64,000 bases of DNA from Kordia zhangzhouensis. GTDB taxonomy: Bacteria; Bacteroidota; Bacteroidia; Flavobacteriales; Flavobacteriaceae. The first letter of the stretch is position 1, and each line of letters opens with the position of its first letter. A program made the position numbers and the translations under genes. Positions 1-64,000 of the stretch are shown here, one piece after another. Below the pieces are notes generated by a model. That model was not told where the DNA came from. It did not search any database and worked only from the letters and a program-made list of their open reading frames with translations. The stretch lies in the NCBI RefSeq assembly GCF_001005305.1, contig NZ_LBMH01000005.1, positions 186,001 to 250,000 of the forward strand, in the 5' to 3' direction.

Positions 1-48
1 CACTCCTACGATTAAAAAAGCGATGAACGCAAAAATTGTCTTTTTCAT
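1..48 (-). CDS. Secreted protein, N-terminal fragment (cut by window edge)
   Basis: Only the first 16 codons are inside the window. They read ATG, then two lysines, then a hydrophobic run (MKKTIFAFIAFLIVGV), which is the start of a signal peptide or membrane anchor. The gene continues to the left. Nothing can be said about its function. The roughly 67 bases between it and the YihY gene hold no recognisable gene. Confidence 0.6.
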   Translation of the reverse strand, partial: MKKTIFAFIAFLIVGV

Positions 49-115
49 TTTAATTGGGTTTATTTATAATTTTACGCTTGTAAGATACTACTTTTTATTA
101 TGCTAACATAATATT

Positions 116-1060
116 TTAAGCGGTCTCTCTTTTGATTTTTAACATATCGATTGAAGCATTTAATTCAAATCCTAAAAGTAATATATTAGCATTCAGCCAT
201 ATATACAACATCAAAATCAGCAACGCTCCAATAGAGCCATACAACTCATTGTATTGAGAAAAGTTTGCTATATATATCCCGAACAAGTAGGAAGTCAACA
301 AAACTAAAATAGTAGTTAGCAATGCTCCGGGAGAAAAAAATCGAGCTCTTCTTCCTTGATGCGTCCCGAAATAATATAAAATAGCAGTTCCTACATATAC
401 CATTATTACTAAAAATAGAAATTTTGCTATTTCAATTCCAGTTTCTCCTGCAGTGGTATCTACTACTGAATTTCTCCTGCCAAAACTACTGATATACGGC
501 ATATAAATTTCAACATATCCTAATACTGCTATTGTAGAAATCAACAACAATGCCAAAAGTAATCCAACACTTAAAGCATATAAATATTGTTTAAAAAAGT
601 TTCGCTTTTTGAGTATATAATACGAGTTTTCAAAACCAGCAAAGATAGCACTCACACCATTCGCCATTAAAAAAATAGATAGTAAAAAAGTAGAGGAAAG
701 CAATCCGCTTCGTTTATTTTTAACAATATCTACAATAATTTCATTTAGATAGTTTCCAGATTCAGAAGGAAGAAATGAAGTAATGGTTCCTATAAAATTT
801 GCTTGAAAGTCTTGAATTGGTATGAATGGTAATAAATTTAAGAAAAAAAGTAACGAAGGAAATATCGCCATAAAAAAGCTAAATGCTACTGCGCCTGCAC
901 GAGAAGTTACTGCTCCATTTACAATACCTACAATATACATTTCTAACAAGTCGTAAAGCGATAGTCCTTCCAACCCAGGAAGTTTAATTTTCTTGAGAAA
1001 TCTAACTATTATATTTAATAGCGGAATTTTAGCTAGCTTTTCTTCAATTTCTTTTGACAT
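116..1060 (-). CDS. YihY/virulence factor BrkB family membrane protein
   Basis: A 314-residue inner-membrane protein of the YihY/BrkB (UPF0761) family. Several hydrophobic helices follow a short basic N-terminus, and the family-typical stretch AGAVAFSFFMAIFPSLLF is at about residues 55-72. The role of the family is poorly defined; older annotation as ribonuclease BN is known to be wrong. The open frame extends further upstream, but the start at 1060 is chosen because its ATG shares one base with the nadC stop (TAATG), so the two genes are probably translationally coupled with nadC first. Confidence 0.85.
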   Translation of the reverse strand: MSKEIEEKLAKIPLLNIIVRFLKKIKLPGLEGLSLYDLLEMYIVGIVNGAVTSRAGAVAFSFFMAIFPSLLFFLNLLPFIPIQDFQANFIGTITSFLPSESGNYLNEIIVDIVKNKRSGLLSSTFLLSIFLMANGVSAIFAGFENSYYILKKRNFFKQYLYALSVGLLLALLLISTIAVLGYVEIYMPYISSFGRRNSVVDTTAGETGIEIAKFLFLVIMVYVGTAILYYFGTHQGRRARFFSPGALLTTILVLLTSYLFGIYIANFSQYNELYGSIGALLILMLYIWLNANILLLGFELNASIDMLKIKRETA

Positions 1061-1920
1061 TAATCCACTGCTTTTAGACTCAAATCTAAATTGTATACTG
1101 AATGCGTCAATGCTCCAGAAGAAATATAGTTGACACCACATAGAGCATACTCTCGAATTGTATTTTCATTAATTCCTCCTGAAGATTCTGTCAAGCACTT
1201 ATCTCCAATCATTTTTACCGCTTTTCTAGTATCTTCATAATTAAAGTTATCGATTAGAATTCGATATACGCCTTCATTTTGTAAGATTTCCTTGATTTCT
1301 TCTAGGTCACGCGCTTCTACTATGATTTTAAGATCCAAGTTTTGCTCTTTTAAATAGTTCTTGGTTTGTGTAATCGCAGGTGTAATTCCTCCACAAAAGT
1401 CTATATGATTATCTTTTAACATAATCATATCGTATAATGCAAAGCGATGATTTACTCCACCTCCTATTTTGACCGCCCATTTTTCAAGAGCACGAATTCC
1501 AGGAGTTGTTTTACGAGTATCTAGTATTTTTGTTCCTGTACCTTCTAATAGTTGTACAAATTTATTTGTTTTGGTAGCAATCGCACTCATACGTTGCATT
1601 GCATTTAATACCAAACGTTCAGCTTTTAGAATGGATTGCGACCTTCCAGTTACATAAAAAACAATATCTCCATATTGAACTTTACTTCCATCTTCAATTA
1701 ATGTTTCTACTTTCATTTCTGCATCTACATAAGCAAACACCATTTTAGCAAACTCAACACCCGCAATGATTCCTTCATCTTTTACCAACAACTTTGCTTT
1801 TCCAATTGCATCAGCAGGTATACAAGCTAAAGAGCTATGGTCGCCATCACCAACATCTTCTCGGATAGCATTTGAAATGATAAGTTCTAATTCTTTTTGA
1901 AATTGTGTTTCTGAAATCAT
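1060..1920 (-). CDS. nadC: Nicotinate-nucleotide diphosphorylase (carboxylating)
   Basis: Quinolinate phosphoribosyltransferase. It converts quinolinate and PRPP to nicotinate mononucleotide, CO2 and PPi in de novo NAD synthesis in the cytoplasm. At 286 residues it has the normal family length. Visible family motifs are LDTRKTTPG near the middle, GGGVNHRFALYDMIMLKDNH for the phosphoribosyl/quinolinate site, and IVEARDLEE and ILIDNF in the barrel. The frame is open for 23 more codons upstream, but the start MISETQFQKELELI gives the usual N-terminus. It precedes and overlaps the YihY gene by one base. No nadA or nadB is in the window. Confidence 0.95.
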   Translation of the reverse strand: MISETQFQKELELIISNAIREDVGDGDHSSLACIPADAIGKAKLLVKDEGIIAGVEFAKMVFAYVDAEMKVETLIEDGSKVQYGDIVFYVTGRSQSILKAERLVLNAMQRMSAIATKTNKFVQLLEGTGTKILDTRKTTPGIRALEKWAVKIGGGVNHRFALYDMIMLKDNHIDFCGGITPAITQTKNYLKEQNLDLKIIVEARDLEEIKEILQNEGVYRILIDNFNYEDTRKAVKMIGDKCLTESSGGINENTIREYALCGVNYISSGALTHSVYNLDLSLKAVD

Positions 1921-2004
1921 TGTTTTAAGAATAAAAGTATTTATTTCAAAATTGCAAAGTTTATGTTGCATATCAAAATAGAAACTCAATAATTATTCTT
2001 AAAT

Positions 2005-2040
2005 AAAAAAGCATCACTCTCGAAAGAATAATGCTTTTTC
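2005..2040 (-). terminator. Rho-independent terminator after the RiPP precursor
   Basis: AAAAAAGCAT pairs with ATGCTTTTT across a short interior region. Read on the minus strand, a run of T follows the stem. It lies 20 bases past the stop of the 69-residue precursor gene, so that gene is probably a monocistronic transcript. Confidence 0.75.
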
Positions 2041-2059
2041 ATATCAAATTATGACTTTT

Positions 2060-2269
2060 TTAACAGTGAAAGCTATCATCTGATGAGCACCAACATTCTG
2101 ATGCAATATCTCTTGATTGTGTCCAGCAAACTGTTTCTATCGTAATTGGTGCTGGTTCATAAGGCACACAATTATAACTTCCTGGAGGTCTACCTCCATT
2201 TAGCTTTGATAAGTTCCCAATTGTGTTTTTTGATAATTTTAATTTTCCTAATTGCTTCTTTTTTTTCAT
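2060..2269 (-). CDS. Double-glycine leader RiPP precursor (class I lanthipeptide-like)
   Basis: A 69-residue peptide with a lysine-rich leader (KKKKQLGKLKLSKNTIGNL) ending in LNGG, followed by a core with five cysteines and many Ser/Thr residues (NCVPY, VCW, ECWC, final HC). The K-x-L-x-L-x-K-x-x-I-x-N-L...GG layout is typical of Bacteroidota small RiPP/'class I lanthipeptide' precursors, which are cleaved after GG by a C39 peptidase-type exporter. No modification enzyme or transporter is nearby, so it is an orphan precursor. The product and its modifications are inferred, not shown. A decayed sibling lies just upstream. Confidence 0.7.
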   Translation of the reverse strand: MKKKKQLGKLKLSKNTIGNLSKLNGGRPPGSYNCVPYEPAPITIETVCWTQSRDIASECWCSSDDSFHC

Positions 2270-2376
2270 GATTGTATAATTTATTATGGTTCGTAAAATA
2301 TGTGTTTTTAAACTGACTTACCTCTAATGTGGTTAATCAATAACCTGCTTAAGTTATTGAAATAGATACCTATCTA

Positions 2377-2563
2377 CTACAAATACAGGAAAAATCGTAA
2401 GATTCTTTGACAAGCTGTATGAGGAACTGAACGTGGCGGACATCCAATAGAATCTAGCAATGGTTCTGCTGGTTGACAAGCTCCTTCCTTGTATGGCAGA
2501 AACTTTAAAATTCTATACTCTCTTTTTACTCAACGATAGTTTTCTTACATTTCTTTTTTTCAT
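2377..2563 (-). pseudogene. Decayed RiPP precursor (in-frame stop plus 1-base insertion)
   Basis: From ATG at 2563 the frame reads MKKRNVRKLSLSKKRV, then TAG (2513-2515), then NFKVSAIQG. This is the same leader pattern as the intact neighbour. Skipping one A at the expected GG site restores GG followed by ACQPAEPLLDSIGCPP and a three-cysteine core that runs to TAG at 2377. Two separate lesions, a nonsense codon in the leader and one extra base at the cleavage motif, block translation of leader plus core. It sits about 107 bases upstream of the intact precursor in the same direction, suggesting tandem duplication followed by decay. The remaining bases of the 2270-2680 gap show no other gene. 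Confidence 0.65.
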
Positions 2564-2668
2564 TTTATAAAGATTTTAAGTTATTAATTGAATCTTAAAT
2601 TAGTAACCTTTTTGCTCAACTTCAAACAATAATGGTGGCGCTTTATAAAATATCAGCTCAAAATAAGT

Positions 2669-2676
2669 TACTTTTA
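2669..2676 (+). promoter_or_regulatory. Possible -7 box (TACTTTTA) before rlmH
   Basis: The octamer resembles the Bacteroidota TAnnTTTG -7 element but ends only four bases before the rlmH ATG. If used, the transcript would be almost leaderless. No clear -33 TTG was found. Confidence 0.25.
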
Positions 2677-2680
2677 TCGC

Positions 2681-3154
2681 ATGAATATAAAATTGCTTGC
2701 CATAGGAAGAACAGACGACAAACAACTGCTACAGTTAATAGAGATGTATGCTAAACGCTTGTCTCACTATGTCAAATTTGATTTAGAAATTATTCCTGAT
2801 ATTAAAAACACAAAGAATCTCAATGAAGCGCAACAAAAAGAGAGAGAAGGTGATTTGATTCTAAAAAAAATAACTCCTACTGATGTGTTAATTTTACTGG
2901 ATGAAAATGGAAAACAATTTTCTTCTGTAGATTTTTCAAATTATTTGCAAAAAAAAATGAATGCAGGAATTAAAACGTTGGTATTTATTATTGGCGGACC
3001 TTATGGTTTTTCCCCACAAGTATATGCTAAAGCACAAGGAAAAGTATCATTGTCAAAAATGACCTTTTCACACCAAATGGTTCGTCTGTTTGTAGTTGAA
3101 CAAATTTATAGAGCCTTTACTATTTTAAGAAATGAGCCTTATCATCATCAATAA
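2681..3154 (+). CDS. rlmH: 23S rRNA (pseudouridine1915-N3)-methyltransferase RlmH
   Basis: A SPOUT-fold SAM-dependent methyltransferase that methylates pseudouridine 1915 in helix 69 of 23S rRNA on assembled ribosomes. At 157 residues it matches the family length. The C-terminal knot motifs are present: FIIGGPYGFS (SAM-binding loop), LSLSKMTFSHQM-like KVSLSKMTFSHQMVR, and the terminal EQIYRAFTILRNEPYHH(Q). It is the first of three closely spaced plus-strand genes; rdgB starts 15 bases after its stop. Confidence 0.97.
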   Translation: MNIKLLAIGRTDDKQLLQLIEMYAKRLSHYVKFDLEIIPDIKNTKNLNEAQQKEREGDLILKKITPTDVLILLDENGKQFSSVDFSNYLQKKMNAGIKTLVFIIGGPYGFSPQVYAKAQGKVSLSKMTFSHQMVRLFVVEQIYRAFTILRNEPYHHQ

Positions 3155-3169
3155 AAAAGCACCCTGATT

Positions 3170-3748
3170 ATGAAACTCGTATTTGCCACTAACAATCAAA
3201 ATAAGGTTAAAGAAGTTCAATCGCTTTTACCAAGCCATATTACTATTTTAAGTCTCAAAGACATAGGCTGCGATGAAGATGTCCCTGAAACACAACCTAC
3301 CATTGAAGGAAACGCCATTCAAAAAGCTCAATATATAAAAAAGCATTATGGGTACGATTGTTTTGCCGATGACACCGGATTAGAAGTAAAATCATTGAAT
3401 GGAGAACCTGGAGTTTTTTCTGCTCGTTATGCCGGCACGCAACGAAATGCTGATGACAACATGAATAAGTTACTCCACAATTTAAAAGATAAAAAAGATC
3501 GTTCTGCACATTTTAAAACAGTCATCGCTTTGATTTTAAATGGCAAACAACACACATTTACAGGAATTTGTGAAGGAACTATCATCAAAGAAAAACGTGG
3601 TGAACAAGGATTTGGCTACGATCCTATTTTTGTAGCAGAAGGTTTTACAGAAACCTTTGCTGAAATCTCCCTTGAAGAAAAAAATCGTGTCAGCCATCGT
3701 GGAAAAGCGGTACAAAAATTGATACACTTTTTGAGTACCAAAAACTAA
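3170..3748 (+). CDS. rdgB: Non-canonical purine NTP pyrophosphatase (XTP/dITP diphosphatase)
   Basis: A Ham1/RdgB-family enzyme that hydrolyses dITP, XTP and related damaged purine triphosphates to monophosphates, keeping them out of nucleic acids. Motifs: FATNNQNKVKEV at the N-terminus (triphosphate binding), DDTGLEVKSLNGEPGVFSARYAG in the middle, GYDPIF near residue 147, and SHRGKAVQKL near the end. At 192 residues it is full length. It is probably co-transcribed with rlmH and the lipoprotein gene that follows after six bases. Confidence 0.96.
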   Translation: MKLVFATNNQNKVKEVQSLLPSHITILSLKDIGCDEDVPETQPTIEGNAIQKAQYIKKHYGYDCFADDTGLEVKSLNGEPGVFSARYAGTQRNADDNMNKLLHNLKDKKDRSAHFKTVIALILNGKQHTFTGICEGTIIKEKRGEQGFGYDPIFVAEGFTETFAEISLEEKNRVSHRGKAVQKLIHFLSTKN

Positions 3749-3754
3749 TCAATC

Positions 3755-4759
3755 TTGAAAATATACCAACTTTCATTCGTTTTTCTTGTATTACTAACTG
3801 CTTCCTGCACCAAAACAGTCACTGAAACTGTTACAAAAACTGTTGTTGAAAAAGAAATTGTCTATCTTCAAAAGAAAAATGATACACTCTTAAAAGTAAA
3901 TCTACCCACAAACGATAGAGATTTTTATCAATTCAGAATTTTAAAAAATGATACTATTTTTTATGCAGGTAAAGACACTATTAGCCGAAAACCATCTTTT
4001 GATAAACTTGATAGCATTTACAACATAAAAGCGACTTTCGAAAATATAAAAGTAAGCATTGGAGGATATTACGAATACATTCAAAAGGCAGCTATTCATA
4101 ACGTGACCAAAACGAACGACGCAGGATTAAAATTTGACTATATAGTTAAAAAACTCACACAAGTGTATCGAGATTCTGTAGCATCCGGAATAGCAAGAAC
4201 AAAACATCATTTACAATTTTTTCGTCCAACAAATACTTCCAAACCTGCGTACGAACTTAACTTTTACACTGATGCTCTTCAGGTTTATGAAGACGAAAGC
4301 CTACTGTTGACAACTATTTTTGGCTGCTGTACAAGCTTACCTGAATATGAATTGTTTGACTTAAGAGGAAATTTTATTTTCAAATCGAATAATTTAATTA
4401 AACGAATTAAAACTGAATATGGTTCGTTTTTAATTAGCCTACTAAAAAATCAAGTATTTGATGCTATGACTATTGTTATTCAAGATAAACATAAAGAAAA
4501 ACAATATGTAAGCCTTTCACATGAAATCCATAATTATTACTTTGGGCAAAATTTTCAGTTAAAAATTAAAAATAATAAAAAAACTGAAAAAGGAGATTAT
4601 GACAAACCCTTGGAAAGCTATCATCTTAAATCCTTAGACGATATTGAAATCTGGATTCCATTTGGCAACAAAGACACCTTAAAAATTCCTTTCAAAAATG
4701 AAAAAGCGTTTGGTATAGATTATCCACAAATCAAAGTGATGTTAAATGGCAAAAAATAA
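3755..4759 (+). CDS. Lipoprotein of unknown function
   Basis: A 334-residue protein with a lipoprotein signal (KIYQLSFVFLVLLTASC, Cys at about residue 18), so it is probably anchored in a membrane facing the periplasm. A short TVTETVTKTVVEKEI linker follows and looks like a small coiled segment. I do not recognise the rest. The start is TTG at 3755; no ATG or GTG lies between the rdgB stop and the signal sequence. It is probably the last gene of the rlmH-rdgB operon. Confidence 0.7.
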   Translation: MKIYQLSFVFLVLLTASCTKTVTETVTKTVVEKEIVYLQKKNDTLLKVNLPTNDRDFYQFRILKNDTIFYAGKDTISRKPSFDKLDSIYNIKATFENIKVSIGGYYEYIQKAAIHNVTKTNDAGLKFDYIVKKLTQVYRDSVASGIARTKHHLQFFRPTNTSKPAYELNFYTDALQVYEDESLLLTTIFGCCTSLPEYELFDLRGNFIFKSNNLIKRIKTEYGSFLISLLKNQVFDAMTIVIQDKHKEKQYVSLSHEIHNYYFGQNFQLKIKNNKKTEKGDYDKPLESYHLKSLDDIEIWIPFGNKDTLKIPFKNEKAFGIDYPQIKVMLNGKK

Positions 4760-4843
4760 CCATCTGATTTTCAATATCATAAAATTCTATCAACTGCAAA
4801 ATAATCTATTTTAGATAATCTACTGAAATTCAAAATAAAACAC

Positions 4844-4851
4844 TACCTTTG
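4844..4851 (+). promoter_or_regulatory. -7 box TAccTTTG before the helicase leader
   Basis: A perfect match to the Bacteroidota TAnnTTTG -7 element, 125 bases before the helicase ATG. It implies a leader of about 115-120 nt. No clear -33 TTG was seen. Confidence 0.5.
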
Positions 4852-4860
4852 CCGCTTGAA

Positions 4861-4953
4861 ATCTCAGAGCGAGATGAAGTTATGCAGCGTCAAGGTATTT
4901 TAGTAAGGTCGTAACGCTCCAATGTAACTTCAAAAGACAGCATAAAAAAGCTG
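4861..4953 (+). promoter_or_regulatory. Structured 5' leader of the DEAD-box helicase
   Basis: Several complementary segments lie between the -7 box and the gene. ATCTC/GAGAT forms a hairpin at 4861-4875. GAAGTTA (4876-4882) pairs with TAACTTC (4925-4931), enclosing AGCGT (4886-4890) pairing with ACGCT (4914-4918). CAGC/GCTG forms a small hairpin near 4938-4953. There is no ORF. DEAD-box helicase genes in other bacteria often have long regulated cold-shock leaders, so this may be a temperature or auto-regulatory element; that is inference. Confidence 0.4.
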
Positions 4954-4976
4954 CACGAACCTTTTAAAATTACAGT

Positions 4977-6767
4977 ATGACAAAATTTGAAGAATTAGGT
5001 CTTCAAGATTCGCTATTGCGCGCAATTCAAGACATGGGCTTTGAAACGCCGAGCGAAGTACAAGAAAAAGCAATCCCAATTTTATTAAGCGAAGAAACTG
5101 ATATTGTGGCACTTGCCCAAACAGGAACTGGTAAAACAGCTGCTTTTGGCTTTCCATTGATTCAAAAAATAAACGCAGACAGTCGAACCACACAAGGATT
5201 GATTTTATCTCCTACACGAGAACTATGTTTGCAGATTGCCAACGAATTAAAAAACTACGCTAAATATGAAAACATTAACGTAGTAGCAATTTATGGAGGT
5301 GCGAGTATTACAGATCAAGCTAAGCAGGTAAAAAAAGGAGCTCAAATTGTTGTAGCTACGCCAGGTCGTATGCAAGATATGATCAATCGTCAAATGGTAG
5401 ATATTTCGAAAATTGAATACTGCGTACTTGATGAAGCTGATGAGATGTTAAACATGGGATTTTATGAAGACATCACGTCTATTCTATCACATACACCTAA
5501 CGATAAAAGTACATGGCTTTTCTCTGCAACCATGCCAAAAGAAGTGGCAACTATTGCAAAAGAATTCATGTACAATCCAAAAGAAATTACTGTTGGATCT
5601 CGAAATTCTGGTTCTGATAGCGTGCAACATGAGTATTATGCCGTAAGTGGTAGAGATCGTTACTTAGCTTTAAAACGATTGGCAGATGCTAACCCTGATA
5701 TTTTTTCTGTTGTTTTTTGTAGAACCAAAAGAGACACACAAAGTGTTGCTGAAAAATTAATTGAAGATGGATACAATGCAGCTGCCTTACATGGAGATTT
5801 AAGTCAAAATCAGCGAGATCTTGTGATGAAATCTTTCCGTACTCGTCAAATACAAATGTTAGTTGCCACCGATGTCGCAGCACGTGGTATTGATGTTGAT
5901 GATGTAACACATGTTATTAATTATCAACTTCCGGACGAAATTGAAACCTATACTCACCGAAGTGGTCGTACAGGAAGAGCTGGAAAAACAGGTGTTTCTA
6001 TGGTAATTATTACCAAAAGTGAAATGCGCAAAATCAAATCGATTGAGCGAAAAATACAAAAGAAATTCGAACAAAAATCCATCCCTACTGGTATGGAAAT
6101 ATGTGAAATTCAGTTGTTTCACCTCGCAAATAAAATTCACAATACCGAATCCAATAATCAAGTCGAAGATTACCTTCCTAAAATCATGGAAATTTTTGAA
6201 GATACATCTAAAGAAGAATTGATTAAACGTATGGTTTCTGTAGAATTCAACCGATTCTATAATTATTACAAAAATAAACGTGACTTAAATCAGCCAAAAG
6301 ATTCTAGCGAAGAACAATCATCACGAAGAGGAAGTAATGAACACAGTACGCGTTACTTTATTAATGTAGGTTCAAAAGATGGTTATGATTGGATGCGTTT
6401 GAAAGATTTCTTGAAAGAAACTCTAAGCTTAGGTCGTGATGATGTGTACAAAGTAGATGTAAAGGAAAGTTTTTCTTTCTTTAATACTGATACCGATAAA
6501 AAATCATTGGTATTAGCTCATTTTACTGACTTTAAAGTAGATGGACGCTTTGTCAATGTGGAAGAATCTACCAATACTGGCGGTAGCGGTGGCGGAAAAC
6601 GTCGTAAAGATGGAGGACGCAAACGTCGCACCAAAGATCGAGACACTAATAATGATAATAGCAGACGTAGAAACCGTAGAAGTGAACCTGCAGAAGCTTC
6701 TAACGGACGAAAAAAACGCAGAAGCGAAGGCGGCGAACGATTTAGAGGTCGTTCTCGAAGAAAGTAA
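4977..6767 (+). CDS. DEAD-box ATP-dependent RNA helicase (DeaD/CsdA type)
   Basis: A 596-residue helicase that probably remodels structured RNA in ribosome assembly, cold adaptation or mRNA decay. Motifs in order: FEELGL...GFETPSEVQ (Q motif), AQTGTGKTAA (I), SPTREL (Ia), TPGR (Ib), DEADEM (II), SATMP (III), ARGIDVDDV (V), HRSGRTGRAG (VI). After the core, a DbpA-type RNA-binding domain is likely around residues 455-530 (INVGSKDGYDW... and GRFVNVE). The last about 60 residues are a disordered Gly/Arg/Lys-rich tail, typical of flavobacterial homologues. It has its own promoter, structured leader and downstream terminator. Confidence 0.95.
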   Translation: MTKFEELGLQDSLLRAIQDMGFETPSEVQEKAIPILLSEETDIVALAQTGTGKTAAFGFPLIQKINADSRTTQGLILSPTRELCLQIANELKNYAKYENINVVAIYGGASITDQAKQVKKGAQIVVATPGRMQDMINRQMVDISKIEYCVLDEADEMLNMGFYEDITSILSHTPNDKSTWLFSATMPKEVATIAKEFMYNPKEITVGSRNSGSDSVQHEYYAVSGRDRYLALKRLADANPDIFSVVFCRTKRDTQSVAEKLIEDGYNAAALHGDLSQNQRDLVMKSFRTRQIQMLVATDVAARGIDVDDVTHVINYQLPDEIETYTHRSGRTGRAGKTGVSMVIITKSEMRKIKSIERKIQKKFEQKSIPTGMEICEIQLFHLANKIHNTESNNQVEDYLPKIMEIFEDTSKEELIKRMVSVEFNRFYNYYKNKRDLNQPKDSSEEQSSRRGSNEHSTRYFINVGSKDGYDWMRLKDFLKETLSLGRDDVYKVDVKESFSFFNTDTDKKSLVLAHFTDFKVDGRFVNVEESTNTGGSGGGKRRKDGGRKRRTKDRDTNNDNSRRRNRRSEPAEASNGRKKRRSEGGERFRGRSRRK

Positions 6768-6791
6768 ACTCAAAATTTGTTAATATTTAGT

Positions 6792-6817
6792 AAAAAGTGT
6801 GCTTTGGCACACTTTTT
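6792..6817 (+). terminator. Rho-independent terminator after the helicase
   Basis: A perfect 11-bp stem (AAAAAGTGTGC / GCACACTTTTT) with a TTTG loop, 25 bases after the helicase stop and ending in a T run. Confidence 0.9.
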
Positions 6818-6831
6818 CTCGTTTTGTTTAG

Positions 6832-6839
6832 TACTTTTA
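6832..6839 (+). promoter_or_regulatory. Putative -7 box TACTTTTA
   Basis: It lies in TTTAGTACTTTTA, 45 bases before the next ATG. Nearly the same string precedes genes at 9706, 22107 and 31778, which supports a promoter role. Confidence 0.4.
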
Positions 6840-6883
6840 TAGTCCAATTAGTCGAAAAGACTCTATTTCAAACAATTGCATGC

Positions 6884-7660
6884 ATGAAAAAGGTGTATAC
6901 TTTTTTACTTCTATTTTTAACTATTACTACAATTTCTGCCCAAACTGAAGAAAAATTGTACGCAAGGGTGATTAATGACGCTGATGAAAAGCCAATGGCT
7001 AGTGTACACGTAGTGAATCTTACAACTATCAAAGGAGTAATAACCAATGAAAAAGGTGAATTTGAAATTACCGCAAAACCTGACGATGTATTATTCTTTT
7101 CATTTCTTGGTTTTAAATCAATCAAAGTGCGTGTTACCAATGACATGTTGAAATATAAAAACTCTTCCACAATTCGATTAACGGAATTAGCATATGCTTT
7201 GGAAAAAGTAATATTGACACCCTATCAACTTACAGGATATTTAGAAATTGATGCTAAAAACGTACCTATTCGTCCAAATTATCGTTACCGAATTGCTGGA
7301 CTTTCTACGGGTTATGAAGCAGGAGAAAAAGCTCCTGGAGCAATCTCAACAGTATTAGGCGCTATTTTTAATCCCGCAGATTTTTTACAAAAACTTTTTG
7401 GTAAAAAACCACAACAAATGCGCAAATTGCGCCAAATGAAAGAAGACGATAAGATTAGAGAATTATTAGCTTCTAAATTTGACCGACAAATGCTTCGCGA
7501 ACTCTTACAAGTAGAACGTGTTGATATTGATGAAATTCTTTCACTCTGTAACTATTCAAAAACATTTATTACCGAAGCTAATGATTTGCAAATTCTAGAC
7601 GCAATCAATGATTGTTATGAAGAATATCGCGTTCTAAGTCGTCAAAATAAAGATAAATAG
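6884..7660 (+). CDS. Carboxypeptidase regulatory-like domain protein, secreted
   Basis: A 258-residue exported protein. A signal peptide (KKVYTFLLLFLTITTISAQ) precedes a CarboxypepD_reg-like beta-sandwich at about residues 25-105 with the hallmark GVITNEKGEFEITAKPDDVLFFSFLG. The rest is alpha-helical and charged, with no enzyme motif I recognise. Stand-alone proteins of this type are common in Flavobacteriaceae and probably sit in the periplasm or outer membrane. The frame is open further upstream, but ATG at 6884 is chosen because it directly precedes the signal peptide and follows the helicase terminator. Confidence 0.75.
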   Translation: MKKVYTFLLLFLTITTISAQTEEKLYARVINDADEKPMASVHVVNLTTIKGVITNEKGEFEITAKPDDVLFFSFLGFKSIKVRVTNDMLKYKNSSTIRLTELAYALEKVILTPYQLTGYLEIDAKNVPIRPNYRYRIAGLSTGYEAGEKAPGAISTVLGAIFNPADFLQKLFGKKPQQMRKLRQMKEDDKIRELLASKFDRQMLRELLQVERVDIDEILSLCNYSKTFITEANDLQILDAINDCYEEYRVLSRQNKDK

Positions 7661-7846
7661 TTTTTAGCTTGCATTTTGCTACTTAAAAACACTCTTTTTT
7701 TTTGTAAAATACCACTTCATTTTACACATATACACATACGCAATCGTTATCGTTATTATTTTTTATAAGGATTCTGTGTTTGACAATATGAAAAGAACTT
7801 TGTATCTACTATATTGCAAAGAATCAACCATAACAAACACGAACAC

Positions 7847-9484
7847 ATGAAGCGTTTATTCATACTCATTTTCTGTATAATTTTCATCATTGCATGCAAA
7901 ACCAATTCATCAGAGAATAACAAATCTGTCAACAAATCTCAACCGTTTGTTTGGGAAGCTGCCAATGTATATTTTATGCTGACTGATCGTTTTTACAACG
8001 GAAATGAATCAAATGACGTTAATTATGACAGAACCAAACAACCGGCTAAACTTAGAGGTTTTATGGGCGGTGATGTAGCAGGAATAACACAAAAAATCAA
8101 AGAAGGATATTTTGATGACCTTGGTGTAAATGCTATTTGGTTTTCTCCTGTACTAGAACAAATCCATGATAGTACTGATGAAGGAACCGGAAATACGTAT
8201 GCTTTTCATGGATATTGGACAAAAGATTGGACTAGCTTCGATGCAAATTTTTGTACCCAAAATGAATTTAAAGAATTAATTGAAACGGCTCATCAACATG
8301 GCATTCGTATATTAATGGATGTTGTAATGAATCACACTGGTCCTGTAACCCAAAAAGATTCTGTTTGGGAGACAGATTGGGTGCGAACTGAACCGAGTTG
8401 TACCTACAAAAATTATGATACAGCAGTCAATTGTACATTAGTCAAAAATCTTCCTGATGTATTAACCAATAGTGAAGAAGAAGTCTCTTTACCTGCTACA
8501 TTAGTAACCAAGTGGAAAGCAGAAGGTCGTTACGAACAAGAAACAAAAGAATTAACTGCTTTTTTTGAACGTACTGGCTTAAAAAAAACACCTAGAAACT
8601 ACCTCATTAAATGGTTGACAGATTATGTTCGTGAATACGGAATTGACGGGTATCGTGTAGACACTGTAAAGCATGTTGAAGAAGAAGCTTGGAATGCATT
8701 AAGTAAAGAAGCTAGAGCTGCCTTTCAAGCGTGGAAAAAAGCCAATCCTGAAGCAGTATTGGATAATCAAGACTTTTTTATGTTAGGAGAATTGTATGGC
8801 TATGGAATTGATGGACATCGCTATTATGATTTTGGCGATCAAAAAGTTGATTATTACACTCATGGCTTTGACAATTTAATCAATTTTCAATTCAAATATG
8901 ATGCGCAAAAAGACTATGAAGCTATCTTTTCAAAATATGATAGCATTCTTCATAACGAGTTAAAAGGCAAGAGCGTTATGAATTACATCAGTTCGCATGA
9001 TGATGGTGACCCTTTTGACAAAACACGAGAAAAACCATATGAATCTGCAACTAAATTGCTCCTAGCTCCAGGAATTTCACAAATTTATTATGGAGATGAA
9101 ACGCAGCGTTCTTTAATCATTGAAGGTACAAATGGAGATGCCACTTTGCGCTCGTTTATGAATTGGGAAGCAATCAACAATCCTGAAATAAAAAAAATAC
9201 TCACGCATTGGCAAAAATTGGGGCAATTCCGAAAAGCGCATCCAGCAATTGGTGCAGGAAAACATACAATGATTTCTCAAAGTCCGTATGTATTTTCGAG
9301 AACTTTCAACACTGATAAAGTGGTGATTGGATTGAATCTTCCGAAAGGTGTAAAAGAAATCTCCCTAGGAAATCAATTTGAAGACGGAATTGAAATAACC
9401 GATCAGTATTCTGGAAAAACAGCAGTAGTAATTGATGGAAAAGTAACAATCGATTCCGAATTTTCGATAGTGTTATTGCATTAA
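7847..9484 (+). CDS. GH13 alpha-amylase, periplasmic lipoprotein
   Basis: A 545-residue alpha-glucan hydrolase. The lipoprotein signal (KRLFILIFCIIFIIAC) indicates membrane anchoring outside the cytoplasm. All four GH13 regions are present: I MDVVMNH; II GYRVDTVKH with the nucleophile Asp at about residue 271; III MLGELYG with the acid/base Glu at about 314; IV YISSHDD with the transition-state Asp at about 384. The layout after region II resembles MalS-like periplasmic amylases. No SusC/SusD pair is adjacent, so it is not part of a visible utilisation locus. The start at 7847 is chosen over upstream codons because it begins the signal peptide. Confidence 0.92.
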   Translation: MKRLFILIFCIIFIIACKTNSSENNKSVNKSQPFVWEAANVYFMLTDRFYNGNESNDVNYDRTKQPAKLRGFMGGDVAGITQKIKEGYFDDLGVNAIWFSPVLEQIHDSTDEGTGNTYAFHGYWTKDWTSFDANFCTQNEFKELIETAHQHGIRILMDVVMNHTGPVTQKDSVWETDWVRTEPSCTYKNYDTAVNCTLVKNLPDVLTNSEEEVSLPATLVTKWKAEGRYEQETKELTAFFERTGLKKTPRNYLIKWLTDYVREYGIDGYRVDTVKHVEEEAWNALSKEARAAFQAWKKANPEAVLDNQDFFMLGELYGYGIDGHRYYDFGDQKVDYYTHGFDNLINFQFKYDAQKDYEAIFSKYDSILHNELKGKSVMNYISSHDDGDPFDKTREKPYESATKLLLAPGISQIYYGDETQRSLIIEGTNGDATLRSFMNWEAINNPEIKKILTHWQKLGQFRKAHPAIGAGKHTMISQSPYVFSRTFNTDKVVIGLNLPKGVKEISLGNQFEDGIEITDQYSGKTAVVIDGKVTIDSEFSIVLLH

Positions 9485-9579
9485 CACTACTCAAAATAGC
9501 CAAAAGAATACTAAAATAGTATACATCATCCAATACTGTACAATAGTATCTTTTTAAGGTTATTTAAGGTTGTATTCTT

Positions 9580-9609
9580 GAAAAGTATCATCCTAAATGG
9601 ATACTTTTC
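9580..9609 (+). terminator. Rho-independent terminator
   Basis: A perfect 10-bp stem GAAAAGTATC / GATACTTTTC with a 10-base loop, followed by a T-rich tail. It ends the amylase transcript. The rest of the 9485-9705 gap holds a short tandem TTTAAGGTTR repeat and no gene. Confidence 0.8.
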
Positions 9610-9677
9610 TTTTATTTATTCAAACCTAGTCTTAAAAATCCTTTATTCCCAAGATGAGAGAATAACTAAAAAAATTA

Positions 9678-9685
9678 GTACTTTT
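9678..9685 (+). promoter_or_regulatory. Putative -7 box TACTTTTA
   Basis: It lies in TTAGTACTTTTAAT, 20 bases before the ATG of the DUF1801 gene. Confidence 0.4.
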
Positions 9686-9705
9686 AATTTCATAAAAATA
9701 CTCCT

Positions 9706-10179
9706 ATGAAATACACAGCAAATTCAATTGAAGCATACATCGAACAACTTCCTGAAGAACGCAAAGAACCTATTACAAGACTTAGAAATATACTTTTGGA
9801 AAATTTACCTGATGGTTTTTCTGAACAGGTTAACTACAACATGCCTTCATTTGTAGTTTCACATGCTATTTATCCAGGCGGTTATCATTGCGATCCGAAA
9901 CTTCCTTTGCCTTTTATTAGTTATGCTTCTCAAAAAAACTTTGTGGCACTATATCACATGGGAATTTATGCAAAAAAAGAGTTATTAGACTGGTTTGTTG
10001 CAGAATATCCTAAGCATTGTAAGTACAAGTTAGACATGGGGAAAAGTTGCATCCGCTTTAAAAAAATGAACGATATTCCTTATGAATTGATTGCTGAATT
10101 GGCAAAAAAAATGTCTCCAAATGATTGGATTGAACTTTACGAAAAAAATGTAAAAGGAGATACAAAACAACCCAAATAA
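9706..10179 (+). CDS. DUF1801 domain protein
   Basis: A 157-residue cytoplasmic protein of the DUF1801 (YdhG/YobT-like) family. Family features are the N-terminal IEAYIEQLPEERKEPITRLRNIL helix, the NYNMPSF segment, FISYASQKNFVALYHMG, and the GKSCIRFKKMNDIP strand. Some relatives have been linked to iron handling, but the function is not established. It runs convergently toward trmH with only six bases between stops. Confidence 0.85.
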   Translation: MKYTANSIEAYIEQLPEERKEPITRLRNILLENLPDGFSEQVNYNMPSFVVSHAIYPGGYHCDPKLPLPFISYASQKNFVALYHMGIYAKKELLDWFVAEYPKHCKYKLDMGKSCIRFKKMNDIPYELIAELAKKMSPNDWIELYEKNVKGDTKQPK

Positions 10180-10185
10180 CTCCGG

Positions 10186-10845
10186 CTAAGAATGAACCTC
10201 ATGGTAACGTCGTAAAACATCTTCTACACTACGGATGGATTTTTTACACCAATCGAGACGTTTTTCCATTATTTCAGTTTCACTCAAACGCCAAGAAATT
10301 GTAGAATTTCTAAGTTTTGCAGTAACATGTTGCATTGTAATTGCGGCAGAAACAGAAATATTTAAACTTTCAGTAAAACCTACCATGGGGATTTTTAAAA
10401 ATTCATCTGCTTGCGACAAAACCTCTTCACTCAACCCTTCTCGTTCTTTTCCAAAAAAGAAAGCAGCCTTTTCAGTGATGTCAAAATCATGTAAATATTG
10501 AGAGTCTCCATGCGGTGTCGTAGCAACAATCCGATATCCTTGTGCTTTCAGTGAATCAATACAAACCTTAGTCTCAGAATAACGGTGAATATCAACCCAT
10601 TTTTGTGCGCCCATAGCAATTTCTCTGTCCATTTTTTTACCTAAGCGCGCTTCAATCACATGCACATCTTGAATTCCAAATACGTCACAGCTTCGCAGTA
10701 CCGCACTTGTGTTATGCAATTGATACACATCTTCAACCGCAACAGTAAAATGACGCGTACGTTCTTTTAATACCTTTGAAAATAATTCTTTTCTTCTATC
10801 GGTCAAATATCCCTCTAAATGTTCTAACAACTTCTTGTCTATCAT
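10186..10845 (-). CDS. trmH: tRNA (guanosine-2'-O-)-methyltransferase, TrmH family
   Basis: A 219-residue SPOUT methyltransferase that probably adds the 2'-O-methyl group to G18 of tRNA using SAM. Visible motifs: NTSAVLRSCDVFGI (motif 1), IVATTPHG, FFFGKEREGLS (motif 2) and IPMVGFTESLNISVSAAITM (motif 3, knot). The RTRHFTVAVEDVYQLHN N-terminus and about 30 C-terminal residues match TrmH rather than RlmB, but the exact target nucleotide is inferred from the family. Confidence 0.9.
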   Translation of the reverse strand: MIDKKLLEHLEGYLTDRRKELFSKVLKERTRHFTVAVEDVYQLHNTSAVLRSCDVFGIQDVHVIEARLGKKMDREIAMGAQKWVDIHRYSETKVCIDSLKAQGYRIVATTPHGDSQYLHDFDITEKAAFFFGKEREGLSEEVLSQADEFLKIPMVGFTESLNISVSAAITMQHVTAKLRNSTISWRLSETEIMEKRLDWCKKSIRSVEDVLRRYHEVHS

Positions 10846-10955
10846 ACCACAAATCTATTATTAAAAACACTTTTCACCAAAATGAAGAGATGTTTTACAA
10901 AAACGTTTTGTTCCTGCATAATTTCCCTATTTTAGTAAATTCTAATACGAATGCA

Positions 10956-12134
10956 ATGAGATTCTTTTTTTCAATACTATTTTCTTTTTTCACTTTTACA
11001 ATGTGGACACAAGAATCCAATGAAGTGTTTGCTGAAAATAATTATGAAAACAACCTAAAAGTAGTTGCATTCGCCAAAAAACTATTGAACTCTTTTCATG
11101 AGTATGATACTCGTTTTTTTTATACACATTTTCATAAGGAAGCATTTGTTTCAACAGTGATAGACACTCAAAAAGAACCTTTTGAAAAGAATTTACAGAC
11201 ATTTCAAAAAACTTTTGAAAAAGGATTTTTACAAGAATATTTCAAAATTCCAGAAAACATTCATACGTTAATTAAAAATGGCGCTTCGTTTGATATTGTA
11301 AACTACTATTACCATTTAGATGAAAAAAAATACCATTTACTTTTTCGGTTATTTACCGAAGAAGATCATATTGATTACTACGATTTTCAACTCGATTATG
11401 TAGATGATGATTTTTTGGTGGAAGACTTATACAGATACAAAGCAGGTGAATATCTCAGTGAAACATTAAAAAATATTCACACTATTGTACATTCCAATTT
11501 TTCTGGAGATACTCAAGAAAACAGAAAACGGCAACAAGTTTACTTCTTTTTAGTTCGCTACAGTACTCTATTTTCCAACAATTATGAACGAGCGTTTACA
11601 GCAATACAAAATCTAAAAGGAGACTTTACTAATAGTAAGCTATATCACACTGCAAAAATAGAGATTGCTTCTCAGATTAATGATGTATTTTACATGGAAG
11701 CCATTGATGAATTTCTAAAAAAGTTTCCTTATGATACGTCTACAAGTTTGTATGCGTTAGACTATTATTGTCTTCTCAAAAATTACAATGCGTCAATGAG
11801 CATCTTAGATGATCTTGCTGAAGTTACAGAAGATGATTTTCTAGAGTTTTTACGGGCAAATGTAGCAATGCAATTTGACGACTACCAAACTGCCGAAAAA
11901 GGATACGCGTATATTGTTAATCAATATCCTTACTTTAATAGCGGATTTATCAGTTTGATTTTATTATATGATGAACTACAAAAACATGAGGATAATATTG
12001 TGTTATTAAGTAGAATCATTGAAAATACAGAATATACCAAACAAGATTTAATCAATTTTATTGATGACAAAACCAATGAATTAAAACATTTACCTAACGC
12101 CCAAATATATAAACGATGGAAAAGAAAAAAATAG
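10956..12134 (+). CDS. Secreted tetratricopeptide-like protein of unknown function
   Basis: A 392-residue protein starting with a signal peptide (RFFFSILFSFFTFTMWTQ). The C-terminal half is built of helix pairs resembling TPR units (for example DDYQTAEKGYAYIVNQYPYF); the N-terminal half has a mixed acidic fold I do not recognise. It is probably periplasmic. The frame is open back to 10776, overlapping trmH on the other strand, but ATG at 10956 is taken because the signal peptide starts there. Its last 19 bases overlap the sirtuin gene, so the two are probably co-transcribed. Confidence 0.65.
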   Translation: MRFFFSILFSFFTFTMWTQESNEVFAENNYENNLKVVAFAKKLLNSFHEYDTRFFYTHFHKEAFVSTVIDTQKEPFEKNLQTFQKTFEKGFLQEYFKIPENIHTLIKNGASFDIVNYYYHLDEKKYHLLFRLFTEEDHIDYYDFQLDYVDDDFLVEDLYRYKAGEYLSETLKNIHTIVHSNFSGDTQENRKRQQVYFFLVRYSTLFSNNYERAFTAIQNLKGDFTNSKLYHTAKIEIASQINDVFYMEAIDEFLKKFPYDTSTSLYALDYYCLLKNYNASMSILDDLAEVTEDDFLEFLRANVAMQFDDYQTAEKGYAYIVNQYPYFNSGFISLILLYDELQKHEDNIVLLSRIIENTEYTKQDLINFIDDKTNELKHLPNAQIYKRWKRKK

Positions 12135-12817
12135 TTATCCTTACGGGTGCTGGTATTAGTGCCGAAAGCGGTATAAAAACATTTCGTGATGCAGATGGTT
12201 TATGGGAAGGGCATGATGTAATGGAAGTCGCTTCGCCAGTTGGCTTTAAAAAAAATCCTGCATTGGTTCTTGATTTTTACAATCAACGAAGAAAACAGTT
12301 AAAGGAAGTTGTGCCCAATCAAGGACATATCTCTTTGGTAGCATTGGAAACACAATACAATGTAACTATTATCACTCAAAATGTGGATGATCTTCACGAA
12401 CGCGCAGGTAGTTCACATATTATACATTTACATGGAGAATTAACGAAAGTCAGAAGCACTCTAGCACCTTACAAAGTTTATCATCATACCGAAGATATCA
12501 CACTAGGAGATTTATGTGAAAAAGGGGGGCAATTACGTCCTCATATTGTTTGGTTTGGTGAACAAGTACCTATGATTGAAACGGCTATTTCTGAATGTGT
12601 ACAAGCCGATATTTTACTTATCATTGGAACTTCAATGCAAGTATATCCTGCTGCAAGTTTGATTGATTTTGTGCCACAACACACTGATATCTACTTTATT
12701 GACCCTAAACCAGCATTACCTCAAAAATCATATCAAAATTTGACTGTTGTGGCCGAAAATGCTTCAACAGGAGTTCCCAAAGTTGTTCAGTCACTACTTG
12801 AAAAGATGACTAACTAA
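12116..12817 (+). CDS. cobB: NAD-dependent protein deacylase, Sir2 family (class III-like)
   Basis: A 233-residue sirtuin that removes acyl groups from lysines using NAD, making O-acyl-ADP-ribose and nicotinamide. Motifs: GAGISAESGIKTFRD (NAD), TQNVDDLHERAG, HLHGEL with the catalytic His, IVWFGEQVP, GTSMQVYPAAS. Tyr55 and Arg58 (YNQR) form the YxxR signature of class III sirtuins (CobB/SIRT5 type), which prefer succinyl/malonyl lysine. The usual four zinc cysteines are not there; only one Cys remains, in GDLCEKGGQLRPH. The start overlaps the upstream gene by 19 bases. Confidence 0.92.
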   Translation: MEKKKIVILTGAGISAESGIKTFRDADGLWEGHDVMEVASPVGFKKNPALVLDFYNQRRKQLKEVVPNQGHISLVALETQYNVTIITQNVDDLHERAGSSHIIHLHGELTKVRSTLAPYKVYHHTEDITLGDLCEKGGQLRPHIVWFGEQVPMIETAISECVQADILLIIGTSMQVYPAASLIDFVPQHTDIYFIDPKPALPQKSYQNLTVVAENASTGVPKVVQSLLEKMTN

Positions 12818-12829
12818 AAAATTGAAGAC

Positions 12830-13306
12830 CTACTGAGGCTGTCCCTCTTTTATTTTTAACATTGCCCGAGAAGTATTTACCCAATCTTCAATTTCTTTCA
12901 CTTGTGCATCTGTTAATTTTGCATCGCTATGTGTCCATAAATAAGAAGCTATAGGCATATGTCCTTCTTTAATTTCTTCAATAACTTCTTCCAATTTATG
13001 ATCCTTTCTCTTGGTAGAATATGAACTCCATTCGGAAAAATTCAATTCTTCTTTTCCATGATCTACATGCCCTTTCATCCAATAAGAAATAGGCTCTATT
13101 TTTCCATACCAAGGATATCGTGTGTTATTAGAATGACAGTCATAACAAGCTACTTGAAGTGTTTTTTGTACTGAAGCTGGCGGATTGGTTTCTGCAATAA
13201 ACGGATTAAGATCTGCAGGATCACTCTCATTCAATTCTGGACCAAAAAATTGTAAAATTACCAAAGCAATCAATGCTACTACTGCTATTTTTTTGACTAT
13301 CTTCAT
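12830..13306 (-). CDS. Haem-binding domain protein, membrane-anchored
   Basis: A 158-residue protein with an N-terminal membrane anchor or uncleaved signal (KIVKKIAVVALIALVILQFF) and one c-type haem motif, CYDCHSNNTRYPWY, followed by the family-typical KIEPISYWMKGHVDHGKEELNFSEW. This matches the Bacteroidota Haem_bd domain. It probably binds haem on the periplasmic side; the redox partner is unknown. The frame runs 14 codons further upstream, but ATG at 13306 is chosen because it begins the basic-hydrophobic anchor. Confidence 0.85.
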   Translation of the reverse strand: MKIVKKIAVVALIALVILQFFGPELNESDPADLNPFIAETNPPASVQKTLQVACYDCHSNNTRYPWYGKIEPISYWMKGHVDHGKEELNFSEWSSYSTKRKDHKLEEVIEEIKEGHMPIASYLWTHSDAKLTDAQVKEIEDWVNTSRAMLKIKEGQPQ

Positions 13307-13341
13307 TTCTTTATTTTTATAGAGGTCTAAAATATAAAAAA

Positions 13342-13914
13342 ATGACATTCGAGCAACTGTATTCAGAACTTAATTATGTGAATCATTCTCGCGAAAAGCG
13401 AAATTATTATGCCAATATAGTACTAAATCATCCTGAACTTCTACCTACACTTTTAAAAGTTGTTTTTACTGTTGATGATAAAATCTCTGCCAGAGCTGCT
13501 TGGTTGTTCGAATTTGTAGCTAGAGAACAATTGGACGCTATACTTCCGTATATTGACCTATACATAGAAAATATGCAAAAAGTATATTTAGATCCTGCTG
13601 TTCGACCAATGGCAAAAGTAGCTGAATACCTTATAGAAGCTTATTATCACAAAACCCCTAATTTGACAAAGGAAAAACTGACTAAAAAACATCGTGAAAA
13701 AATTACAGAAACTTGTTTTGATTGGATGATTAGCAATCAAAAAGTAGCTGTAAAAGCGTACTCTATGCGTTCTTTATATTTACTAGGAAAAGAATTTGAT
13801 TGGATTCACGATGAGTTGATTGTTATTTTAGAACGTGATTTTGCCTCACAAAGCGCCGCTTTTAAAGCTAGAGCTAGGCAACTAATCCAACGAATGAAAA
13901 AAGCGAGAAAATGA
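13342..13914 (+). CDS. HEAT-like helical protein upstream of purB
   Basis: A 190-residue all-helical cytoplasmic protein. Paired helices such as DKISARAAWLFEFVAREQLDAILPYI and QKVAVKAYSMRSLYLLG look like degenerate HEAT/ARM repeats. There is no signal peptide or catalytic motif. Homologues in this position before purB in flavobacteria are sometimes mislabelled adenylosuccinate lyase because of the neighbour; nothing in this sequence resembles that enzyme. Function unknown. purB starts 69 bases later behind its own promoter-like box. Confidence 0.7.
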   Translation: MTFEQLYSELNYVNHSREKRNYYANIVLNHPELLPTLLKVVFTVDDKISARAAWLFEFVAREQLDAILPYIDLYIENMQKVYLDPAVRPMAKVAEYLIEAYYHKTPNLTKEKLTKKHREKITETCFDWMISNQKVAVKAYSMRSLYLLGKEFDWIHDELIVILERDFASQSAAFKARARQLIQRMKKARK

Positions 13915-13948
13915 ACGTTTAAAATTTTATTACCAGCATTGTAAAAAG

Positions 13949-13956
13949 TATATTTG
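13949..13956 (+). promoter_or_regulatory. -7 box TAtaTTTG before purB
   Basis: A perfect Bacteroidota -7 match 27 bases before the purB ATG. This argues for the ATG at 13984 and against the TTG start at 13954, which lies inside the box. Confidence 0.5.
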
Positions 13957-13983
13957 TGTCTTCTAAACTACAACACAACAACA

Positions 13984-15327
13984 ATGACGCTTACAACGCT
14001 TAACGCCATTTCTCCTATTGATGGAAGGTATCGTTCAAAAACCATCGCTTTAGCAGATTATTTTAGTGAAGAATCTCTAATTAAATATCGAGTACTCGTA
14101 GAGATTGAGTATTTTATTGCTCTTTGTAATATTCCATTACCTCAACTTGAAAATTTTGATGCTTCTTTATATGACGATTTGCGAAATATTTACGAAAATT
14201 TTTCAACTGCTGATGCTGAAGCAATCAAGGATATTGAAAAAGTAACCAATCATGATGTAAAAGCGGTAGAATACTTTATCAAGCAAAAATTTGATGAATT
14301 ATCTATTTCTACTTACAAAGAGTTTATTCACTTTGGTTTGACTTCTCAAGATATTAACAACACTGCAATACCTCTTTCTATCAAAGAAGCTTTGCAAAAT
14401 GTGTATCTTCCTGAATTGACTAGTGTTTTAATAAAATTAAAAGAATTGGCCAACGAGTGGTCTGAAGTTTCCATGCTGGCAAGAACCCATGGACAACCAG
14501 CTTCTCCTACTCGCTTAGGAAAGGAAATTGAAGTTTTTATTACCAGAATAGAAGCTCAAGTTGAATCTATTGCCGGAATTCCGCATGCAGCCAAATTTGG
14601 TGGAGCCACTGGAAATTTTAATGCTCACAAAGTAGCCTATCCAACTATTGATTGGAAAGCGTTTGGTTCTGACTTTGTAGAACGTGTATTAGGATTGCAT
14701 CATTCTTTTCCAACAACTCAAATAGAACACTACGATCATGTAGCTGGAATTTTTGATGGCTTGAAACGCATCAATACGATATTAATTGATTTAGATAGAG
14801 ATTTTTGGACGTATATTTCGATGGATTATTTTAAGCAAAAAATCAAAGCTGGTGAAGTTGGTTCTTCTGCTATGCCACATAAAGTAAATCCAATTGATTT
14901 TGAAAATAGCGAAGGAAATTTAGGTATTGCAAATGCTATTTTTTCACATTTAGCTGCCAAATTACCTATTTCAAGATTGCAACGAGATCTTACCGATTCA
15001 ACAGTTCTTAGAAATGTAGGTGTTCCTTTTGGACATACGGTAATTGGTTTTCAATCTACATTAAAAGGGTTGAACAAATTATTACTTAATCAAGACAAAT
15101 TTGACGAAGATTTAGAAAATAATTGGGCAGTTGTTGCAGAAGCAATACAAACAATTTTACGAAGAGAAAATTACCCAAATCCTTACGAGGCTTTAAAAGG
15201 ATTGACACGTACTAATGAAAAAATTACAGAGACTTCTATCTCAAATTTCATAGACACTTTGTCGGTTTCTGATGCCATAAAATCTGAATTAAAAAATATA
15301 AATCCAACGAATTACACAGGAATTTAA
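13984..15327 (+). CDS. purB: Adenylosuccinate lyase
   Basis: A 447-residue fumarase/aspartase-superfamily enzyme acting twice in purine synthesis: SAICAR to AICAR plus fumarate, and adenylosuccinate to AMP plus fumarate. Motifs: SPIDGRYRSK at the N-terminus, TNHDVKAVEYF, HFGLTSQDINNT, ARTHGQPASPTRLGKE, and the superfamily signature SSAMPHKVNPIDFENSEGN at about residues 295-313. The frame opens ten codons earlier, but ATG at 13984 gives the standard N-terminus and lies after the -7 box. Confidence 0.97.
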   Translation: MTLTTLNAISPIDGRYRSKTIALADYFSEESLIKYRVLVEIEYFIALCNIPLPQLENFDASLYDDLRNIYENFSTADAEAIKDIEKVTNHDVKAVEYFIKQKFDELSISTYKEFIHFGLTSQDINNTAIPLSIKEALQNVYLPELTSVLIKLKELANEWSEVSMLARTHGQPASPTRLGKEIEVFITRIEAQVESIAGIPHAAKFGGATGNFNAHKVAYPTIDWKAFGSDFVERVLGLHHSFPTTQIEHYDHVAGIFDGLKRINTILIDLDRDFWTYISMDYFKQKIKAGEVGSSAMPHKVNPIDFENSEGNLGIANAIFSHLAAKLPISRLQRDLTDSTVLRNVGVPFGHTVIGFQSTLKGLNKLLLNQDKFDEDLENNWAVVAEAIQTILRRENYPNPYEALKGLTRTNEKITETSISNFIDTLSVSDAIKSELKNINPTNYTGI

Positions 15328-15397
15328 CTTGAACTGTAATTTAAGATATTTTTTTTATTAATTTAGCGACGCCAAGAACTAACAAAAATAAATCTTT

Positions 15398-15934
15398 GTG
15401 GGTATAAAAATCACAAATTCTAAAGTGGATCCCAAATTGAATCCATCCCATACGAATGGTAGATTGCAAATCAAGAAAGCAATCTATAATAAAGCGTTAA
15501 AATCTTTTATTAAAGATGCTTATGGTTCAGGAGTTCACTTTGGTAATATGGACAATAATTTAAAGGAAATTTTAATAAAACTTTCTTTAAATGATGTGAT
15601 GGAAGGTACTGTAAAACTTCCTTCTATTGATGTAAACACATTGACTGCTGTGAATGATCAGCAAAATGAATTCTCTGATTTTAATTTATACGATAATTTT
15701 GTGTGTACTTTTTATGCCAAAGAAGGTGTTTCGTATGATGAGTTCATGAAAGGAATCGAAAAATTAAAAGCTAAATTGTTAGATACCTATAACAAAGAAG
15801 TACATCAAGAAATTTTAGAGAAAGATCACGAGACAAGGCTGATGATGAAAAAGAGAGAGATTAAAGAGATTATCTTTTTTGTTTTACTGGCTATTCTTGC
15901 ATTGATTTTTATCTACTTTTTTTCTAAAAAGTAG
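15398..15934 (+). CDS. Unknown protein with a C-terminal membrane anchor
   Basis: A 178-residue protein whose soluble, charged N-terminal part (about 1-155) precedes one terminal hydrophobic helix (EIIFFVLLAILALIFIYFFSKK), so it is predicted to be tail-anchored. The start is GTG at 15398; no ATG lies near. It has the codon usage of its neighbours and a strong terminator follows. I do not recognise the soluble domain. Confidence 0.65.
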   Translation: MGIKITNSKVDPKLNPSHTNGRLQIKKAIYNKALKSFIKDAYGSGVHFGNMDNNLKEILIKLSLNDVMEGTVKLPSIDVNTLTAVNDQQNEFSDFNLYDNFVCTFYAKEGVSYDEFMKGIEKLKAKLLDTYNKEVHQEILEKDHETRLMMKKREIKEIIFFVLLAILALIFIYFFSKK

Positions 15935-15950
15935 TAACTGTATACTATCA

Positions 15951-15998
15951 AAATAGAAAAGCTGTTCTTTGTTAAAGGAACAGCTTTTCTATTTTTTT
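15951..15998. terminator. Bidirectional rho-independent terminator
   Basis: A 16-bp perfect stem (AATAGAAAAGCTGTTC at 15952-15967 with its complement at 15978-15993) and a T run on the plus side. It separates the convergent tail-anchored protein and lipoprotein genes. Confidence 0.9.
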
Positions 15999-16527
15999 AT
16001 TTAAAATAAGAGCTTAAACCTCCCAAATCTAACTGCATTTGATCGCTTTGAGAAACTAATTGGTATAATTCCATAAACTTGGTAAGTGTCATATCATCTC
16101 CTACTATTCGTGTAATAGCAAAACCAAGTTCTTTATTGGAAACAAAAATAATAATCTCATCAATTTCCTCCTCTTCACCTATATATTTAATTGTCCCCTT
16201 GTTTCCAAGATCAATTAACTCTTCGTACTTTTTTTGCTTTAGGATAGAAGCTATCTTCTTTTTCTCTACCGAATATTCTTCTTCTTTGTTCGGATCATAT
16301 TTATACAGTAAAACATTTACTCGTTGAATGGCATCAAATGCTTCTTGTTGTTTTTCGGTAAGTTGTAAACTTTCTCCTTTTAAGCTTCCTATAGGAATTG
16401 TGCTAGATGAGAAACCAATTTTTTCAGCATTGTTCAAAATATAATTATGTAAACTATTTTTATCAGAACAACTGGTCATTCCTAAAAAGAGAAAAAGTAC
16501 TACGACAATAGATTGTAGTGTTTTCAT
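15997..16527 (-). CDS. DUF4252 lipoprotein
   Basis: A 176-residue lipoprotein (KTLQSIVVVLFLFLGMTSC, Cys at about residue 20) whose C-terminal region resembles DUF4252 (EIDEIIIFVSNKELGFAITRIVGDDMTLTKFMELYQLV). It is the last gene of a sigma factor operon that already contains another DUF4252 protein. ATG at 16527 is chosen at the signal peptide rather than the upstream in-frame ATG at 16584, which lies inside the hairpin between the genes. Function unknown; likely on the periplasmic side. Confidence 0.75.
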   Translation of the reverse strand: MKTLQSIVVVLFLFLGMTSCSDKNSLHNYILNNAEKIGFSSSTIPIGSLKGESLQLTEKQQEAFDAIQRVNVLLYKYDPNKEEEYSVEKKKIASILKQKKYEELIDLGNKGTIKYIGEEEEIDEIIIFVSNKELGFAITRIVGDDMTLTKFMELYQLVSQSDQMQLDLGGLSSYFK

Positions 16528-16557
16528 ATTAATGATTGTTTTTGATTGATGAATATA

Positions 16558-16596
16558 CAAAAAGCGCGTCAACAGTAAATACACTGCTGACGCGCT
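16558..16596 (-). terminator. Terminator/attenuator inside the sigma-DUF4252 operon
   Basis: AGCGCGTCA (16563-16571) pairs with TGACGCGCT (16588-16596), extended inward with one mismatch. On the minus strand TTTTT follows. It lies 18 bases past the first DUF4252 stop and about 30 bases before the next gene, so it can end or reduce transcription into the second one. Confidence 0.75.
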
Positions 16597-16613
16597 ATGA
16601 TGTTATGAATGCT

Positions 16614-17162
16614 CTAGTTTTTTTTCTTTTTCTCTACGTCTTTTAAGTGTTCTCCACCTGGAATATCCATTTTGCTTGTCAGCTTAGATATTTGTGTTAA
16701 ATCAATATCTCCTGTTAAAGATACAACTACAGTATTGATATTTCTTTCTTTCATTTTTACTTTATCTTCAATACCAGTAATGTACATCAACAATTCTTTC
16801 ACATGTGTTTCATCTTTTCCTTCTTTTACGTAAAACTTCATGCGAGTATCTCCATCTCTTACTTCCATCAACTCTTCCAATTCGGAAGCGCGTCCGTTAA
16901 CCCAACGTTGTAACTCTGCAGAAATGTTAGCATTATCAGTTGCCAACGTTTTTAAGCTTTTCATGCTATTTACCATTTTAAGAAAGTCTTGAGCATCAGG
17001 ATCATTACTATCAACGCCCATAGTGGCAAGCATTTTAAACATTTTCGGTTTAATAGATACGTAGGTAACATCGTCACTATCTGCGTATTTATCAAAAATA
17101 TTTTGTCCAAATGTAAGTACTGGCACTGCCAATAACATTACTACTAATACTATTTTCTTCAT
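16614..17162 (-). CDS. DUF4252 domain protein, exported
   Basis: A 182-residue protein with a signal peptide (KKIVLVVMLLAVPVLTFGQ) and the DUF4252 layout: YVSIKPKMFKMLA near the N-terminus, a central helical insert, and VVVSLTGDIDLTQISKLTSKM near the C-terminus, then a lysine-rich end. Function unknown. It begins three bases after the putative anti-sigma gene, so the order sigma factor, anti-sigma-like, DUF4252 suggests it is part of the same envelope response. Confidence 0.8.
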   Translation of the reverse strand: MKKIVLVVMLLAVPVLTFGQNIFDKYADSDDVTYVSIKPKMFKMLATMGVDSNDPDAQDFLKMVNSMKSLKTLATDNANISAELQRWVNGRASELEELMEVRDGDTRMKFYVKEGKDETHVKELLMYITGIEDKVKMKERNINTVVVSLTGDIDLTQISKLTSKMDIPGGEHLKDVEKKKKN

Positions 17163-17165
17163 TTT

Positions 17166-17588
17166 TTAATTGTTTTCTGTTATAAAAATTTTGTTTGTTG
17201 TTTCTTCAAATTGTGCTAAATGATTGATGTGACTAGCTCCAGTGTTGAAACTCTCAGACACAAGAGACATGGTCATTTTAAAATCTTCGAAAGCCTTATC
17301 GACTTGTCGTTGTTTGTGCCATTTATTAACGAATAGCCCAGTGGTCAGAACAAATACGGCGGCAACAGAAATCCACTTTAAATAGTTTTTTCTAGGTTGT
17401 AATGGAACGTTGCGAGTAAATTGCTCTTCTCGTAAGTTAGAAAAGTGTTGAAACATGGGTTTGTATTCTTCCAAATGCGGCGCCACATTTTGTTGTGAAA
17501 AATACGCGTGTAACTTTTGCTCTTCTTGAACCGAAGTTTCCGCTTCAAAATACTTCTCTACTAATTTTTCTATGTTAGCTAACTCCAT
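17166..17588 (-). CDS. Putative membrane anti-sigma-like protein
   Basis: A 140-residue protein with a cytoplasmic N-terminal part (about 1-70), one membrane helix (WISVAAVFVLTTGLFVN, about 72-88) and a short outer part. The start overlaps the sigma factor gene by 14 bases. Size, topology and position match membrane regulators that hold ECF sigma factors, although no zinc-binding anti-sigma motif (HxxxCxxC) is present. The anti-sigma role is inferred from context. Confidence 0.6.
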   Translation of the reverse strand: MELANIEKLVEKYFEAETSVQEEQKLHAYFSQQNVAPHLEEYKPMFQHFSNLREEQFTRNVPLQPRKNYLKWISVAAVFVLTTGLFVNKWHKQRQVDKAFEDFKMTMSLVSESFNTGASHINHLAQFEETTNKIFITENN

Positions 17589-18084
17589 AGTTGTGTTTTT
17601 TTATAAGTTCTTGTCTTATGTACTTTCTTGCTCTTGATAATGCTACTCGAATGGCCGTTGGGTTCATGTTCACTACTTTCGCAATTTCATCAAAATCATA
17701 CTGTTCAACATCTCTTAACTGTATAATAATTTTTTGTTGCTCAGGCAGCTCTTCCATGATTTCATGCACAAAACTGACACTATCTTTCAATTCTACTTCT
17801 CTTTGTAAAGAAGTATGCTCGTCTTTATAATTACTATGTACTAGTTTTAAATTGCCCGATTGTTTCGATTTCAATTTATCCAAACAGTAATTTTTTGTCA
17901 TTGTCATCGCAAATGCTTCCACATTCGAGTATGTCCCTACTTTATTTTTTTTAGACCACAAACGCAATAATACTTCTTGGGTTGCATCTTCAGCTTCTTC
18001 ACTAGAAACAAGCAAACGCTTTGCCAATCTGTACAATTTGTCTTTAAAAGGCATAATCATCTGTAAAAAATCTGCCTGTTTCAT
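17575..18084 (-). CDS. RNA polymerase sigma factor, ECF type
   Basis: A 169-residue sigma-70 family factor with region 2 (FKDKLYRLAKRLLVSSEEAEDATQEVLLRLW) and region 4 (ELPEQQKIIIQLRDVEQYDFDEIAKVVNMNPTAIRVALSRARKYIR) and no region 3, which defines the ECF group. It directs RNA polymerase to a specific regulon, probably controlled by the overlapping membrane protein gene. It is the first gene of an operon with that gene and two DUF4252 genes. Confidence 0.93.
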   Translation of the reverse strand: MKQADFLQMIMPFKDKLYRLAKRLLVSSEEAEDATQEVLLRLWSKKNKVGTYSNVEAFAMTMTKNYCLDKLKSKQSGNLKLVHSNYKDEHTSLQREVELKDSVSFVHEIMEELPEQQKIIIQLRDVEQYDFDEIAKVVNMNPTAIRVALSRARKYIRQELIKKHNYGVS

Positions 18085-18216
18085 GTGTATGGTTGTTTTT
18101 TTTTGGTTTGTTATAAGGAAGACGAACGAGTTAGGAATTTGTTACAAATAATTTTTATTTTACAATAATGTCGCTATTTTTAGTGTTTATAAAACAAAAT
18201 AAAGTAACATACTGCT

Positions 18217-19731
18217 ATGATAAATAAATTTATGAAGATAAAAAAATGGCTCTTTCTGTTTGTTGCAGCTTCTGCACTTACAATTAGTTGTACAGATCAA
18301 GATGACAATCTGTTTAGTGTTTCTTCAGATCTAGAGATTCAAGACTTTGTGTGGAAAGGCATGAACTTATGGTATTTTTGGCAAGGAGAAGTAGCTGACT
18401 TAGCAGATAGCAAGTTAGACAACAGCGAAAACTATATTTCTTTTTTGAGTAGTTATCCTAATCCTGCCAACTTATTTGATCATGTATTACATCCAGATGA
18501 TCGCTTTAGCGTCATCGTTAGTGATTATGAAATATTACAAAACTCCCAACAAGGTAATGCACTTTCCAATGGTGTTGATATTCGGTATATATATCTAAAT
18601 AGCGGAAGCTCAGAAGTGATTGGTTATGTTCGTTATATTATTCCAAATTCTGATGCTGATGGGAAAGACATTCGTCGTGGAGATATTGTATATGCAGTAA
18701 ATGGACAAAGTTTATATTACAATTCGGCTACCGATAATAATTTGGATTTGTTAGATCCTACTTCGTATACATTTAACTTGGCAGATTTGACCGTAAATAA
18801 CGGAGTACGTTCTATTACTCCTAATGGTAGAAATATTGATCTTACTAAAACAGCTTTAACTGAAAACCCAATTCTTATCAACTCTGTTATCAATGTAGGA
18901 AGCAAAAAAGTAGGTTATATAATGTACAATCAATTTATTTCTAATTTTGATACCCAACTAAATACTGTGTTTGCTGATTTTCAAGCACAAGGTGTAACAG
19001 ATTTGGTTTTAGATTTTCGCTACAATCCAGGTGGTTTTGTTAGTAGTGCAATTAATCTGGGAAGTATGGTTACTGGACAATTTGAAGGTCAATTATTCAC
19101 AAAGTTCAGATACAATGCTAAGATTCAACCAATTTTAACTGACGAACAAGAAAATCGTTATTTCAGAGGCTCGTTAAGTAATGGAGCGGCGATTAACAGC
19201 TTAGGATTATCAAAAGTATATGTATTAACTACAGGAAGTACTGCATCAGCTAGTGAATTGGTAATTAACTCTCTTGAACCTTATATAGATGTTGTACAAG
19301 TAGGAACCACAACCACAGGAAAAAATGAAGCTTCTGTTTCATTATACGATTCCCCTTCTTGGACATTTGGTGATGAACAATTAAATCCTAATCATAAATG
19401 GGCTATGCAACCGTTAATTTCTCGTTTGGAGAATAGCGCTGGTTTTTCTAACTACACTAATGGATTAAACCCTGATATTGTTTTGGCAGAAGACCTAACT
19501 AATATGGGAGTGTTAGGTGATGAAACAGAGCCTTTATTGGCTGCGGCTTTGAATAATATTGCGGCTGCTGGAAGAGCATTAAATGCTGATCCTAACAAGA
19601 TTGTTCCTATTGAGGCGATTACCGATAGTAAATTACAAAGAATTACAGGTAATCGTATGTATATTGAACTAAATGTGGGCGATAGCGACGATGCTTTGAG
19701 ATATCATAAATTGGTATTACCGCAAGAATAA
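18217..19731 (+). CDS. S41 family C-terminal processing-type peptidase, lipoprotein
   Basis: A 504-residue lipoprotein (KKWLFLFVAASALTISC) with a PDZ-like domain (IRRGDIVYAVNGQSL, about residues 150-165) and an S41 catalytic domain: DLVLDFRYNPGG at about 266 and the Ser motif TTGSTASASELVINSL at about 340. This is the Bacteroidota form of CtpA/tricorn-type proteases, probably acting on periplasmic or surface proteins. An alternative start is ATG at 18232, closer to the signal peptide. Confidence 0.88.
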   Translation: MINKFMKIKKWLFLFVAASALTISCTDQDDNLFSVSSDLEIQDFVWKGMNLWYFWQGEVADLADSKLDNSENYISFLSSYPNPANLFDHVLHPDDRFSVIVSDYEILQNSQQGNALSNGVDIRYIYLNSGSSEVIGYVRYIIPNSDADGKDIRRGDIVYAVNGQSLYYNSATDNNLDLLDPTSYTFNLADLTVNNGVRSITPNGRNIDLTKTALTENPILINSVINVGSKKVGYIMYNQFISNFDTQLNTVFADFQAQGVTDLVLDFRYNPGGFVSSAINLGSMVTGQFEGQLFTKFRYNAKIQPILTDEQENRYFRGSLSNGAAINSLGLSKVYVLTTGSTASASELVINSLEPYIDVVQVGTTTTGKNEASVSLYDSPSWTFGDEQLNPNHKWAMQPLISRLENSAGFSNYTNGLNPDIVLAEDLTNMGVLGDETEPLLAAALNNIAAAGRALNADPNKIVPIEAITDSKLQRITGNRMYIELNVGDSDDALRYHKLVLPQE

Positions 19732-19813
19732 GTTTAAGTATTCTTCAAGACATATTGTTAAGATAAAATATATAAAAATGGCATTCTGAACTTAATTCAG
19801 AATGGTCTCAAAC

Positions 19814-19848
19814 AAAAAACGCTTCTAAAAAATTAGAAGCGTTTTTTT
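19814..19848. terminator. Bidirectional rho-independent terminator
   Basis: AAAAAACGCTTCTAA pairs with TTAGAAGCGTTTTTT. It lies between convergent genes (S41 peptidase and B12 receptor) and can serve both. Confidence 0.9.
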
Positions 19849-19865
19849 ATTGTTTATGGTAAGAA

Positions 19866-21728
19866 TTACAAATTTAAAGAAAATCCAATTCGAACATTGG
19901 TTCCTCTAGTGGTAAACCCTGTAATCTCTGTATACTTTTCATTAAAGATATTAGACACATTTACAAAACCCTTAAAACGCTTAGTAAATGTATGATTCAA
20001 ATTCACACCAAATAAATTGAAAGAATTCAATGTTACTGTTTGAAAGGTTGCAAAATTTGTATCTAAACGATCTGAAACGTATTGGTATGACACTCCTGCA
20101 TTGGTTTTTTCTGAAAAAGCATAGGCTACATTCAAATTTGCCTTATGCTTTGGAATGCGTAATGCTTCAACATCTTTTTTTTCTGTAAAAGTATAATTTG
20201 CATTTACAGTTAAATTGTCAACCGGCATCGCAGTTACTTCAAGTTCTACTCCGTTTACTGTAAAGTCGGTTTGTACATTTTGGTATTCACCCGCAAACGT
20301 CACAAAATCAGTTACTACATAATCTATGAAATTCTTTTCTTTTCTATTAAAATATACTGCACTTGTACGCAATTTTTCAGAAAGCTTTACCTCTATTCCT
20401 CCTTCTATCGTTGTATTTTCTTCAGGTTCTAAATTAGGATTCGCTCCAAAGTTTCCAAATAATTGTGATAACGTTGGTGCAATAAATGATGTGCTATACG
20501 AACCAAATACTTTTGCATACCCAGAACCTAATCCCATACGATACGACGGATTTAAGTTATATGTAAAATGTGTTCCGTATTCACTATGATTATTCAAACG
20601 TACACCAGCGTTTACATTCAAACCTACATCTGACACATATACTACATTTACATATGGATCAATAATTGATGAAGATGCTTCTTCTGTAAAAACAGTCTGG
20701 TTATCAATATAATTTACTCCAACAACTGTATAAAATTTGTTGTTAAAATTGTACTTATTAAATACATCCAATGCAATGGTTTCTGCTTCAAAAGCAGATG
20801 GAAAAATTGATTTAAACTCACGGTCGATGGTAGTATAAGCTGCATTCAACGTTACGCTTCCGTTCGCATAAGTGTATTTGGGAGCAATTCCAAAACGGAA
20901 TTGTTCACTCTTCGACACAAAATCAGCATCACTTATAGGGAATGAATTATCGTATTCACTTTTAAAAGTATCCATAGTTCCAAAAATACGTGCCTCAAAT
21001 GTTTCAGAAAATTTATAACCTACACTTACATTCGAATTTACACGAGAAAAACGGTCACTTTCTTCTCCGATAACTGCAGACAAACCATCTGTACTTTGGT
21101 GTCCGAAACCAACAACATATGTCAAATCATCTATAGTTCCGTCAACACGTACACTATTTGAAAAGTCATTAACATTGTACTCAGAATCTTCTTGCGATTG
21201 ATTGGTTCCAAATGAGCTATTTACACGCAATGCTACAGAATCCTTAGACGCTTTTTTAGTAGTGATACTAATAACTGCGGTAGCTGCGCCACTTCCGTAG
21301 AGTGTACTAGAAGCGCCTTTAATAATTTCAATTGACTCAATTTGATCCAATGCCAACAATCGTAAATCAAAATCGTTTGCAATAGAGGAAGGATCATTCA
21401 CTTGTACACCATCAATCATAATTAATACTTGGCGATTGTTTCCTCCTCGTACAAAATAGCTTAAATTTTGTCCGGCATTACTTCTACTACCCAAAATTTC
21501 AATACCACTTTTAGTATTGATTACTTCGGCTACCGTTTTTCCTTGATTTTTTTTTATTTCTTCACTAGAAATTGTGATGACCGTTTTTCCTGAATTTTCA
21601 CGTTTTAAGGCATGACGTGAATCAGAAATAACCACTTCATCAAGCTGTTCACTTTCGTCTTGTTGCTGCGCAAACAACGCTGTACTTACCAACAACAAAG
21701 CACTAACAGATAGTACTGTTTTTTTCAT
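19866..21728 (-). CDS. btuB: TonB-dependent vitamin B12 receptor
   Basis: A 620-residue outer-membrane receptor: signal peptide (KKTVLSVSALLLVSTALFAQ), TonB-box-like region (QLDEVVISDSR), plug domain (GKTVAEVINTKSGIEI, VRGGNNRQVLIMIDGVQVNDP, IESIEIIKGASSTLYGSGA) and a C-terminal beta-barrel ending in an aromatic/hydrophobic residue (RIGFSLNL). The cobalamin assignment rests mainly on the B12 riboswitch in its leader and the divergent BtuFCD-type ABC operon. Transport is energised by TonB-ExbBD encoded elsewhere. Confidence 0.9.
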   Translation of the reverse strand: MKKTVLSVSALLLVSTALFAQQQDESEQLDEVVISDSRHALKRENSGKTVITISSEEIKKNQGKTVAEVINTKSGIEILGSRSNAGQNLSYFVRGGNNRQVLIMIDGVQVNDPSSIANDFDLRLLALDQIESIEIIKGASSTLYGSGAATAVISITTKKASKDSVALRVNSSFGTNQSQEDSEYNVNDFSNSVRVDGTIDDLTYVVGFGHQSTDGLSAVIGEESDRFSRVNSNVSVGYKFSETFEARIFGTMDTFKSEYDNSFPISDADFVSKSEQFRFGIAPKYTYANGSVTLNAAYTTIDREFKSIFPSAFEAETIALDVFNKYNFNNKFYTVVGVNYIDNQTVFTEEASSSIIDPYVNVVYVSDVGLNVNAGVRLNNHSEYGTHFTYNLNPSYRMGLGSGYAKVFGSYSTSFIAPTLSQLFGNFGANPNLEPEENTTIEGGIEVKLSEKLRTSAVYFNRKEKNFIDYVVTDFVTFAGEYQNVQTDFTVNGVELEVTAMPVDNLTVNANYTFTEKKDVEALRIPKHKANLNVAYAFSEKTNAGVSYQYVSDRLDTNFATFQTVTLNSFNLFGVNLNHTFTKRFKGFVNVSNIFNEKYTEITGFTTRGTNVRIGFSLNL

Positions 21729-21811
21729 GTAATTTTAGTTTTTTTGGGAATAAAGCATGGTGTTCCATACGCAAACTTTTATCCCGAAAGTTTGACATTA
21801 ATTATGAAATT

Positions 21812-21990
21812 TGGCAGGTCTCCTGACTTACAATTTGCTATATACCTTCCCGAAAATTCAGTGGTCATGTAGTTATAGCAACTCGTTATTGAAATGAGGT
21901 GCTGAAAAGTCTCAGCACATGCTTACAGTTGCGGGAACAGTTCAAGAATGAAGGTTTTTACTCCTTTTCACTTGATTCCCTTTTAATCCA
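21812..21990 (-). promoter_or_regulatory. Cobalamin (AdoCbl) riboswitch
   Basis: On the minus strand the leader contains the B12 box (AGTCAGGAGACCTGCC, 21813-21828) and the conserved CTGTTCCCGCAACTGTAAGC, GACCACTG and CGGGAAGG elements in the right order. It represses the receptor gene when adenosylcobalamin is plentiful. The gene ATG lies about 85 bases downstream of the B12 box. The 5' boundary is approximate. Confidence 0.95.
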
Positions 21991-22026
21991 AATATGTTTG
22001 TACATATTCAGAACCAAAATTCGGCG

Positions 22027-22034
22027 CAAACATA
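22027..22034 (-). promoter_or_regulatory. -7 box TAtgTTTG for the riboswitch transcript
   Basis: A perfect -7 match on the minus strand, 37 bases upstream of the riboswitch 5' edge. Confidence 0.45.
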
Positions 22035-22077
22035 AACATTCTTTTAGAATCTTTCTATATAAAAGATGAAATAATAG

Positions 22078-22085
22078 TACTTTTG
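22078..22085 (+). promoter_or_regulatory. -7 box TActTTTG for the B12 ABC operon
   Basis: It lies in ATAGTACTTTTGAA. It overlaps the TTG at 22083, which argues that translation starts at 22098 or 22107 instead. Confidence 0.4.
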
Positions 22086-22106
22086 AAAAAAGTAGCCATG
22101 AACTTT

Positions 22107-23270
22107 ATGAAACACCTCTCTTTTATATGTATCCTATGTTTTTTCTTTTTTTCCTGTAAAAATGAAAAGAAAAAAACTCATGATCCGCTTATACCAACAG
22201 TAGAACAAACAGATTCTTTAGAAGATTCGTTGATGTATGCTGAAAAATTTTCGATAAAAAAAACAGGAGACATTACAGTGATAACCGTTTTTTCACCTTG
22301 GCCAAATGCCGAAAAAGATTTTACCTATGCGCTACTTCCAAGAGAAAAAGCGGCTACAATTACACTTGATAGAAATGCGTATGATGCAATTGTTTTAACA
22401 CCTGTAGAACGATTAATCGTTACGTCTACAACCCATATTCCTATGTTAGAAATGCTTGGCGCTGAAACAAAACTCGTCGGATTTCCAGAAACCAATTATG
22501 TTTCATCAGAAAAAACACGCACCTTGATTGAAGCAGGTACAATTAAAGATATTGGTCAAAATGAGCACATAAATTTAGAACTCTTAATTGATTTAGAACC
22601 TGAAGTTGTTATTGGCTTTTCAATAAATGCAACAAATGCCACCTACAAGAGCATTCAAAAAGCTAATATTCCAGTAGTTTATAATGCAGATTGGACAGAA
22701 AAAACTCCTTTAGGTAGAGCACAATGGATTCAGTTTTTTGCTCCTTTCTTTCAAAAAGAATTAGAAGCTAAAGAAATTTTTCAAAAAATTGAAAATGAAT
22801 ATAATGAAGTGAAAGCTTTAGCTCAAAAAGCAACAAAAATTCCAACGGTCATGGCGGGAGCTATGTATAAAGATATTTGGTATTTACCAGCAGGTAATAG
22901 TTTTCAGGCACAGTTTTTAACAGATGCCAATACTCATTATCTATGGGCTGATTCAGAAGGTACTGGCAGTTTATCATTGAACATTGAAAGTGTACTTGAT
23001 AAAGCTGCTAATGCTGATATTTGGATTGGCCCTGGAGGTTTCAAATCTTATGAAGATCTTAAAAAAGCCAATGAGTTATATAGTCAGTTTGCCCCTTTTC
23101 AACATAAAAAAATATACAGTACAGCAAATACCATTGGAGCAACTGGAGGAACTATATATTACGAACTAGCGCCTACACGTCCTGATATGGTGTTAAAAGA
23201 CATTATCAAAGCTGCACATCCTGAGATTTTACCTGATTATAATCCTTATTTTTTTAAGCAATTACAATAA
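22107..23270 (+). CDS. btuF: Cobalamin ABC transporter substrate-binding lipoprotein
   Basis: A 387-residue periplasmic-binding-protein-type lipoprotein (KHLSFICILCFFFFSC). The fold is the TroA/BtuF-like PBP: VERLIVTSTTHIPMLEMLGAETKLVGFPETNY, LIDLEPEVVIGFS, and the C-terminal half with AGAMYKDIWYLPAGNSFQAQFL. It captures cobalamin after the outer-membrane receptor and hands it to the permease. The start at 22107 is chosen at the signal peptide; TTG at 22083 and ATG at 22098 are in frame. The substrate is inferred from the divergent riboswitch-controlled receptor. Confidence 0.88.
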   Translation: MKHLSFICILCFFFFSCKNEKKKTHDPLIPTVEQTDSLEDSLMYAEKFSIKKTGDITVITVFSPWPNAEKDFTYALLPREKAATITLDRNAYDAIVLTPVERLIVTSTTHIPMLEMLGAETKLVGFPETNYVSSEKTRTLIEAGTIKDIGQNEHINLELLIDLEPEVVIGFSINATNATYKSIQKANIPVVYNADWTEKTPLGRAQWIQFFAPFFQKELEAKEIFQKIENEYNEVKALAQKATKIPTVMAGAMYKDIWYLPAGNSFQAQFLTDANTHYLWADSEGTGSLSLNIESVLDKAANADIWIGPGGFKSYEDLKKANELYSQFAPFQHKKIYSTANTIGATGGTIYYELAPTRPDMVLKDIIKAAHPEILPDYNPYFFKQLQ

Positions 23271-23276
23271 TTCATA

Positions 23277-24308
23277 TTGTCTGACCAACCTACATATCGC
23301 GTTACCTTTTTAGTATTGAGTTTAGTACTTATCGCTGCTTTTCTTCTCAATATTAGTCTTGGGTCTGTTGCAATTCCTTTAAAAGGTATTTTTGCTGCTT
23401 TTACTGGTGGAGAAATTGAAAAAGAAACGTGGCGAATCACTATTTTAGAAATTCGTCTGCCCAAAGCAATAACTGCAATTTTGGTTGGTTGCGGACTTTC
23501 CCTCAGCGGGTTACTAATGCAAACTCTATTTAGGAACCCTCTTTCTGGTCCTTTTGTTTTAGGATTGAGTTCTGGAGCTAGCTTAGGTGTTGCAATGCTA
23601 ATTATGGGAGCTTCAGTATTTGGAGGTGTAGCTAGCTTAGTGCTTACTTCTAGCTACAGTCTAGTTATTGCGGCTAGTTTGGGAAGTTTTTTAGTTTTAT
23701 TGACGGTTATGGTCGTTTCTTTTCGAATAAAAGATACCATGTCAATCCTTATTATTGGATTAATGTTTGGTAGCATTACAGCAGCAATTGTAAGTGTTCT
23801 CACGTACTTTAGTGATGCCGAACAACTCAAACAATATATGATGTGGACTTTAGGTTCTTTAGGAAGTTTACATGCTGAAGAGTTAAGTATTTTGAGTATT
23901 TTAAGTATTGTGGGAATCATACTGAGTATTGTTGCTATTAAACCCTTAAATGCTTTTTTACTAGGTGAAAATTATGCTCGAAGCCTTGGTATTAATATTC
24001 AAAAATCACGCTACATTATCATTATTGCAACAAGTATTATGGCGGGAAGCTGTACTGCTTTTGTAGGTCCGATAGCTTTTATTGGACTGGCTATTCCACA
24101 TATTACCCGTTTATTTTTTCAAACGACCAACCATAAAGTTTTAGTCCCTAGTGTATGTTTGGTAGGTGCTATTTTACTTTTAATTTGTGATAGTATTGCA
24201 CAAGTGCCTTTTTATGATATTACCTTACCTATTAATGCTATTACTTCTATAATTGGTGCTCCGGTGGTTATTTGGTTATTGGTACGAAAGCGAAAAATGA
24301 TCTTTTAA
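23277..24308 (+). CDS. btuC: Cobalamin ABC transporter permease (FecCD/BtuC type)
   Basis: A 343-residue membrane protein with about ten helices and FecCD-family motifs: ILEIRLPKAITAILVGCGLSLSG, MQTLFRNPLSGPFVLGLSSGASLG, LGENYARSLG (contact with the ATPase) and GPIAFIGLAIPHITR. The start is TTG at 23277, six bases after the binding-protein stop; no ATG is near. It forms the inner-membrane channel of the B12 importer. Confidence 0.93.
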   Translation: MSDQPTYRVTFLVLSLVLIAAFLLNISLGSVAIPLKGIFAAFTGGEIEKETWRITILEIRLPKAITAILVGCGLSLSGLLMQTLFRNPLSGPFVLGLSSGASLGVAMLIMGASVFGGVASLVLTSSYSLVIAASLGSFLVLLTVMVVSFRIKDTMSILIIGLMFGSITAAIVSVLTYFSDAEQLKQYMMWTLGSLGSLHAEELSILSILSIVGIILSIVAIKPLNAFLLGENYARSLGINIQKSRYIIIIATSIMAGSCTAFVGPIAFIGLAIPHITRLFFQTTNHKVLVPSVCLVGAILLLICDSIAQVPFYDITLPINAITSIIGAPVVIWLLVRKRKMIF

Positions 24309-24363
24309 GTATAAACTTCATTAATCATAATGACTTCTTAAACTTGTAAACTAAAAAAAATGT

Positions 24364-25185
24364 ATTTTAGTCAACAAAAAAGCTATCGTAACAACAATTA
24401 CATATCCCGTTTTAGAAGCTGTATCGCTTTGCATTGGTTATCAGGAAAAAACGCAAACAAAAGTAATTGCTGATGCTATTAATTTCAAAATCTCTCAAGG
24501 AAAGTTAGTTGCTTTGGTTGGTGCAAATGGAATTGGAAAATCTACCCTATTGCGGACTTTAGCAAATATTCAGTTGCCACTTTCAGGAGAAATTAAATTG
24601 CAGAACAAGTCTCTATTTTCGTATTCTAATACTGAATTGGCAAAAGAAATTAGCTTGGTATTAACAGAACAAATTCCTTCAAAAAATTTAACGGTTATTG
24701 AATTGATTGCTTTAGGTCGTCAACCTTACACCAACTGGATTGGAAATCTCTCTAAAAACGATTACGAAATTATAGAAAATGCCTTGCTAAAAACCAATCT
24801 ACTCGAACTTAAGCATAGAAAATGTTATACTTTAAGTGACGGACAGTTACAAAAGGTAATGATTGCACGTGCGTTGGCACAAGATACGTCCATGATTATT
24901 TTGGACGAACCCACCACACATTTAGACATGTATCACAAAGCATATGTTTTGAATTTGCTCAAAACGCTCGCTCATGAAACTCATAAAACCATGTTATTTT
25001 CTACACACGAAATTGATCTTGCAATTCAATTGTGTGATGAAATGATTGTGATGAACAATGGTTGTGTATTTTCGGGAACACCTTGCGAACTTATTGAACA
25101 AGGTATTTTTGAAAAACTCTTCCCTACGGATCTTATTACTTTTGATGCGAGTTCTGGTAGTTTTAAAGTAAAACGTACACACTAA
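24364..25185 (+). CDS. btuD: Cobalamin ABC transporter ATPase; start codon unresolved
   Basis: ABC ATPase with Walker A GANGIGKST, Q loop VLTEQIP, signature TLSDGQLQK (a variant of LSGGQ), Walker B MIILDEPTTHLDM and H-loop STHEIDLA. The conserved N-terminal part, including the A-loop aromatic (LCIGYQEKTQTKVIADAINF), is coded in frame from just after the stop at 24352-24354, yet no ATG, GTG or TTG occurs before TTG at 24514, which is one codon before the Walker A strand and would delete about 50 needed residues. ATT at 24364 is the least bad upstream start. One extra A in the A6 run near 24376-24381 would explain it: without it, the ATG at 24360 reads in frame. End is certain, start is not. 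Confidence 0.8.
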   Translation: MLVNKKAIVTTITYPVLEAVSLCIGYQEKTQTKVIADAINFKISQGKLVALVGANGIGKSTLLRTLANIQLPLSGEIKLQNKSLFSYSNTELAKEISLVLTEQIPSKNLTVIELIALGRQPYTNWIGNLSKNDYEIIENALLKTNLLELKHRKCYTLSDGQLQKVMIARALAQDTSMIILDEPTTHLDMYHKAYVLNLLKTLAHETHKTMLFSTHEIDLAIQLCDEMIVMNNGCVFSGTPCELIEQGIFEKLFPTDLITFDASSGSFKVKRTH

Positions 25186-25320
25186 AAAAAAACGCCCTAT
25201 CCGAAAATAGAGCGTTCTTATAAAAACTAACCAACCAAAAATATATTACGACTCTCTTTACGCAAGTAACCAACTCTTTGTACTGTCATCATCGCAATAC
25301 ATTACTTATAAGACAATTTC
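25184..25320 (-). ncRNA. Structured small RNA, copy 1
   Basis: One of three related non-coding units on the minus strand. The predicted 5' end follows TTTTGGCAC near 25330. ATGTATTGCGA (25302-25292) pairs with TCGTAATATAT (25251-25241), 11 bp with two G-U pairs, enclosing a conserved core (GTTACTTGCGTAAAGAGAG). Then comes TTTTTGGTTGGTTAG and a terminator hairpin (AACGCTCTAT with ATAGGGCGTT, one mismatch) and a T run at 25191-25184. No ORF is conserved. The RNA ends at the btuD stop on the opposite strand. Confidence 0.65.
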
Positions 25321-25373
25321 TGTGCCAAAATGTTACGGCATGCCTTAAAATCTTGTAAAATAATTTTTCTTTT

Positions 25374-25513
25374 TTCAAAAAAAACACCTCACAAGCGTGA
25401 GGTGTTTCTTAAACTAAACTAACCAACCAAAAAATATATTATGACTCTCTTTACGCAAGTAACCAACTCTCTGTACTGTCATCATCATAATACATCTTAC
25501 ATAAACCAATATC
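25374..25513 (-). ncRNA. Structured small RNA, copy 2
   Basis: The closest relative of copy 1, in tandem about 55 bases upstream of it on the minus strand. ATGTATTATGA (25495-25485) pairs with TCATAATATAT (25444-25434). Relative to copy 1, a C-G pair has become U-A and a G-U pair A-U, so pairing is kept while sequence changes. The terminator is a perfect 8-bp core stem (CACCTCAC/GTGAGGTG, AAGC loop) flanked by A/T pairs and followed by T8 on the minus strand. The promoter-like TTTGGCAT lies at 25523-25516. Confidence 0.7.
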
Positions 25514-25614
25514 CATGCCAAAGTATTTATTAAAGAAATAAATATTAACTGTTACGCTTTTTGAAAATAATGTTGGTTTATGAATTGGTTTGTATAGTGA
25601 CTAACTAATTTAAC

Positions 25615-25809
25615 TTAGCTTGTGCATTGAATAACAGACAATGTACACGTTCTTACATCTGTAAGTTGGCAAGTGTGTACAACAGTTTGTGGGCAAGTAT
25701 AGGTATTTACACAAGCACCGCCTGTTCTTCCCCCTTTTACTTCCTGCAATTGCAAGTTAGAAATTGAACCCTTATTCAATGTTAAAGATTTCATTTGTTG
25801 TTTTTTCAT
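25615..25809 (-). CDS. Double-glycine leader RiPP precursor (class I lanthipeptide-like)
   Basis: A 64-residue peptide. The leader MKKQQMKSLTLNKGSISNL ends in EVKGG, then a core with five cysteines in spaced repeats (ACVNTYTC, HTCQL, RTCTL, QCTS), rich in Thr/Ser. The leader matches the K-x-L-x-L-x-K...I-x-N-L...GG pattern of the peptide at 2060-2269. Maturation would need a dehydratase/cyclase and a GG-cleaving exporter, none of which is in the window. It lies between the ncRNA copies and directly downstream of the LytTR regulator gene on the same strand, with 152 bases between them. Confidence 0.7.
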   Translation of the reverse strand: MKKQQMKSLTLNKGSISNLQLQEVKGGRTGGACVNTYTCPQTVVHTCQLTDVRTCTLSVIQCTS

Positions 25810-25961
25810 AATAGTTATAGTTTTTGTTATGAATCAAATGTACATACACATAAAATCAAAACCATTGACTTTAAAGGCTTTGTGACGATACCCTAGAAAA
25901 ATAGTGATGAGTCAAGTTTGATATGGGATGAATTAAATCGTTTTTGGGACGAAACTTTTGA

Positions 25962-28547
25962 TTAAAAAATCAATTTGGAAAGCTCAGCAGCATACGAATT
26001 ACTTACTGGTATTTTTTCTCCGTTAATAATCACTTCTTTCGAGTTCTTTTCAGCAACTTTATCAATGCGAATGATGTAGGAACGATGTATGCGTAAGTAT
26101 TCTAACGGATCAGGTGTAAGGCTGATGAATTCTCCGATTTTTTTACGAATTGTATATTTTTTATGCTCTGTACACAACTCAATATAATTTCCTGCTGATT
26201 TGACGTACAGAATGGTGTTTGTTTTGATTCGTATTTCTTTCCCCGCTTCTTTGAATGTAAAATATTTTTCTTTTCGCTTGATTTTTTTCATCCACAAACG
26301 CAACAATTCACGAATGATGTGTTGGTTATATGACAAAATCCTGTATTTAAAGAATAAGTATAACAGCAGTATTATAGAAGCTATGATAGAAATATGAAAC
26401 CAGGCACGTCGCCAAAACGGCGGTTGTATATAAATCGGAATTTCAATCATACGTGCGCTTTCATACTCTGGAGAAGTAGTTGTTACTTTAAATGTATATG
26501 TTCCATATGGCAATACAGGGTAGGAAATGCGTCTATTTTTGGTAAAATACCACTTATGGTCCAATCCCTCCATTTGGTACTTATATACAATGTCTTGAGA
26601 GCTTTTAAAAGAAATCGCCTCTACTACAAACTCTACTCTATTTTCTTTATATGAGAGTTGTTGTAGTTTGCTAAGTTGCTGTACAGAATCATTAACATAA
26701 CAAGCTTTTACATTCAAATAATCAACAGCAATCTTTTTGGAACGATGAAACCATTTTTTAGGTACATACGTAAGTCCTTTGATGGAAGCAATCCAAACTG
26801 TATCATTAATAACTTCTACATCATTAATTCCATCATTCAACAAGCCATTCGAGCTTTTTAGTCCTGAAATATGAAAAGTACCATCTGTAGCAAATGTTAC
26901 TTTATCTATTCCTGAGTTGGTACATACCCAAAGCTCATCTTTGTTTTCAATATATAGCTCGTTGACTATATTGCTAGATAATCCATCTTCTGCTTTTATT
27001 GTTTGAACTTTTTCTGTTTTCGGATTATAGATTATCACTCCTGATCCTAAAGTTGCAAAATATACTTCTTTTCGTTGTTCGTTTATATCAATATCGTCAA
27101 TTCTATATTTAAACACCGGATGCGTAGTAACCATTGGTGTAGTTACTCCTTCTTTGTATGTATACGCTCCTAAAGGTGTTCCTACATAATATACATAATC
27201 CAAACCAATAACATCTTGAACTCTATAAGGCATTTCAACTTTATCAAACAAACCTTCTTTAGCAATAATAAACCCGTTTTGATTTGAAATACACATTTCA
27301 CGATTTAACGGTTCTGATAACTTTGTAAAATAAGTTCTCGCAATGGAATCAAAATATACCTTTTTATTGTTCTTATCTTTTGTATAAAAAGTATGTCCTG
27401 ATTTTACATACAAGATTTCTTGCGCTTCATCAAACTCTACAAAAGCTTTTCTATTTGTTTTCAAAATAGCTTCTGATGTAATAGAACGATCTTCAGCAAT
27501 TTTCAACACATCTCCTGTGCGATACCCTACATATAATTCGTTTTTTCGAGTCTTTGCAAGTGTTTCTACAGGACTTTTTAAACCTGTTTCAAAGATTTTT
27601 ATACTTGAATCTTTTACATAAAAAATACCAGAATGTAATGTTGCAAACCAATAACCTCCTTCATGATCAATCAAAAAATCTGTAATGGATTCATTTGGAA
27701 AAAAACGATCAATAATTTTTCCTTGAATGTCCATAATAACACCGCCACCAAATTCAAATCCTACAAAAAAAGTAGTACTGCTTAGTGCTTTTAATACTAT
27801 AGGCGGCATTGTCGTAGCAATACAATTGAGTTGCTCACCATTAGTATCTAAAATTACCAAACTATTATCGTCTGCATATACAATATTTTTAGCCTCTTTT
27901 AAAAATATAACGTTTGTATCTGCAGCATACTTAACCTTAGAGACAATGGTATTTTTATCTTTCTCTAAAGAATCATTTTCAAATGAAAAGAATAATGTAG
28001 AACTATTAATTTTCTGTAAATTCATCCAAATATCATGCTTTGCCTCTACTTTCTTTTTACTTGGCATTTTTAGAATCTTTCCGTCTTTTGAAATAACTAA
28101 CTTCCCAATCATATACTCGCAAGCAATATGTAGGTTTTCTTCAGAATCTACATATACACTCATTATATGCTGTTTGAATTCTAATAGTTCGGATAACAAC
28201 TGATTATATGGATAAGGTTGAAATCCTTGAAACGACTCGTGAAAGTAAAACAATTGATTATTGAAGGTCGCTGCATATATGACGCCATTATGTTGCGGAA
28301 ATAAATCTAAAACTACTGCATTAGACACACTATCTTCAAGACTAAAACTTTTAATCTCATAGCCATTATAGTTTGCCAATCCTCTATCAGTAGCAAACCA
28401 GATTAAACCATTTATATCTTGATATATTCCATGAACTTCCAAACTTGGCAAACCATCATTGATTCCAAATTCTCGATAAATACTTTTCTGCGCAAATAAG
28501 CAATGACATGACATGCAAAGAAAAAAAATGATAGGGCGTAAATTCAT
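25962..28547 (-). CDS. Propeller-sensor membrane regulator with LytTR DNA-binding domain
   Basis: An 861-residue one-component-like regulator. A signal peptide (IIFFLCMSCHCLFAQ) precedes a periplasmic two-component-regulator-type beta-propeller (repeats such as GLIWFATDRGL, ELWVCTNSGIDKV, TVWIASIKGLTYVP), then a Y_Y_Y domain (YKYQMEGLDHKWY...YPVLPYGTYTFKV) at about 650-720, one membrane helix (ISIIASIILLLYLFF, about 735-750), and a cytoplasmic LytTR domain at about 765-861 (ILYVKSAGNYIELCT, LRIHRSYIIRIDKV). There is no histidine kinase domain, so the signal must pass straight through the membrane to DNA binding. The ligand is unknown. The neighbouring RiPP precursor and ncRNAs are possible targets (inference). 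Confidence 0.85.
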   Translation of the reverse strand: MNLRPIIFFLCMSCHCLFAQKSIYREFGINDGLPSLEVHGIYQDINGLIWFATDRGLANYNGYEIKSFSLEDSVSNAVVLDLFPQHNGVIYAATFNNQLFYFHESFQGFQPYPYNQLLSELLEFKQHIMSVYVDSEENLHIACEYMIGKLVISKDGKILKMPSKKKVEAKHDIWMNLQKINSSTLFFSFENDSLEKDKNTIVSKVKYAADTNVIFLKEAKNIVYADDNSLVILDTNGEQLNCIATTMPPIVLKALSSTTFFVGFEFGGGVIMDIQGKIIDRFFPNESITDFLIDHEGGYWFATLHSGIFYVKDSSIKIFETGLKSPVETLAKTRKNELYVGYRTGDVLKIAEDRSITSEAILKTNRKAFVEFDEAQEILYVKSGHTFYTKDKNNKKVYFDSIARTYFTKLSEPLNREMCISNQNGFIIAKEGLFDKVEMPYRVQDVIGLDYVYYVGTPLGAYTYKEGVTTPMVTTHPVFKYRIDDIDINEQRKEVYFATLGSGVIIYNPKTEKVQTIKAEDGLSSNIVNELYIENKDELWVCTNSGIDKVTFATDGTFHISGLKSSNGLLNDGINDVEVINDTVWIASIKGLTYVPKKWFHRSKKIAVDYLNVKACYVNDSVQQLSKLQQLSYKENRVEFVVEAISFKSSQDIVYKYQMEGLDHKWYFTKNRRISYPVLPYGTYTFKVTTTSPEYESARMIEIPIYIQPPFWRRAWFHISIIASIILLLYLFFKYRILSYNQHIIRELLRLWMKKIKRKEKYFTFKEAGKEIRIKTNTILYVKSAGNYIELCTEHKKYTIRKKIGEFISLTPDPLEYLRIHRSYIIRIDKVAEKNSKEVIINGEKIPVSNSYAAELSKLIF

Positions 28548-28629
28548 AGTATATGCAACAACTGAAGGTGTTGCTAATATATTAAAATAGAAGAATCCTT
28601 AAAAAAGGTTTGGCTTTTATTTAATGATA

Positions 28630-28768
28630 TAAAAAAAACACTTTACAAACGCAAAGTGTTTTTTTAAACTAAACTAACCAACCAAAAATGTAACACGACT
28701 CTCTTTATTTCGAGTAACCAGCTCTTATAATGTCCTCACCGAGTTACATTATTATTTCTTTCAACTAT
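28630..28768 (-). ncRNA. Structured small RNA, copy 3
   Basis: The more divergent copy, upstream of the LytTR regulator gene. ATGTAACTCGG (28749-28739) pairs with TCGTGTTACAT (28698-28688); 10 of 11 positions pair although several pairs differ from copies 1 and 2 (U-A to A-U, U-A to C-G, G-U to G-C). The GGTTGGTTAGTTTAGTTTAA segment and the terminator (AAAAACACTTT/AAAGTGTTTTT) are retained. A -7-like TATTTTTG lies at 28781-28774. The 28548-28844 gap holds nothing else. Confidence 0.65.
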
Positions 28769-28844
28769 TGTGCCAAAAATATTTTTAAATGTTTTTTCCT
28801 TTAGATTAAATTCGATATTTTTAAGTACCAAAAATTTATAACCA

Positions 28845-29345
28845 TTGAAAACAATACTAGAAACCAAACGCTTACTTTTGCGTGAATTTACTGTGAATGA
28901 TGCAGAATTCATCTTAGAACTCGTCAATACACCTTTATGGCTCGAATTTATTGGCGATAAAAACATTAGAAATAAAGAAAATGCAATTGATTATATAGAA
29001 AATCGTTTGCAAAAAAGCTACATCAACAACGGTTATGGCCTATGGCTAATGCAATTAAAAGTTGATGCTACGCCTATCGGAATGTGTGGACTCCTTAATA
29101 GAGAGTCTTTGGAAGATATTGATATTGGTTTTGCGTTATTGCCCGAACACGAACGCAAAGGTTATACTTATGAAGCTGCCAAAGCAACACTAACATATGC
29201 CGAAAAAGTACTACAAATTCCGAAAGTGGTTGCAATTACCAATACAAATAACATTGCTTCCATACGATTGCTGAATAAATTAGGATTACAATTTGATCAG
29301 GAATTGCTTCTTTCAGAAGATGATCCTGTGTTATTATTTTCTTAA
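28845..29345 (+). CDS. GNAT family N-acetyltransferase
   Basis: A 166-residue RimJ/RimL-like acetyltransferase: ETKRLLLREFTVNDAEFILELVNTP at the N-terminus, DIDIGFALLPEHERKGYTYEAAKATLTYA (acetyl-CoA site, with ERKGY in place of the usual R/QxxGxG/A), and NTNNIASIRLLNKLGL near the C-terminus. The substrate is unknown. The start is TTG at 28845. Codon use resembles neighbours. Confidence 0.87.
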   Translation: MKTILETKRLLLREFTVNDAEFILELVNTPLWLEFIGDKNIRNKENAIDYIENRLQKSYINNGYGLWLMQLKVDATPIGMCGLLNRESLEDIDIGFALLPEHERKGYTYEAAKATLTYAEKVLQIPKVVAITNTNNIASIRLLNKLGLQFDQELLLSEDDPVLLFS

Positions 29346-29449
29346 TTGAGTTAAAAATGTGTCTTTTTGTTTGCTATAAACTAAGAGACTATAAGTGAAT
29401 TTGTGTATAAGTGATTGTGAATTTTCAATTCCGAATACTTGCAAAATAG

Positions 29450-29457
29450 TATCTTTA
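29450..29457 (+). promoter_or_regulatory. -7 box-like TATCTTTA before rmuC
   Basis: Seven of eight fixed positions fit the TAnnTTTG class loosely, 16 bases before the ATG. Confidence 0.3.
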
Positions 29458-29473
29458 CGCAAAATTCAAATTC

Positions 29474-30907
29474 ATGTCAGAAATCGTTATTTATATCATC
29501 CTTATTGTGGTGTTTTCGGCTATTGGTATTTTCTTAGGAATGTATATCGGGAATTTAAAAACCAAAGCACAGCAAGAAGGACTACTCGAACGTAATCGTC
29601 AATTAGAATCTCAATTTGACACATTCAAAATATCTGTTGACAATGAGAAACAACAATTAATCGATTCCTTTCAACAACAGTTACATACGTTCAAAGAGAA
29701 TTTATCCAAAACAGCACAAGAACGAGAAGAAATTAGACGTGATAAAGACAATCTTAATATTGAATTAGCCAGAAAAAACTCTGAATTTGAAAGCTTGCAT
29801 CAAAAATTCAAAGAAAGAGACGAGTCTATCAAAATACAACAAGAACAATTACGAAAGGACTTTGAATTGCTTGCAAATAAAATTTTAGAGGAAAAGTCTA
29901 CCAAATTTACTGAGCAGAATAAAGAAAATATTAAAAACATCTTGTCGCCGCTTCAAGAGAAAATTCAACATTTTGAAAAAAAAGTGGAAGACAGTCAAAA
30001 AGAAAATATCAGTATTCATTCTGCATTACGTGAAAAGTTAGCCGAGTTAAGCAAAGCCAACATTCAAATCAGTCAAGAAGCTATCAATTTAACTAAAGCT
30101 TTAAAAGGAGATAGTAAGATGCAAGGAAATTGGGGAGAGTTGGTGCTGGAACGTGTTTTAGAAAAAAGTGGCTTGGAAAAAGACCGCGAATACGTTGTAC
30201 AACAACACTTTACTCGCGAAGACGGTTCTCGTGTTTTACCCGATGTAATCATCAACTTACCAAATGACAAAAAAATGGTAATCGATGCAAAGGTATCTCT
30301 AACAGCATATGAACGATATGCAAATAGTGAGGAAGAAGAAAGAAGTTTGCATTTAAAAGAACATATTGGCTCAATTAAACGTCATATTGAGCAACTTTCA
30401 GCAAAAAAATATGAAGATTTGTATGAGATCGAAAGTCCTGATTTTGTATTGATGTTCATCCCAATAGAACCTGCTTTTGCCATTGCAATTAATGAAGATA
30501 ATACTTTATACAACAAGGCTTTCGAGAAAAATATTGTCATAGTTACACCTACTACGCTACTAGCAACTCTGCGTACTATTGATACTATGTGGAATAATGA
30601 AAAGCAACAACGAAATGCTATTGAAATTGCCCGTCAAGCAGGAGCTTTATATGATAAATTTGAAGGGTTTATGAGCGACCTTATAGGAATTGGAAAAAAG
30701 ATTGACGCTACGAAGTCTGATTATTCTGCAGCAATGAATAAACTGTTTGAAGGTCGCGGTAATATCATCAAAAGCATTGAAAAGATTAAAAAAATGGGGG
30801 CAAAAGCCAAAAAATCTTTACCTGAAGCCATCATTAAACGAGCTCAAAATGCTGCTTCGGAAACTGAAGAACTGCCAGAAAATGAAGAACCAAGAAAATT
30901 GTTTTAA
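29474..30907 (+). CDS. rmuC: DNA recombination protein RmuC
   Basis: A 477-residue protein: N-terminal membrane helix (IVIYIILIVVFSAIGIFLGMYIG), long coiled coil (about 30-190), then the RmuC nuclease-like domain (MQGNWGELVLERVLEKSGL, LPDVIINLPNDKKMVIDAKVSL, LMFIPIEPAFAIAI, IVIVTPTTLLATLRTI). The PDVI...DAKVS residues match a PD-(D/E)XK-type site. RmuC limits inversions at short repeats in E. coli and its relatives have been linked to genome defence. Full length and monocistronic. Confidence 0.95.
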   Translation: MSEIVIYIILIVVFSAIGIFLGMYIGNLKTKAQQEGLLERNRQLESQFDTFKISVDNEKQQLIDSFQQQLHTFKENLSKTAQEREEIRRDKDNLNIELARKNSEFESLHQKFKERDESIKIQQEQLRKDFELLANKILEEKSTKFTEQNKENIKNILSPLQEKIQHFEKKVEDSQKENISIHSALREKLAELSKANIQISQEAINLTKALKGDSKMQGNWGELVLERVLEKSGLEKDREYVVQQHFTREDGSRVLPDVIINLPNDKKMVIDAKVSLTAYERYANSEEEERSLHLKEHIGSIKRHIEQLSAKKYEDLYEIESPDFVLMFIPIEPAFAIAINEDNTLYNKAFEKNIVIVTPTTLLATLRTIDTMWNNEKQQRNAIEIARQAGALYDKFEGFMSDLIGIGKKIDATKSDYSAAMNKLFEGRGNIIKSIEKIKKMGAKAKKSLPEAIIKRAQNAASETEELPENEEPRKLF

Positions 30908-30955
30908 AGTACCAAGTTGTAAAAAATACCAAAAACTCTTTTCTTCCAAAATTAT

Positions 30956-30990
30956 AAAAGCCTTATCAGTACTATTGATAAGGCTTTTTT
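30956..30990. terminator. Bidirectional rho-independent terminator
   Basis: AAAAGCCTTATCA pairs perfectly with TGATAAGGCTTTT (7-base loop), followed by T's. It lies between rmuC and the convergent lipoprotein gene. Confidence 0.9.
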
Positions 30991-31030
30991 ATGACGTTCT
31001 TGTTCCTTGACTAAGTTACTGGCATGCATT

Positions 31031-31600
31031 CTAAACACTTTTTACGGTAATCGCTACAGCCCTTCCATTTGCAATATTATTACTTACTTTTACTTTTTGT
31101 AATGCATCCATTAATACCTCATCTGTTTTCCATTCTCCGTTTACAAATAATGAAACATCATAAATTGTCCCTTCTGTTGTCATTTTTACTCGCAATCCAT
31201 CAAATTTTGTTTGATGTGCTTTCACTACACTTCCATAATTAGTTTGAAACCACAACTCTGCTTCCTTAGCTCTCTTAGCCAACATTTCAGGAGTAGACTC
31301 TCTTTTTCTTTTGGCTGCTTCTGCTTTGGCTAAAGCTTCTTTCAATTCCAATTCAGCTGCTGCAATACTATCGGTTATTCGAGCTGTTTCAGCAGCTTCA
31401 AGCAGTTTTAACTCATTCATTGTTTCAGAATATGCTATACAATCTTCTAAAGCTTGCGTTTCAAATTGTGTTGTAGTAGTAACTACCTCATCTTGTTTAT
31501 CTTTTATTACAGTGTGTTGTTCTTCTTTCTTTACAGAAGTAGTACATGCGATAAATGTGATTGCTGCAAATCCTAATGTGATAAATACGGTACGTTTCAT
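31031..31600 (-). CDS. Lipoprotein with coiled-coil region, unknown function
   Basis: A 189-residue lipoprotein (KRTVFITLGFAAITFIAC). The middle (about 55-105) is an Ala/Glu/Lys-rich coiled coil. The C-terminal part (TKFDGLRVKMTTEGTIYDVSLFVNGEWKTDEVLMDALQKVKV) looks like a small alpha/beta domain. I do not recognise the family. Probably monocistronic and periplasm-facing. Confidence 0.65.
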   Translation of the reverse strand: MKRTVFITLGFAAITFIACTTSVKKEEQHTVIKDKQDEVVTTTTQFETQALEDCIAYSETMNELKLLEAAETARITDSIAAAELELKEALAKAEAAKRKRESTPEMLAKRAKEAELWFQTNYGSVVKAHQTKFDGLRVKMTTEGTIYDVSLFVNGEWKTDEVLMDALQKVKVSNNIANGRAVAITVKSV

Positions 31601-31748
31601 AATTGTTTGTTTTAATTGTTATACTTGATTTCTATGTCAAATATCTGATGAAAATCATCTACAAGTAAGACTGTTTTAGTATTCGTAACAGGTTAATTAG
31701 AATTCGTTTTATTTATTGAAAGACAAGTAGAAAAAATAAATCTTTTAG

Positions 31749-31756
31749 TACTTTTA
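31749..31756 (+). promoter_or_regulatory. Putative -7 box TACTTTTA
   Basis: It lies in TTTTAGTACTTTTAAAC, 21 bases before the thioesterase ATG. Confidence 0.4.
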
Positions 31757-31777
31757 AACGAGCAAAAAACAATAATT

Positions 31778-32329
31778 ATGAGTATTCAATACAAAACCGT
31801 CAGTGAATCCCGTGTAGCCATTTCAGAATTGATGCTTCCTTCCTATTCCAATTTTAATGGAAAAATTCATGGAGGTTATATTCTGTCCTTATTAGATCAA
31901 ATTGCTTTTGCTTGCGCTTCCAAACACTCCCGAACCTATTGTGTAACTGCTTCTGTAGATACGGTCGATTTTTTGAATCCAATCGAAGTAGGCGAATTGG
32001 TTACAATGCGTGCTTCTGTGAACTATGTAGGTCGTACTTCTATGGTTGTGGGAATTCGAGTTGAAGCAGAGAATATTCAAACCGGACAAGTAAAGCATTG
32101 TAATTCTTCATATTTTACAATGGTTGCCAGAGATGATACAGGCAATGGCGTTGAAGTAGCTGGTTTAATTTTAGAAAACACAACAGAAATCAAACGTTTT
32201 TTAAAAGCGTTGAAACGTATAGAAATGAAAAATAGTCGTAAAGATGAATTTGATCGAGAAGATTTTTCTCCAGAAAACTATCTCAACGAATTACAAAGTC
32301 ATAAAGTAAAAATAAATTGTGAATGGTAA
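31778..32329 (+). CDS. Acyl-CoA thioesterase (hotdog fold, YciA/BACH type)
   Basis: A 183-residue hotdog thioesterase that probably hydrolyses acyl-CoA to free acid and CoA. Family features: SNFNGKIHGGYILSLLDQIAFACASKH (catalytic Asp region), TASVDTVDFLNPIEVGELV, SVNYVGRTSMVVGIRVEAEN and HCNSSYFTMVA. The roughly 50 residues after the hotdog domain are charged and helical. Chain-length preference cannot be read from the sequence. Confidence 0.9.
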   Translation: MSIQYKTVSESRVAISELMLPSYSNFNGKIHGGYILSLLDQIAFACASKHSRTYCVTASVDTVDFLNPIEVGELVTMRASVNYVGRTSMVVGIRVEAENIQTGQVKHCNSSYFTMVARDDTGNGVEVAGLILENTTEIKRFLKALKRIEMKNSRKDEFDREDFSPENYLNELQSHKVKINCEW

Positions 32330-32369
32330 TTATTTGTAATCCTTTAAAAAGGAGCTGAAATAAGAAAAA

Positions 32370-32723
32370 TTATTTTTTTACAAAGCGCTTGGTAATAGAT
32401 TTTTTATCTGTAACTACTTTTACCAAATAAATACCTGATTTCCAAGAAGTAATATCAATAGAACTGTGTAGTGTTGTCAATTTTCCAGCATAAATTTTTC
32501 TTCCCAAAAGGTTATACACCTCAACAGTTGCATCCGATTTTTGTGTTAATCGAATATTCAATTCATTCACTCCTGGATTAGGTGATATCGTAAAAACAGT
32601 TTCTGTTGTAGTTATAGCAGACACGTTTGTAGAACGCTGTGCAAAAACAGCCGTACTACAAGAAAAAAGTAACATCATAAAAAGTAGTTTTAACTTCACG
32701 CGTATCTGATTTGGTATATACAA
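32370..32723 (-). CDS. Very short T9SS-sorted protein (signal peptide plus type A sorting domain)
   Basis: A 117-residue protein that is almost only export signals: a signal peptide (LKLLFMMLLFSCSTAVFAQ), a linker of about 18 residues, and a complete type A T9SS C-terminal domain (FTISPNPGVNELNIRL, VEVYNLLGRKIY, IDITSWKSGIYLVKVVTDKKSITKRFVKK). Proteins with this domain are moved by the type IX system to the cell surface or medium, where the domain is normally cut off. Little cargo would be left here. An alternative start is GTG at 32699. Confidence 0.8.
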   Translation of the reverse strand: MYIPNQIRVKLKLLFMMLLFSCSTAVFAQRSTNVSAITTTETVFTISPNPGVNELNIRLTQKSDATVEVYNLLGRKIYAGKLTTLHSSIDITSWKSGIYLVKVVTDKKSITKRFVKK

Positions 32724-32899
32724 TACAAAAGTATTAATTATTTACAATAATACTCTTTTTTTAACATTCTATATACATCTTTTTCAAAATTTATCAGTAA
32801 AACTACGTGGTTCTATTTTCAAGTATAAGTCGTCTATGAAGGATTTTTTATTCCCTGTTAATTTGTAGGTACTAGTATCAATAGCTTAAAAATGAATGT

Positions 32900-34183
32900 A
32901 TGAATCCAACCACGAAACAATTACAACAAATCTACAGTTTATCCTTCTCAGTCAATGCAGCTTCAGGGCTCTCATGGAAACAATCTGATTGTACCAGTGG
33001 TATGAAAGAAATGCAAGCATATGTTACCAAAGTATCTGAACAAGTTTTAGCAAATACCCAATCCCTTATTGGCCATTGGGAATCTATATGGGGACCCATT
33101 GTTTTTGCTAATGATTCGACCTCTGTTTCAGTACATGCTGACAATACGATGGGAATGTACTACAATGCTGAAGAAAATTTAATTGTAATTGCTATTGCTG
33201 GTACTAATGTAAATTCACCTTATGGTTGGTTTGTTGAAGATTTTTCTGTGAATAAAACCCATGCATGGGAATTAATTACAGGAGTTCCTAATTCAGGAAA
33301 TATTGCAAATGGCACTTATACAGGACTAACCATTTTACGAGAAATGGTCAATGAAAAAAAAGAAACATTAATCGATACACTACAACAATTTTTGCAATCA
33401 AATTCCGAACTTAAAAATGTAGCTATTGCTGTTGCTGGACATAGTTTGGGAGGTGCTTTATCTCCAACTCTTGCATTATTTTTAGCCGATACGAAAGAGC
33501 AATGGGATCCAAAAAAGCAAACGCTCATAGGTGCTTTTCCTACAGCTGGACCAACACCAGGCGATGAAGCTTTTGCTGCCTATTATGAAAAACAAATTAA
33601 AGCAAAAAATATTTACTATTTAAGTCAACACAATGCGTTAGATATTGTTCCGCATGCATGGGCTAAAGCAGATTTAGCAAAAATACCAACAATTTACAAT
33701 GCTTATATAAAACCTCCTAGCGATGCGAATCCGTCAGAAACACTTACTGGAACAATGGCTACCGTAGCAGCACTCAATGCTTTATCTGCCAAAAATATTG
33801 CTGGTGTGCCTGTAAATCGCTATAAGCAAATCGTTCCTTCTACAGTATTACAAGGAACATTTAACACTTCCGTAGATGATAAAGTGATTAAGAAGTTAAA
33901 ATACATTCGATTGGTATTACCATTGGCTTTAGGAAAATATGCAGCTTATTTACGAAACTTAGTTCGCTTTGCCGCGCAAGCTGGTTACCAACATGTTTCT
34001 GCATATTACCCAATGCTTCATATTGAAGATTTCATGAACGTTTTCAAAAAAATACTTGATGAAAACAAACCTTCCGATCAAGTAGTGTTACAACCATATG
34101 AATATGCTGTACGTGACATCGCTAAAGTAGATTTGCAAAAAATTGATGAAACAGCTCTTGAGCTTGCCAACGACACTCACTAA
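32900..34183 (+). CDS. Lipase class 3 family protein
   Basis: A 427-residue alpha/beta hydrolase. IVIAIAGTNVNSPYGWFVEDF (oxyanion-side strand) and the nucleophile elbow VAGHSLGGALSPTLALFLA (Ser at about residue 184) match Lipase_3 proteins. Candidate acid and histidine residues lie further along (ALDIVPHAW). There is no signal peptide, so it is either cytoplasmic or exported by an unrecognised route. Substrate unknown. Confidence 0.85.
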   Translation: MNPTTKQLQQIYSLSFSVNAASGLSWKQSDCTSGMKEMQAYVTKVSEQVLANTQSLIGHWESIWGPIVFANDSTSVSVHADNTMGMYYNAEENLIVIAIAGTNVNSPYGWFVEDFSVNKTHAWELITGVPNSGNIANGTYTGLTILREMVNEKKETLIDTLQQFLQSNSELKNVAIAVAGHSLGGALSPTLALFLADTKEQWDPKKQTLIGAFPTAGPTPGDEAFAAYYEKQIKAKNIYYLSQHNALDIVPHAWAKADLAKIPTIYNAYIKPPSDANPSETLTGTMATVAALNALSAKNIAGVPVNRYKQIVPSTVLQGTFNTSVDDKVIKKLKYIRLVLPLALGKYAAYLRNLVRFAAQAGYQHVSAYYPMLHIEDFMNVFKKILDENKPSDQVVLQPYEYAVRDIAKVDLQKIDETALELANDTH

Positions 34184-34239
34184 CCTTTCAAGAGTAGTGA
34201 ATAACCAACCATTTTATTTATTATTAATTGTTCTAAAAG

Positions 34240-34281
34240 AAAGTGCTTCTTGGAAATCATGTGATGGAAAGGAAGCATTTT
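34240..34281. terminator. Imperfect hairpin between convergent genes
   Basis: AAAGTGCTTC pairs with GAAGCATTTT (one G-U) across a long loop, followed by T's. A competing hairpin can form between GGAAGCATTTTT and the complementary AAAAAATGCTTTCC at the end of the AAA+ gene. Probably a terminator for the lipase and AAA+ genes. Confidence 0.5.
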
Positions 34282-35735
34282 TAACTAAAAAAATGCTTTC
34301 CAAACCCTGCTGAGTCAATCGTAAAGGTTGAACTGTTCTCAGAGCGATCTAATTTTCGATGAATTGTAAGTGCCCATAAAATCAATTCTTTACAAAAGTT
34401 TTGATCTTCTATAGAAAGATTCGATGCATATTCTTTAATGATTGCGTCCAAGGGTTTTATAGAATTCAAACTTGTATAAAATTCTTCATCTGTATCTGTA
34501 TAGTTCAGTTCGATAAAATTATCTTCAAACCAGTTTACTACATCTGTATAAGTGGTTTTTACACCTTCTTTTTCTAATTTGGGCACACGTGGAAATATAT
34601 TCTCAAATTGTGCCATTACCGCATCATCTATCAATATTTTTGCGACCTCATCAGCTCCTTCTTGTTCCCCTTCATACACCAATTCAATTTTTCCTGTAAT
34701 AGATGGTATGATTGATATAAAATCCACCAAACGTATCGTGGTTGTTTCTGCTCCAGTTTCGATTAATCGTAATTGGGCAGCTGCCATCAAGTTTTCCATA
34801 GCACTAATCGTTAAACGTGCACTTACTCCACTTTTGGCGTCGACATATTCACTTGTACGTGCCGCAAATGCTACTTCTTCCAATAAATCTTTTGCTAGAT
34901 TTGGAACAATGATAGCCGATTGATCTTGTGAAGAAATATTGGCTTCTTGCTCTGTAATTTGGCGTGCCAACTGAATAGTTTTTGGGTAATGTGTAAAAAT
35001 TTGCGATCCAATTCGATCTTTCAGAGGAGTTACAATACTTCCTCTATTTGTGTAATCTTCCGGGTTTGCAGTAAATACAAACTGAATGTCAAGTGGCATT
35101 CGCAACTGGAAACCACGTATTTGCACGTCACCTTCTTGTAGAATATTAAATAAAGATACTTGAATACGCGCTTGTAAATCAGGCAATTCATTGATAACAA
35201 ATATAGACCGATTTGCACGCGGAATCATTCCGTAATGCAACACTCGCTCGTCAGAATATGGCAATTTAAGCGTCGCAGCTTTGATTGGATCAATATCACC
35301 TATTAGATCTGAAACATTTACATCTGGCGTTGCCAGTTTTTCATAAAAACGTTCCGAGCGATGTACCCAAGAAATAGGTGTCTCGTCTCCTTTTTCTGCT
35401 ATTAAATCTTTGGCATATTTTGATATAGGCTGAAAAGGGCTGTCGTTAATTTCAGAACCTTTTACTACAGGCATATATTCATCTAGTAGGTCAACCATAC
35501 TACGTGCTATACGTGTTTTTGCTTGTCCCCGTAATCCTAGTAAATTAATATGATGCCCTGCCAATAACGCTTTTTTTAGTTGAGGAATCACTGTATCTTC
35601 ATACCCAAGAAGCCCTTTAAATATCGGCTCTTTTGCTTTGATTCGAGCAATTAAGTTTTTTTGAATTTCTTCCTTAATCGTTTTGTGGATATATCCAGAA
35701 TCTTTTAGTTCTTTAAGTGTGATCTCTTTTTTCAT
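34281..35735 (-). CDS. MoxR/magnesium-chelatase-like AAA+ ATPase (vWA partner)
   Basis: A 484-residue AAA+ ATPase. Walker A is GLRGQAKTRIAR (about residues 62-73), the Walker B-like strand is SIFVINELPD (Asn-Glu instead of Asp-Glu), sensor 1 is FTANPEDYTNRG, and the arginine-finger region is LKDRIGSQIFTHYP. The insertions fit the MoxR/Mg-chelatase clade. Such ATPases work with a vWA protein, here the gene 103 bases upstream on the same strand, as chaperone-like or chelatase-like machines. Target unknown; no tetrapyrrole genes are nearby, so a chelatase role is unlikely. Confidence 0.82.
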   Translation of the reverse strand: MKKEITLKELKDSGYIHKTIKEEIQKNLIARIKAKEPIFKGLLGYEDTVIPQLKKALLAGHHINLLGLRGQAKTRIARSMVDLLDEYMPVVKGSEINDSPFQPISKYAKDLIAEKGDETPISWVHRSERFYEKLATPDVNVSDLIGDIDPIKAATLKLPYSDERVLHYGMIPRANRSIFVINELPDLQARIQVSLFNILQEGDVQIRGFQLRMPLDIQFVFTANPEDYTNRGSIVTPLKDRIGSQIFTHYPKTIQLARQITEQEANISSQDQSAIIVPNLAKDLLEEVAFAARTSEYVDAKSGVSARLTISAMENLMAAAQLRLIETGAETTTIRLVDFISIIPSITGKIELVYEGEQEGADEVAKILIDDAVMAQFENIFPRVPKLEKEGVKTTYTDVVNWFEDNFIELNYTDTDEEFYTSLNSIKPLDAIIKEYASNLSIEDQNFCKELILWALTIHRKLDRSENSSTFTIDSAGFGKHFFS

Positions 35736-35838
35736 ATTTTTTTATAAACTGATTCTTTTTTAACTTTTCTTAATCATGGAAGCTCTGTTTAATGAAAATC
35801 ATATTTTATAGCATACAGAGCACTATTGAAATTGTACA

Positions 35839-36990
35839 TTATCGAATTCTTCGGATGCGATTCTTCTCATAATCTTCAAAAATCATTTGTCCTAAGTTGG
35901 ATAATCCTGTTAGGAAGGCTTTTCCTCTATTTTGTTGGGTAAAAAGATCTACAAACTGCCGTAAATACGGATCTTGGGCAATCATGAATGTTGTAATCGG
36001 AATTTGCAATTTTCGTGCCTGTGCTGCCTTGTTCAGACATTGTGTTACAATACGTTCATCCAGTCCGAAACTATTTTTATAAAATTCTCCATTAGGTAAA
36101 GTCAAACAACTAGGTTTTCCATCTGTAATCATAAAGATTTGCTTATTGGTGTTTCGTTTACGTCGAAGTATATCCATTGCCAACTCCAATCCAGCCACAG
36201 TATTTGTATGATATGGTCCGACTTTTAAATAGGGAAGCTCTTTAATCGCAATAGGCCATGCTTCATTTCCAAAAACAATCACATCAATAGAATCTTTTGG
36301 GTATTTTCGATGGATAAGTTCAACCAATGCCATAGCTACCTTTTTTGCAGGTGTAATACGATCTTCTCCATACAGAATCATTGAATGACTAATATCAATC
36401 ATCAAAACGGTACTCATTTGCGCTCTGTGTTTGGTTTCCTCTACAATAAGATCGTTTTCCGTAATACGCAAATCACCTATTCCGTTATTGACTTGTGCAT
36501 TTTTAATGCTTTCGGTCATGTTAATCATAGACAAGTCGTCTCCAAATTGAAACGCACGATGTTCCCCAATACGTTCGTCACCAGTTCCTTGTTTGTTGGT
36601 CCGATGATTTCCCAAACCGCTTTTTTTCAGTTTTCCAAAAATCTGTTCTAATGCGTAGGAACGTAAAGCAGCCTCCAGTTTTGCCGTAAGTAGCTTTTTC
36701 CCTTTTCCTGGTTCATTGCCTGTATTTCCTTGTTTGGGATCAATTTCTTCTTTAATGTAACCTTGCTTTTTTAAATCGTCTTCAAAATCTTGCAGTGTGT
36801 AGTCGTCCGTGAAGATGTTGTATTCTTTATCCAGCGTTTCGAGCCAATCGAATGCTTCTTCAATATCGCCTGACGTATGAGTGAGAATATCTTTAAAAAT
36901 ATCAAACACACGTTCAAAATGGGAGGTTTCCTCTGGAATATGTTTACTAAATGTAAAACCTTTTCCGTAGTTAAAATTCATTGTTTGCAT
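35839..36990 (-). CDS. vWA domain protein (partner of AAA+ ATPase)
   Basis: A 383-residue protein with a helical N-terminal half and a C-terminal von Willebrand A domain. The metal site motif DISHS is at about residues 198-202 (VLMIDISHSMILYGEDRITPAKK), with later TNTVAGLELAMDILRR and IFMITDGKPSC matching the T and D of a complete MIDAS. It is the first gene of a two-gene unit with the AAA+ ATPase. The pair resembles YehL/YehP-like and other MoxR-vWA modules. Confidence 0.85.
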   Translation of the reverse strand: MQTMNFNYGKGFTFSKHIPEETSHFERVFDIFKDILTHTSGDIEEAFDWLETLDKEYNIFTDDYTLQDFEDDLKKQGYIKEEIDPKQGNTGNEPGKGKKLLTAKLEAALRSYALEQIFGKLKKSGLGNHRTNKQGTGDERIGEHRAFQFGDDLSMINMTESIKNAQVNNGIGDLRITENDLIVEETKHRAQMSTVLMIDISHSMILYGEDRITPAKKVAMALVELIHRKYPKDSIDVIVFGNEAWPIAIKELPYLKVGPYHTNTVAGLELAMDILRRKRNTNKQIFMITDGKPSCLTLPNGEFYKNSFGLDERIVTQCLNKAAQARKLQIPITTFMIAQDPYLRQFVDLFTQQNRGKAFLTGLSNLGQMIFEDYEKNRIRRIR

Positions 36991-37227
36991 GAATTATTCC
37001 TTTCTTTTTCGGGTTGTTCGTGAATTAAGAAGATATTCACTAGATTTTCTTTTTCTATAAAAATACGGAAAAGATAGGAGAATGTTGGTGTGAATAATTT
37101 TAAAAAGATTTTTTAGAATCTTGTGAAAAACCATCTTTTTTTGACTCCTTTTATCATATATGTTGGCAAGTTTTTCCTAAAGAAAACTAACTGTCCTTTT
37201 TACAGGGTGTTCAACAGCCGATTAGGC

Positions 37228-38049
37228 CTACTTTTTATCAATTGTCCTTTTTGCTCTTTTTATGATTTTTTCGGTTTCTTTGGTAGGTGATTCTTTTTCC
37301 CATTTTTTGCAGAGATTAATTACAAAACTAGGTTGAGATTTGCTCGCGTCATTTAACCAATTACCAACGCTATCTTGCACATATTTTGAAGAATCTGACT
37401 TTAAATTTTCTAAAATCGGCAAAACCATCTCAGGATGTTCTTTTAGTTTGTCAATATGCTTACACCAAACACCTCTCGGCCTTGTAGATTCTGTGGTAAA
37501 TCGTCTTATATTTTCATCTTCACTCTTACTCCACTTCGTTAATATTGTAATTGCTTCTGTAAGATTTTTTTCTATTTCTGGACGCAGAGCCATCCAAACT
37601 ACTTCACGAACTCCAAAATGCGTATCAGCAACTAAAGGTTTGACTAGTTCTAATTTTTCTTCTATGTTGATATTTCTATTTAACGAAATTAAATAGGGAG
37701 CATAACAACGAATAGTATCTGAAAGGTGTTTTTTTAGGTTTTCAAAAATAGCAGAAATCAAATCGTTATCTCCTAGTTGTGTATAAAGTGATTCGCCAAC
37801 AACTTTAATGGTATTCATTGTTGAAGGTTTTTTCTGCTCTTGAATACTTTCTAAAACAGTTTGAGTTATTTTTTTGGGAATACTCAAACGTGAAAAATTA
37901 TTTTCAATCAGTTGGAAATGATTTATAGCCAACCATTCCGTTAGGTTTACGGTTTCAATTTTTCCAAGGTTAAGTAATTCCAAAACATTAGTAGGAATGT
38001 CTTGTGCTTTTCTAGCTCCTTTTCTATGAAGTACATCCTGTTTAACCAT
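37228..38049 (-). CDS. DNA alkylation repair protein (AlkD-like HEAT repeat)
   Basis: A 273-residue all-helical protein. FGVREVVWMALRPEI, DENIRRFTTESTRPRGVW and SSKYVQDSVGNWLNDASKSQPSFVINLCKKW are the hallmarks of the AlkC/AlkD DNA glycosylase superfamily, in which HEAT repeats cradle DNA with alkylated bases such as 3-methyladenine. Activity should be regarded as predicted. The flanking gaps (36991-37227, 38050-38274) show no genes. Confidence 0.85.
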   Translation of the reverse strand: MVKQDVLHRKGARKAQDIPTNVLELLNLGKIETVNLTEWLAINHFQLIENNFSRLSIPKKITQTVLESIQEQKKPSTMNTIKVVGESLYTQLGDNDLISAIFENLKKHLSDTIRCYAPYLISLNRNINIEEKLELVKPLVADTHFGVREVVWMALRPEIEKNLTEAITILTKWSKSEDENIRRFTTESTRPRGVWCKHIDKLKEHPEMVLPILENLKSDSSKYVQDSVGNWLNDASKSQPSFVINLCKKWEKESPTKETEKIIKRAKRTIDKK

Positions 38050-38274
38050 ATTTTTAGTTGCTCTCAGAGTCGTTTCTTAAACGTTTTTAAATGCTTCAAG
38101 TATAGTAATTCTGCTCCAATATTTTGAGTTTCTATATTGATAGAATTGCCTTTTAAAATTTTTAAAAGATACAAGAATAGAAGTTTTAAATAAAAGTAAT
38201 GATTTTGCTTTTCAGTCCTATAACGAGTTTGTATAACTTCCTATTTACTTTATATTCATTTTATTTAATCTTTG

Positions 38275-39186
38275 TTAAGGTCTAACTATATTCACTTCTT
38301 TCTTTATCCATTGAATGGCAATATCAAAAGGTTCTGTAGAAGCTGAATATCCTGTATTATGTCCTAGTTTTGGAAATAGCGCATATTCAAAAGATTTCCC
38401 TTGAACTTTTAAAACATTTAAGTTTTCTATACATAATTTTACTGGAATTTGGATGTCTTGCTCTCCAAAAAGCCAGAGACCTGGAATTGACAGCGTACTT
38501 AACGCATCTTTAGGATCAGTAGCTTTAAATTGATATCGGTCAGGATCGTTTTTGGTATGCAGCTGCGCATCTTCATCTGTATGAGTTTCCCAAAAATCAG
38601 AATCACCATTAGTATAAAACTGAAATCTAAGTTGTTCAAGCGTTGTAATGGTAGGACAACTAAAAAGAACCATGAATTCTATTAATGGATTGTTTGCTGC
38701 TGCAATTGGAATTATCCATCCAGCTTGACTAAAACCTACCAAGCCTATTGCTAGGTTTTTATTTTCTTGTCGAATAACATTTACAGCTGCGTTTGCGTCT
38801 TTTGCTAGTAGGTTAAGGTTATCAACACTAATATTATTTGTTCCAACTTCAGGGCCTGCATATATTCCTTCCGATTCTCCAACACCACGTTTGTCATAAG
38901 TCAATACCAAAATATTGTTCTTTGCTAGCAATTCAGCAAACTTATTCATTCGAGGAACACTGTCAGATCCGTGAACAACTACTACCGCAGCATGTGGATG
39001 CTTGGGTTGATAGATTGTACCAGCCAGTTTTACTCCTTCACTTTCAAATGTTACATCTTTAGTTTCTATAGAGTTTATGTCAGCGTTAACTTGAGTAAGG
39101 GATTCACTTTTTTGTTCTTTCGATTTATGACAACTTATTAAAGTAGTTAATAACGAGAATAATAAAATGTAGTTGATTCGTTTCAT
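38275..39186 (-). CDS. Alpha/beta hydrolase lipoprotein
   Basis: A 303-residue lipoprotein (KRINYILLFSLLTTLISC) with a serine hydrolase fold: VVVVHGSDSVPRMNKFAELLAKNNILVLTYDKRGVGESEG, nucleophile elbow LVGFSQAGWI (Ser at about 160), WLFGEQDIQIP (acid strand) and KLGHNTG (His). It resembles esterase/dienelactone hydrolase-type enzymes; substrate unknown. ATG at 39186 is taken over 39201 because the signal peptide starts there. Confidence 0.85.
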   Translation of the reverse strand: MKRINYILLFSLLTTLISCHKSKEQKSESLTQVNADINSIETKDVTFESEGVKLAGTIYQPKHPHAAVVVVHGSDSVPRMNKFAELLAKNNILVLTYDKRGVGESEGIYAGPEVGTNNISVDNLNLLAKDANAAVNVIRQENKNLAIGLVGFSQAGWIIPIAAANNPLIEFMVLFSCPTITTLEQLRFQFYTNGDSDFWETHTDEDAQLHTKNDPDRYQFKATDPKDALSTLSIPGLWLFGEQDIQIPVKLCIENLNVLKVQGKSFEYALFPKLGHNTGYSASTEPFDIAIQWIKKEVNIVRP

Positions 39187-39583
39187 GTGTTGATATTGCA
39201 ATCGATTTTTTTCTTAAGTTTTGGTTGTACTATTAGCCCTGAGTACGAAAGTCTAATTATTATATTTATTCTCTCTAATTAATAGTAGAAACATTTTTAG
39301 AAAAGACTTCCTTTTATTTTTTTCTAAATGTAAAACAAAGATCATATATACACAATGCCATTTTTTATAAAATCGAACTTTCAAGCAAACTTAAGTTCCT
39401 ACTTTTCTTTTATTCCATTCTTTATAGCTAAGCATTCCATAAAGTAATACACTCCTAAAAATAATTTTAGAGGAACATACTTTCTTTTTTATACGATTTA
39501 CACATTTTTAAATACTAAAAACCCAGAGAAACCAAACTCATTATTAACGCTTTCTGTAAAAAACTTTTTCTTCAAGAGGCACC
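39187..39583. other. Long AT-rich intergenic stretch, no gene seen
   Basis: About 400 AT-rich bases between the hydrolase promoter side and the carB terminator. A 38-codon open stretch on the minus strand (about 39399-39515) has no start codon or recognisable motif and is treated as chance. Confidence 0.4.
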
Positions 39584-39624
39584 AAAAAAACGCTTCCGAA
39601 AAACTGTGTTTTGAAAGCGTTTTT
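39584..39624 (-). terminator. Probable carB terminator
   Basis: AAACGCTTCCGAAAA pairs with TTTTGAAAGCGTTT with a mismatch. T-rich flanks occur on both sides. It lies about 95 bases past the carB stop. Confidence 0.6.
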
Positions 39625-39717
39625 AAATTATTTTATGAGATTCCGTATACCTTTCAACCTTGTACAAGGTCTTTACGAAATAGCATATATGTTGTATCGA
39701 ACGTAGTTGTTATTTTA

Positions 39718-42573
39718 CTACTTGCTCAAATACATTTTTCTTCTAGAGTATAAGTTATAAAACTCATCATCTTTCAGACTATCAATGAATAAGATACTTT
39801 CTCCTGTACTCTTCATTTCTGGCCCTAAACGTTTGTTTACATTAGGGAATTTGTTAAAAGAGAATACTGGTTGTTTGATGGCATAACCTTCTAGCTGTGG
39901 ATTGAAGTCAAAATCTGTTACTTTCTTTTCTCCTAACATCACTTTTGTTGCATAGTTTACATAAGGTTCTTTGTAAGCTTTTGCAATGAAAGGAACCGTA
40001 CGAGATGCTCTTGGATTGGCCTCAATGATGTATACCATATCATCTTTAATTGCAAACTGAATGTTAATTAATCCAACAGTATTCAAGGCTAAAGCAATCT
40101 TTTTAGTATGATCTTTAATCTGCTGCATAACAAATTCGCCCAAGTTAAATGGCGGTAATGTAGCATTTGAATCTCCTGAGTGAATTCCACATGGTTCAAT
40201 ATGCTCCATGATTCCAATGATGTATACATTTTCTCCATCACAGATAGCATCTGCTTCAGCTTCAATTGCACCATCCAAATAATGATCTAGCAACAGCTTA
40301 TTATTAGGAATTTTACGGAGCAAATCTACCACATGTTCTTCCAATTCTTGTTTGTTAATCACAATCTTCATTCCTTGTCCTCCCAATACATACGAAGGAC
40401 GAACTAAGATTGGAAAGTTCAGTTCATCTGCCAGTGCTAATGCTTCATCTGCATTTTCTGCCACACCAAATTGTGGGTATGGAATATTGTTTTCTTTTAA
40501 CAACGTAGAGAAACTCCCTCGGTCTTCTGCTAGATCTAACGATTGATAGGTTGTTCCTAATATCTTAATCCCATAACGATCTAGTTTTTCTGCAAGTTTC
40601 AAGGCTGTTTGTCCTCCTAACTGTACAATAACTCCTTCAGGGTTTTCATGTCGGATGATATCGTAAATATGTTCCCAAAATACAGGTTCAAAGTAAAGTT
40701 TATCTGCCGTATCAAAATCGGTAGAAACCGTTTCAGGATTACAGTTAATCATGATCGTTTCATACCCACATTCTGCAGCAGCTAATACACCATGCACGCA
40801 GCAGTAATCAAATTCAATTCCTTGTCCAATACGATTTGGACCAGAACCTAATACAACTATCTTTTTGCGGTCAGTTACGACGCTTTCATTGTGCACATAA
40901 CGTTCACCATCAGCTGTTTCTATTTCTTCTTCAAAAGTAGAATAGTAATAAGGCGTTTTAGCGGTAAATTCAGCCGCACAAGTATCTACCAACTTGTACA
41001 CACGTTTTACCCCTAACTCTTCACGCTTGTTGTATACCTCACTTTCCCAACATCCCAGCATGTGTGCAATTTGTCGGTCTGCAAATCCTTTTTGCTTAGC
41101 TTCTAATAGTAATTCTTTAGAAATTGTATTGATGGTATTGTGCGAAGAGATTTCCTTTTCGAGATTGTATAATTCCTCATATTGCTTTAAGAACCACATA
41201 TCAATTTTTGTGATTTCATAGATTCTACTTAAAGGAATTCCCATCTGAATTGCGTCGTAAATCACAAATACACGATCCCAAGAGGCATTGCGTAATTTAC
41301 TAATGATTTGGTCATAATCTTTATACCCTTTTCCATCTGCTCCAAGGCCATTACGTTTAATTTCTAATGATTGTGTTGCTTTGTGCAATGCTTCTTGGAA
41401 TGAGCGTCCAATTCCCATAACCTCTCCTACGGCCTTCATTTGTAAGCCAAGAGTTCTGTCAGAACCTTCAAATTTATCAAAGTTCCAACGAGGAATTTTA
41501 ACAATTACATAATCAAGTGTTGGCTCAAATAATGCTGACGTTGATTTTGTGATTTGGTTGTCTAATTCGTCTAATGAGTACCCGATAGCTAGTTTTGCAG
41601 CAATTTTTGCAATTGGATATCCCGTAGCTTTACTCGCCAAGGCAGACGAACGTGATACACGCGGGTTGATTTCAATAGCAATGATTTCTTCTTTTTCATC
41701 TGGACTTACAGCAAATTGCACATTACATCCACCTTCAAAATCACCGATACTACGCATCATCTTAATCGCCATATCGCGCATTTTTTGATACGTTCGGTCA
41801 GATAGTGTCATCGCTGGTGCTACCGTGATAGAATCTCCAGTATGAATTCCCATCGGATCCATATTCTCTATTGAACAGATAATTACTACGTTATCGTTCT
41901 TATCACGAAGTAATTCCAATTCGTATTCTTTCCAGCCCATCATGGCTTTATCAATCATTACCTCGTGAATTGGAGAAATTTCAAGTCCGCGACGTAACAA
42001 CTCATCAAAATCTTTTGGATCGTATACAATTGAAGCTCCAGCTCCTCCTAAAGTATAGGAAGCTCTAATTACTAGTGGAAAACCAAACTCTTGTGCTATT
42101 TCTTTTCCTTTTAAAAACGATGTTGCGGTAGCTTGTGGAGCCATAGCAACCCCTATTTTCCCCATGAGTTCTCTAAATTTCTCACGGTCTTCTGTAATGT
42201 TAATTGCCTCAATATCAACTCCAATCAGTTTGACACCGAAATCTTCCCAGATTCCTTTTTCATCTGCTTCAATACAAAGGTTTAAAGCAGTTTGACCTCC
42301 CATTGTTGGTAATACCGCATCGATTTGAGGATGTGCTTTTAATACCTCAATAATCGATTTGGTAGTAAGTGGCTTTAAGTAAACATGATCCGCCATAGAT
42401 GGGTCGGTCATGATGGTTGCTGGGTTAGAATTGATTAAGATTGTTTCGATTCCATCTTCTCTTAATGAGCGTAGTGCTTGCGAACCTGAGTAGTCAAATT
42501 CACATGCTTGACCAATAACAATTGGTCCTGATCCGATAATTAAAATTGAGTTTAAATCTTCTCTTTTTGGCAT
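39718..42573 (-). CDS. carB: Carbamoyl-phosphate synthase large subunit, short form
   Basis: A 951-residue enzyme that makes carbamoyl phosphate from bicarbonate, ATP and ammonia supplied by CarA, feeding pyrimidine and arginine synthesis. Two ATP-grasp halves are seen: LIIGSGPIVIGQACEFDYSG (N-half) and VVLGSGPNRIGQGIEFDYCC (C-half), each with an EINPR/EANPR motif. It ends soon after GPEMKSTGES, so the C-terminal regulatory MGS-like domain (about 120 residues in the 1073-residue E. coli protein) is missing. The start is at MPKREDL; the longer upstream frame is not needed. Confidence 0.97.
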   Translation of the reverse strand: MPKREDLNSILIIGSGPIVIGQACEFDYSGSQALRSLREDGIETILINSNPATIMTDPSMADHVYLKPLTTKSIIEVLKAHPQIDAVLPTMGGQTALNLCIEADEKGIWEDFGVKLIGVDIEAINITEDREKFRELMGKIGVAMAPQATATSFLKGKEIAQEFGFPLVIRASYTLGGAGASIVYDPKDFDELLRRGLEISPIHEVMIDKAMMGWKEYELELLRDKNDNVVIICSIENMDPMGIHTGDSITVAPAMTLSDRTYQKMRDMAIKMMRSIGDFEGGCNVQFAVSPDEKEEIIAIEINPRVSRSSALASKATGYPIAKIAAKLAIGYSLDELDNQITKSTSALFEPTLDYVIVKIPRWNFDKFEGSDRTLGLQMKAVGEVMGIGRSFQEALHKATQSLEIKRNGLGADGKGYKDYDQIISKLRNASWDRVFVIYDAIQMGIPLSRIYEITKIDMWFLKQYEELYNLEKEISSHNTINTISKELLLEAKQKGFADRQIAHMLGCWESEVYNKREELGVKRVYKLVDTCAAEFTAKTPYYYSTFEEEIETADGERYVHNESVVTDRKKIVVLGSGPNRIGQGIEFDYCCVHGVLAAAECGYETIMINCNPETVSTDFDTADKLYFEPVFWEHIYDIIRHENPEGVIVQLGGQTALKLAEKLDRYGIKILGTTYQSLDLAEDRGSFSTLLKENNIPYPQFGVAENADEALALADELNFPILVRPSYVLGGQGMKIVINKQELEEHVVDLLRKIPNNKLLLDHYLDGAIEAEADAICDGENVYIIGIMEHIEPCGIHSGDSNATLPPFNLGEFVMQQIKDHTKKIALALNTVGLINIQFAIKDDMVYIIEANPRASRTVPFIAKAYKEPYVNYATKVMLGEKKVTDFDFNPQLEGYAIKQPVFSFNKFPNVNKRLGPEMKSTGESILFIDSLKDDEFYNLYSRRKMYLSK

Positions 42574-42625
42574 TGATTCTCTGTGTGTTGTGTTGTTGCG
42601 TAAAAATAAAAAAACGTTTGGGTAC

Positions 42626-42656
42626 AAAAAAGGTGTTGCTTTAAAAAAACAACACC
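42626..42656 (-). terminator. rpmH terminator
   Basis: AAGGTGTTG pairs with CAACACCTT. On the minus strand a run of T follows. It lies between rpmH and carB, so carB needs its own promoter. Confidence 0.85.
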
Positions 42657-42680
42657 TTTATTATTATGATATCAACATCA

Positions 42681-42839
42681 TTACTTTTTATGTCTCATTT
42701 CTGATGATACTGATAATTTTTTTCTTCCTTTTGCTCTTCTACGAGCTAGCACCTTTCTACCGTTTGCAGAAGCCATTCTTTCTCTGAAACCGTGCTTGTT
42801 TCTTCTTTTTCTTTTCGATGGTTGAAATGTTCTTTTCAT
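42681..42839 (-). CDS. rpmH: 50S ribosomal protein L34
   Basis: A 52-residue ribosomal protein with the L34 signature [19 protein letters not shown] and [11 protein letters not shown]. It binds 23S rRNA in the large subunit. The open frame extends 28 codons upstream, but the universal MKRTFQPS start fixes the ATG at 42839. Unlike in many bacteria, rnpA and dnaA are not next to it. Confidence 0.98.
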
Positions 42840-42912
42840 TACTGTAAATATCTTTAGTTTCTCTTGAAAATAATTATTAATGCACGCGAGATTCCTTTCT
42901 AAAAGTGCGGCG

Positions 42913-42920
42913 CAAATATA
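42913..42920 (-). promoter_or_regulatory. -7 box TAtaTTTG for rpmH
   Basis: A perfect -7 element on the minus strand, 74 bases upstream of the rpmH ATG. Confidence 0.55.
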
Positions 42921-42976
42921 CAAAGAGTTTTTACTTTAGCAAACACATTTTAAAAAATATTTTCGTTTGTTTTTTA

Positions 42977-42984
42977 TACATTTG
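42977..42984 (+). promoter_or_regulatory. -7 box TAcaTTTG
   Basis: A perfect -7 element 26 bases before the TPR protein ATG. It supports the start at 43010. Confidence 0.5.
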
Positions 42985-43009
42985 CAACCTCTATAAATAT
43001 ACACATTTT

Positions 43010-43576
43010 ATGTTCAATAAAAATTTTAAACTAATCATAGCGGCAGGAATTTTTACCTACGCCATTTATCAATTCTACGAAACAAACATCGGAAATGGAA
43101 TTTTCTTAATCTTATTAGCAGCTATTTTTGTGCTTTTTTATTTTAAGAATGAATTTATTCTACTATCGTTTTTAAAGCTACGAAAGCAGGATTTTGATGG
43201 AGCTAAACGTTTGTTGGCAAAGATAAAAGACCCAAAAAAGGCATTGACTAAGAAACAACAGGGATATTATTATTATTTGCATGGAATTATGGCATCTCAA
43301 AATAATTTGACACAAGCAGAAAAACATTTGCGGAAAGCTGAAAAGTTAGGTTTGAGTATGGATCATGATATGGCCATGGTAAAAATGACTTTAGCCGGAA
43401 TTGCGGCTCAAAAAAATCGTAAGAACGAAGCTAAAAGCTTAATGAAAGAAGCCAAAGATTTGGACAAACGCGGGTTACTTTCAGAACAAATTAAAATGAT
43501 GGAGCAACAAATGAAGCGAGCTGCAAGTGCACCAAAGCAACATTATGGAAACCGCCAGCAAATGCGCAGACGTTAA
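43010..43576 (+). CDS. TPR-like membrane protein, unknown function
   Basis: A 188-residue protein with two N-terminal hydrophobic helices (LIIAAGIFTYAIYQFYE and NGIFLILLAAIFVLFYF) and a cytoplasmic helical part with TPR-like pairs (QGYYYYLHGIMASQNNLTQAEKHLRKAEKLG, HDMAMVKMTLAGIAAQKNRKNEAKSLMKEAK). The tail is basic and Gln-rich. The start follows the -7 box and drops 35 upstream codons. Confidence 0.7.
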   Translation: MFNKNFKLIIAAGIFTYAIYQFYETNIGNGIFLILLAAIFVLFYFKNEFILLSFLKLRKQDFDGAKRLLAKIKDPKKALTKKQQGYYYYLHGIMASQNNLTQAEKHLRKAEKLGLSMDHDMAMVKMTLAGIAAQKNRKNEAKSLMKEAKDLDKRGLLSEQIKMMEQQMKRAASAPKQHYGNRQQMRRR

Positions 43577-43603
43577 TTCTCTATTCACATATAGTTTATA
43601 CGT

Positions 43604-43637
43604 AAAGTCGAAAGAAATAATCTTTCGGCTTTTTTTA
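43604..43637 (+). terminator. Rho-independent terminator
   Basis: AAAGTCGAAAGA pairs with TCTTTCGGCTTT (one G-U), followed by T's, 28 bases after the TPR gene stop. Confidence 0.85.
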
Positions 43638-43705
43638 TTTCTTCATTTGCGTTTTTTAGCAATATCTCTAGTGAAAAAATTCTATGAATGAGTATGTATA
43701 GTGAT

Positions 43706-44707
43706 TTACTTAGAATCTCTGCGAAATCGCATGATATCTTTGTTAAGTTGCGAATCATCATTCACAAAACTTGACAACATACTTATAATCATATCATTGT
43801 GGTGATGCTTAGATATGAGTTGGTACGCCATGTCTTGTATCGTCTCTTTAGGCGCAATTTCTCGTTTGTATTCTAATTGGAGTACTTTTAAGAAGTTTTC
43901 TTCATTTGAAACATTTACCATATCTTTTTTAAAGTTGATGATTGCATTGTTCAATTGAGCTGTATCTTTATAGTTAGCAAAGAGATTATTAGCACAGTTT
44001 ACCGCATCTTTGTTAGTTTCCCATCCATTTAAAAGTAAGTTATTTGCTGCCTGAACGTTATTCATTTTTTTACGATACAAAAGAGCTGCTTGTACGTATT
44101 GATAGTTCTTTTTATAATCATCAACAACTATTTGATAGTGATGAAATGCTTTTTTAGTATCTTTTAGTTGTGTGTGTATATCTCCTACTTCTTCATTCAT
44201 TTCCAACTCTTTATAGAGCTGTACGGCTTTGGTATATGAGCGAGCATGTGCATAGCATTCAGCTGCTTCTATTTTATTTTTACATTTTTTAAGAAAAATT
44301 ACAGCAGCTTCATTGTATAAATGCCCTTCTTTTAATATATGCGCTGCGCGATATGGGTTGCGTAAGAGTTTTAACTGAATGTACGCTGCCTTTTTGTATT
44401 GTTTTTTTTCGATGTACTCTTCACAAAGGTTTTCATAACGATCTACCAAGCTTTGAAATTGACTGTCGCCTATTGTAGATGTTCCTCCTCCATAGCCATT
44501 TTCTAAAGACACTGCTCCAAATAATGAACGCAATAAAGCAAATATTGCAAAAAAGATACACACAATAATCATGAGTGTAGTAATGAAACTCGTAAAGCTT
44601 CCTTGTATGATGGACATGACAAGTGTATAAATTGCCTTAAAGAACAAGAGTAAGAAGACAAAAAAGATCAACTTCTCCTGAAATTCTGTTTCTTTTGTAT
44701 CAGTCAT
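43706..44707 (-). CDS. Membrane TPR-like protein, last gene of the MoxR-vWA-propeller operon
   Basis: A 333-residue protein with two N-terminal membrane helices (IFFVFLLLFFKAIYTLVMSII; FITTLMIIVCIFFAIFALL, within about 1-65) and a helical repeat region of TPR-like units (KKAAYIQLKLL, EAAECYAHARSYTKAVQLYKEL, YVQAALLYRKK). It overlaps the upstream 444-residue gene by eight bases. It probably links the complex to the membrane or forms a scaffold (inference). I cannot assign a named domain. Confidence 0.65.
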   Translation of the reverse strand: MTDTKETEFQEKLIFFVFLLLFFKAIYTLVMSIIQGSFTSFITTLMIIVCIFFAIFALLRSLFGAVSLENGYGGGTSTIGDSQFQSLVDRYENLCEEYIEKKQYKKAAYIQLKLLRNPYRAAHILKEGHLYNEAAVIFLKKCKNKIEAAECYAHARSYTKAVQLYKELEMNEEVGDIHTQLKDTKKAFHHYQIVVDDYKKNYQYVQAALLYRKKMNNVQAANNLLLNGWETNKDAVNCANNLFANYKDTAQLNNAIINFKKDMVNVSNEENFLKVLQLEYKREIAPKETIQDMAYQLISKHHHNDMIISMLSSFVNDDSQLNKDIMRFRRDSK

Positions 44708-46034
44708 CTACTAATTTTTCGTCCTTTCGAACCAGTTTATATAATAATTTCAATACGGTAAACCCTAAAATTAGTGCAAAAATAATTCCAACGCCATTAG
44801 AGGTTACTAAAGGATAAAATAGGTATATCAATAACCCAATAATAATACATAAAACAATAAGTTTTGACACCCATGTCAGTTCATCTCCTCCAAAATAAAA
44901 TTCACCACTTTTAGTTGAATTTTCTTTAAATGAGAAAAAATCACTGTCTTCTGATAATTCTAACCAAGAAGGAGTTTTTTTCTGTATTTGCTTTTCTTTC
45001 TTTTTTAAAACAAAATACAATATAATTACAATAATTAATAAAAGTGGTATAAGGATTTGTTGATATTGTAAGCTATCATTGGTTAGTGTTGAATCAGAGG
45101 TATTGTTAGGAATAAAATCTTTATTTTCCTTCATGTTTTGTTCCGACTGATTTTTCGTGAGCCTTACATCTTCTGAAATTGTTTTTTTATTGGCTTGAGA
45201 TTGATCAAAAATAGCATATCCTATTCCTATCATACATATAATCGCTATAATTCCTAAAAGAATTTTCATTCCTTTTTGACTTCCTTCACCTGTCATTCCT
45301 ATAGATTGCCACAAACCACTTTTAAATTTATACTTTGCCAAAGCTTTTCCTCGGGCTGTCCCCAACATGTCAAGAGGAACTGCCATTTTTAAAGCTGCTT
45401 CTGGATTTTTTTCTAAGTATTTTAAATACTTTTCAATTTCTATATTGTTCCCTTTGAGTACTTTTTCCATATCAAAAGGCAACTTTTTTAAATCAACCAC
45501 TTCCTCTCCCACAAAAGGATTTCCCATTGTTGTTTCTTCTTCTGTTTCTGAGATTTCCACACTAAATGTAGAAACTTGAGTAGGGACTCTAACGCCTTTA
45601 GAAGGAACTTGTATATTGACTGCTTGCGGTTCAAACGCCTCCAATATGTTTTCCCAAGATAGTTTTTCTTTAAGTTCTATCAATCCTAACGTATGATGCA
45701 AAAAGTGTGGTACTCCATGAGTAATCCTAGCAAATTCTTCAGCTATCAATGCCATATTAAGCATTGTAAACTCTGGAATATAGAACTGAGGCGCTACTTT
45801 TTGAATGAATTTATTTTTTTCAACCGCCAAATGTTTTGGCATTTTCTTGATAATTAACAGAATACCTGCAATACTATTAGCATTAATTCCTGGGCATGGG
45901 TACACATCACAATCTGAAAGAGACAAGCGCATTCGAGTAATCTCTTGCAACCATATTGCTGGCGAAGAATTTTCAATAAAGATACCCGCTTTTTCATAAA
46001 CGTTCTCCTTGGTATGTTGCAAGGTTATTTCCAT
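44700..46034 (-). CDS. Membrane component of the MoxR-vWA-propeller operon
   Basis: A 444-residue protein. The N-terminal about 240 residues are soluble, with an opening segment (HTKENVYEKAGIFIENSSPAIWLQEI) and a YPCPGINANSIAGILLII part that I do not recognise as an enzyme. Four hydrophobic segments follow (about 256-275, 315-335, 388-408, 412-430). It overlaps the vWA/propeller gene by ten bases and the TPR gene by eight. It may be one of the propeller-associated (bpX-type) partner domains described for these systems; that is inference from context. Confidence 0.65.
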   Translation of the reverse strand: MEITLQHTKENVYEKAGIFIENSSPAIWLQEITRMRLSLSDCDVYPCPGINANSIAGILLIIKKMPKHLAVEKNKFIQKVAPQFYIPEFTMLNMALIAEEFARITHGVPHFLHHTLGLIELKEKLSWENILEAFEPQAVNIQVPSKGVRVPTQVSTFSVEISETEEETTMGNPFVGEEVVDLKKLPFDMEKVLKGNNIEIEKYLKYLEKNPEAALKMAVPLDMLGTARGKALAKYKFKSGLWQSIGMTGEGSQKGMKILLGIIAIICMIGIGYAIFDQSQANKKTISEDVRLTKNQSEQNMKENKDFIPNNTSDSTLTNDSLQYQQILIPLLLIIVIILYFVLKKKEKQIQKKTPSWLELSEDSDFFSFKENSTKSGEFYFGGDELTWVSKLIVLCIIIGLLIYLFYPLVTSNGVGIIFALILGFTVLKLLYKLVRKDEKLVDD

Positions 46035-48433
46035 GGATGTAATATGTGTTTCAGAAAAGGAATTAGATATTTTCTTTCAAAAGATTCTGCACTTATTTTA
46101 TGCGCCTTGCTTTTTTCTGGGTAAAAATACATATCTCCTGCAAATTCTTTGGTTGTGGCTAATGCAAGCTGAATACCAATATAAGAGGACAGGTAAAAAA
46201 TAGGAATCACGTCATTACTACTTTTAAAGATGAGCACTCCGTTTTTGTCAATTTCTATAGTACTTCCATCTTCAAAATGAATCATAAGTTCTCGCTTGTA
46301 CACGTAAGTCGTTAGCCCTACATTTTTATTATCTAATTTTTCCCTTAATAATTGTAATTGAATTGAATTTCCTGATATGTTAAGTTTGTGTTTTTCATTA
46401 AAAATAAGCTCCAATTCATTGGTAATAGTTATGGTTCGTATTTTGCTAAATACAGAACCCTCCGCATACGAAACATAATTGGACAAATGATTTCGGTAAC
46501 AACGCAATAACGAAAGCTTCGGTTGAACTATTTTTTCATATGTAAGCTCATGAATATGAAATCGTGTGTATACAGGATCGTCATTATAGTATTGTTTGGT
46601 AACCAAGTAAAGTTCGCCTTCAAGTACCATTAAATGTTTAAGGTAGTTTTTTTGAAATTCTCGATGATCGCCTTTATACTTTATAGTATAACTAGCGGTT
46701 TTAAAAATCATTTCATGATCTGCACTCCAATATAGGATTAACAATTCACCTTCAAATAAGGTTGCTAATTTTTGTTGTTGAATCCCCGTTACAAAACGCA
46801 TTTCTTTCTGAATCATTTCAAACCCTTTTTGGCGTGTATACGTTTTGAAAAGATCTCCATTTTTTTGGAGTACATACGAAAAATACTCATCAGTAAAGTT
46901 GATAATACTTCTGACAGGATAGCCATACAATACGGGATAATTAACAATATTTGTATTTTGTTTTTTTTCGGGGTTAACCGCTGCTCTTCTTTTTCTAGGT
47001 GGTTTAGCCCAAAGTTCTTCCAAAGGAAGTACGATGTGCTTTGCTAATCGTTTAGAACCATTTTTTAGTGTATACACTTTTATATTTCCTCCAGCATCGG
47101 CTGTAATAATACTTCCAAAACTAGCATTATGTTTATTAAAAATGCTACGAATAGCAGCATGTTCCAACGTTTTGGGTGTTGTGAAAAATGTAATTTCTAT
47201 ATTTTCTTCCTCACATTCGTTCAAAAATAAGCTAAGCGCATTTGCAGCATCTAAAGAAGCTGACGTAAGCTGTAAATTTTCAATTATATTTTCTTTGGTA
47301 TCAAAATGAATATTCTTGTATTTTTCTCCTAGAACAAATGACAAAAAATTCATTTCGTTCTTTGGATGATGTATTAACGAAAAAGCAGTTGCAAATGAAA
47401 GAATTTTGGGAGTTCCCCAATTTTTAATAGTCGTATCTATCAAGAAAATACGAGTTCGCAAATCTTCTTCAGGTGTTGTTTCGCGTCGTACAAATAATGC
47501 CTCTTTGTTTGCAATTCGATGTAAAAAAATCAAATCATCATTAGCAAACTCTGATAAGAGAATATTGTCAAATGTCCCTTTGTTGGTAATATCCGAAATA
47601 CCTCCTAACGGCATTTCTCCAGGATGTACATAATGCATAGGTAATTGGATTCCCGACCAGATTCGTTTGACCAAACTTCCCATAAAAAAGGTTTTGGGAT
47701 CTTCTAGTAGTTGCTGTAACAAGTCAGGATTGTCACTAAAGTTATGTATTTCAGTATCTTCTAGCTCAACAGGAACCGTTTCAATTTTTAACCAAGCTTT
47801 GAGTAATGCTTCTTTTGTTGGATATAAAAAATACAAATAAGCTAAGGCATTAATATCCTTACTAAACGCTGTTATGGTAAGTTGTCTTTTTTCTCCACAT
47901 TCATTCAGTTCAAATTCTTTATTTTTTATCAATGTAAGAACCTCATCTGCATGCTTTGATGATAAAGTATAATTTTTATTCTCAAATAGAAAAGCAAAAA
48001 GATCCATTCGTCTTTTCCCTTTTTTATAGCTTTCAGGAAGCATAATTAATATATCCAAGAATTTTCTAGCGTCTTCTAAGTTTATCGTTTCAGTAGAAAA
48101 CTCGCTTCTATTTACTAAAATTTCTTGAAGATTTTCATTGAAAATTTGATTAATAGCAAACCGAACTTCTCCTGGATTGGTAGCTAAAAACGCCAAAATT
48201 AAACTTCCGAACGGAGGAATTCCATTAGGAGTAATTATTTTTAATACTTGCTCAATTTGTTCTTTGTAAGCAATCGTCATACCATCTGGAATACTGATAC
48301 AGTTTATCCCTCCTTGATAGTCTTGTACTACATTTATCACACTTCCGTAGAACATATAATCAATCTCCCATTGCCAAAAATAATCTTGATAGGATTGAAA
48401 GTACCTGCTTGCTATGGATTGTGCGTTATTCAT
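46025..48433 (-). CDS. Fused degenerate vWA and beta-propeller-like protein
   Basis: An 802-residue protein, the largest in the operon. Residues about 1-310 are helical. At about 325-480 a vWA-like fold is suggested by TRIFLIDTTIKNWGTPKILSFATAFSL and later strands (NIEITFFTTP); the first MIDAS motif reads D-T-T-I-K rather than DxSxS, so metal binding is doubtful. From about 500 to 780 the sequence is all short strands (YFSYVLQKNGDLFKTY, EGELLILYWSADHEMIF, EGELYLVTKQYY), as expected for a beta-propeller. There are three bases between its start and the upstream stop. Confidence 0.65.
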   Translation of the reverse strand: MNNAQSIASRYFQSYQDYFWQWEIDYMFYGSVINVVQDYQGGINCISIPDGMTIAYKEQIEQVLKIITPNGIPPFGSLILAFLATNPGEVRFAINQIFNENLQEILVNRSEFSTETINLEDARKFLDILIMLPESYKKGKRRMDLFAFLFENKNYTLSSKHADEVLTLIKNKEFELNECGEKRQLTITAFSKDINALAYLYFLYPTKEALLKAWLKIETVPVELEDTEIHNFSDNPDLLQQLLEDPKTFFMGSLVKRIWSGIQLPMHYVHPGEMPLGGISDITNKGTFDNILLSEFANDDLIFLHRIANKEALFVRRETTPEEDLRTRIFLIDTTIKNWGTPKILSFATAFSLIHHPKNEMNFLSFVLGEKYKNIHFDTKENIIENLQLTSASLDAANALSLFLNECEEENIEITFFTTPKTLEHAAIRSIFNKHNASFGSIITADAGGNIKVYTLKNGSKRLAKHIVLPLEELWAKPPRKRRAAVNPEKKQNTNIVNYPVLYGYPVRSIINFTDEYFSYVLQKNGDLFKTYTRQKGFEMIQKEMRFVTGIQQQKLATLFEGELLILYWSADHEMIFKTASYTIKYKGDHREFQKNYLKHLMVLEGELYLVTKQYYNDDPVYTRFHIHELTYEKIVQPKLSLLRCYRNHLSNYVSYAEGSVFSKIRTITITNELELIFNEKHKLNISGNSIQLQLLREKLDNKNVGLTTYVYKRELMIHFEDGSTIEIDKNGVLIFKSSNDVIPIFYLSSYIGIQLALATTKEFAGDMYFYPEKSKAHKISAESFERKYLIPFLKHILHPWK

Positions 48434-48436
48434 AAT

Positions 48437-49162
48437 TTACTGTGATAATCGAAAACTACTGATAGATAACGATTGAAAATCAGTAGTTGATATGGTAAAA
48501 TACGTACTATTATTGTTGATTATTATTAGTTCATTGTCGCTTTGAGTCATTTTTTTTTGAAAGTATGTACTCAATTCTGGATATTCAAAATCAAATCCCG
48601 CAGGTAATAAAAAGTTTTGGTGTTTCCATAATGTGGTTCCTGGTAAAGCCAACAAAGGAATTCCTATGAGTAGTGCCTTTTTATTGACTATAGTCCATTG
48701 TACAGGTTGTAATCGGACAGCAGGTGTTTTGAGTATACTATTTTTTAAAACGTCCATATCTACCCATTGGGCAGCAGCTTCCCGTTCTACTGTAGAAGGT
48801 ACTATACGAAATATGATTTTTTCTTTAATTCCGAAAAAGTTAAAGTTATAATCGGGTAGTGTAACCGGTAAAAAAGTATGAATGGGCGACCATACCCAAG
48901 AAGTTTTTAATCGTTCCTCAGGCAAATTCCCTTCGAGAAAAAATAATGCATTTTCTCGCTGAAAATAGATTTTTTTAAACGGAATGCTTCGTATTTCTGG
49001 ACTGTGTAATTGTGCCGGAGCAATTCCTCGTATCCAAATATCGTCATTGTCAACCGCTACACGAAGCGATTGCCACACACGAATCTGAGCAAGTTTGTCT
49101 TTATACTTGATTGGTAAACGCAGCCAATATTCTGTTATGTTTTGTGTAAGATCTTTTTCCAC
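48437..49162 (-). CDS. Unknown component of the MoxR-vWA-propeller operon
   Basis: A 241-residue soluble protein, mostly beta-rich (IWIRGIAPAQLHSPEIRSIPF, WTIVNKKALLIGIPLLALPG, ITTTDF-like end), with no signal peptide. Its start overlaps the MoxR ATPase gene by 28 bases. I recognise no motif; by position it is a likely partner domain (bpX-type) that bridges ATPase and propeller. Confidence that the gene is real is high; the role is inferred. Confidence 0.65.
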   Translation of the reverse strand: MEKDLTQNITEYWLRLPIKYKDKLAQIRVWQSLRVAVDNDDIWIRGIAPAQLHSPEIRSIPFKKIYFQRENALFFLEGNLPEERLKTSWVWSPIHTFLPVTLPDYNFNFFGIKEKIIFRIVPSTVEREAAAQWVDMDVLKNSILKTPAVRLQPVQWTIVNKKALLIGIPLLALPGTTLWKHQNFLLPAGFDFEYPELSTYFQKKMTQSDNELIIINNNSTYFTISTTDFQSLSISSFRLSQ

Positions 49163-50268
49163 AATTGATCTATTTCACTATTGATATATTCTTTTTTCTG
49201 TTGGTCTTTTATCCAATCTGTTCTATTTTGCAGGTATCGCAATTTGTCTTTGATGACATTTAATTCCTGTAAAGAAACTGTTTGTTCCTCAAATTTTTCT
49301 TTTAGATTTTCCACTTCATTCATCAACTCTTTAGGATTGGGCGCTTTGTTAAAAAATGCTTGCGGATGAACCGTAGCTTCCGTTTCTTCTTTTTCGATCA
49401 TCGCATTTACGGTAGCTTGTAGTGTTTCTATTTGTTCTTCTGTACTCCAAATGTATTTTAATACCCATAAATCAGACAAAATAGCTTCGGTACGATTGCA
49501 CAAAATTGCGCTTGCAGCGATTAGGTTTTGCATTTTTACAGCTCGTCGGTCAGAGACTTCTATTCCCGTATTTCGCAAACTGTGAATTAGCTCAATGTAT
49601 GAACTTCTTATCGAGCTCAAATCCACACTTTTTACTTTGTTTTGTAAGTCTTTGATTTCTTCAGGAGAAATTTGTGTTTGTTTCGTAGTTTCATTCCGTT
49701 CAAGTTTCCAACCTGCATGCAAAACTTCTTCCAGCAACTCTGGTTTTACATTATCTACTTTCAGTCGGATTAAAAAACGATCTAATAAAGCTGCTAAGGC
49801 TTCATCTTCAGGCAACTGATTACTCGCACTAATAAACATTAAAGCAGGCAACTTCTTAGTTTCTTTTCCTCTGCGGAAAATCTTTTCATTTAGCGCCATT
49901 AATAAACTATTTAGGATGGCAGAATTCGCATTAAATATTTCGTCTAAAAATACCAATGAAGCTTCTGGTAACATTCCTTCTGTATTCGTCACTAATTCAC
50001 CTTCCTTTAATAAGCGTATGTCCAATGGACCAAAAATTTCGTTCGGTTCGGTAAATCGCGTGAGTAAGTAATCAAAATTAATTCCGCCAATTACGTGACT
50101 GGACAATTGTTTAACAATGGCACTTTTGGCTGTTCCAGGAGGTCCTAATAAAAACACATTTTCTTTTGCCAATAGTCCAATTCCTAATAAATCAATTACT
50201 TCGTCTTTCCCAACAAAAACTTGTTTGATTTCTTCAAGGATTGCTCGTATTTTTTTTGTTTCGTTCAT
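49135..50268 (-). CDS. MoxR family AAA+ ATPase
   Basis: A 377-residue MoxR/RavA-type ATPase. Walker A is GPPGTAKSAIV at about 39-49, FEPNEIFGPLD-like TEPNEIFGPLDIRLL is the family insert, Walker B is SLVFLDEIFNANSAILNSLL, sensor 1 is MFISASNQLPED, and the arginine-finger region is LLDRFLIRL. The C-terminus (about 300-377) is helical and charged. MoxR ATPases remodel or activate proteins together with vWA partners. It follows the first operon gene by three bases. Confidence 0.92.
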   Translation of the reverse strand: MNETKKIRAILEEIKQVFVGKDEVIDLLGIGLLAKENVFLLGPPGTAKSAIVKQLSSHVIGGINFDYLLTRFTEPNEIFGPLDIRLLKEGELVTNTEGMLPEASLVFLDEIFNANSAILNSLLMALNEKIFRRGKETKKLPALMFISASNQLPEDEALAALLDRFLIRLKVDNVKPELLEEVLHAGWKLERNETTKQTQISPEEIKDLQNKVKSVDLSSIRSSYIELIHSLRNTGIEVSDRRAVKMQNLIAASAILCNRTEAILSDLWVLKYIWSTEEQIETLQATVNAMIEKEETEATVHPQAFFNKAPNPKELMNEVENLKEKFEEQTVSLQELNVIKDKLRYLQNRTDWIKDQQKKEYINSEIDQLWKKILHKT

Positions 50269-50271
50269 TTT

Positions 50272-50955
50272 TTATACTTCGGTAACAAATGCACTCCAAA
50301 AAGAATGAGCATGCTCACCTAAATGGATTGACACATTGTTTTGTATGATTTTATGTTTGGTCATATTGATATCTTTTGCGGCAATTACTCTGTCAGTAAA
50401 CATCATTCGAAAGCAATCATTAGAAAAATCTGAAATAAGCTGTTCTTCATTGACTTTAAGTTCAATGTCGTGCCCTATGGCAGCATATGGAAAACTTTGT
50501 AGTATTTGCTGAAGTGTCTTTACCAACCAATCATCAAAGTCTATGTGCTCTAATTCTTTGAAAATATAAGGTAGAAAACGCAACGACAAATCAGCAGAAA
50601 GTTGTGTTGCAGGTGTTATTTTCCCTGCGTAAGGCTTGAAGAACTTCTCTAAATCTTTAGGTTCTTCCAAACGATGTGCTAAAAATTGCGCCGCATAATA
50701 TATGGTTTTTGCTGCCCATATTGCGGCTTCTTTGTCAAAATCTGGTGCTTGATAAGGATAGTTTAAGCTTTCATTTTCATACTCCTGTGCTAAAAAATCG
50801 CCAACATCTGCCAATTCATCTAACGTAACTTTTGGTTGCTTGGTATAAAGTACAAAGTGTCCTGATGTTCGTAAATGATGAATGGTTTGTAGTATGTTAT
50901 TTTGTAAACTCAAGAGAATTAAACATAAAAGCGTTTGCCTGACAGTAAGCGTCAT
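50272..50955 (-). CDS. First gene of the MoxR-vWA-propeller operon, unknown domain
   Basis: A 227-residue, mostly helical protein with a TLDELADVGDFLAQEYENESLNYPY segment, then AAIWAAKTIYYAAQFLAHRLEEP, and a C-terminal HAHSFWSAFVTEV end. The size and position before a MoxR ATPase match the small bpX-type domains of MoxR-vWA-propeller systems, but I cannot assign which. The annotated ATG gives a hydrophobic N-terminus; TTG at 50913 (MSLQNNILQTIHH) is a good alternative because a -7-like TATGTTTA lies at 50927-50920. Confidence 0.65.
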   Translation of the reverse strand: MTLTVRQTLLCLILLSLQNNILQTIHHLRTSGHFVLYTKQPKVTLDELADVGDFLAQEYENESLNYPYQAPDFDKEAAIWAAKTIYYAAQFLAHRLEEPKDLEKFFKPYAGKITPATQLSADLSLRFLPYIFKELEHIDFDDWLVKTLQQILQSFPYAAIGHDIELKVNEEQLISDFSNDCFRMMFTDRVIAAKDINMTKHKIIQNNVSIHLGEHAHSFWSAFVTEV

Positions 50956-51234
50956 CCAAAAGAACGAAATTTATATGTAAGAAGCAATTTTTAGATGTTA
51001 GAGTTTTCTCTATATAAGTTCTTTATATGATAGATTTATCAATATCTAAAAATGATATGTAAAAAGTATTTGAATATGACTCAAAATCGTGTAATAATTA
51101 TACGAAGCGCTCTTTTGAATTTTTCGCTTTTTAATTAAATCATATACTTTTCGAAGACGAATTTCTAAAATCATTTTTACAACTAAGTAGTTCAAATCTA
51201 TCTAAGTTGCGCTCTATAAGTTTTTCTAAAATAC
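50956..51234. other. Intergenic region upstream of the conflict-type operon
   Basis: About 280 AT-rich bases without an ORF. It must contain the operon promoter on the minus strand unless the internal TATGTTTA box at 50920-50927 is used. No strong repeat was seen. Confidence 0.4.
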
Positions 51235-51276
51235 AAAATCTCCCAATGGGTTTAACACAACTCATGGGGAGATTTT
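51235..51276. terminator. Rho-independent terminator
   Basis: AAAATCTCCC pairs with GGGAGATTTT, extended by ATG/CAT. It lies 33 bases past the lytic transglycosylase stop. Confidence 0.8.
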
Positions 51277-51308
51277 ATTTTGTTTGTAAATCTGCTCTGA
51301 TTAAAGAA

Positions 51309-52268
51309 TTACTTTGAATAAAATCCTTTCTGCGGAATTTCAATTTCGTATAGCTTACGTGATTTGTTATTCAATTTGTTTTCACGCAACCACGGATTGT
51401 GAATTTTTAAAATTTTATAGTTGATATTAAATTTTTTCGCAAATTCAGCAATATTAGTAATAGCGGTATCAACCTCTACTTTATAAGTAGGAATGTTAGT
51501 ATATAAATCTTCTTTCTTAAAATTGAATCCGTATTTTTTAGGATCTTTAAAAATTTCCTTCAATGCAATAATTCTGAAAATATAACGCCCGGTTTCTTGA
51601 CCAAGTAATAAATCATAATACGAATCTACTTGCTGGTCTTCCATACGACGTAAAATTCCTGTATTTCCTGCATTATATGCTGCTGCTGCTGCTGTCCAGT
51701 TTCCAAAACGCTCTTTAGATTCTAAGAGATACTTACAAGCTACATGTGTTGCTTTTTCTAAGTGATAACGCTCATCTACATTTGAATTGATTTCTAAGCC
51801 ATTTTCCTTTCCAGTAGTTTTCATAATTTGCCAAAAACCTGTAGCTCCTGCAGGCGAAACTACATTTTGCAAACCGCTTTCTATCAATGCTAAATATTTA
51901 AAATCACTTGGAATTCCATGTTCTTTAAGAATTGGTTCTATGATTGGAAAATATTTGTTTGCTCTTTTAAACAATAACAATCCATTGGATTGCCAATACG
52001 TGTTGACTAGTAGCTCTCTATCCATTCGCTCCTTAATATCTGGCAGATATAACGGCACTTCTTCTCCTGCAAAATCTAATGTATTAGGCATTTCTAGCGC
52101 ATATACATTGTAGTCGTTTTCATCATTTTCTATCATTCTTGACGACACTCCAGTCGTTTCTGTCTCCAGTTCAGCAGTCATCACTTTATCTTTTTGTACG
52201 GCATTCATCAATAATATTCCTAGAAAAATCAATCCCAAGAAAGCAAATCCATTTTTAATCTTACGCAT
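51309..52268 (-). CDS. Lytic transglycosylase (MltD-like SLT domain)
   Basis: A 319-residue protein with an N-terminal membrane anchor or signal (IKNGFAFLGLIFLGILLMNAV). An SLT domain at about 110-240 has YLALIESGLQN with the catalytic Glu at about 127, VSPAGATGFWQIMKTTG, and AAAAYNAGNTGI. It cleaves peptidoglycan glycan strands to 1,6-anhydro products in the periplasm. The C-terminal roughly 75 residues (VDTAITNIAEFAKKFNINYKILKIHNPWL) look like a LysM domain. Confidence 0.92.
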   Translation of the reverse strand: MRKIKNGFAFLGLIFLGILLMNAVQKDKVMTAELETETTGVSSRMIENDENDYNVYALEMPNTLDFAGEEVPLYLPDIKERMDRELLVNTYWQSNGLLLFKRANKYFPIIEPILKEHGIPSDFKYLALIESGLQNVVSPAGATGFWQIMKTTGKENGLEINSNVDERYHLEKATHVACKYLLESKERFGNWTAAAAAYNAGNTGILRRMEDQQVDSYYDLLLGQETGRYIFRIIALKEIFKDPKKYGFNFKKEDLYTNIPTYKVEVDTAITNIAEFAKKFNINYKILKIHNPWLRENKLNNKSRKLYEIEIPQKGFYSK

Positions 52269-52418
52269 TGTCTAATTTTTTTAAAGTTTTTCTTAATCGT
52301 CTTTAAGTTAGCTATTTTATTTGAATTGAAAAAGTGTTGGGTAGGTCTTACAAAAATAACAAACTGTTTCAGAATGAAGAAAACATTTTTCAGTTGTTTT
52401 TGAACGGTTTAGAAGTTT

Positions 52419-53081
52419 TTATTCGTTAATTAATTTAGGAAGATTTTTATTGAACCATTTGTATTTATTGATAATCATTATGTGTGTTCCTCCTTTTACA
52501 ACAATACAATTTTCAATATGTTGCATAGGAAACACCATATCTTTATCTCCGTGAATATGAATTGTATTTGGCAAAGGTTCTTCTTGTGTCCAATTAATGA
52601 TTTGTTCTATCGACCAATCCAAATAAAATTTGTCTCTCATAGAAAGATACTGTTCATAGAGCTCTAATCGTTTGGTTGCCAAATCGCCAAAAGCAAATTT
52701 ACTCAACACTTCTATATTGTTTACCAAACTAGTTGGAAGCAGTTTATATAGCTTAGTAGCCTTAGCAAGTTTCATACGTCGTGGCAATTCAAAACGTGTT
52801 TTTACACTAGAGATTACGAACAATTTACGCACACTAATGATTTTTGCCATTTCTTGAACCAAAATTCCGCCAAAAGAAACACCTATTAATACAATGTTGT
52901 CATGTTTAATTTTTTTCGTCATGCGCATGGCATATGCCGCTAATGTTTCTTCTTTTTCAGGAACAAACCATTCTAAAAAGAACATCTCAAATTCATCTTC
53001 TGGCAGTTTAATATATTGAAATATGGAAGGATTTGCAGCCATTCCTGGCATACAGTATACAGGTATTTTATTCGCTTTCAT
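52419..53081 (-). CDS. Alpha/beta hydrolase
   Basis: A 220-residue cytoplasmic hydrolase: PVYCMPGMAANPSIF, nucleophile elbow LIGVSFGGILVQEMAK (Ser at about 88), HIHGDKDMVFP (acid strand) and VVKGGTHIMI (His). Small stand-alone hydrolases of this type are common in the group. Substrate unknown. Confidence 0.85.
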   Translation of the reverse strand: MKANKIPVYCMPGMAANPSIFQYIKLPEDEFEMFFLEWFVPEKEETLAAYAMRMTKKIKHDNIVLIGVSFGGILVQEMAKIISVRKLFVISSVKTRFELPRRMKLAKATKLYKLLPTSLVNNIEVLSKFAFGDLATKRLELYEQYLSMRDKFYLDWSIEQIINWTQEEPLPNTIHIHGDKDMVFPMQHIENCIVVKGGTHIMIINKYKWFNKNLPKLINE

Positions 53082-53125
53082 ACAGATAGTCGTACTAAAA
53101 ACTCGGAAATCTACTGTAAATTTTG

Positions 53126-53133
53126 TATCTTTG
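53126..53133 (+). promoter_or_regulatory. -7 box TAtcTTTG
   Basis: A perfect -7 element 61 bases before the small acetyltransferase-like gene. Confidence 0.5.
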
Positions 53134-53194
53134 CAAAGTTAATTTGACATTTCTCCTAAAATACACCTTTTAAATTAATTTAAATTCTACCGCT

Positions 53195-53491
53195 ATGAAT
53201 AATGAAATTGTTATCAATGATAACGAATTTTTGCGTCAATTTGAATACAAAACTGAACATGGGATTGCTAAGATTGAGTATTCACTACAAGAACGCAAAA
53301 TATTTTTGACAAAATTGATTGTGCCAGAAGAACTAGATGATCCAGAATTTAAGAATGCCTTTATTAAGATTGTTCTAGATACAATTCAAGAACGAAATTT
53401 AAGAGTTGTGCCAACTAGTCCGAGAATTGCTAGTTTTTTGAGAAAACACAAAGAGTACAAAGATCTACTTCCTGTAGGTGTACGCATTTAA
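53195..53491 (+). CDS. Small GNAT-like N-acetyltransferase (YjdJ/COG2388 type)
   Basis: A 98-residue protein of the short GCN5-related family (DUF/COG2388). FEYKTEHGIAKIEYSLQERKIFLTKLIVPEEL, FIKIVLDTIQERNLRVVPTSPRIASFLRKHKEY match the core strand-helix pattern with the C-terminal P-x-x-P-R-like helix. Its activity and substrate are unknown. Confidence 0.82.
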   Translation: MNNEIVINDNEFLRQFEYKTEHGIAKIEYSLQERKIFLTKLIVPEELDDPEFKNAFIKIVLDTIQERNLRVVPTSPRIASFLRKHKEYKDLLPVGVRI

Positions 53492-53512
53492 AAAACTCTC
53501 GTAAAAAAAATT

Positions 53513-53543
53513 AAAAAAGGGAATCGCAACGATTCCCTTTTTC
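53513..53543. terminator. Bidirectional rho-independent terminator
   Basis: AAAAAAGGGAATCG pairs with CGATTCCCTTTTT around a CAA loop. It serves the small GNAT gene and the convergent lipoprotein gene. Confidence 0.9.
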
Positions 53544-53557
53544 TTTTGTTACTAGTT

Positions 53558-54466
53558 TTATTTTTTAAGTTGTTGTAATACTTGCTCTGCCTCTTTTTCT
53601 ACAATCATTAACAATTCTTGTAATTTTTGAGGAGCATTCGGTTTAAAGCGAATTTGTATTTTCTTTCCTTGATAGGTTAAATACGTATTTTGAAGATCCA
53701 TGATACGATTATTATCATATACTTCGTTAAAACCATGATAGTTTTCAGTTTGAAAAGAAGTAAACATTGTTGCTATACTCTCTTTTGCTAGTTGTAAAGT
53801 GCGGACTCCTTGAATTTTTGCATTGAATTTTCCTTCGTACAGAACAACACCATTTTCATAAAAAGTCATTGTATACTCTTCACAATTTCCTTTACAGGGT
53901 GACTTATATAGCACGATAAACTCCCCAGTTCCTTGAATCTTCTCTTTTTCAATTTGTTGATTAGGATTTTCAATTTTGCCAATATTTGTAGTCTCTTCTG
54001 ATGGAATTTTTTCTTTTTTTTCTACAATAGGTTTGTCTTTATGCATCATCTGAATTCTATTTTTAGCTTCTAGATGTTTTTTAAATGTAATGGAAACGTC
54101 TTTTCCCTCCAAAGTTACTACGTCTTTTTTCATCTTGATTGACGAAACTTTATACAAAGCTTGAGTTACTTCTGAAGAAAACTCAGAGTCACAACACAAT
54201 TCTGTACACCCTAATGTTTTTAATTGAATTTCGTTAGTATTGGTAATAACATACGTTCCAAAACAATTATTCTTATCCAATGCTAAAGCAAATTCAGAAT
54301 CTGACTTTACCGTCAAAATAACTTCGTTGGCAACTGCAATTGCTTTTCCTTCCATTTCTAAGCTAGTTACACGCCATGAACTTCCAATAAATTCTTTGGT
54401 TTGCGCATCACAAGCTATTAAAGTAAGAGTGAGTATTAGTAGTAAAAGTTTTTTCATGCTATTCAT
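53558..54466 (-). CDS. Lipoprotein with META-like and DUF6438-like parts
   Basis: A 302-residue lipoprotein (KKLLLLILTLTLIAC). The N-terminal half resembles META/DUF306-type beta domains (FIGSSWRVTSLEMEGKAIAV, CFGTYVITNTNEIQLKTLGCT). A Lys/Glu-rich linker follows, then a C-terminal DUF6438-like domain (IVLYKSPCKGNCEEYTMTFYENGVVLYEGKF). Alternative start ATG at 54457. The function of neither part is known in detail. Confidence 0.72.
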   Translation of the reverse strand: MNSMKKLLLLILTLTLIACDAQTKEFIGSSWRVTSLEMEGKAIAVANEVILTVKSDSEFALALDKNNCFGTYVITNTNEIQLKTLGCTELCCDSEFSSEVTQALYKVSSIKMKKDVVTLEGKDVSITFKKHLEAKNRIQMMHKDKPIVEKKEKIPSEETTNIGKIENPNQQIEKEKIQGTGEFIVLYKSPCKGNCEEYTMTFYENGVVLYEGKFNAKIQGVRTLQLAKESIATMFTSFQTENYHGFNEVYDNNRIMDLQNTYLTYQGKKIQIRFKPNAPQKLQELLMIVEKEAEQVLQQLKK

Positions 54467-54554
54467 TCATTTATTTGTTAAATATACATATCTAATCGCA
54501 ATTTGCGATAAGCTGTATTGAATGAATTACATGAATCGTACCAATTTAGAAAAA

Positions 54555-55910
54555 TTACAGGTCAGAAATCGCTAGTTCATTTACAAAGTCAAAACGTACC
54601 ATACCATCATCATCTATTTTAGTGAGTGTTACTTCATGCAACGTATTGACTAATACTGGATTCCAAGGTGCTTTTACTTTTACATAATTTTCCGTAAAAC
54701 CGTGAATATATCCTTCTTTATTTTCTCCTTCAAATAATACAGTTTTGGTTTTTCCTAACTGATTTTCATAAAATGCTCTACGTTTTTTTGCAGATAGTCC
54801 TCGTAACATTTTACTACGCTTTTTTCGAACATTTTGAGGAACTACTCCTTCCATTTCGGCTGCAATTGTATTTTCACGCTCCGAATAGGTAAATACATGC
54901 AAATATGAAATATCCAATTCAGTCAAAAAATTGTAGGTTTCTATAAATAGCTCGTCTGTTTCTCCAGGAAATCCAACAATAACATCAACACCAATACAAG
55001 CATCTGGCATCACTTCTTTAATTTTTGCGACACGATCTACATACAATTCACGCATGTAGCGACGACGCATTAAACGCAATAATGTATTGCTCCCACTTTG
55101 CAGTGGAATGTGAAAATGCGGCACAAAAGTTTTACTTTTAGAAACAAAATCAATTGTTTCATTTTTCAGCAAATTAGGCTCAATAGAAGAAATTCGCAAA
55201 CGTTCAATTCCTTCAACAGTATCTAGTGCTTGAACCAATTCTAAAAAGGTGTGTTCATGTTTTTTATTACCGAACTCTCCTTTTCCGTAATCACCTATAT
55301 TTACACCTGTTAATACAATTTCTTTAATGTCTTGCTCAGATATTTCTTTAGCATTTTTTAGTACATTTTCAAGAGTATCGCTACGTGAAATTCCCCTAGC
55401 TAGCGGAATCGTGCAATAGGTACATTTGTAATCACAACCATCTTGTACTTTTAAGAATGCGCGTGTACGATCGCCAATAGAATAACTTCCCACATAAAAA
55501 TCAGCTTCTTCAATTTCGCAAGAATGTACTTCTCCCATCCCACGATTGCGCTCTGGACGACTTAGTAAATCATTAATATAGGAAGTAAGTTTAAATTTTT
55601 CCGTTGCCCCCAACACTAAATCAACACCATCCACCGCTGCCAATTCTTCGGGCTGTAATTGTGCATAACATCCAACAGCTGCTACAAATGCATCAGGATT
55701 GACTTTTTGTGCCTGCTTTACAATCGTTTTAAAACGCTTATCTGCATTTTCAGTTACACTACAAGTATTAATCACATAGATATCAGCAACTTCCGAAAAA
55801 TCTACTTTATCAAATCCTTCGTCTTTAAAACCTCTGGCAATCGTAGACGTTTCTGAAAAATTCAGTTTGCAACCAAGCGTATAAAAAGCAACTTTCTTTT
55901 GATCGTTCAT
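54555..55910 (-). CDS. mtaB: tRNA t6A37 methylthiotransferase MtaB
   Basis: A 451-residue radical SAM methylthiotransferase that turns t6A37 into ms2t6A37 in tRNAs reading ANN codons. The N-terminal UPF0004 domain has three cluster cysteines (YTLGCKLN, INTCSVTE, VGCYAQ). The radical SAM motif CDYKCTYC is at about 145, followed by PFHIPLQSGSN and DVIVGFPGE. The TRAM domain is at the C-terminus (VLFEGENKEGYIHGFTENYVKVKAP). The start at 55910 is taken at MNDQKKVAFYTLGC; the frame is open further upstream. Confidence 0.95.
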   Translation of the reverse strand: MNDQKKVAFYTLGCKLNFSETSTIARGFKDEGFDKVDFSEVADIYVINTCSVTENADKRFKTIVKQAQKVNPDAFVAAVGCYAQLQPEELAAVDGVDLVLGATEKFKLTSYINDLLSRPERNRGMGEVHSCEIEEADFYVGSYSIGDRTRAFLKVQDGCDYKCTYCTIPLARGISRSDTLENVLKNAKEISEQDIKEIVLTGVNIGDYGKGEFGNKKHEHTFLELVQALDTVEGIERLRISSIEPNLLKNETIDFVSKSKTFVPHFHIPLQSGSNTLLRLMRRRYMRELYVDRVAKIKEVMPDACIGVDVIVGFPGETDELFIETYNFLTELDISYLHVFTYSERENTIAAEMEGVVPQNVRKKRSKMLRGLSAKKRRAFYENQLGKTKTVLFEGENKEGYIHGFTENYVKVKAPWNPVLVNTLHEVTLTKIDDDGMVRFDFVNELAISDL

Positions 55911-56036
55911 TCCTCTATTTTTCCACCTATTTGGTAGTATTTTGTGTTTTTTATTATGTACTTTTAAACTTTCCAATCAACACAAAAATGTGTTTTCTTT
56001 AGCATAAAGCCTGCAAATTTACAATTAATTCGGAAG

Positions 56037-57668
56037 ATGATAAAATTAATACCGCAACATTTCAGATTGATAAATACTTATGTATCAATTATTTGCTTAT
56101 TCACTCTATTCTCTTCTTGTATACAAGAAAAAGCAACTAATCGAGCACATTTGGTTTTTCGTTATAACGAGCATGCTAATATCACTTCGTTAGACCCTGC
56201 TTTTGCAAAAGATCAACGGAATATTTGGGCAGTTCATCAATTGTTTAATGGATTGGTGGAAATGGACGAAAATTTGAATGTTATTCCTTCTATTGCAAAA
56301 TCTTGGAAGGTTTCTGAAGACGCTTTAACGTATACATTTACGTTGCGAAATGATGTATATTTTCATGAACATGCATTATTTGGCGAAAAAAAAACACGTA
56401 CTGTCAATGCGTATGATTTTGAATATAGTTTTGGACGAATTTTAGATGATAAATTAGCGTCTAGCGGACGATGGATTTTTAAAAGTGTAGAAAGTTTTAA
56501 CGCAATTGATACGACTACATTTCAAATTCGATTAAAACAACCTTTTCCTGCTTTTTTGAGCTTGCTAACCATGAAGTATTGCTCCGTAGTTCCTAAAGAA
56601 ATTGTAACACATTATGGAAATGATTTTAGAGCAAACCCAATCGGAACAGGTCCTTTTCAATTCAAAATATGGGAAGAGAATACCAAATTGGTTTTTCGTA
56701 AAAATCCGCATTATTTTGAAAAAGATGACAACGGAATTCGCTTACCGTATTTAGAAGCTATTGCAATTACATTCTTACCCGATAAGCAAAGTGAGTTTTT
56801 ACAGTTTGTTCAAGGAAATTTAGATTTTTTAAATTCACTGGATCCTTCATATCAAGATGAAATCTTAAATGCTTCTGGAAGGCTTCAAGAAAAATATCGC
56901 AACGATTTTCAAATGATTTCTGGCCCGTATTTAAACACTGAATATTTAGGAATTTATATGGGTGATAGCACAAATGTTTCGAGTCATCATTTGCTGCGAA
57001 AAGCCATGAATTATAGTTTTGACCGTCAAAAAATGATTACTTATTTGCGAAGCGGAATAGGCACACCTGCTACGCATGGGTTTATTCCAAAAGGGCTGCC
57101 GGGATTTGCAAATATTCAAGGGTTTGAGTATCAACCTGAAAAAGCAAAAGACTTAGTCGTTCAATACAAAAAAGAAACAGGGAATTTAACTCCTGAAGTT
57201 GCCATCACTACAAATGGGCAATATTTAAATTTCTGTGAATACATTCAGCGAGAACTTGAAAAGATTGGAATCAAAGCTAGTGTAAATGTGATTCCAGCTT
57301 CCACTCTGCGAGAGTTACGATCAAAAGGTGAATTACCCATTTTTAGAGCAAGTTGGATTGCTGATTATCCAGATGCAGAAAATTATTTATCTCTATTTTA
57401 CAGTAAAAATTTCACTCCAAACGGACCAAATTATACTCATTTTAAAAATACACAATTTGACACTTGGTACGAAGCTGCATTACGTGAAACAGACGCTTCA
57501 ACTCGGATAGATTTGTACACTAAAATGGATTCTTTACTTATTTCGGAAGCTCCTTTGATTCCTCTGTATTATGATCAAGTCGTACGATTTACCCAAAAAA
57601 ACGTACAAGGCTTAGGCAATAACGCACTAAATTTATTGGAGTTGAAACGTGTTAAAAAAAATAAATAA
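56037..57668 (+). CDS. Family 5 (oligopeptide-type) ABC substrate-binding lipoprotein
   Basis: A 543-residue lipoprotein with an N-terminal signal ending in LFTLFSSC. SBP family 5 motifs: NITSLDPAFAKDQRNIW, NGLVEMDENLNVIPSIAKSWKVSEDALTYTFTLRNDVYFHEH, ANPIGTGPFQFKIWEEN, RKAMNYSFDRQKMI. Such proteins bind peptides, nickel or sugars for DppBCDF-type importers. No permease or ATPase is adjacent, so its partners are elsewhere or it has another role. Confidence 0.88.
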   Translation: MIKLIPQHFRLINTYVSIICLFTLFSSCIQEKATNRAHLVFRYNEHANITSLDPAFAKDQRNIWAVHQLFNGLVEMDENLNVIPSIAKSWKVSEDALTYTFTLRNDVYFHEHALFGEKKTRTVNAYDFEYSFGRILDDKLASSGRWIFKSVESFNAIDTTTFQIRLKQPFPAFLSLLTMKYCSVVPKEIVTHYGNDFRANPIGTGPFQFKIWEENTKLVFRKNPHYFEKDDNGIRLPYLEAIAITFLPDKQSEFLQFVQGNLDFLNSLDPSYQDEILNASGRLQEKYRNDFQMISGPYLNTEYLGIYMGDSTNVSSHHLLRKAMNYSFDRQKMITYLRSGIGTPATHGFIPKGLPGFANIQGFEYQPEKAKDLVVQYKKETGNLTPEVAITTNGQYLNFCEYIQRELEKIGIKASVNVIPASTLRELRSKGELPIFRASWIADYPDAENYLSLFYSKNFTPNGPNYTHFKNTQFDTWYEAALRETDASTRIDLYTKMDSLLISEAPLIPLYYDQVVRFTQKNVQGLGNNALNLLELKRVKKNK

Positions 57669-57740
57669 TCATCAATATTGTAACATTTTTCTTCTTTTTT
57701 ATACTGATATAGTGCATGTTAACTATTAAAACTGAAGATC

Positions 57741-58052
57741 ATGGGACAAGGAGTAGGCTTTTACGTATTTGACGATATACGAAGAACTAAGAAAAGACGC
57801 GAAAAACGCAAAGTGTTTGATGCGAATACACAATTTTATCAAGACGACGGAATCAACAATACATTCCCTAAACTTACTTCTCAAATGCGTCAACAAATCA
57901 GAGTTCAAATTTCAGAAGAACAGAAAGTGTATAGAAAAAAACTACTTGTTAGATTGGGCATTGCTACCGTAATTTTTGGCTTTATCTTGTATTACTTACT
58001 TTTTAAGATAGAAATCTCGGAGAGTTTTTCGAATCTATTTTCTTATAGTTGA
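57741..58052 (+). CDS. Small membrane protein of unknown function
   Basis: A 103-residue protein: basic N-terminal part (YVFDDIRRTKKRREKRK), a central helical stretch and one membrane helix near the C-terminus (LLVRLGIATVIFGFILYYLLF). No family recognised. It is followed by an imperfect terminator shared with the convergent gene. Confidence 0.65.
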   Translation: MGQGVGFYVFDDIRRTKKRREKRKVFDANTQFYQDDGINNTFPKLTSQMRQQIRVQISEEQKVYRKKLLVRLGIATVIFGFILYYLLFKIEISESFSNLFSYS

Positions 58053-58054
58053 TA

Positions 58055-58093
58055 AAAAATGGTGAATTCCTAGAAACGGAATCCATCATTTTT
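58055..58093. terminator. Imperfect bidirectional terminator
   Basis: AAAAATGGTGAATTCC pairs with GGAATCCATCATTTTT (two non-Watson-Crick positions), with T's on the plus side. It overlaps the end of the minus-strand gene. Confidence 0.6.
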
Positions 58094-58492
58094 TTCTGGA
58101 GTTTCGCCTTCTATATTTGTATTTCTTGGTAATAAGTTTTGTGTTGGATATAAATCTTCTTCTTTTTTTCCAATATCAGAGATTTTTGGCTTATTCCGTT
58201 CTTTTTCAGCAAATTCCTTTTCCCACTTTACTTTTAAAATTTGGTAAAATCCCCAACAACACAATATTCCAACTGGAATGGTTAATAATCCTAAGAATAA
58301 TTCACTTGAACTTTCTATGAATTCTGGATATAAAAGTCCTAAAATAATTCCTAGTAAAACGCCTCCTAGCACAAGGCCAGCATAATACGATAACACACCT
58401 AGTATGGCGTACAACCAACCCGATTGTTCGTGTTTTTTTGCCATGTTGTAAAACGCCTTTCCGACGAAATACATGAGAACAAATCCTAACAT
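58070..58492 (-). CDS. Small multi-pass membrane protein of unknown function
   Basis: A 140-residue protein with about three hydrophobic helices (MLGFVLMYFVGKAFYNMA; LYAILGVLSYYAGLVLGGVLLGIILGLLY; LFLGLLTIPVGILCCWGFYQIL) and a polar C-terminal tail. It starts 18 bases after the GlmU-like gene, so they are probably one transcript. I do not recognise the family. Confidence 0.65.
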   Translation of the reverse strand: MLGFVLMYFVGKAFYNMAKKHEQSGWLYAILGVLSYYAGLVLGGVLLGIILGLLYPEFIESSSELFLGLLTIPVGILCCWGFYQILKVKWEKEFAEKERNKPKISDIGKKEEDLYPTQNLLPRNTNIEGETPEKNDGFRF

Positions 58493-58510
58493 ATTTTTTA
58501 TAGATTTTAT

Positions 58511-59686
58511 TTAGTCTTTACGCCATTTTTTGGTTTCCTCAAACACATGCGTGAGAATGGCTTCGTCCTGTGAAGTGAATTCTACATTTCGTCTTGACAT
58601 CACAACTTTGGCCACTTCAAATGCTTTATTGGTCAAATAGGTAGTAAATCCACTTGCGCCACCCCAACTGTAGCTGGGTACAAAATTTCTTGGGAAACCT
58701 GAGCCAAAAATGTTTGCATTGACACCAACAACAGTTCCTGTATTAAACATCGTATTGATTCCACATTTACTGTGATCGCCCATCATGAGTCCACAGAATT
58801 GTAAGCCTGTTTTAGCAAAATTTTCAGTTTCATAACTCCACAAACGCACTGGCGCATAATTATTCTTTAAGTTAGAATTGTTACTATCTGCACCAATATT
58901 GCACCATTCTCCTAAGACAGAATTCCCTAAAAATCCATCATGTCCTTTGTTAGAATATCCCATTAAAACCGAGTTATTTACTTCGCCTCCAACTTTACAA
59001 TATGGCCCGAGGGTAGTTGCTCCGTAAATTTTTGTAGAAAGTTTCAACACGGAGCTTTCACACATTGCCAATGCGCCACGCACCACACTTCCTTCCATAA
59101 TCTCAGCATTTTCACCAATATAGATAGGTCCTGAACTTGCGTTGAGTGTACAAAAATTAAGCTTTGCCCCTTCTTCAATAAAAATATTTTCTGGAGCAAT
59201 TACATTTACCGTTGCTGGGATGGGTTGAGATGTTCTATCTCTAGTAATCAATTCAAAATCAGCTTGAATTGCATCTGCATTTTTAGAAAAAATATCCCAT
59301 GTATTCTCTATTCGTATGTGCTCTTGATCGTACGTAATTATCTCATATGTATCAAAGTCAACCTCATCTTGCTCATCTGTGCTATGAAAAGCAATGATTT
59401 CATCTCCACAAAAAATAGCTTGCTTACTCGTTAGCTCCTGAATCATAGCTACTAAATCGGCATTGGGAAAAAAAGAAGCATTAATCATTACATTTTCCTC
59501 CAATTCCACCATAGGCCATTTATCGGAGAGATACTCTTCTGTTATTGTAGTGGTAGTTCCGCCAAGGTACAATTCCCACTTTTCTCTTATCGTTAAAATT
59601 CCGACTCTAATATCAGCTACTGGTCGAGTAAATGTAAATGGCAATAAGGCATTTCGTACGGTTCCATCAAAGAGGATATAGTTCAT
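58511..59686 (-). CDS. GlmU-family putative sugar nucleotidyltransferase (TIGR03991-like)
   Basis: A 391-residue Bacteroidota-specific GlmU-like protein. The N-terminal half is a degenerate nucleotidyltransferase: LFDGTVRNALLPFTFTRPVADIRVGILTIREKW lacks the standard GxGTRxxPxTK loop. The C-terminal half (about 165-370) is a left-handed beta-helix of hexapeptide repeats (IFIEEGAKLNFCTL, IYIGENAEIMEGSVVRG, SVLGEWCNIGADSNNSNLKNNY), the acyltransferase fold. It is proposed to act in UDP-GlcNAc formation in this phylum, but the substrate is not proven by sequence. Confidence 0.88.
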   Translation of the reverse strand: MNYILFDGTVRNALLPFTFTRPVADIRVGILTIREKWELYLGGTTTTITEEYLSDKWPMVELEENVMINASFFPNADLVAMIQELTSKQAIFCGDEIIAFHSTDEQDEVDFDTYEIITYDQEHIRIENTWDIFSKNADAIQADFELITRDRTSQPIPATVNVIAPENIFIEEGAKLNFCTLNASSGPIYIGENAEIMEGSVVRGALAMCESSVLKLSTKIYGATTLGPYCKVGGEVNNSVLMGYSNKGHDGFLGNSVLGEWCNIGADSNNSNLKNNYAPVRLWSYETENFAKTGLQFCGLMMGDHSKCGINTMFNTGTVVGVNANIFGSGFPRNFVPSYSWGGASGFTTYLTNKAFEVAKVVMSRRNVEFTSQDEAILTHVFEETKKWRKD

Positions 59687-59747
59687 AAGAGCTTAATTTT
59701 TGTTAAAGATAGTCTGTTTGTAAATATAAAAACTATAATGTTTTCAA

Positions 59748-59782
59748 AAAAAAATGTCTCTCAGTTTCCTGAAAGACATTTT
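59748..59782 (-). terminator. rpmE2 terminator
   Basis: AAAATGTCT..TCAG pairs with CTGA..AAGACATTTT (one mismatch). On the minus strand a T run follows, about 20 bases past the L31 stop. Confidence 0.8.
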
Positions 59783-59802
59783 GCATGTGTTGTGAGAAAT
59801 TC

Positions 59803-60054
59803 TTATTTCTTGAATTTCGCATATTTGTTTTTGAACTTATCGATACGTCCAGCTGTATCTACCAATTTAGACTTACCAGTATAATATGGATGTGAAGTTC
59901 TTGAAATTTCTAATTTATATAATGGATACTCAGTACCATCAACTTCGATAGTCTCTTTAGTATCTACAGTAGACTTTGTAAGAAATACATCATCATTAGA
60001 CATATCTTTAAAAGCTACCATTCTGTAATTTTCTGGATGTATACCTTGTTTCAT
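59803..60054 (-). CDS. rpmE2: 50S ribosomal protein L31 type B
   Basis: An 83-residue ribosomal protein of the type B form: [62 protein letters not shown]. It lacks the zinc-binding cysteines of type A. In many bacteria this form replaces the zinc form when zinc is low; in flavobacteria it is usually the only L31. Confidence 0.97.
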
Positions 60055-60094
60055 CTTTGTATGCTTTAATATAACTTTCTCAATTTTCGAGGTG

Positions 60095-60102
60095 CAAATT
60101 TA
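60095..60102 (-). promoter_or_regulatory. -7 box TAaaTTTG for rpmE2
   Basis: A perfect -7 element on the minus strand, 41 bases upstream of the L31 ATG. Confidence 0.5.
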
Positions 60103-60167
60103 ATTATTATTTCTGAATAAGCAACTTTTAAATAAAAATATTTTGACATTTTCTACGCACGAATTTC

Positions 60168-60175
60168 TATATTTG
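60168..60175 (+). promoter_or_regulatory. -7 box TAtaTTTG with upstream TTG
   Basis: The -7 box is 24 bases before the DUF4199 ATG. TTG at 60143-60145 is a possible -33 element, 22 bases upstream. Confidence 0.55.
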
Positions 60176-60198
60176 TGACTTGTTTTAAAATTACCTGT

Positions 60199-60702
60199 AT
60201 GTTTTCAAAAACAGCACACTTTGGCATTGCCCTCGGAATTTTGAATATTGTTTTTTTTCTATTGCAATATCAGCAAAATATTCACACAGATTCTAAAAAT
60301 ATTTTTGCGATTGTAATGCTACCAATTACTGCCATTATGATTATCTTATCTATTGTGATTGCTAGTAAAAAATCTACTGGTGAATTGTTCAGTATTCGTA
60401 AAGGTTTACAAACAGGAATTGGTGTAATATTAATTGGCGGGATTATGTTTTGGATTTATCAAATCATACACGCAAATTTTATTGAGCCTAGTTATATTGG
60501 TAACTTAGCCGAAGTTGCTCAAAAAGATTTGAAACTAGATTCTCAATTCAAACCTGAAGAAGTTGCGGAAAAAGTCGCCTTTTTTAAAGAAAATTATAAG
60601 TTTAGCTTGTTTATTGATATTGTTTTAAAAAGTTTATTTACAGGATTTTTTGTTTCTTTGATTACTTCATTGGTCATTAATGCTTTTTATAAACCGCAAT
60701 AA
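60199..60702 (+). CDS. DUF4199 membrane protein
   Basis: A 167-residue integral membrane protein with about four helices and the DUF4199 pattern: AHFGIALGILNIVFFLLQY, SIRKGLQTGIGVILIGGIMFWIYQIIHANFIEPSY, and a C-terminal FIDIVLKSLFTGFFVSLITSLVINAF. It is commonly the gene before a GT2 glycosyltransferase in Flavobacteriaceae, as here (nine bases between them). Function unknown. The start at 60199 is taken after the -7 box. Confidence 0.82.
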   Translation: MFSKTAHFGIALGILNIVFFLLQYQQNIHTDSKNIFAIVMLPITAIMIILSIVIASKKSTGELFSIRKGLQTGIGVILIGGIMFWIYQIIHANFIEPSYIGNLAEVAQKDLKLDSQFKPEEVAEKVAFFKENYKFSLFIDIVLKSLFTGFFVSLITSLVINAFYKPQ

Positions 60703-60711
60703 ATATTATTC

Positions 60712-61668
60712 ATGAATATATCTGTAGTTATACCACTTCTAAACGAAGAAGAATCCTTACGAGAATTGCATCAGTGGATTGCCAATGTAATGCAAGTACA
60801 TTCTTTTTCGTATGAGATTTTATTTATTGACGATGGTAGTACAGATCATTCATGGGATATAATTGAAACACTAAGCGAGCAATATTTAGAGGTAAAAGGC
60901 ATTCGTTTTTTACGAAATTACGGGAAGTCGCAAGCATTGCATGCTGGTTTTGAAAAAGCTACTGGAGATGTAGTCATTACGATGGATGCCGATTTACAAG
61001 ACAGTCCTGATGAGATTCCTGAATTATATAAATTGATTACAGAACAAAATTTTGATCTCATTTCTGGTTGGAAAAAGAAACGATACGACTCTGTCATTGC
61101 AAAAAATATTCCCTCCAAATTATTCAATTGGGCTGCGCGGCGTACTTCTGGGTTAAAACTACACGATTTTAACTGCGGACTAAAAGCTTATAAGAATATA
61201 GTAATAAAGAATGTAGATGTATATGGAGAAATGCACCGATACATTCCCGTATTAGCTAAAAATGCAGGCTTTCAGAATATTGATGAAAAAGTAGTTAAAC
61301 ACCAAGCCAGAAAGTATGGAAAAACTAAGTTTGGATATGATCGTTTCATCAACGGCTTCTTAGATTTAATCACTATTTGGTTTTTGTCAAAATTCGGAAA
61401 ACGCCCAATGCATTTATTTGGCGCATTAGGTGTGTTGATGTTTTTTATAGGATTTACCTCTGCTGGATATATTGGCGTGATGAAATTGTATAAATTGGCC
61501 TATGACCTACCTGCAATTTTAGTAACACAAAATCCATGGTTCTATATATCTCTAACGACTATGATTATTGGTACTCAATTTTTCTTAGCTGGATTTTTGG
61601 GAGAGATTGTTTTGCGTAGCAGACGTGATAAAGAACGTTACAAGATTAGTGATACAAAAAACTTTTAA
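60712..61668 (+). CDS. Glycosyltransferase family 2 (polyprenyl-phosphate type)
   Basis: A 318-residue GT2 enzyme. The catalytic domain has SVVIPLLNEEESL, FIDDGSTDHSW, GDVVITMDADLQDSPDEIPEL (DxD-like) and KKRYDS...LFNWAARRTSGLKLHDFNCGLKAY. Two C-terminal membrane helices (LFGALGVLMFFIGFTSAGYIG; WFYISLTTMIIGTQFFLAGFLG) match dolichol/undecaprenyl-phosphate sugar transferases such as GtrB and ArnC. It probably loads a sugar onto a lipid carrier for envelope glycan synthesis; the sugar is unknown. Confidence 0.92.
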   Translation: MNISVVIPLLNEEESLRELHQWIANVMQVHSFSYEILFIDDGSTDHSWDIIETLSEQYLEVKGIRFLRNYGKSQALHAGFEKATGDVVITMDADLQDSPDEIPELYKLITEQNFDLISGWKKKRYDSVIAKNIPSKLFNWAARRTSGLKLHDFNCGLKAYKNIVIKNVDVYGEMHRYIPVLAKNAGFQNIDEKVVKHQARKYGKTKFGYDRFINGFLDLITIWFLSKFGKRPMHLFGALGVLMFFIGFTSAGYIGVMKLYKLAYDLPAILVTQNPWFYISLTTMIIGTQFFLAGFLGEIVLRSRRDKERYKISDTKNF

Positions 61669-64000
61669 CGTTTCAACGTGACATTTCCTTTGACAATTCT
61701 ACCATTTTCAAGTATTAACTTATACCAGTAATCTCCCGAAGGTAATAGCACACCTTTATAAGTTCCGTCCCATTCACTACTTGCTTTGATTACATTTAAG
61801 TTTTTCCCGTAACGATCATATAACTCAATAGTGGCGTTGGGATAGTATTCTTTTTGATACAATTGCCACGTATCATTAATATGATCGCCGTTTGGCGTGA
61901 AAAATTTTGGAAATCCTCCCACTAAAATCGTTTCTGTAGCTGCATCACATTCGCCACGACGTACAATAATATCATACAATCCTGGAGAAACATTCACAAA
62001 CTCGTTCGATTCAGAAAATAAATTTCCTCCATTGATTGAATACGTTATATTTTCGGCGTCATCAGTTGAAGCTATCACAATCTTGATTGTATTTACCTCT
62101 TGAAAATCTTGCACTTCAATTCGATCAATCGTCACAGATGGTTCTTCTTCAACGATATAGAAAACCTGCTTTTCGCAACCTGCACTATTCGTCACAATGA
62201 CAGAATATATTCCTGTTTCTGTTACGGTAATTGAAGGTGTAGTTTCATTAGTAGACCATACATAGCTTGTAAAAGTTTCTTCAAATGAAAGTTCTACAGA
62301 CGCATTTTCATCTCTACATAAAAAAGCTTGTTGATCTTCTATTTCTGGCTGTCCAACAATAGTTATTGCTACACTTCCTATAAAAGCACATTCATTAGCA
62401 TACGAAACTCTAAAAAACAATTCATTTATCAAATCAACATTAATAGGTGTCGTATCAGTTAGCTGATTATCTTGCAATAAAGCATCGTTCCTTGTATTAA
62501 ATACACCAATCATAGCTCCTGGAAAATCAGCCTCCAGAGTATCTTCCACTTGAGAAATAGAAATATTAATTCCGTTAATCTCACATACTTCAATAGTATC
62601 ATATACTCCTAAATTTGTCCCTGAATTTACATTTAGCTGTATTTGTGTAATTGTGTAACAATCTACATACGAAAAGACTCGTGCGTATAGAATTTGATTA
62701 TTTGTTGAATTGGCATAAAAATAACTCGCTAATGTATTTTGATTCGCTTGAGCGTCGCTTAAACTTTCAAAAAATGAAACTTCTATGTTACTATTTCCAT
62801 TATCTTCTTCAATCACTGTAATCGCCTCTTGTAAATTGAAAATTGATAATCCGTCATTACTATTGTCGTCCGCATCACATTGTTCAAGCACAAACAAAGG
62901 AGCTATAGTTGGTGATTCTTGAACTACAACAATTTCAGTAAAGGTTTGAGCAGGAGCATTGGAAAATGTCACAGTCGCTGTGACCGTATAAGTCCCTACC
63001 GATGAAAACGTATGTGCTGTTGATATCTCATTAGATGTATTCAAACTTCCTGAAGCGGGATCTCCAAAATTCCAATCAATTCCAATGATAGTGTTTAAGG
63101 AGTTTACTGTAAAGGTCGTTTGCTCTCCAAAACAAAAATTTTCAATCGTCGCAATGCTTTCATAATAAGACTGTACCGAAGCTGGCAATCCGAATCGTGC
63201 AAAATTGAGTCCTAAATCAACACTTTCAAAGTCAAAATCGCAAGCTGCTCCTAATAAATTGGGTGTGTTAATTGTAGATATCTTTGAACCTGGTAGCGCA
63301 TGATAAATACGTTTGTCTAACCCTAATTGTAAACTTCCAGCTAATGAAGGAACTATTTGACCTTGAAAATAATTATGAACAATATATTTGGTGGAAGAAA
63401 CAGTACTTGCCGTCACGTCATATTGTTGTAATTGAATATTTTCTAAACTAGTATCTGAGATGAATTTCCCGGAAGCATATAATCGTGTAGAATTTGAAGA
63501 AAATTCTACACCATAAAACACCAAATCATCCGCTAAAAAAGTACCATTGCTTACCAACCCTGTATTTGCATCAAAATCATACAAATAAAGAGAACCAGCT
63601 TGGTCAGGCTCAAAAAGTGTATGTGCAATTGCTAATTTTCTACTATCAGGTGATACTTTGATATTTCCACGAATATTTCTATAATCAGCAATAGACAGTG
63701 GCGTGTTGGATACTACTGGAATGGTAGTAACTCCCATAGGAGTCACTTTAAAAGAAAAAAATTGATTATTGCGATGTGTAATTACCCAGAAATTACCATC
63801 TGCACTTAATGCTGCTGTAACCTTTTCTGATGTATTGGGCAATAAATTAACATTCTTAGTAACAACTGCTCCTAAACCACCTACTTGCGACATATCAACT
63901 ACAGAATAGTTGAAACCATTACTATTTCCGTTTCCGTTTTGCGCATACGCATCTACAACATCTGTAGTAAATATATAATAAATTGTTTCACTTCCAGGAT
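61665..64000 (-). CDS. T9SS type B sorting-domain surface protein (5' part outside window)
   Basis: At least 778 residues; the frame stays open to the right edge, so the ATG at 63893 is internal. The N-terminal visible part is a WD-like/strand-rich region (FKVTPMGVTTIPVV, LYLYDFDANTGLV). A PKD domain follows (IIGIDWNFGDPASGSLNTSN...HTFSSVGTYTVTATVTF), then Ig-like repeats, and the CHU_C/type B sorting domain at the end (FPKFFTPNGDHINDTWQLY, IELYDRYGKNLNVI, SGDYWYKLILENGRIVKGNVTLKR). Large, secreted to the surface by T9SS, probably an adhesin-like or structural protein. Its TAA overlaps that of the glycosyltransferase. Confidence 0.92.
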   Translation of the reverse strand, partial: PGSETIYYIFTTDVVDAYAQNGNGNSNGFNYSVVDMSQVGGLGAVVTKNVNLLPNTSEKVTAALSADGNFWVITHRNNQFFSFKVTPMGVTTIPVVSNTPLSIADYRNIRGNIKVSPDSRKLAIAHTLFEPDQAGSLYLYDFDANTGLVSNGTFLADDLVFYGVEFSSNSTRLYASGKFISDTSLENIQLQQYDVTASTVSSTKYIVHNYFQGQIVPSLAGSLQLGLDKRIYHALPGSKISTINTPNLLGAACDFDFESVDLGLNFARFGLPASVQSYYESIATIENFCFGEQTTFTVNSLNTIIGIDWNFGDPASGSLNTSNEISTAHTFSSVGTYTVTATVTFSNAPAQTFTEIVVVQESPTIAPLFVLEQCDADDNSNDGLSIFNLQEAITVIEEDNGNSNIEVSFFESLSDAQANQNTLASYFYANSTNNQILYARVFSYVDCYTITQIQLNVNSGTNLGVYDTIEVCEINGINISISQVEDTLEADFPGAMIGVFNTRNDALLQDNQLTDTTPINVDLINELFFRVSYANECAFIGSVAITIVGQPEIEDQQAFLCRDENASVELSFEETFTSYVWSTNETTPSITVTETGIYSVIVTNSAGCEKQVFYIVEEEPSVTIDRIEVQDFQEVNTIKIVIASTDDAENITYSINGGNLFSESNEFVNVSPGLYDIIVRRGECDAATETILVGGFPKFFTPNGDHINDTWQLYQKEYYPNATIELYDRYGKNLNVIKASSEWDGTYKGVLLPSGDYWYKLILENGRIVKGNVTLKR

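Follow-up and report, generated by a model that had tools for sequence, protein, structure and literature searches.

The six genes at positions 43706 to 50955 of the window, by which we mean the whole 64,000-nucleotide stretch of Kordia zhangzhouensis DNA analysed here, form a real and conserved bpX-type system, and we report a co-occurrence, new here, of this operon with an RNA-repair island in flavobacterial genomes. Based on gene content, conservation and genomic association, we tentatively propose, at somewhat less than an even chance, that the operon's products form a bpX-type AAA+ remodelling machine, resembling RavA and anchored in the membrane, which would help the cell to respond when tRNAs or ribosomes are damaged.

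Gene content and domain architecture of the operon

All six open reading frames were confirmed on the minus strand at 43706-50955 and are given here in order of transcription:

50272-50955, minus strand: bpX4 protein, 227 aa, gene 1 here and also in relatives (PF19920, E 4.1e-69)
49135-50268, minus strand: bpMoxR AAA+ ATPase, 377 aa, gene 2 (PF20030, E 1e-101)
48437-49162, minus strand: bpX2 protein, 241 aa, gene 3 (PF19918, E 6.4e-75)
46025-48433, minus strand: bpX0/bpX1 scaffold, 802 aa, gene 4 (PF19915, E 5.3e-29; PF19917, E 3.8e-19)
44700-46034, minus strand: bpX3 membrane protein, 444 aa, gene 5 (PF19919, E 1.3e-34)
43706-44707, minus strand: membrane TPR-like protein, 333 aa, gene 6 (from hydropathy; without a Pfam family)

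Successive genes meet at a 3-base gap, a 28-base overlap, a 3-base gap, a 10-base overlap and an 8-base overlap, and the same-order set of all six coding regions recurs in 78 of the best 80 relatives from 147 confirmed matches, showing that the arrangement is not chance. In the two exceptions, the 802-aa gene is split in two frames (L057) or the locus is truncated by a contig edge (L104), and 21 of the 78 complete relatives carry an extra gene between bpX4 and bpMoxR. The coordinates and this conservation bear out the six tightly packed genes, with overlaps or 3-base gaps, of the first-pass annotation. Its link to the MoxR-vWA-propeller 'ternary' systems is strong, as five of the six proteins match named Pfam families of these systems: comparison of the unassigned proteins with the Pfam bpX domains returned matches for bpX4, bpX2, bpX0/bpX1 and bpX3, leaving the 333-aa protein without a family.

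The predicted MoxR AAA+ ATPase was confirmed by its PF20030 score of 338.7 bits (cut-off 27), by the Walker A motif GPPGTAKS (at residue 42) together with LVFLDE, SASN and LDRF, and by RavA as its nearest solved relative (E 7.7e-45, residues 19-290); it is also the most conserved operon protein within Kordia (mean pairwise identity 0.91). The bpX2 protein, previously described as beta-rich, is alpha+beta rather than simply beta-rich in an AF2 model (pLDDT 85.4, pTM 0.52) built from an alignment of 47 of 48 relatives (L071 excluded). Foldseek comparison of this model with solved structures gave no match at E < 0.001 (best E 0.076) and thus no PDB relative, and the papers listed by a literature search for bpX2 were, judged by title, unrelated to it.

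The 802-aa scaffold exceeds the cut-off of 27 bits for both PF19915 (102 bits) and PF19917 (68.7 bits), and is laid out as a helical N-terminal bpX0 domain, a hyperconserved linker (~240-320), a vWA-like alpha/beta domain (~327-445), a propeller-like beta region (~500-770) and bpX1 at the end. Its AF2 model (pLDDT 79.4, pTM 0.43) was based on 46 of 48 relatives, excluding L071 and the split copy L023. Across 47 sequences, D333 of the alpha/beta domain is invariant (47/47), position 335 is S or T and position 337 is K or R in 46/47, with no second vWA aspartate among the commonest residues at 418-420; searched up to E 10, the protein has no match to the Pfam VWA family. Kaur et al. (2020, PMC7159879) report that a subset of these systems lacks one or both vWA aspartates. 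The best Foldseek matches of the model are mostly propellers (YCF48, E 9.3e-5; BamB; TolB), with low whole-chain TM-scores of 0.09-0.13 by query, and a profile of the protein found 0 matches among PDB sequences to E 1. Of the earlier reading as a vWA plus propeller-like protein, the propeller stands, with a region that appears propeller-like C-terminal to the alpha/beta domain; the vWA is kept here as a putative, divergent vWA-like domain seen in the model. Within the scaffold, it is the propeller region that evolves fastest in Kordia (0.41-0.48).

Kyte-Doolittle hydropathy predicts three to four membrane segments in the bpX3 protein, two in the TPR-like protein and none in the other four. In bpX3 these segments follow the bpX3 domain (2-168) and a linker; among 10 Kordia sequences, mean pairwise identity is 0.59-0.75 over the first 264 residues and 0.22-0.51 over the remainder, with no hypervariable N-terminus. 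The two transmembrane segments of the TPR-like protein are N-terminal, its best Pfam match is weak (TPR_6, E 0.3) and its first 99 residues are variable in Kordia (0.40-0.52). This protein is gene 6 or a fusion partner in 79 of the same best 80 relatives, and in 14 of the 80 (13 Flavobacterium and one Chitinophagales MAG, genera as given in the record titles) it is fused with bpX3 in a single gene, strengthening the earlier idea of a membrane-linked assembly. Where they are separate, the two proteins may thus be halves of a single membrane anchor and scaffold.

Kaur et al. (2020, PMC7159879) classed the MoxR-vWA-beta-propeller ternary systems as subsystem 4, proposed a role in biological conflict, and described a third component with a highly variable N-terminal region. 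A membrane segment and TPRs are further features expected of that component; in Kordia the membrane part is clear and the TPR part weakly matched. The Kordia operon shares with these systems a bpMoxR with a GXXXTAKS P-loop, a scaffold in which bpX0 and bpX1 enclose a putative, divergent vWA-like domain and a propeller-like region, a membrane component, and additional linked genes that belong to no known superfamily. It differs in that, in Kordia and Chryseobacterium, what seems to be the third component is divided between a bpX3-membrane and a membrane-TPR-like protein, without a propeller Pfam match, and in that the N-terminal part of Kordia bpX3 is not hypervariable, a feature on which the Pfam assignment does not depend. 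RavA-ViaA of Escherichia coli likewise combines an AAA+ protein, a vWA partner and membrane localisation (PMC9489729), whereas the vWA-like partner here has a propeller and four more proteins are present, two with membrane segments. In agreement with the earlier statement that no such system has a demonstrated function, we found none for bpX systems in the literature searched.

Distribution and co-occurrence with an RNA-repair island

Using bpX2 as a marker, we found the operon in 10 of 11 Kordia, 108 of 118 Chryseobacterium and 10 of 150 Flavobacterium genomes, and in 10 of 392 genomes (3 of 179 genera) sampled across the phylum. The patchy distribution that had been anticipated thus holds between genera, but the operon is stable within Kordia and Chryseobacterium, and rare in Flavobacterium. 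Its Kordia site is flanked by carB, an rpmH-like gene, a small TPR gene and a lytic transglycosylase; both neighbour genes are present in the window and in five of nine other loci, one neighbour in three, and neither in one short contig. The same flank genes occur without the operon in G004, the only operon-less Kordia, and in five other genera. A 'patchy defence island' at the Kordia locus was rejected, as the site is fixed wherever readable and lies among the flank genes just named. In some Kordia, variable inserts adjoining the operon resemble hybrid two-component regulators (one Pfam-confirmed) and small exported proteins.

The RNA-repair island comprises an RtcB or Rnl2 ligase, a DEDDh exonuclease and DUF5616, and the families seen across islands are RtcB, Rnl2-type ligase, PNKP, WYL, DUF434/DUF5616, cREC, R2K and SPFH, with a PNKP-type end-healing enzyme in K. 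algicida. Neighbour genes include a putative acyl-CoA synthetase, a putative nucleoside phosphorylase and a putative slipin, the last assigned by Pfam to SPFH/Band 7. The exonuclease tracks the operon in Flavobacterium (10/10 bpX2-positive versus 21/140 bpX2-negative genomes; Fisher 3.8e-8), in Chryseobacterium (28/33 tested versus 1/10; 3.1e-5) and in the phylum sample (9/10 versus 24/382, counting weak matches; 6.6e-10); in Kordia the counts are 10/10 versus 0/1 (p 0.09), the negative being one genome. All of these statistics disregard kinship. That negative genome, G004, is nested inside Kordia (0.94) in a five-gene protein tree that has poor support at part of its deep nodes (0.47-0.72) and gaps in several rows; this placement argues against a branching of G004 before operon acquisition. 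As G004 is without the operon, the exonuclease and DUF5616, it is best read as having lost all of them. The Chryseobacterium sample consisted of 10 bpX2-negative and 20 of the 108 bpX2-positive genomes, then 12 small bpX2-positive genomes and G400. Though the bpX2-negative genomes are small (3.0-4.3 Mb), the exonuclease is present in 10 of the 12 smallest bpX2-positive ones (3.5-4.1 Mb), which speaks against genome size alone as the cause of the association.

Operon and island are physically linked in both Chryseobacterium and Flavobacterium, and also in one Epilithonimonas out of two. The exonuclease lies ~2-9 kb upstream of bpX2 on the same strand in all 10 bpX2-positive genomes of the 150-genome Flavobacterium sample, and ~8-19 kb downstream in Chryseobacterium, on the same contig in 26 of 28; linkage within Chryseobacterium and within most Flavobacterium may represent one ancestral event each. 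The two are on different contigs in the window genome and in Flavobacterium G420, and are unlinked in Kordia.

Arrays of tRNA genes accompany these loci. Of 51 Chryseobacterium loci for which the sequence reaches far enough, 50 have an array that starts 0.7-1.6 kb downstream of the operon, with at least four tRNA genes within 5 kb, whereas evenly spaced 20-kb control stretches had no tRNA gene in 17/20 (maximum 4) and 16/19 (maximum 2). Four tRNAs encoded in arrays share 56-64% identity with a same-anticodon copy outside the array. In Kordia, tRNA genes adjoin the exonuclease in all six islands examined. In the window genome RtcB has seven tRNA genes beside it, an upstream Phe gene not counted, and the K. 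algicida island holds 18 tRNA genes. No tRNA gene was found in the 64-kb window or at any of eight named Kordia operon loci; by position, therefore, the window operon is not part of the tRNA-array and RNA-repair island.

Several observations argue against a link to RNA repair. The exonuclease is absent from 5 of the 33 tested bpX2-positive Chryseobacterium, from Epilithonimonas G740 and from the Chitinophagales MAG G741, and the second marker, DUF5616, occurs in only 11 of 19 tested bpX2-positive Chryseobacterium and is missing from Kordia G007 and Flavobacterium G377. Genomes with the island often have no bpX2 (21 Flavobacterium; G369 has the island and 16 tRNA genes, but no operon), Flavobacterium loci carry only 0-6 tRNA genes, island WYL and DEDDh proteins match PADLOC models labelled CRISPR-associated, and no RNA-binding family appeared among the Pfam matches of the six operon proteins.

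RNA-repair operons with RtcB/RtcA, T4-like Rnl and PNKP were reportedly described by Burroughs and Aravind in 2016; the island resembles them in its ligases and, in K. algicida, in a PNKP-type enzyme. Searches combining RNA repair or RtcB with MoxR, whose scope did not extend to that 2016 work, returned no link of RNA repair to a MoxR-vWA-propeller machine, and a search for tRNA arrays in Chryseobacterium found no paper. In the main text of Kaur et al. (PMC7159879), RtcB, RNA ligase, WGR and Chryseobacterium are absent, and 'RNA repair' and 'tRNA' appear in the reference list only. In Anabaena PCC 7120 the trn operon/TrcR regulon brings a tRNA-gene array under common control with RtcB and a slipin (PMC10272220), and flavobacterial islands likewise combine tRNA genes with a ligase, either RtcB or of the Rnl2 type, to which some islands add an SPFH protein. 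A single repressor connects the Anabaena array, which is plasmid-borne, with the chromosomal rtcB; the portion of that article covered here makes no mention of a bpX system.

Proposed role and rival readings

In the translation-damage response that we propose, a MoxR ring, predicted from motifs only, would work on the scaffold by way of its hyperconserved segment and its divergent, vWA-like domain, and the scaffold's propeller would present or capture a client belonging to the repair or translation machinery. Damage would switch the machine on, and its association with the island would be functional: it would work beside RNA ligases, DEDDh exonucleases and a divergent tRNA array, joined in certain genomes by a PNKP-type enzyme and a slipin-like SPFH protein, in a mode that may be likened to the stress-induced trn/RtcB regulon of Anabaena. 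A broader version, which we regard as doubtful, would make bpX systems the ATP-driven membrane arm of the tRNA-damage response, sensing or clearing broken tRNA-ribosome complexes and then giving way to RNA ligases, with divergent, perhaps cleavage-resistant or decoy, array tRNAs replacing those lost. On that view, an entire branch of predicted conflict systems would serve to rescue translation and not to kill. Co-occurrence with RNA ligases and tRNA arrays turns the general 'conflict' label into a specific, testable hypothesis connecting tRNA integrity with survival after translation damage. If that hypothesis is true, the known means of RNA repair would come to include a MoxR-vWA machine, and flavobacterial chromosomal tRNA arrays would gain a protein partner.

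The conflict role suggested by Kaur et al. and favoured by the first-pass annotation would have MoxR-vWA set a threshold, the propeller sense an invader and the membrane parts kill or seal the cell in an abortive-infection or anti-invader system, with the RNA-repair island letting survivors recover. We consider this unlikely. Its bpX families place the operon in subsystem 4, membrane components are present and sister MoxR-vWA systems carry effectors, but Pfam finds no effector domain in the six proteins, and PADLOC matches to the operon are weak (MoxR, 21.1 bits for the ATPase domain and 14.1 bits; bpX3, 8.6 bits). Nor did the anticipated phage-defence neighbourhood materialise, with one weak PADLOC match (16.7 bits) among ten neighbours scanned. 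A conflict role is consistent with the rapid evolution of the propeller region and with the variable N-terminal stretch (first 99 residues) of the TPR-like protein; conservation of the first 264 residues of bpX3, the stable Kordia site and the finding of the operon in 108 of 118 Chryseobacterium genomes point the other way. The RNA-repair island could itself belong to a conflict response, for example in repair after tRNA-cutting toxins; a literature search combining Chryseobacterium, MoxR and phage found no paper.

Improbable, in our judgement, is a housekeeping-like chaperone of the RavA-ViaA sort that assembles envelope or membrane complexes, the island merely hitch-hiking among accessory blocks that accumulate in a shared insertion neighbourhood of large flavobacterial genomes. 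RavA is the nearest solved MoxR, overexpressed RavA and ViaA are found at the inner membrane and bind lipids (PMC9489729), a lytic transglycosylase adjoins the operon in Kordia, and the island often occurs without bpX2. Hitch-hiking is, however, at odds with retention of both operon and island on different contigs in the window genome and Flavobacterium G420, with persistence of the association in the smallest bpX2-positive Chryseobacterium, and with a linkage that is arranged differently in Flavobacterium and Chryseobacterium.

The operon and its scaffold protein

The first-pass annotation described a six-gene operon in the window and tied it to the bpX families. All six genes were recovered where it had placed them, neighbouring genes overlapping by as much as 28 bases or standing at most 3 bases apart, and Pfam assigned five of the six proteins, far above curated cut-offs, to components of MoxR-vWA-beta-propeller ternary systems:

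50272-50955, minus strand: bpX4 (Pfam)
49135-50268, minus strand: bpMoxR (Pfam)
48437-49162, minus strand: bpX2 (Pfam)
46025-48433, minus strand: 802-residue protein with bpX0 and bpX1 (Pfam)
44700-46034, minus strand: bpX3 with membrane segments (Pfam for bpX3)
43706-44707, minus strand: membrane TPR-like protein

The MoxR protein, whose closest solved structure is RavA of E. coli, has intact motifs (GPPGTAKS, LVFLDE, SASN and LDRF). All six coding regions kept their order in 78 of 80 relatives (the best 80 of 147 confirmed matches), 14 of the 78 carrying a bpX3/TPR-like fusion (13 Flavobacterium and one Chitinophagales MAG). As an example of a predicted type of system the operon is well formed; no tested function of the type was found in the literature searched.

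The 802-residue protein had also been read as vWA plus propeller. In its AlphaFold2 model, built from 47 aligned sequences (mean pLDDT 79.4, yet pTM 0.43), the N-terminal part is helical, residues ~327-445 form an alpha/beta domain and residues ~500-770 are rich in beta structure. Most of the top Foldseek matches were beta-propellers (YCF48, E 9.3e-5; BamB; TolB), TM-scores over the whole chain being low. All 47 sequences have D333, taken to be the first aspartate of the MIDAS, with S or T at position 335; 46 of them have K or R at 337, and aspartate is not frequent at 418-420, the strand end where the second would be expected. The predicted propeller is thus supported, and the alpha/beta domain is likely, though not proved, to be a divergent vWA. 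The stretch most conserved among Kordia (residues ~240-320; 0.93) directly precedes this domain, was modelled poorly on its own, and may touch the MoxR ring.

Several loci depart from the standard form. In 12 loci (L071, 8301-8879, and 11 other Chryseobacterium) bpX4 and bpMoxR are separated by a DUF4919-like gene; the 802-residue gene falls in two frames (582 and 193 aa) in loci L023 and L057 (Kordia MAG ALOHA_ZT_18), through sequencing error or a real break; and the bpX2 copy of Chryseobacterium G686 (C1:1441602-1442276) is in three pieces with stops, in an assembly 75% complete.

Distribution and genomic site

The marker bpX2 was present in the window genome and nine of ten further Kordia genomes, and in none of 49 other genera sampled from the family. 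The other main carriers are Chryseobacterium (108/118) and Flavobacterium (10/150); a phylum-wide sample had it in 10 of 392 genomes and 3 of 179 genera. In Kordia the operon is flanked on one side by a small TPR gene, next to which are an rpmH-like gene and carB, and on the other by the gene for a lytic transglycosylase. Both flanks occur in the window and in five of nine further loci; three loci show just one of them, and the short contig of G007 neither. Kordia G004 and five outgroup genera carry the same flanking genes without the operon, and since a five-gene tree nests G004 within Kordia, its lack of the operon is best read as loss. The G004 gap (L041:12470-13603) holds small ORFs resembling class I lanthipeptide-type precursors.

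Apparent hybrid histidine kinase-receiver-AraC regulators, together with small exported proteins and sometimes as repeated sets, occupy the space next to bpX4 in several Kordia (L021:2309-7292, L022:13021-19895, L023:12343-16919 and L024:8616-18312; one regulator checked). WGR-domain and SWIM-domain genes, whose products accompany other MoxR-vWA gene sets, adjoin the operon in two Flavobacterium genomes (L055:12235-16655, L052:468-5456).

RNA-repair islands and tRNA arrays

Clustering of neighbour genes at 82 loci gave a single theme common to Flavobacterium and Chryseobacterium, RNA-end processing and ligation. Pfam, run on one representative of each family, named an RNase_T/DEDDh exonuclease, RLIG1-like and T4 Rnl2-type RNA ligases, a calcineurin-like phosphoesterase, RNaseH_like, cREC, R2K ATP-grasp and SPFH/Band 7. 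Kordia has a similar island (WYL regulator, DUF434/DUF5616, exonuclease, RtcB in five of six fetched, PNKP in K. algicida) that is unlinked to the operon, being on another contig or distant on the chromosome, and that includes families neighbouring the operon in Chryseobacterium (DUF434/DUF5616, an SDR protein and one unnamed family).

The exonuclease served as first marker of the island, with Fisher values uncorrected for phylogeny: it was counted in Flavobacterium (10/10 with bpX2 vs 21/140 without; 3.8e-8), Chryseobacterium (28/33 tested vs 1/10; 3.1e-5), Kordia (10/10 vs 0/1; 0.09) and the phylum sample (9/10 vs 24/382, the latter taking in some weak matches; 6.6e-10). The second marker, DUF5616, agreed in Kordia (9/10 vs 0/1), was found in three of four bpX2-positive Flavobacterium tested, and was weaker in Chryseobacterium (11/19 vs 1/10). 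The exonuclease was absent despite bpX2 in five Chryseobacterium, Epilithonimonas G740 and Chitinophagales G741.

In Flavobacterium G420 operon and exonuclease are both present, on separate contigs; in G522 a 592-aa gene and the exonuclease border the operon on either side, and the bpX2-negative G565 and G315 have the same gene close to the exonuclease with no operon between. Chryseobacterium G369 keeps the island and 16 tRNA genes but has no operon between its array and the phosphorylase-like gene, which in many other Chryseobacterium borders the operon.

Downstream of the Chryseobacterium operon, an ORF-poor 2-3 kb is an array of tRNA genes. Of 51 loci long enough to judge, 50 had four or more tRNA genes within 5 kb (L132 had room but was the exception; three further loci ran short, and L104 is without the TPR-like gene), the first of them 745-1618 bases past the TPR-like stop codon and all on the operon's strand in 45/50. 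Kordia islands had 4-10 tRNA genes per fetched stretch (6/6; an upstream Phe gene in two is uncounted), the K. algicida stretch L196 had 18 and 13 Flavobacterium loci 0-6, and 33 of 39 evenly spaced control stretches had none. There were likewise none in the window or at any of eight Kordia operon loci. Arrays in which ARAGORN called unusual anticodons lie at:

L196:2707-15250: K. algicida
L145:16362-17891: window genome, contig C1
L147:17497-17877
L149:4556-6085

As a raw correlation, the link of operon to islands and arrays is strong in Flavobacterium and Chryseobacterium and modest in Kordia; as function it is unproved.

A possible role in tRNA damage

In Anabaena a tRNA array, RtcB and slipin, a set that resembles the flavobacterial ones, are under a single repressor, TrcR, and are released by antibiotic translation stress (PMC10272220). 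By this analogy, we propose that the bpX machine acts at the membrane as part of a response to tRNA damage or translation stress. The role in biological conflict predicted by Kaur et al. is a live rival; the main text of that paper does not name RtcB, RNA ligase or WGR, and has 'RNA repair' and 'tRNA' solely in its reference list (PMC7159879). The literature passages covered did not tie RNA repair or RtcB to such a MoxR machine, and as far as that search extends the link of the operon to RNA-repair islands and tRNA arrays is new. The conflict and tRNA-damage readings can be combined, because conflict weapons include tRNA-cutting toxins.

Four tRNAs from the arrays were each matched to a copy from outside the array with the same anticodon, and the pairs were 56-64% identical. 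The unusual anticodons called by ARAGORN are Gly-acc and Thr-agt in L196, Val-aac in L147 and Ala-agc in L149; such divergent tRNAs could be decoys or cleavage-resistant spares, or possibly degenerate genes.
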